A stretch of 7,620 nucleotides of DNA, taken from contig JAJYKO010000236.1 of NCBI GenBank assembly GCA_021788565.1, positions 1 to 7,620 on the forward strand, written 5' to 3'. Origin of the DNA: Chloroflexota bacterium (GTDB lineage Bacteria; Chloroflexota; UBA6077). Position numbers and translations under genes: made by a program. The notes below the pieces were generated by a model, which was given only the letters and a program-made list of their open reading frames with translations, was not told where the DNA came from and did not search any database. This document shows positions 1-7,620 of this stretch, one piece after another (the stretch's first letter is position 1; each line of letters starts with the position of its first letter).

Positions 1-1
1 C

Positions 2-346
2 GCGGCCTGGATGAAGAAAGAGTTTGGGATCGGGGTCGTGGCCGTGACGATCAGGGAGGCTCCGACGGTGCTGCGCGGCACTTGGCGAAGTATCGCTTTG
101 GCAGACCGGCTGTACGAGGGACGGGTGACTGAGTTGGAGTTGATCGACCGGGTGGGCTCGGGGGATGCCCATGCGGCCGGCTTCCTGTACGGCTATCTCG
201 TGGAGAACGATCTCCAGCGAGCCGTCGATATAGGAGATGCCATGAGCGTCCTGAAGCACTCCATCCCCAAGGACTTCGCCTACTTCACCAAGGAGGAGGT
301 GCTTCGCTTCGCCTCTTCCACTGGTGGGACCAAGATACTGAGGTAA
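2..346 (+). CDS. kdgK: 2-keto-3-deoxygluconate kinase, PfkB family (C-terminal part, 5' end outside window)
   Basis: PfkB/ribokinase-family sugar kinases of this type phosphorylate 2-keto-3-deoxygluconate to KDPG with ATP in the cytoplasm, the step before KDPG aldolase. The frame is open to the left edge (codons GCG GCC TGG precede the first ATG at 11), so this is the last ~114 residues of a protein that is normally about 300-340 residues long. The PfkB C-terminal signature is plain: DRVGSGDAHAAGF, residues 46-58 counted from the ATG at 11. It contains the anion-hole GSG and the catalytic-base Asp (D52). The downstream stretch LKHSIPKDFAYFTKEEV closely follows the KHTIPGDFN...EV tail of KDG kinases, with Lys replacing the usual Gly. 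The TAA stop (344-346) shares its last base with an ATG, so the gene is probably co-transcribed and coupled with the lactonase-like gene. Family is certain; KDG specificity is likely but rests on the tail motif. Confidence 0.85.
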   Translation, partial: AAWMKKEFGIGVVAVTIREAPTVLRGTWRSIALADRLYEGRVTELELIDRVGSGDAHAAGFLYGYLVENDLQRAVDIGDAMSVLKHSIPKDFAYFTKEEVLRFASSTGGTKILR

Positions 347-351
347 TGACG

Positions 352-1113
352 ATGGCCGAGAGCATCTATCGCATCAGGCCGATACTCACGGGAACAATGA
401 AGGTTGACCAGGGCGCCTATCTCACCTGGGGGCGGGGTGTGGGCAAGGAGGTGGTGATCCCGGCAACCGCATGGGTGATCGAGGGAGGTCCTTACCCAAT
501 TCTGGTCGATACGGGGATGGCCGACAGCGAGCGGGCCACCAGGTGGCACCACGACGGCATCCAGGAACCCGGCCAGGACATGCCCAGCCAGGTGCGGAAG
601 TTGGGCATCGATCCAGAAGAAGTGGGGCTGTTGATCATGACCCATCTACACTGGGATCATACCTTCAAGATGAATGCGTTCAAGAACGCGAGGCGGATCG
701 TGCACCGACGCGAGCTGGCCTTTGCTCTGGACCCTATCCCGCAGTACTACCGGTCCTACGAGGCTTATCAGCTGGGACTCGAAGCCGCCTTTAAGGGGCT
801 GGAGTTCGAGCTTGTGGACGGCGAGAGGGAGATACTCTCCGGGATAACCGTGTTCCCGACTTTCGGGCACTGTCCAGGGCACCAGGCGGTGGAGGTTCGG
901 ACCGAGAGGGGGCCGTACGTGATTGCCGGCGACGCCGTGATGGTGTATGACAACCTACGTGGCGACCCGGAGACCCGAATGCCGCTTATCCCGCCCGGCC
1001 GCTTCACGGACGCCGTCGCGTCCTGGGAAAGCCTGAAGGCGATAGCTGGACGCGCAACCCATGCCCTGCCGGGCCACGACATGCGGGTCTTCGACAAAGA
1101 GGTATACCCTTAA
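352..1113 (+). CDS. MBL-fold metallo-hydrolase, N-acyl-homoserine-lactonase-like
   Basis: This is a 253-residue metallo-beta-lactamase-fold hydrolase of the lactonase-like branch, without a signal peptide, so cytoplasmic. Numbering from the ATG at 352, the metal-binding motif HLHWDH covers residues 98-103 (H98, H100, D102, H103). GHCPGHQ at 172-178 supplies the next His, AGDAVM at 192-197 the bridging Asp (D194), and LPGHD at 239-243 the last His. An upstream VDTGM at 53-57 is the usual first fold signature. Length matches AHL lactonases (~250). A GAGG at 340-343 sits 8 nt from the ATG at 352 but only 2 nt from the alternative ATG at 346, so I prefer 352. The family hydrolyses lactones and other esters. 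Next to a KDG kinase, a sugar-acid lactone is as plausible a substrate as an acyl-homoserine lactone. The TAA stop runs straight into a G-run repeat. Fold is certain, substrate unknown. Confidence 0.88.
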   Translation: MAESIYRIRPILTGTMKVDQGAYLTWGRGVGKEVVIPATAWVIEGGPYPILVDTGMADSERATRWHHDGIQEPGQDMPSQVRKLGIDPEEVGLLIMTHLHWDHTFKMNAFKNARRIVHRRELAFALDPIPQYYRSYEAYQLGLEAAFKGLEFELVDGEREILSGITVFPTFGHCPGHQAVEVRTERGPYVIAGDAVMVYDNLRGDPETRMPLIPPGRFTDAVASWESLKAIAGRATHALPGHDMRVFDKEVYP

Positions 1114-1139
1114 GGGGTTCTGGGTTCTGGGTTCTGGGG
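1114..1139 (+). repeat. GGTTCTG tandem repeat with G-quadruplex pattern, directly after the lactonase stop
   Basis: Three exact tandem copies of the heptamer GGTTCTG occupy 1116-1136. Read as G-runs, there are four (lengths 4, 3, 3, 4), each separated by the same TTCT loop. That meets the standard G-quadruplex pattern of four runs of three or more G with loops of 1-7. The first G follows the TAA stop with no gap, and the G-rich strand is the coding strand. The repeat and pattern are seen directly; folding or any role in transcript 3' ends is inference. Confidence 0.8.
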
Positions 1140-1161
1140 TCGGAGGAGGATCGATCGAATT

Positions 1162-1195
1162 CTCCCTCTCCTGCTGGGAGAGGGTTGTGGTGAGG
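1162..1195 (+). repeat. REP-like hairpin repeat, copy 1 (CCCTCTCC/GGAGAGGG)
   Basis: An 8-bp perfect stem, CCCTCTCC (1164-1171) with GGAGAGGG (1177-1184), closes a 5-nt loop and is followed by the tail TTGTGGTGAGG. A second copy lies inverted at 4685-4718 and matches 31 of 34 positions, with two differences in the loop region and one in the tail. This palindrome-plus-tail type is widespread as a dispersed intergenic repeat in many bacteria, from general knowledge. Its GGTGAGG tail supplies the ribosome binding site of the HAD gene starting at 1204. Confidence 0.75.
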
Positions 1196-1203
1196 ATAAT
1201 CGC

Positions 1204-1899
1204 GTGTCAGAGATTCCTGTTGACCTGGTAGTCTTCGACCTGATGGGCACTGTGGTGAAAGATTCTGGGGCTATGGAGAGTGCTCTGAAGGGCGTCCTGA
1301 CGCACTTCTCCGTTCCGTTCACGCAGCCGGACCTGGGTGCGATGCGGGGAGCCGGCAAGGTCGCCGCCTTCCGGGGGCTCATCGAGCGGACCATCGGCGC
1401 TGGCAAGGGTCCCGAGTGGAGCGTGGATCGCGCGAGGGAGATGTACACCACCTTCAAGCAGATGCTTCGAGAGGAGTACGCGAAGAACCCAACCCAGGAG
1501 ATCACCGGCGCCGAGGCCACCATGCGGTGGTTGCGGGATCGGGGTGTCAAGGTGGCCGCGACCAGTGCCCTCGACATCGATCTCACCGATCCCATGCTGG
1601 AGCAGTTGGGCTGGGCCGAGGGGATCTTCGACTGCAGGGTGTCCACCGAGGAAGTTCCGCAGGGGCGGCCGGCGCCCTACATGATCTTCCTGGCCATGAT
1701 GAGGACGGGGACGGTGGAGGTGCTGCGGGTGGCCGCGGTTGGCGACACCCCCTTGGACCTGAAGGCGGGGAACAACGCGGGCGCAGGGTGGGTGATAGGC
1801 GTGCTGAGTGGCGCGCACCGCCTGGGGACCCTCGGTGCCACCCCCCACACCCACATCCTGAACAGCGTCGCGGATCTGCCGAGGCTTCTGGAGGGGTAG
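1204..1899 (+). CDS. Phosphonatase-like HAD-superfamily hydrolase
   Basis: This 231-residue cytoplasmic HAD hydrolase resembles the phosphonatase-like (PhnX-like) subgroup. Motif I is FDLMGT with nucleophile D12. The usual second Asp is Met14, whereas PhnX has Ala there. Motif II is AATSALD with T120, motif III is GRPAPY with R155 (Arg, as in phosphonatase, instead of the common Lys), and motif IV is GDTPLD with D181 and D185. The small helical cap between residues ~20 and ~100 carries K52 in RGAGKVAAFRGL. That is close to Lys53, which forms the Schiff base in PhnX, but equivalence is unproven. The GTG start at 1204 is chosen because MSEIPVDLVVFD places motif I at the normal distance, and GGTGA (1189-1193) lies 10 nt upstream. 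It follows the lactonase gene in the same direction after a 90-bp repeat-filled spacer, so co-transcription is likely. Phosphoglycolate-phosphatase-like activity is the alternative. Substrate unknown. Confidence 0.85.
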   Translation: MSEIPVDLVVFDLMGTVVKDSGAMESALKGVLTHFSVPFTQPDLGAMRGAGKVAAFRGLIERTIGAGKGPEWSVDRAREMYTTFKQMLREEYAKNPTQEITGAEATMRWLRDRGVKVAATSALDIDLTDPMLEQLGWAEGIFDCRVSTEEVPQGRPAPYMIFLAMMRTGTVEVLRVAAVGDTPLDLKAGNNAGAGWVIGVLSGAHRLGTLGATPHTHILNSVADLPRLLEG

Positions 1900-1939
1900 G
1901 GACAGCGACCGACGAACCCTTCGCGCCTTTCGTTGCTAC

Positions 1940-1968
1940 TTGCCTCCCTTGGTCCAGCGCGCTATGAT
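1940..1968 (+). promoter_or_regulatory. Sigma70-type promoter of the toxin-antitoxin operon
   Basis: A -35 element TTGCCT (1940-1945) and a -10 element TATGAT (1963-1968) are separated by exactly 17 bp. The -10 matches TATAAT at five of six positions and the -35 matches at four of six. Transcription would start near 1975, giving a leader of about 25 nt before the antitoxin ATG. Position just upstream of an autoregulated operon supports the call; it is untested. Confidence 0.6.
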
Positions 1969-1969
1969 A

Positions 1970-1987
1970 GTGTCACATTTGAGACAC
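1970..1987 (+). promoter_or_regulatory. Palindromic operator for Phd-type autoregulation
   Basis: GTGTCACATTTGAGACAC is an 18-bp near-palindrome with outer arms GTGTC/GACAC and an inner CA/TG match; 7 of 9 pairs are complementary. It begins just past the -10 element and covers the expected transcription start. That is where Phd/YefM antitoxins bind in known systems to repress their own operon. The palindrome is seen; the binding role is inferred from the family. Confidence 0.55.
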
Positions 1988-2000
1988 ATCTGGAGGGGCG

Positions 2001-2255
2001 ATGAGGTCCGTCGGGGTTCGAGAGCTGAAGGAGCGGACTTCCCAGATATTGAGGGACGTCGCCGAGAAGGGTGAAAGCATCCAGATCACACATCACGGCC
2101 GCGTGATGGCTCGCCTGGTACCACCGCCGAAGGTCGCCTCCCGTGAGGAGATCGAGCAATGGCGGGAGGGAGCGCGCAGGCTCACGGACGAGATCGCCAG
2201 GCACGTCACCCAGCCAGTGGACTCTTCCACGCTGATGCAGGACGAGCGTCGATGA
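2001..2255 (+). CDS. Phd/YefM-family antitoxin
   Basis: This 84-residue protein has the Phd/YefM N-terminal DNA-binding and dimerisation domain at residues 1-42. VGVRELKERTSQILRDVAEKG is followed by ITHHGRVMARLVP, the typical 'I(T) xxGxxxAxLvP' strand-turn-strand. The charged, probably flexible C-terminus (residues ~50-84) would wrap the partner toxin and neutralise it. The ATG start has a strong GGAGG at 1992-1996, 4 nt upstream, and an upstream promoter and palindrome. The TGA stop overlaps the toxin ATG as ATGA, the classic coupling of antitoxin and toxin translation. Length is normal for the family (75-95). The pair is a self-contained module sitting after the HAD gene and shows no functional tie to the metabolic genes. 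Confidence 0.88.
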   Translation: MRSVGVRELKERTSQILRDVAEKGESIQITHHGRVMARLVPPPKVASREEIEQWREGARRLTDEIARHVTQPVDSSTLMQDERR

Positions 2256-2665
2256 TCGTTGACGCCAGCGTGTGGGTGAGCTACTTCCTCGCGGAGGACG
2301 TTCGCCACATGGAGACGGTAGCCTGGTTGGACGAAATGTTGAGCTCCAGGCAATCGATAGCCGTTCCTACCCTTGTACTCCCCGAGGTTGCGGGTGCCAT
2401 CGCTCGACGGTCGAGCAGGCCTGATCTAGGCTTGAGAGCGGCCCAGCAGATCATGGAGTACCCATTTGTCGACCTGGTCTACCCTGACAGGACGATTACC
2501 CTGCTGGCTACCCGGGTCGCCGCTACCCTCCCCATGAAAGGCGCCGACGCCATCTACGTTGCCGTCGCAAAGACTCTCGAACGCCCCCTGGTGACCTGGG
2601 ATGTGGAGCAGCGGGCTCGAGGGAGCCTACTCATCTCCGCTCGGTCCCCGGTAGAGGCCGGCTGA
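2252..2665 (+). CDS. vapC: VapC-type PIN-domain ribonuclease toxin
   Basis: This is a 137-residue PIN-domain protein. VapC toxins are magnesium-dependent endoribonucleases that cut tRNA or rRNA when free of antitoxin. The four acidic positions are visible: D4 in MIVDASVWV, E45 in LVLPEVAGAIARR, D99 in KGADAIYVAVA and D117 in LVTWDVEQRARG. Length fits VapC (125-145). The frame is open 93 bases further upstream to an ATG at 2159. The start at 2252 is chosen because the PIN core begins immediately with MIVDAS, the ATGA overlap with the antitoxin stop is canonical, and AGGA (2239-2242) lies 9 nt upstream. No transmembrane segment or signal peptide. All catalytic residues are present, so the toxin appears intact. 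The cognate antitoxin is the Phd-type protein just upstream. Confidence 0.9.
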   Translation: MIVDASVWVSYFLAEDVRHMETVAWLDEMLSSRQSIAVPTLVLPEVAGAIARRSSRPDLGLRAAQQIMEYPFVDLVYPDRTITLLATRVAATLPMKGADAIYVAVAKTLERPLVTWDVEQRARGSLLISARSPVEAG

Positions 2666-2778
2666 GCCGTGCCAACCCCCGCAACCGTTCAGACTAGCCA
2701 CAAGGCGTGAGGGCGACCACGGTCATCCGCTGAAGAGACTTAACAACTTGATCGGGCTATGGGTTCGGACCCGGCCCC

Positions 2779-2853
2779 CGTAGGAGCCGGCTCCTGCCGG
2801 CGAACGTCCTCGTCGGGCACATGGACCATCGCCGCCGGGAGGCGGCTCCTACG
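2779..2853. repeat. REP-type inverted pair (REPIN-like element)
   Basis: Two 25-nt units in opposite orientation, 2779-2803 and the reverse complement of 2829-2853, match at 22 of 25 positions. Both start CGTAGGAGCC and end GCGA. Each contains its own 6-bp hairpin with a 4-nt loop: GCCGGC-TCCT-GCCGGC in the left unit and GCCGCC-TCCC-GGCGGC in the right unit, read in the same orientation. Two of the three differences are a compensating pair in the stem. The GTAGGAGC start resembles REP sequences known from Pseudomonas and relatives. Such elements are mobilised in trans by RAYT transposases; none is in the window. Confidence 0.8.
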
Positions 2854-2949
2854 CGGAGGGACCCAGCCGACTATCCAATTGAGCCGTCAAGCGCCATAAG
2901 AGTCAATTCCAGGACTGGCCGACAAATCGGGCGTCGGGCCCTCCTCTCT

Positions 2950-2985
2950 CCCCCTCTCCCCGTCCCCCACACTCCCCGTCACCCC
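2950..2985 (-). repeat. GACGGGG-family G-run repeat, copy A, 3' of the dehydratase large subunit
   Basis: On the minus strand this stretch has five G-runs of 4-5 bases separated by 2-5 nt, enough for a G-quadruplex. The core 2955-2980 starts GACGGGG and ends GACGGGGAGA, as do the copies at 4532-4558 (plus) and 4719-4744 (minus). It begins about 14 nt after the TAG stop of the large subunit gene, with the G-rich strand being the coding strand. Repeat membership is seen by eye; function unknown. Confidence 0.65.
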
Positions 2986-2998
2986 GTCCTGTCGCTGC

Positions 2999-4201
2999 CT
3001 ACGCCCACTCGCCGCAGCCGTAGGCGGCCTCGTGCTCTGCCTGGGGGCGCCACACCGACATCAGTTCGTCGTGGCCCAGCACCTCGGCTTTGGTCTGTTT
3101 GCCGTTTGCAACGGCCAGCACCTCGGAGAATATTTCCTCGCCTGCCTCCCGCAAGGTTTTGGTGCCGTCGATCACCTGGCCGGTGTTGATGTCCAGGTTG
3201 TCCAGCATCTTCTCGAAGGTCTGGGTGTTCCCGGTGAGCTTGAGCACCGGGGCGATGGGGTGCCCGGTGGGGGTGCCTCTGCCGGTGGTGAAGAGGACGA
3301 TCTGACTGCCGCCCGCCACCATCCCCGTGGTCGAGTCGGCGTCATGGCCGGGGGTATCCATCAGGTGGAGACCCCGCTTGGAGTAGGTCTCGCCGTACTT
3401 GAGCACACCTACGAAGGGCGAGGTCCCCGCCTTGCGCGCGCCACCCAGCGACTTCTCGACGATGGTGCTGACGCCGCCCTGGATATTGCCGGTCGAGATC
3501 AGCGCCCGACGTTTTCCGGAGAGGTCGTTTTCGCTCTGGCGGGTCAGCGTCGCCTCGCTGAGGCGAATCACTCTGTAGATCTGCTCCGCTACCTCGGGGC
3601 TAGCTGCCCTTGCCGCGAAGAGATCCTCCGCGCCCAGCAGTTCGGTGACCTCGGAGATCATCACCGTGCCGCCCGCCGCCACCAGCATGTCTGCCGCGAT
3701 CCCGACGGCAGGATTCGCCACGATGCCCGAGAAGGCGTCGGTCCCGCCGCACTCGGTCGCCACGGCCAGATGCTCCAGGCCGAACTGCTCCCGCCGGATA
3801 GTGGAGACCTCCTGCACCAGCTTTCTGGCCAGGGAGGCGCCCATCTCCAGCGCCCGAAGGCTTCCGCCACACTCCTGGATGACGATCTTCTCGACCGGCT
3901 TGCCGGAGGGCGCGATCCCGTCGGCGAGCTCTTCAGCCCGCAGCCGCTCGCAACCGAGGCCGACCACCAGCACCGCCGCGACGTTAGGGTGACGTCCCAG
4001 ATTCTTCAGGGTCCTGGCAGTGATCTCCATGTCGAGCCCCACCTGACTGCACCCCACGTCGTGGTGCAGCGCAACCGCGCCCTGCACCTGCTCCGCGATC
4101 CGCCTCGCCGTGCCGGTGGCGCAGTAGGTGGATGGGATTACCGCCACCAGGTTCCGCACCCCAACCCGGCCATCGGGTCGAGGGTATCCCCAGAACTTCA
4201 A
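2999..4201 (-). CDS. UxaA-family dehydratase, large (C-terminal domain) subunit
   Basis: This 400-residue protein matches the C-terminal domain of altronate/galactarate dehydratases (UxaA/GarD family), which remove water from sugar acids to give 2-keto-3-deoxy acids. Family landmarks in order are GYPRPDGRVGVRN (5-17), HHDVGC (46-51), GLGCE (81-85), ECGG (110-113), ECGGTDAFSG (150-159), MDTPGHD (281-287) and TTGRGTPTGHPIAPVLKLTGN (305-325). The conserved Cys/His residues are those expected around the iron site. The start is TTG at 4201-4199, overlapping the small-subunit TGA stop as TTGA. It is supported by GGAGG (plus positions 4209-4213) 7 nt away and by the family N-terminus. The split into two genes is common outside enterobacteria. 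SuyB, the large subunit of (2R)-sulfolactate sulfo-lyase, has the same architecture and is the main alternative. Substrate is not decidable from sequence. Confidence 0.9.
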   Translation of the reverse strand: MKFWGYPRPDGRVGVRNLVAVIPSTYCATGTARRIAEQVQGAVALHHDVGCSQVGLDMEITARTLKNLGRHPNVAAVLVVGLGCERLRAEELADGIAPSGKPVEKIVIQECGGSLRALEMGASLARKLVQEVSTIRREQFGLEHLAVATECGGTDAFSGIVANPAVGIAADMLVAAGGTVMISEVTELLGAEDLFAARAASPEVAEQIYRVIRLSEATLTRQSENDLSGKRRALISTGNIQGGVSTIVEKSLGGARKAGTSPFVGVLKYGETYSKRGLHLMDTPGHDADSTTGMVAGGSQIVLFTTGRGTPTGHPIAPVLKLTGNTQTFEKMLDNLDINTGQVIDGTKTLREAGEEIFSEVLAVANGKQTKAEVLGHDELMSVWRPQAEHEAAYGCGEWA

Positions 4202-4500
4202 CTCAGCGCCTCCAGGATCTTCTCCTTGCCCCGCTTGCTACCCAGGTTGTGCACGTGAACCCACGCGCCGGGCTCGATGTCCTCCGTCGCCTCGCCTATC
4301 ACTTCACCGTACTTCAGGACGTTTTCGCCCTTGGCGATCCCGCGGAGGGCGAACTTGTGCCCAAAAGGGATCCTTTCCCGTATCTCGATGGAACGGAGCT
4401 CGCCGTTCACCCGCACGGTGCAGCACTCACCGGGCGCCAGTTCCGCAACGGCAACCGCCACGCTGTCCTTCTGGTCTATCAATATCGCCTTTTCTGCCAT
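4198..4500 (-). CDS. UxaA-family dehydratase, small (SAF domain) subunit
   Basis: This 100-residue SAF-domain protein corresponds to the N-terminal domain of altronate dehydratase and forms a complex with the large subunit encoded directly downstream. The core RIPFGHKFALRGIAKGENV (43-61) with KYGEVIGEAT (63-72) and WVHVHNL (80-86) is the standard signature; the His residues in FGHKFA and HVHN are the conserved ones. The ATG at 4500-4498 has AGGAG (plus positions 4509-4513) 8 nt upstream. The stop TGA overlaps the next gene's TTG start by 4 bp, which favours equimolar coupled translation of the two subunits. It lies 247 bp after the larA-like gene, separated by a repeat-rich spacer holding a possible operator. 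SuyA of sulfolactate sulfo-lyase is built the same way, so the reaction could be dehydration or desulfonation. Confidence 0.9.
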   Translation of the reverse strand: MAEKAILIDQKDSVAVAVAELAPGECCTVRVNGELRSIEIRERIPFGHKFALRGIAKGENVLKYGEVIGEATEDIEPGAWVHVHNLGSKRGKEKILEALS

Positions 4501-4527
4501 TTACGTTGCTCCTGTGCCTTTGTCACT

Positions 4528-4558
4528 GGGAGACGGGGGGGAGTGGGAGACGGGGAGA
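4528..4558 (+). repeat. GACGGGG-family G-run repeat, copy B (opposite orientation)
   Basis: Four G-runs (3, 7, 3 and 4 bases) with loops of 4, 3 and 4 nt lie on the plus strand. The core 4532-4558 begins GACGGGG and ends GACGGGGAGA. It lies just upstream of the minus-strand small-subunit gene, so the mRNA here would be C-rich. It is inverted with respect to copy C at 4719-4744 in the same spacer. Confidence 0.6.
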
Positions 4559-4614
4559 CAGTTGGAGGGGGAGAAGACTCGGTTCGAGCCATACATGATG
4601 GGCAAGAGATGTTA

Positions 4615-4633
4615 AGTATGTGATACATATACT
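4615..4633. promoter_or_regulatory. Imperfect palindrome, candidate GntR-type operator upstream of the uxaA pair
   Basis: The core TATGTGATACATA (4617-4629) has perfect 5-bp arms around a 3-nt centre, and outer bases AGTAT/ATACT extend it to 19 bp. The inner GT-NNN-AC pattern matches the general operator form of FadR-subgroup GntR regulators, which often control sugar-acid genes. It sits about 115 bp upstream of the small-subunit start. No regulator gene is in the window and I could not assign a convincing -35/-10 pair next to it. Confidence 0.4.
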
Positions 4634-4684
4634 CCCGGACATCCTGCGCTATCCTACCGATCCTGTCCATTCTGTTTCGTACCC

Positions 4685-4718
4685 CCTCACCCCAACCCTC
4701 TCCCAGAGGGAGAGGGAG
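4685..4718 (-). repeat. REP-like hairpin repeat, copy 2 (CCCTCTCCC/GGGAGAGGG)
   Basis: A 9-bp perfect stem, CCCTCTCCC (4696-4704) with GGGAGAGGG (4708-4716), has a 3-nt loop. Read on the minus strand it carries the tail TTGGGGTGAGG and matches the copy at 1162-1195 at 31 of 34 positions. It lies 30-63 bp downstream of the larA-like stop codon, so in that transcript it could fold as a stable 3' hairpin. No T-run follows. Confidence 0.75.
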
Positions 4719-4744
4719 TTCTCCCCGTCCCCGACTTCCCCGTC
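4719..4744 (-). repeat. GACGGGG-family G-run repeat, copy C, 3' of the larA-like gene
   Basis: Three 4-base G-runs lie on the minus strand at 4741-4738, 4732-4729 and 4726-4723. They start 6 nt after the larA-like TAG stop and directly precede the hairpin repeat at 4685-4718. The unit begins GACGGGG and, like the copies at 2955-2980 and 4532-4558, contains GACGGGGAGA at its far end. Confidence 0.6.
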
Positions 4745-4747
4745 ATA

Positions 4748-5998
4748 CTATTCCCAGGTTAGATTCCCCTGCGAATCGCGTGGCATCGGGCCGAGGGGCC
4801 GGAGCACTTCGTACTCGGGGTTGCCCATCAACTGCTCCAGCGGACGCGCGGAGACCCAGAACTCGCCCAGGCTCAGGGTGTCCTTGATCCGAACCAGGTC
4901 GAAGACGTCCGCCGTCCGATTGGCGGAGCGCAGGGCTACCTCGACGGCGTCCACGTCTGTGTTCAGGGCGATGGGAAGCTTCCCGCCATCCGGGAAGTTA
5001 CTGGTGAGCATATTCCAGTACGTCTTCTCGCGGTCGAACTTGTCCGCGAGCCTGGTGGTTGTAAAGTCCGCCACACCGACGGCGGCGCAGTTCCCGTGGG
5101 ACTCGGCGCAAACGTCCAGCACCACCAGCCTCTTGTACATGGGCGTGAATGGGGCTTCATGTGTGCGCCGCCACAATCCCACGACGTTCATGTCCATGCC
5201 GGTGCCGGAGATGTTCTTCCCGATTTGGTCTATCACCAGCACGTCCAGTTCGTCGAAGGGAACTCGGGGAAGTAACGTGGACGCTAGCTTCAGGCACTCC
5301 CTGTCGGTCTCGTGGATATCTTCAGGCGCGGCGGCGCAGATCTTGGTGGTCTTGTGGTAGGCGTTCTCCACGGTCCCCACGCCCAGGATTATCTTGCCGG
5401 TTCCGATCATGACGCTCGCGGCTGGTGCGATGTTGGCAAAGCCGTAGTCGTGGATCGCCTCGGCGCCTCGCTGCTTGCCCAGGCCAATCGCCATCATCTT
5501 GCACAGCCCGCTCTCGATGGGCGCGCGGAACGACGTGTGGTTCTTTATTCGGTTGACCACGATGACGCCGTCGGCCTCGTAGGCGTTCCTGTCCATGTGG
5601 ACGGTCGCGCCCATGGGAGTCTTGCCGATTGGTACGGTCTCCATGGAGGAGAGGATCGGCATACCCATCGCGGGCTCGGTGACGCCGTACTCCCCGATCA
5701 GCTCCACCTGGCCTTCAGCCGTTGCGCCGCCGTGACTGCCCATAGCCGGCACGATGAACGGTCTGGCGTCCAGCTTCTTCAGCTCTTCGCCTATGGTCTT
5801 CAGGATCAGCGCGATGTTGTCCACGCCGCGGCTGCCCGCCGTGAGCGCGATCCGTTGGCCTGGCTTGACCCGGCCGGCGAGATTAACGCGAGAGAGCTCC
5901 TTCCGGACCTCGCCCGCGACGTCTTCGATCTTCTCGGTTGAAAAGTGCCGCCGAACCAGGGCGACCTCCGGCATCGGCGCTCTAGGAAAACCTGCCAT
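4748..5998 (-). CDS. LarA/DUF2088-family nickel-dependent hydroxyacid racemase/epimerase homologue
   Basis: This 416-residue protein belongs to the lactate-racemase (LarA) superfamily, whose characterised members invert the C2 centre of 2-hydroxy acids with a covalently bound nickel-pincer nucleotide. Visible landmarks are ALTAGSRGVDN (51-61, R57 likely the substrate Arg), PAMGSHGGATAEGQ (84-97, H89), RIKNHTSFRAP (150-160, H154) and GLCKMMAIGLGKQRGAEAIH (164-183). K167 and H183 are 16 residues apart, exactly as Lys184 (cofactor anchor) and His200 (nickel ligand) in Lactiplantibacillus LarA. The Asp that precedes the Arg by three residues in LarA is Ala54 here, so the substrate probably differs from lactate. 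The ATG at 5998-5996 has GGAGG (plus positions 6004-6008) 7 nt upstream, inside the last codons of the dehydrogenase; the genes overlap by 17 bp. The cofactor genes larB/C/E are not in the window. Confidence 0.87.
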   Translation of the reverse strand: MAGFPRAPMPEVALVRRHFSTEKIEDVAGEVRKELSRVNLAGRVKPGQRIALTAGSRGVDNIALILKTIGEELKKLDARPFIVPAMGSHGGATAEGQVELIGEYGVTEPAMGMPILSSMETVPIGKTPMGATVHMDRNAYEADGVIVVNRIKNHTSFRAPIESGLCKMMAIGLGKQRGAEAIHDYGFANIAPAASVMIGTGKIILGVGTVENAYHKTTKICAAAPEDIHETDRECLKLASTLLPRVPFDELDVLVIDQIGKNISGTGMDMNVVGLWRRTHEAPFTPMYKRLVVLDVCAESHGNCAAVGVADFTTTRLADKFDREKTYWNMLTSNFPDGGKLPIALNTDVDAVEVALRSANRTADVFDLVRIKDTLSLGEFWVSARPLEQLMGNPEYEVLRPLGPMPRDSQGNLTWE

Positions 5999-6977
5999 CT
6001 TCTCCTCCGTACCCGTTCCAGATACCCATTCGTTTCGCTTCGTCCATGATCCGGCTGGCGACTATCACCCCGATCCGCGCCTGGGACTCGCGGGTCACCC
6101 CCGCGATGTGGGGCGAGAGGATGCAGCTAGCATCGTCCAGCCCCAGTAGAGGCGTGCGGAAAGGTACGCCCCGCGTGGGCTCTTCGTCGAAAACGTCAAC
6201 GGCCGCCCCGGCGATCCTCTTCTCGACGAGGGCATCGCGAAGGGCTTGCTCGTCGACCACCGGCCCGCGGGCGGTGTTGATCAGGAAAGCGTGAGGTTGC
6301 ATCATCGCCAACTCACGCGTAGAAATCAAGTGCCGGGTCTGGTCGGTCAGCGGGCAGTGCAGCGAGACGATGTCCGAACGCCGCAGCAGCTCTTCGAAAC
6401 CCACCATCTCTATCTGCTGGGAGGGGGTAACGCCATCCCAGACGCCCGGGTCGTAGACGATGCGCACGTAGGGATCGTTGGCTATCACCTTCATGCCGAA
6501 CGCCAGCGCCAGCCGCGCCACCCGCATTCCGATCTGGCCGATGCCGACTATCCCGAGGGTCCTTCCCTCTAGCTCGAGAGAGCCGTACTTGACCCGATCG
6601 AAGACGCCGGCCTTCACGTCGTTATTGGCTTGGACCAGTCGCTTGGTGACGTTGAGCATGTAGCCGATGGTGGCTTCGGCCACCGACTGTGAGCTGCCCC
6701 CGGGAACGTTGAACACCAGGATGCCCCGCTCGGCGGCTGCCTGGTGATCGATGTGGTCCGTGCCGATGGAGGCTATCGCGATGATGCGGAGCTTGTCCGC
6801 GACCTCGATCACCTGCCTGGTGATGAACTGGTCGACCCGCATCAGGATGACCTCATACCCAGGAACCGCGTCGATCAGTTCCGGGCCGTCCAGGTAAGGC
6901 CGGATGGTCAGCTCGAAGTGCTTCTCCAGGATCTCCAACCCCGCCGGGTTGATCTTGCCGATGACTAAGATCTTCAT
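5982..6977 (-). CDS. D-isomer-specific 2-hydroxyacid dehydrogenase
   Basis: This 331-residue cytoplasmic enzyme belongs to the phosphoglycerate-dehydrogenase-like family and interconverts 2-hydroxy and 2-oxo acids with a nicotinamide cofactor. The Rossmann fingerprint GIVGIGQIG lies at 142-150. D168 in IANDPY closes the second strand, which favours NAD over NADP. The catalytic triad is visible as R237 in NTARGPVVDE, an acidic cluster DVFDEEP (261-267, E266 the likely Glu) and H290 in SPHIAG. Length and lack of an ACT domain match the short (non-SerA-regulatory) members. The ATG at 6977 has GAGGGG (plus positions 6987-6992) 9 nt upstream. Its last codons (GGEDG) double as the Shine-Dalgarno and start of the larA-like gene, so the two are clearly coupled. 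(S)-sulfolactate dehydrogenase SlcC and various hydroxypyruvate/gluconate reductases are in the same family. Substrate unknown. Confidence 0.92.
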   Translation of the reverse strand: MKILVIGKINPAGLEILEKHFELTIRPYLDGPELIDAVPGYEVILMRVDQFITRQVIEVADKLRIIAIASIGTDHIDHQAAAERGILVFNVPGGSSQSVAEATIGYMLNVTKRLVQANNDVKAGVFDRVKYGSLELEGRTLGIVGIGQIGMRVARLALAFGMKVIANDPYVRIVYDPGVWDGVTPSQQIEMVGFEELLRRSDIVSLHCPLTDQTRHLISTRELAMMQPHAFLINTARGPVVDEQALRDALVEKRIAGAAVDVFDEEPTRGVPFRTPLLGLDDASCILSPHIAGVTRESQARIGVIVASRIMDEAKRMGIWNGYGGEDGRFS

Positions 6978-7010
6978 TCGACTTTTCCCCTCATCGATTA
7001 CTTCTGTTAA

Positions 7011-7093
7011 GGGGTCAGGGGGCAGGGGTCGGGGGACGGAAACAGGATGGGGAGGATGAGTTGTCTGTTCCCTGACCCCTGACCCCCGCCCCC
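7011..7093 (-). repeat. Inverted G-run repeat pair forming an 83-bp stem-loop/quadruplex element
   Basis: The left arm (7011-7035) has four G-runs of 4, 5, 4 and 5 on the plus strand with loops of 2-3 nt. The right arm (7070-7093) has four G-runs of 5, 5, 4 and 3 on the minus strand with loops of 1-3 nt. The arms are imperfectly complementary (GGGGTCAGGG against CCCTGACCCC), and complementarity continues inward (GGAAACAG near 7038, CTGTTCC near 7066). It starts within the final base of the RraA-like TAG stop and ends 34 bp before the dehydrogenase start. It could fold as a hairpin or as quadruplexes. It has no T-run, so it is not a standard terminator. Confidence 0.65.
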
Positions 7094-7620
7094 TACCATT
7101 TGGATGGTGGCAACACCTGGCGCATATCGGTCAGGGTCGCGCCGGCGGCCAGCATATCGATAATCCGCCGCTCGCGCGCGTCCTTCTCCTGGGCCTGACG
7201 AAGCACGTCCGCGGCCATCTCCAGCGGTATCACCACGATGCCGGTGTCGTCGGCGACCACCACGTCCCCGGGGCGCACCTGCACCCCCGCGATGGTGACA
7301 GGGCCGTTCAGCTCCATCGCCTCGACGCGGTACTTACCGGACTTCGGGGTCACGTGGGCCGACCAGGTGGGGAACTGCTTCTCGCGGATGGTTGCCACGT
7401 CCCTCACGCCGCCGAAGATCACGGTGCCGGCCATCCCGCGAGCGACGGCAACGGTGGTGGAGAGGCCGCCCATGCACGAGACTTCGGCCCCATCGGCGTC
7501 CACGACGATCAGGTCGCCGGGCTCGGCGACGGCGTACGCGTCCCGGTCTGCCAACCTCGCCACCGCCTTCTCGGCGAAGGATTGCGCCACCGCTAGCCGC
7601 TCGACCATGTAGCGCATGGT
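7093..7620 (-). CDS. RraA-family protein, HMG/oxaloacetate-aldolase-like (N-terminus outside window)
   Basis: The visible 175 residues are the C-terminal part of a RraA-fold protein. Family members are either 4-hydroxy-4-methyl-2-oxoglutarate/4-hydroxy-2-oxo-acid aldolases releasing pyruvate, or the E. coli RNase E inhibitor RraA. The hallmark CMGGLSTTVAVARGMAGTV (48-66 from the Met at 7617) leads to GGVRD at 69-73, whose Arg-Asp pair binds substrate and the divalent metal in the aldolases. FPTWSAHVTPKSG (82-94) and PGDVVVADDTGIVVIP (116-131) complete the signature. The reading frame runs off the right edge (ACC precedes the Met). The usual first ~50 residues are therefore missing and no start is called. 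Being first in a run of catabolic genes, an aldolase role fits better than RNase E control. Its stop runs directly into a G-run repeat. Confidence 0.88.
   Translation of the reverse strand, partial: TMRYMVERLAVAQSFAEKAVARLADRDAYAVAEPGDLIVVDADGAEVSCMGGLSTTVAVARGMAGTVIFGGVRDVATIREKQFPTWSAHVTPKSGKYRVEAMELNGPVTIAGVQVRPGDVVVADDTGIVVIPLEMAADVLRQAQEKDARERRIIDMLAAGATLTDMRQVLPPSKW

Follow-up and report, generated by a model that had tools for sequence, protein, structure and literature searches.

What might a nickel-dependent isomerase be doing next to a split sugar-acid dehydratase? The question is raised by a Chloroflexota contig, analysed here over a stretch of 7,620 nucleotides (the window), whose minus strand carries five genes in a row (Table 1). 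The initial annotation had read these as an RraA-like aldolase, a D-2-hydroxyacid dehydrogenase (HADH), a LarA homologue and a split UxaA dehydratase, and all five are found at the positions it gave, with Pfam support. The hadh and larA genes overlap by 17 bases and uxaS and uxaL by 4; 115 bases separate rraA from hadh, and the gap between larA and uxaS is longer than the other junctions.

Table 1. Genes and other features of the window, with the profile or structure matches (E-values) that identify them.
Feature	Coordinates	Strand	Matches and remarks
PfkB sugar kinase, 3′ end (last 114 residues)	2..346	+	PF00294 4.2e-6
Metallo-beta-lactamase-fold hydrolase	346..1113	+	PF00753 1.3e-20
uxaA large subunit (uxaL), 400 aa, predicted sugar-acid dehydratase	2999..4201	-	PF20629 GD_AH_C 1e-88; GD_AH_second 1.3e-40; 6u7l galactarate dehydratase 3.7e-62
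uxaA small subunit (uxaS), SAF domain, 100 aa	4198..4500	-	PF08666 1.4e-8; 3k3s altronate hydrolase 2.4e-14
larA-uxaS gap, 247 bases	4501..4747	none	at 4685-4718, one arm of a 34-nt repeat of the interspersed kind
larA, nickel-pincer-nucleotide isomerase group 22, predicted C2 epimerase	4748..5998	-	Lar_N 1.2e-8; NF052515 2e-145
hadh, D-isomer-specific 2-hydroxyacid dehydrogenase, SerA-like, 331 aa	5982..6977	-	PF02826 2-Hacid_dh_C 5.5e-55; PF00389 4e-29
rraA-like gene	7093..7620	-	5′ end beyond window; PF03737 RraA-like 1.1e-29; class II pyruvate aldolase / oxaloacetate decarboxylase family

Is this run more than a chance juxtaposition? The contigs of relatives were compared between homologue lists, identical size being taken to mean a shared contig. 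Seven of the nine contigs of at least 4 kb that carry an HADH orthologue recur in the LarA or UxaL list, whereas control rows 42–120 of the UxaL list (77 of these 79 at 62% identity or less) have no contig in common with the LarA or HADH lists. HADH itself has 20 close homologue clusters at 78–95% identity, after which identity drops to 52%. Since HADH, LarA and UxaL homologues share contigs, and since the order larA-uxaS-uxaL is identical in the nearest genome, UBA6077 (locus L001), and in Sporomusa (locus L168), the five-gene run is real and not the product of chance. In L001, neither rraA nor hadh was tagged next to larA.

The two plus-strand genes, which had been thought to fit the same chemistry as a KDG kinase and a lactonase, fared differently. 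The best NCBIfam models for the kinase, a partial protein, are a KHG/KDPG aldolase-kinase fusion and a haloarchaeal KDG/KDGal kinase, with scores far below cut-off, while the hydrolase comes closest to models for 4-pyridoxolactonase and AiiA-type acyl-homoserine lactonase without passing the cut-off of any. The two nearest loci (L001 and L002) have no tagged relative of the kinase or the hydrolase next to larA, and pfkB was tagged in locus L045 only. Both genes were dropped as pathway members.

LarA belongs to a family designated by number only. Against NF052515 (NPN_iso_grp_22), named “nickel pincer cofactor-dependent isomerase, group 22” in NCBIfam, the window protein scores 484.6 bits for a curated cut-off of 400, which sharpens “LarA homologue” to group 22 (LarA-22); the 20 related LarA proteins scanned all score above the cut-off as well. 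A search of solved structures with a single group-22 sequence gave no match, and the sole match of the group-22 profile was a repeat protein (E 0.009). Because these sequence searches returned no LarA, the fold was tested via a predicted model, and the AlphaFold model of the window protein (pLDDT 89.9) matches LarA structures. Residues R57, H89, K152, H154, E162, K167 and H183 are invariant in 36 of 36 aligned LarA rows, window included; these rows and the 14 plasmid regions described below were hand-picked, and their residue and context counts are descriptive. R57, H89 and H154 align to the R, H and H of canonical LarA proteins (hhalign, E 2.1e-9), for which the reference residues are R75 (phosphate-binding), H108 and H174 (catalytic), K184 (cofactor) and H200 (Ni-binding); this alignment has a gap at D72 of LarA. 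From their motif and equal 16-residue spacing, K167 and H183 would be the counterparts of the cofactor lysine and the Ni-binding histidine. Judging from the model, the window protein is a LarA fold with its catalytic residues kept.

The closest precedent is GntE, the D-gluconate 2-epimerase of Corynebacterium glutamicum and Thermotoga maritima (LarAH groups 19/20), like the predicted window enzyme a C2 epimerase of the LarA superfamily that depends on the nickel-pincer nucleotide (NPN) and is tied to uronate/aldonate metabolism; its activity was shown experimentally on D-mannonate/D-gluconate (PMC7583248). GntE nevertheless belongs to another LarA group with another model, and its second histidine is followed by E,V or E,S (PMC7583248; PMC11770544), whereas H154 of the window protein is followed by T-S, a position at which relatives mostly have T-D, T-S, T-A or T-C. 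The window enzyme may work like GntE in its chemistry, but its loop does not carry the GntE signature. Another LarA-like subfamily, for which octameric structures have been solved, is also found near carbohydrate genes but has a single histidine, lacking the second catalytic one that group 22 keeps (PMC12393405). Function is predicted for only about half of the superfamily's members (PMC11770544), and the portions of the LarA literature examined name no activity for a group-22 member.

What, then, of the dehydratase? The SAF, second and C-terminal domains of the UxaA/GarD superfamily are all present in the window, spread over two chains. UxaL keeps C27, C51, C84 and C151, which map by order and spacing on Cys134/173/208/276, the four conserved iron-site cysteines that mark UxaA/GarD dehydratases and are absent in SuyB (PMC6336799). 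Domains, cysteines and sugar-acid context are thus common to the window pair and the UxaA/GarD/D-arabinonate dehydratase superfamily, whose heteromeric forms include SuyAB and, according to unpublished data, an L-fuconate dehydratase (PMC6336799). UxaL differs in its linkage to larA and in its own tree branch with UBA6077 (76.5% identity), the UxaA, GarD and SuyB references standing at 35–37%. For galactarate dehydratase (TIGR03248, cut-off 730.85 bits), UxaL and UxaS remain below threshold at 259.6 and 44.8 bits; the fused dehydratase of locus L110 reaches 849.2.

The likeness to SuyAB, also a split UxaA homologue (PMC6336799), suggests another reading, in which the pair would be a sulfolactate sulfo-lyase, HADH an SlcC-like sulfolactate dehydrogenase and LarA a sulfolactate racemase. 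SuyAB is indeed fed by racemisation through SlcC/ComC (PMC12421959), and at a Rhodospirillales locus (L050) the neighbourhood of LarA-22 includes TctA, TctC and a large subunit that shares 67% identity with a C. pinatubonensis hps-cluster protein. However, at the first three of the cysteine positions kept by the window UxaL, the residues in L050 and in the presumptive SuyB are L, R and I; UxaL is 35% identical to that SuyB and outside its branch, and the window has no recognisable sulfonate gene. We take the SuyB reference to be such from its hpsN/hpsO neighbours, not from its own annotation. Because the UxaL cysteines are kept and the protein lies outside the SuyB branch, the idea of the window as a sulfolactate cluster is largely refuted, and we find it barely credible. 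Among Rhodospirillales (the order of genome G005), a SuyB-type large subunit of at least 72% identity occurs in 38 of 248 genomes, in two as a fragment, and only G005 and G343 have a LarA match (E<=1e-60 against the protein of L050) no more than 10 kb away from it; since these copies are 95–98% identical, the linkage represents one lineage and is not a widespread feature.

A lack of conserved co-occurrence of larA-like and uxaA genes in relatives had been named beforehand as one outcome that would refute the pathway; the co-occurrence proves to be far above chance in unrelated lineages. In Chloroflexota and Clostridia, a PF20629 gene lies no more than 10 kb from 7 of 54 group-22 loci where 0.335 would be expected, about a 20-fold excess; without the two lead genomes that first pointed to these groups, the figure is 4 of 51 against 0.28 (about 14-fold, P about 2e-4). 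The Rhodospirillales set gives 6 of 40 loci near a UxaA-superfamily gene (UxaL matches at E<=1e-60 to one query) against 0.34 expected. Since most loci (47 of 54, a count in which contig breaks lower the linked number) have no UxaA gene within 10 kb, group 22 is not tied to UxaA; in the class of UBA6077, none of the group-22 loci other than that of UBA6077 has one within this distance. On plasmids, larA-22 stands beside a UxaA-superfamily gene in Roseobacteraceae, Sporomusa and a haloarchaeon. All 14 LarA proteins of the plasmid regions exceed the group-22 cut-off, and among the 13 annotated regions six have a UxaA-family gene in the stretch and three more another acid-sugar dehydratase family. 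Archaea and unrelated bacteria alike show the pairing. On the LarA tree, UxaA association (counted for Rubrobacter, where uxaA is 7.3 kb from larA) needs 9 changes, at least 6 of them forced by well-supported branches, and is somewhat clustered, 24 of 500 shuffles needing as few.

The cofactor genes, whose absence from the genome had been the other proposed ground for rejection, were found in part of the relatives, and neither of the two checks refuted the pathway. UBA6077 has larB, larC and larE, all above cut-off, and the cluster itself includes lar cofactor genes in Sulfitobacter, Paenibacillus, Loktanella and Roseicitreum; on the other hand, the complete genome of Chakrabartyella piscis has the operon and no larB, larC or larE above cut-off. 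Of 19 Clostridia genomes with a group-22 match, four have no LarC (in G136, one of these four, the group-22 match is partial and below cut-off), and the same holds for 3 of 15 genomes of another set, C. piscis among them. The C. piscis operon, with no NPN biosynthesis genes above cut-off in its genome, and the 247-base gap before uxaS speak for neighbours without a shared pathway, or for a decayed LarA. Against this stand the contigs shared by homologues but not by control rows, the invariant LarA residues, the excess of linkage and the overlap of larA with hadh, which together leave such a reading highly improbable.

Which acid might be the substrate? The genes found next to larA-22 in relatives (galactarate dehydratase, uxaC, DGOK, Eda, D-threonate-kinase-like) name the chemistry of its partners. 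Sulfitobacter has rraA, hadh, uxaA, larA, larB and larC on one stretch, and in Clostridia larA lies within a galactarate/glucarate operon. At locus L110, galactarate dehydratase and tartronate semialdehyde reductase, both above cut-off, stand beside larA-22, and further proteins there match glucarate dehydratase, glycerate 2-kinase and DapA; TctA matched Pfam there, and the expected TctC protein (7716-8783) was unmatched in Pfam at 1e-8. Its partners in C. piscis are DGOK, Eda and a protein resembling KDG kinase. In relatives, the cluster comes with GntR regulators and with transporters of the TTT or TRAP type, in line with the sugar-acid transporter that the initial annotation had proposed to look for. 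A recurrent partner of known chemistry gives group 22 a short list of candidate substrates, the C2 epimers of aldonates and aldarates.

Some of these neighbours also suit a role further down the route, LarA-22 racemising a small 2-hydroxy acid such as glycerate, made by HADH after aldol cleavage. HADH too works at C2 of a hydroxy acid and its gene overlaps larA; the reductase and glycerate 2-kinase match of L110 and a DUF4147 gene with larA-22 in Haloarcula point the same way, and the lactate racemase group includes glycerate-specific members (PMC11770544). But in Sporomusa, larA-22 adjoins uxaS-uxaL and nothing within 8 kb is annotated as hadh or as a glycerate gene; in Paenibacillus it adjoins uxaC, and at L004 its neighbours are a PdxA protein and a DUF1537 kinase whose closest relative is D-threonate kinase. 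Lactate racemases, moreover, have an F-F pair (PMC11770544) where the window protein has T-S after H154. We consider this downstream role unlikely, though worth keeping in mind.

The cluster is probably a sugar-acid catabolic module, in which a group-22 C2 epimerase of an aldonate or aldarate feeds a configuration-specific dehydratase. LarA-22 would invert C2 by nickel-pincer-nucleotide chemistry, through proton-coupled hydride transfer between H89 and H154, converting the epimer that the dehydratase cannot use into the one it can. The two-subunit UxaA-family enzyme would then remove water, by alpha-proton abstraction and beta-elimination, to give a 2-keto-3-deoxy acid, which RraA would most likely cleave to pyruvate and a second fragment. 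HADH would act either at C2 of the acid or on that fragment; we infer these two roles, as we do the substrate, the sequence of the steps and the direction of the reaction, whereas the genes present, their families, the fold, the kept residues and the repeated linkage are observed. The RraA Arg-Asp pair, which we take to be the active-site metal/substrate pair, is common to the window and loci L045, L118, L162 and L169. Three places after the Asp, where the aldolase motif presumably has an acidic residue (R-D-x2-E/D), there is Glu in L045, L118 and L169, and Thr in the window and L162. Of the combined pathway first proposed, the core of epimerase and dehydratase with its recurrent linkage thus stands, and the kinase and lactonase fall away.

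How new is such a route? The nearest parallel in logic is SlcC/ComC with SuyAB, where C2 inversion likewise feeds a configuration-specific lyase of the UxaA superfamily (PMC12421959); there, two NAD(P)-dependent dehydrogenases carry out the inversion, whereas the window has a single predicted nickel enzyme and a lyase of the dehydratase type. In the route proposed for GntE, gluconate kinase takes over the product (PMC6978723), and not, as proposed here, a UxaA-type dehydratase. Among the papers listed by literature searches, as far as titles and the starts of abstracts go, no LarA-UxaA pathway is described, although Table S1 of PMC7583248, with gene-context COGs per LarA group, may hold the association. 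The earlier remark that no described pathway is known to use exactly this set is to that extent upheld, with the GntE-based pathways as a partial precedent.

A broader idea can be put forward, tentatively and as a possibility we would not yet bet on: LarA-22 may be a general nickel C2 “stereo-adapter” for the UxaA/GarD/SuyAB superfamily, paired several times independently with aldonate and aldarate dehydratases and, in one Rhodospirillales lineage, with sulfolactate lyase, as a nickel sulfolactate racemase replacing SlcC/ComC; C. piscis would then work with scavenged NPN or none. If the proposed pathway is true, it would account for the ability of bacteria and archaea to grow on sugar acids in the “wrong” configuration while avoiding a redox round trip, it would give nickel a place in the catabolism of sugar acids in marine and gut settings, and it would offer a predicted class of enzymes for making rare sugar acids.

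The minus-strand run described in the initial annotation, namely an rraA-like gene, a D-2-hydroxyacid dehydrogenase (HADH) gene, a larA homologue and a split UxaA-family enzyme (small subunit UxaS, large subunit UxaL), was recovered in the window by domain search. The nearest loci found to the window are two from the metagenome-assembled genome "Chloroflexi bacterium UBA6077," with LarA identities of 78% and 71%. A 34-nt interspersed repeat also occurs in the window (1162-1195 and 4685-4718), its arms 91% complementary, 3.5 kb apart and placed in intergenic gaps, one before the HAD gene and the other between uxaS and larA.

Gene content of the window
Feature	Position	Strand	Basis
rraA-like gene	first in transcription order, cut by window edge	minus	domain search
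HADH gene	second in transcription order	minus	domain search
larA homologue	third in transcription order	minus	domain search
two-subunit UxaA-family enzyme, small then large	last in transcription order	minus	domain search
PfkB kinase, tail portion		plus	domain/model search
metallo-beta-lactamase-fold hydrolase		plus	domain/model search
PhnX-like HAD hydrolase	1204-1899	plus	TIGR03351, 196.9 bits (cut-off 218.9)
Phd/VapC-type toxin-antitoxin pair	2001-2665, between HAD gene and uxaL end	plus	domain/model search

The UxaA superfamily is already known, and the closest solved structure to the window UxaL is galactarate dehydratase, although the protein falls far under the cut-off of that model (259.6 against 730.85 bits). 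Four cysteines are conserved throughout UxaA/GarD, sulfolactate lyase excepted (PMC6336799). By alignment all four are kept in the window UxaL, and three are gone from the presumptive sulfolactate lyase large subunit (SuyB) of Cupriavidus pinatubonensis, which we infer to be SuyB and which lies beside hpsN/hpsO. As the four cysteines are kept and the window groups with UBA6077 in a 22-row UxaL tree, outside the SuyB, GarD and UxaA branches, its UxaA pair is predicted to be a dehydratase. Other arrangements were seen elsewhere. In the second UBA6077 locus (L002, 8917-11692), which also carries a TctA transporter and HADH, a group-22 LarA with 71% identity to that of the window is convergent with two UxaL genes in tandem, whose products are without three of the four cysteines. 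Haloarchaeal UxaL-UxaS-UxaL triplets (Haladaptatus L159, 7989-10563; Natronococcus L171, 3795-6447) pair one UxaL that has the fourth iron-site cysteine only with another that has the first three only, as if the iron site were split across two chains.

How closely are these genes tied together? The nearest homologues were compared by identical longest-contig size (UxaL rows 1-41, LarA rows 121-160, HADH rows 241-260), an indirect sign of a same contig that says nothing on adjacency. Exact sizes in common numbered five for LarA/UxaL, four for HADH/LarA, five for HADH/UxaL and two for all three lists, and among the nine HADH contigs 4 kb or longer, seven recurred in the LarA or UxaL list; among the 79 control UxaL rows (42-120, 77 at ≤62% identity), no size was common to the LarA or HADH lists. 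The UBA6077 locus L001 carries larA-uxaS-uxaL in the order of the window, with no hadh or rraA tagged there. Upstream of larA in L001, positions 8589-9776 hold a gene for a family III CoA-transferase; another such gene (L045, 16142-17341) stands downstream of the Chakrabartyella piscis run.

The initial annotation had placed larA and the uxaA pair in one candidate pathway, and their co-occurrence in relatives is far over expectation. Across 29 genomes of UBA6077's class and 291 of C. piscis's class, 54 loci in 37 genomes (27 per class) scored above the cut-off for LarA group 22 (NF052515, a nickel pincer cofactor-dependent isomerase group). A UxaA-superfamily gene (PF20629) lay within 10 kb of seven of them (two of UBA6077, five from Clostridia) against 0.335 expected under uniform placement, loci of one genome not being independent and contig breaks reducing the observed number. 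No genome of the 29 in UBA6077's class showed the link besides UBA6077 itself; minus the two genomes that had suggested these groups, 4/51 loci remained linked against 0.28 expected (Poisson P ~2e-4). The order of a Rhodospirillales MAG (248 genomes) gave 6/40 against 0.34, two of the six being near-identical strains, one of them the query source; three of the six have 57-90 bases from uxaA to larA on the same strand.

Relatives of the window LarA also occur on 114 plasmid records. LarA exceeded the group-22 cut-off in all 14 hand-chosen regions inspected, 13 of them annotated, and six of these 13 carry a UxaA-family gene (Sulfitobacter, Pseudosulfitobacter, Rubrobacter at 7.3 kb, Loktanella, Sporomusa, Natronococcus). 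Three others (Roseicitreum, Haladaptatus, Natribaculum) carry another acid-sugar dehydratase family, of IlvD/Edd or mandelate-racemase type. That leaves Paenibacillus (uxaC), Marinovum, Haloarcula (glycerate-kinase-type DUF4147) and Halocatena (sugar ABC transporter). Sulfitobacter dubius holds HADH, RraA, fused UxaA, LarA, LarC and LarB within a single 14-kb stretch, where an adenine nucleotide alpha hydrolase is read as LarE. In Sporomusa termitida, a TTT transporter is accompanied by larA, uxaS and uxaL in the window's gene order, and Marinovum shares with C. piscis the set TRAP, HADH, RraA, DgoK, Eda and LarA.

On a LarA tree of 36 hand-chosen rows the UxaA label needs nine changes, six forced by well-supported branches, and 24 of 500 label shuffles needed equally few. 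The pairing has thus been acquired or dropped several times, a pattern that speaks for shared function rather than common descent. Among 36 aligned LarA-22 proteins, many have Asp as the second residue after H154. Of the 15 that are UxaA-, GarD- or SuyB-linked, 13 have Ser, Ala, Cys or Asn there, and those of C. piscis and Natronococcus L171 have Asp; it is a possible specificity position, on a count that ignores ancestry.

The nickel-pincer-nucleotide (NPN) cofactor genes implied by a LarA-type epimerase are present in the nearest genome found: LarB, LarC and LarE all score above cut-off in UBA6077, on contigs different from larA's. LarC was found in 12/15 genomes of the initial set, in 17/17 of UBA6077's class with a group-22 match (UBA6077, also positive, counted separately), and in 15/19 Clostridia with a match against 7/20 without, one of the four negatives being a partial group-22 match and one of the seven positives marginal. 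The chromosome of C. piscis, listed as complete, has none of the three above cut-off: LarC gave no candidate, and LarB and LarE matched only far below. Its run looks intact (UxaSL-TRAP-HADH-RraA-DgoK-LarA-GntR-Eda-KdgK-like) and its LarA belongs to group 22; NPN may be salvaged, an unrecognised route may be used, or the LarA may be non-functional.

The best-supported reading of the window pathway is epimerisation, dehydration and cleavage of a 2-keto-3-deoxy acid. LarA-22 would epimerise C2, as its fold, residues and partners suggest; UxaSL, from family and cysteines, would dehydrate the product; and RraA, judged by family and a conserved Arg-Asp pair, would cleave the resulting acid. HADH may act at the acid's C2 or on the second fragment. 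In the main rival reading, LarA would instead act later in the pathway, racemising a small hydroxy acid such as glycerate. For epimerisation of the sugar acid itself, precedent is offered by GntE, a LarA-family gluconate 2-epimerase reported as experimentally shown (PMC7583248), with a route proposed for Thermotoga (PMC6978723). Titles and abstract starts among the literature matches listed contained no report of group-22 function or LarA-UxaA pairing.

The partners of other group-22 genes bear on the substrate. In the clostridial locus L110, LarA is transcribed in the same direction as a series of neighbours: TctA, a galactarate dehydratase scoring 849.2 bits (cut-off 730.85), a glucarate dehydratase hit that is partial (487 bits across 281 available residues, cut-off 828.7), tartronate semialdehyde reductase and a DapA-model protein, which both exceed their cut-offs, and a hit to glycerate 2-kinase that does not; these point to aldarate catabolism. 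In Paenibacillus, larA sits between uxaC and a series that begins with an SDR gene and continues with larE, larB and larC, an arrangement that points to hexuronate catabolism. At L004, LarA adjoins a PdxA protein together with a kinase of the DUF1537 family (best model D-threonate kinase, below cut-off), pointing to tetronates; their D-erythro and D-threo forms differ in configuration at C2. Separately, in one lineage only (Rhodospirillales MAG51 L050, 9797-16305, and G343:C16), TctA/TctC and a two-subunit UxaA enzyme are encoded convergently with LarA-22. The UxaL there shares 67% identity with the presumptive C. pinatubonensis SuyB; this LarA is a candidate nickel-dependent sulfolactate racemase. 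The partners at L110, in Paenibacillus and at L004 converge on a 2-hydroxy sugar acid with a C2 configuration that is important for the next enzyme.
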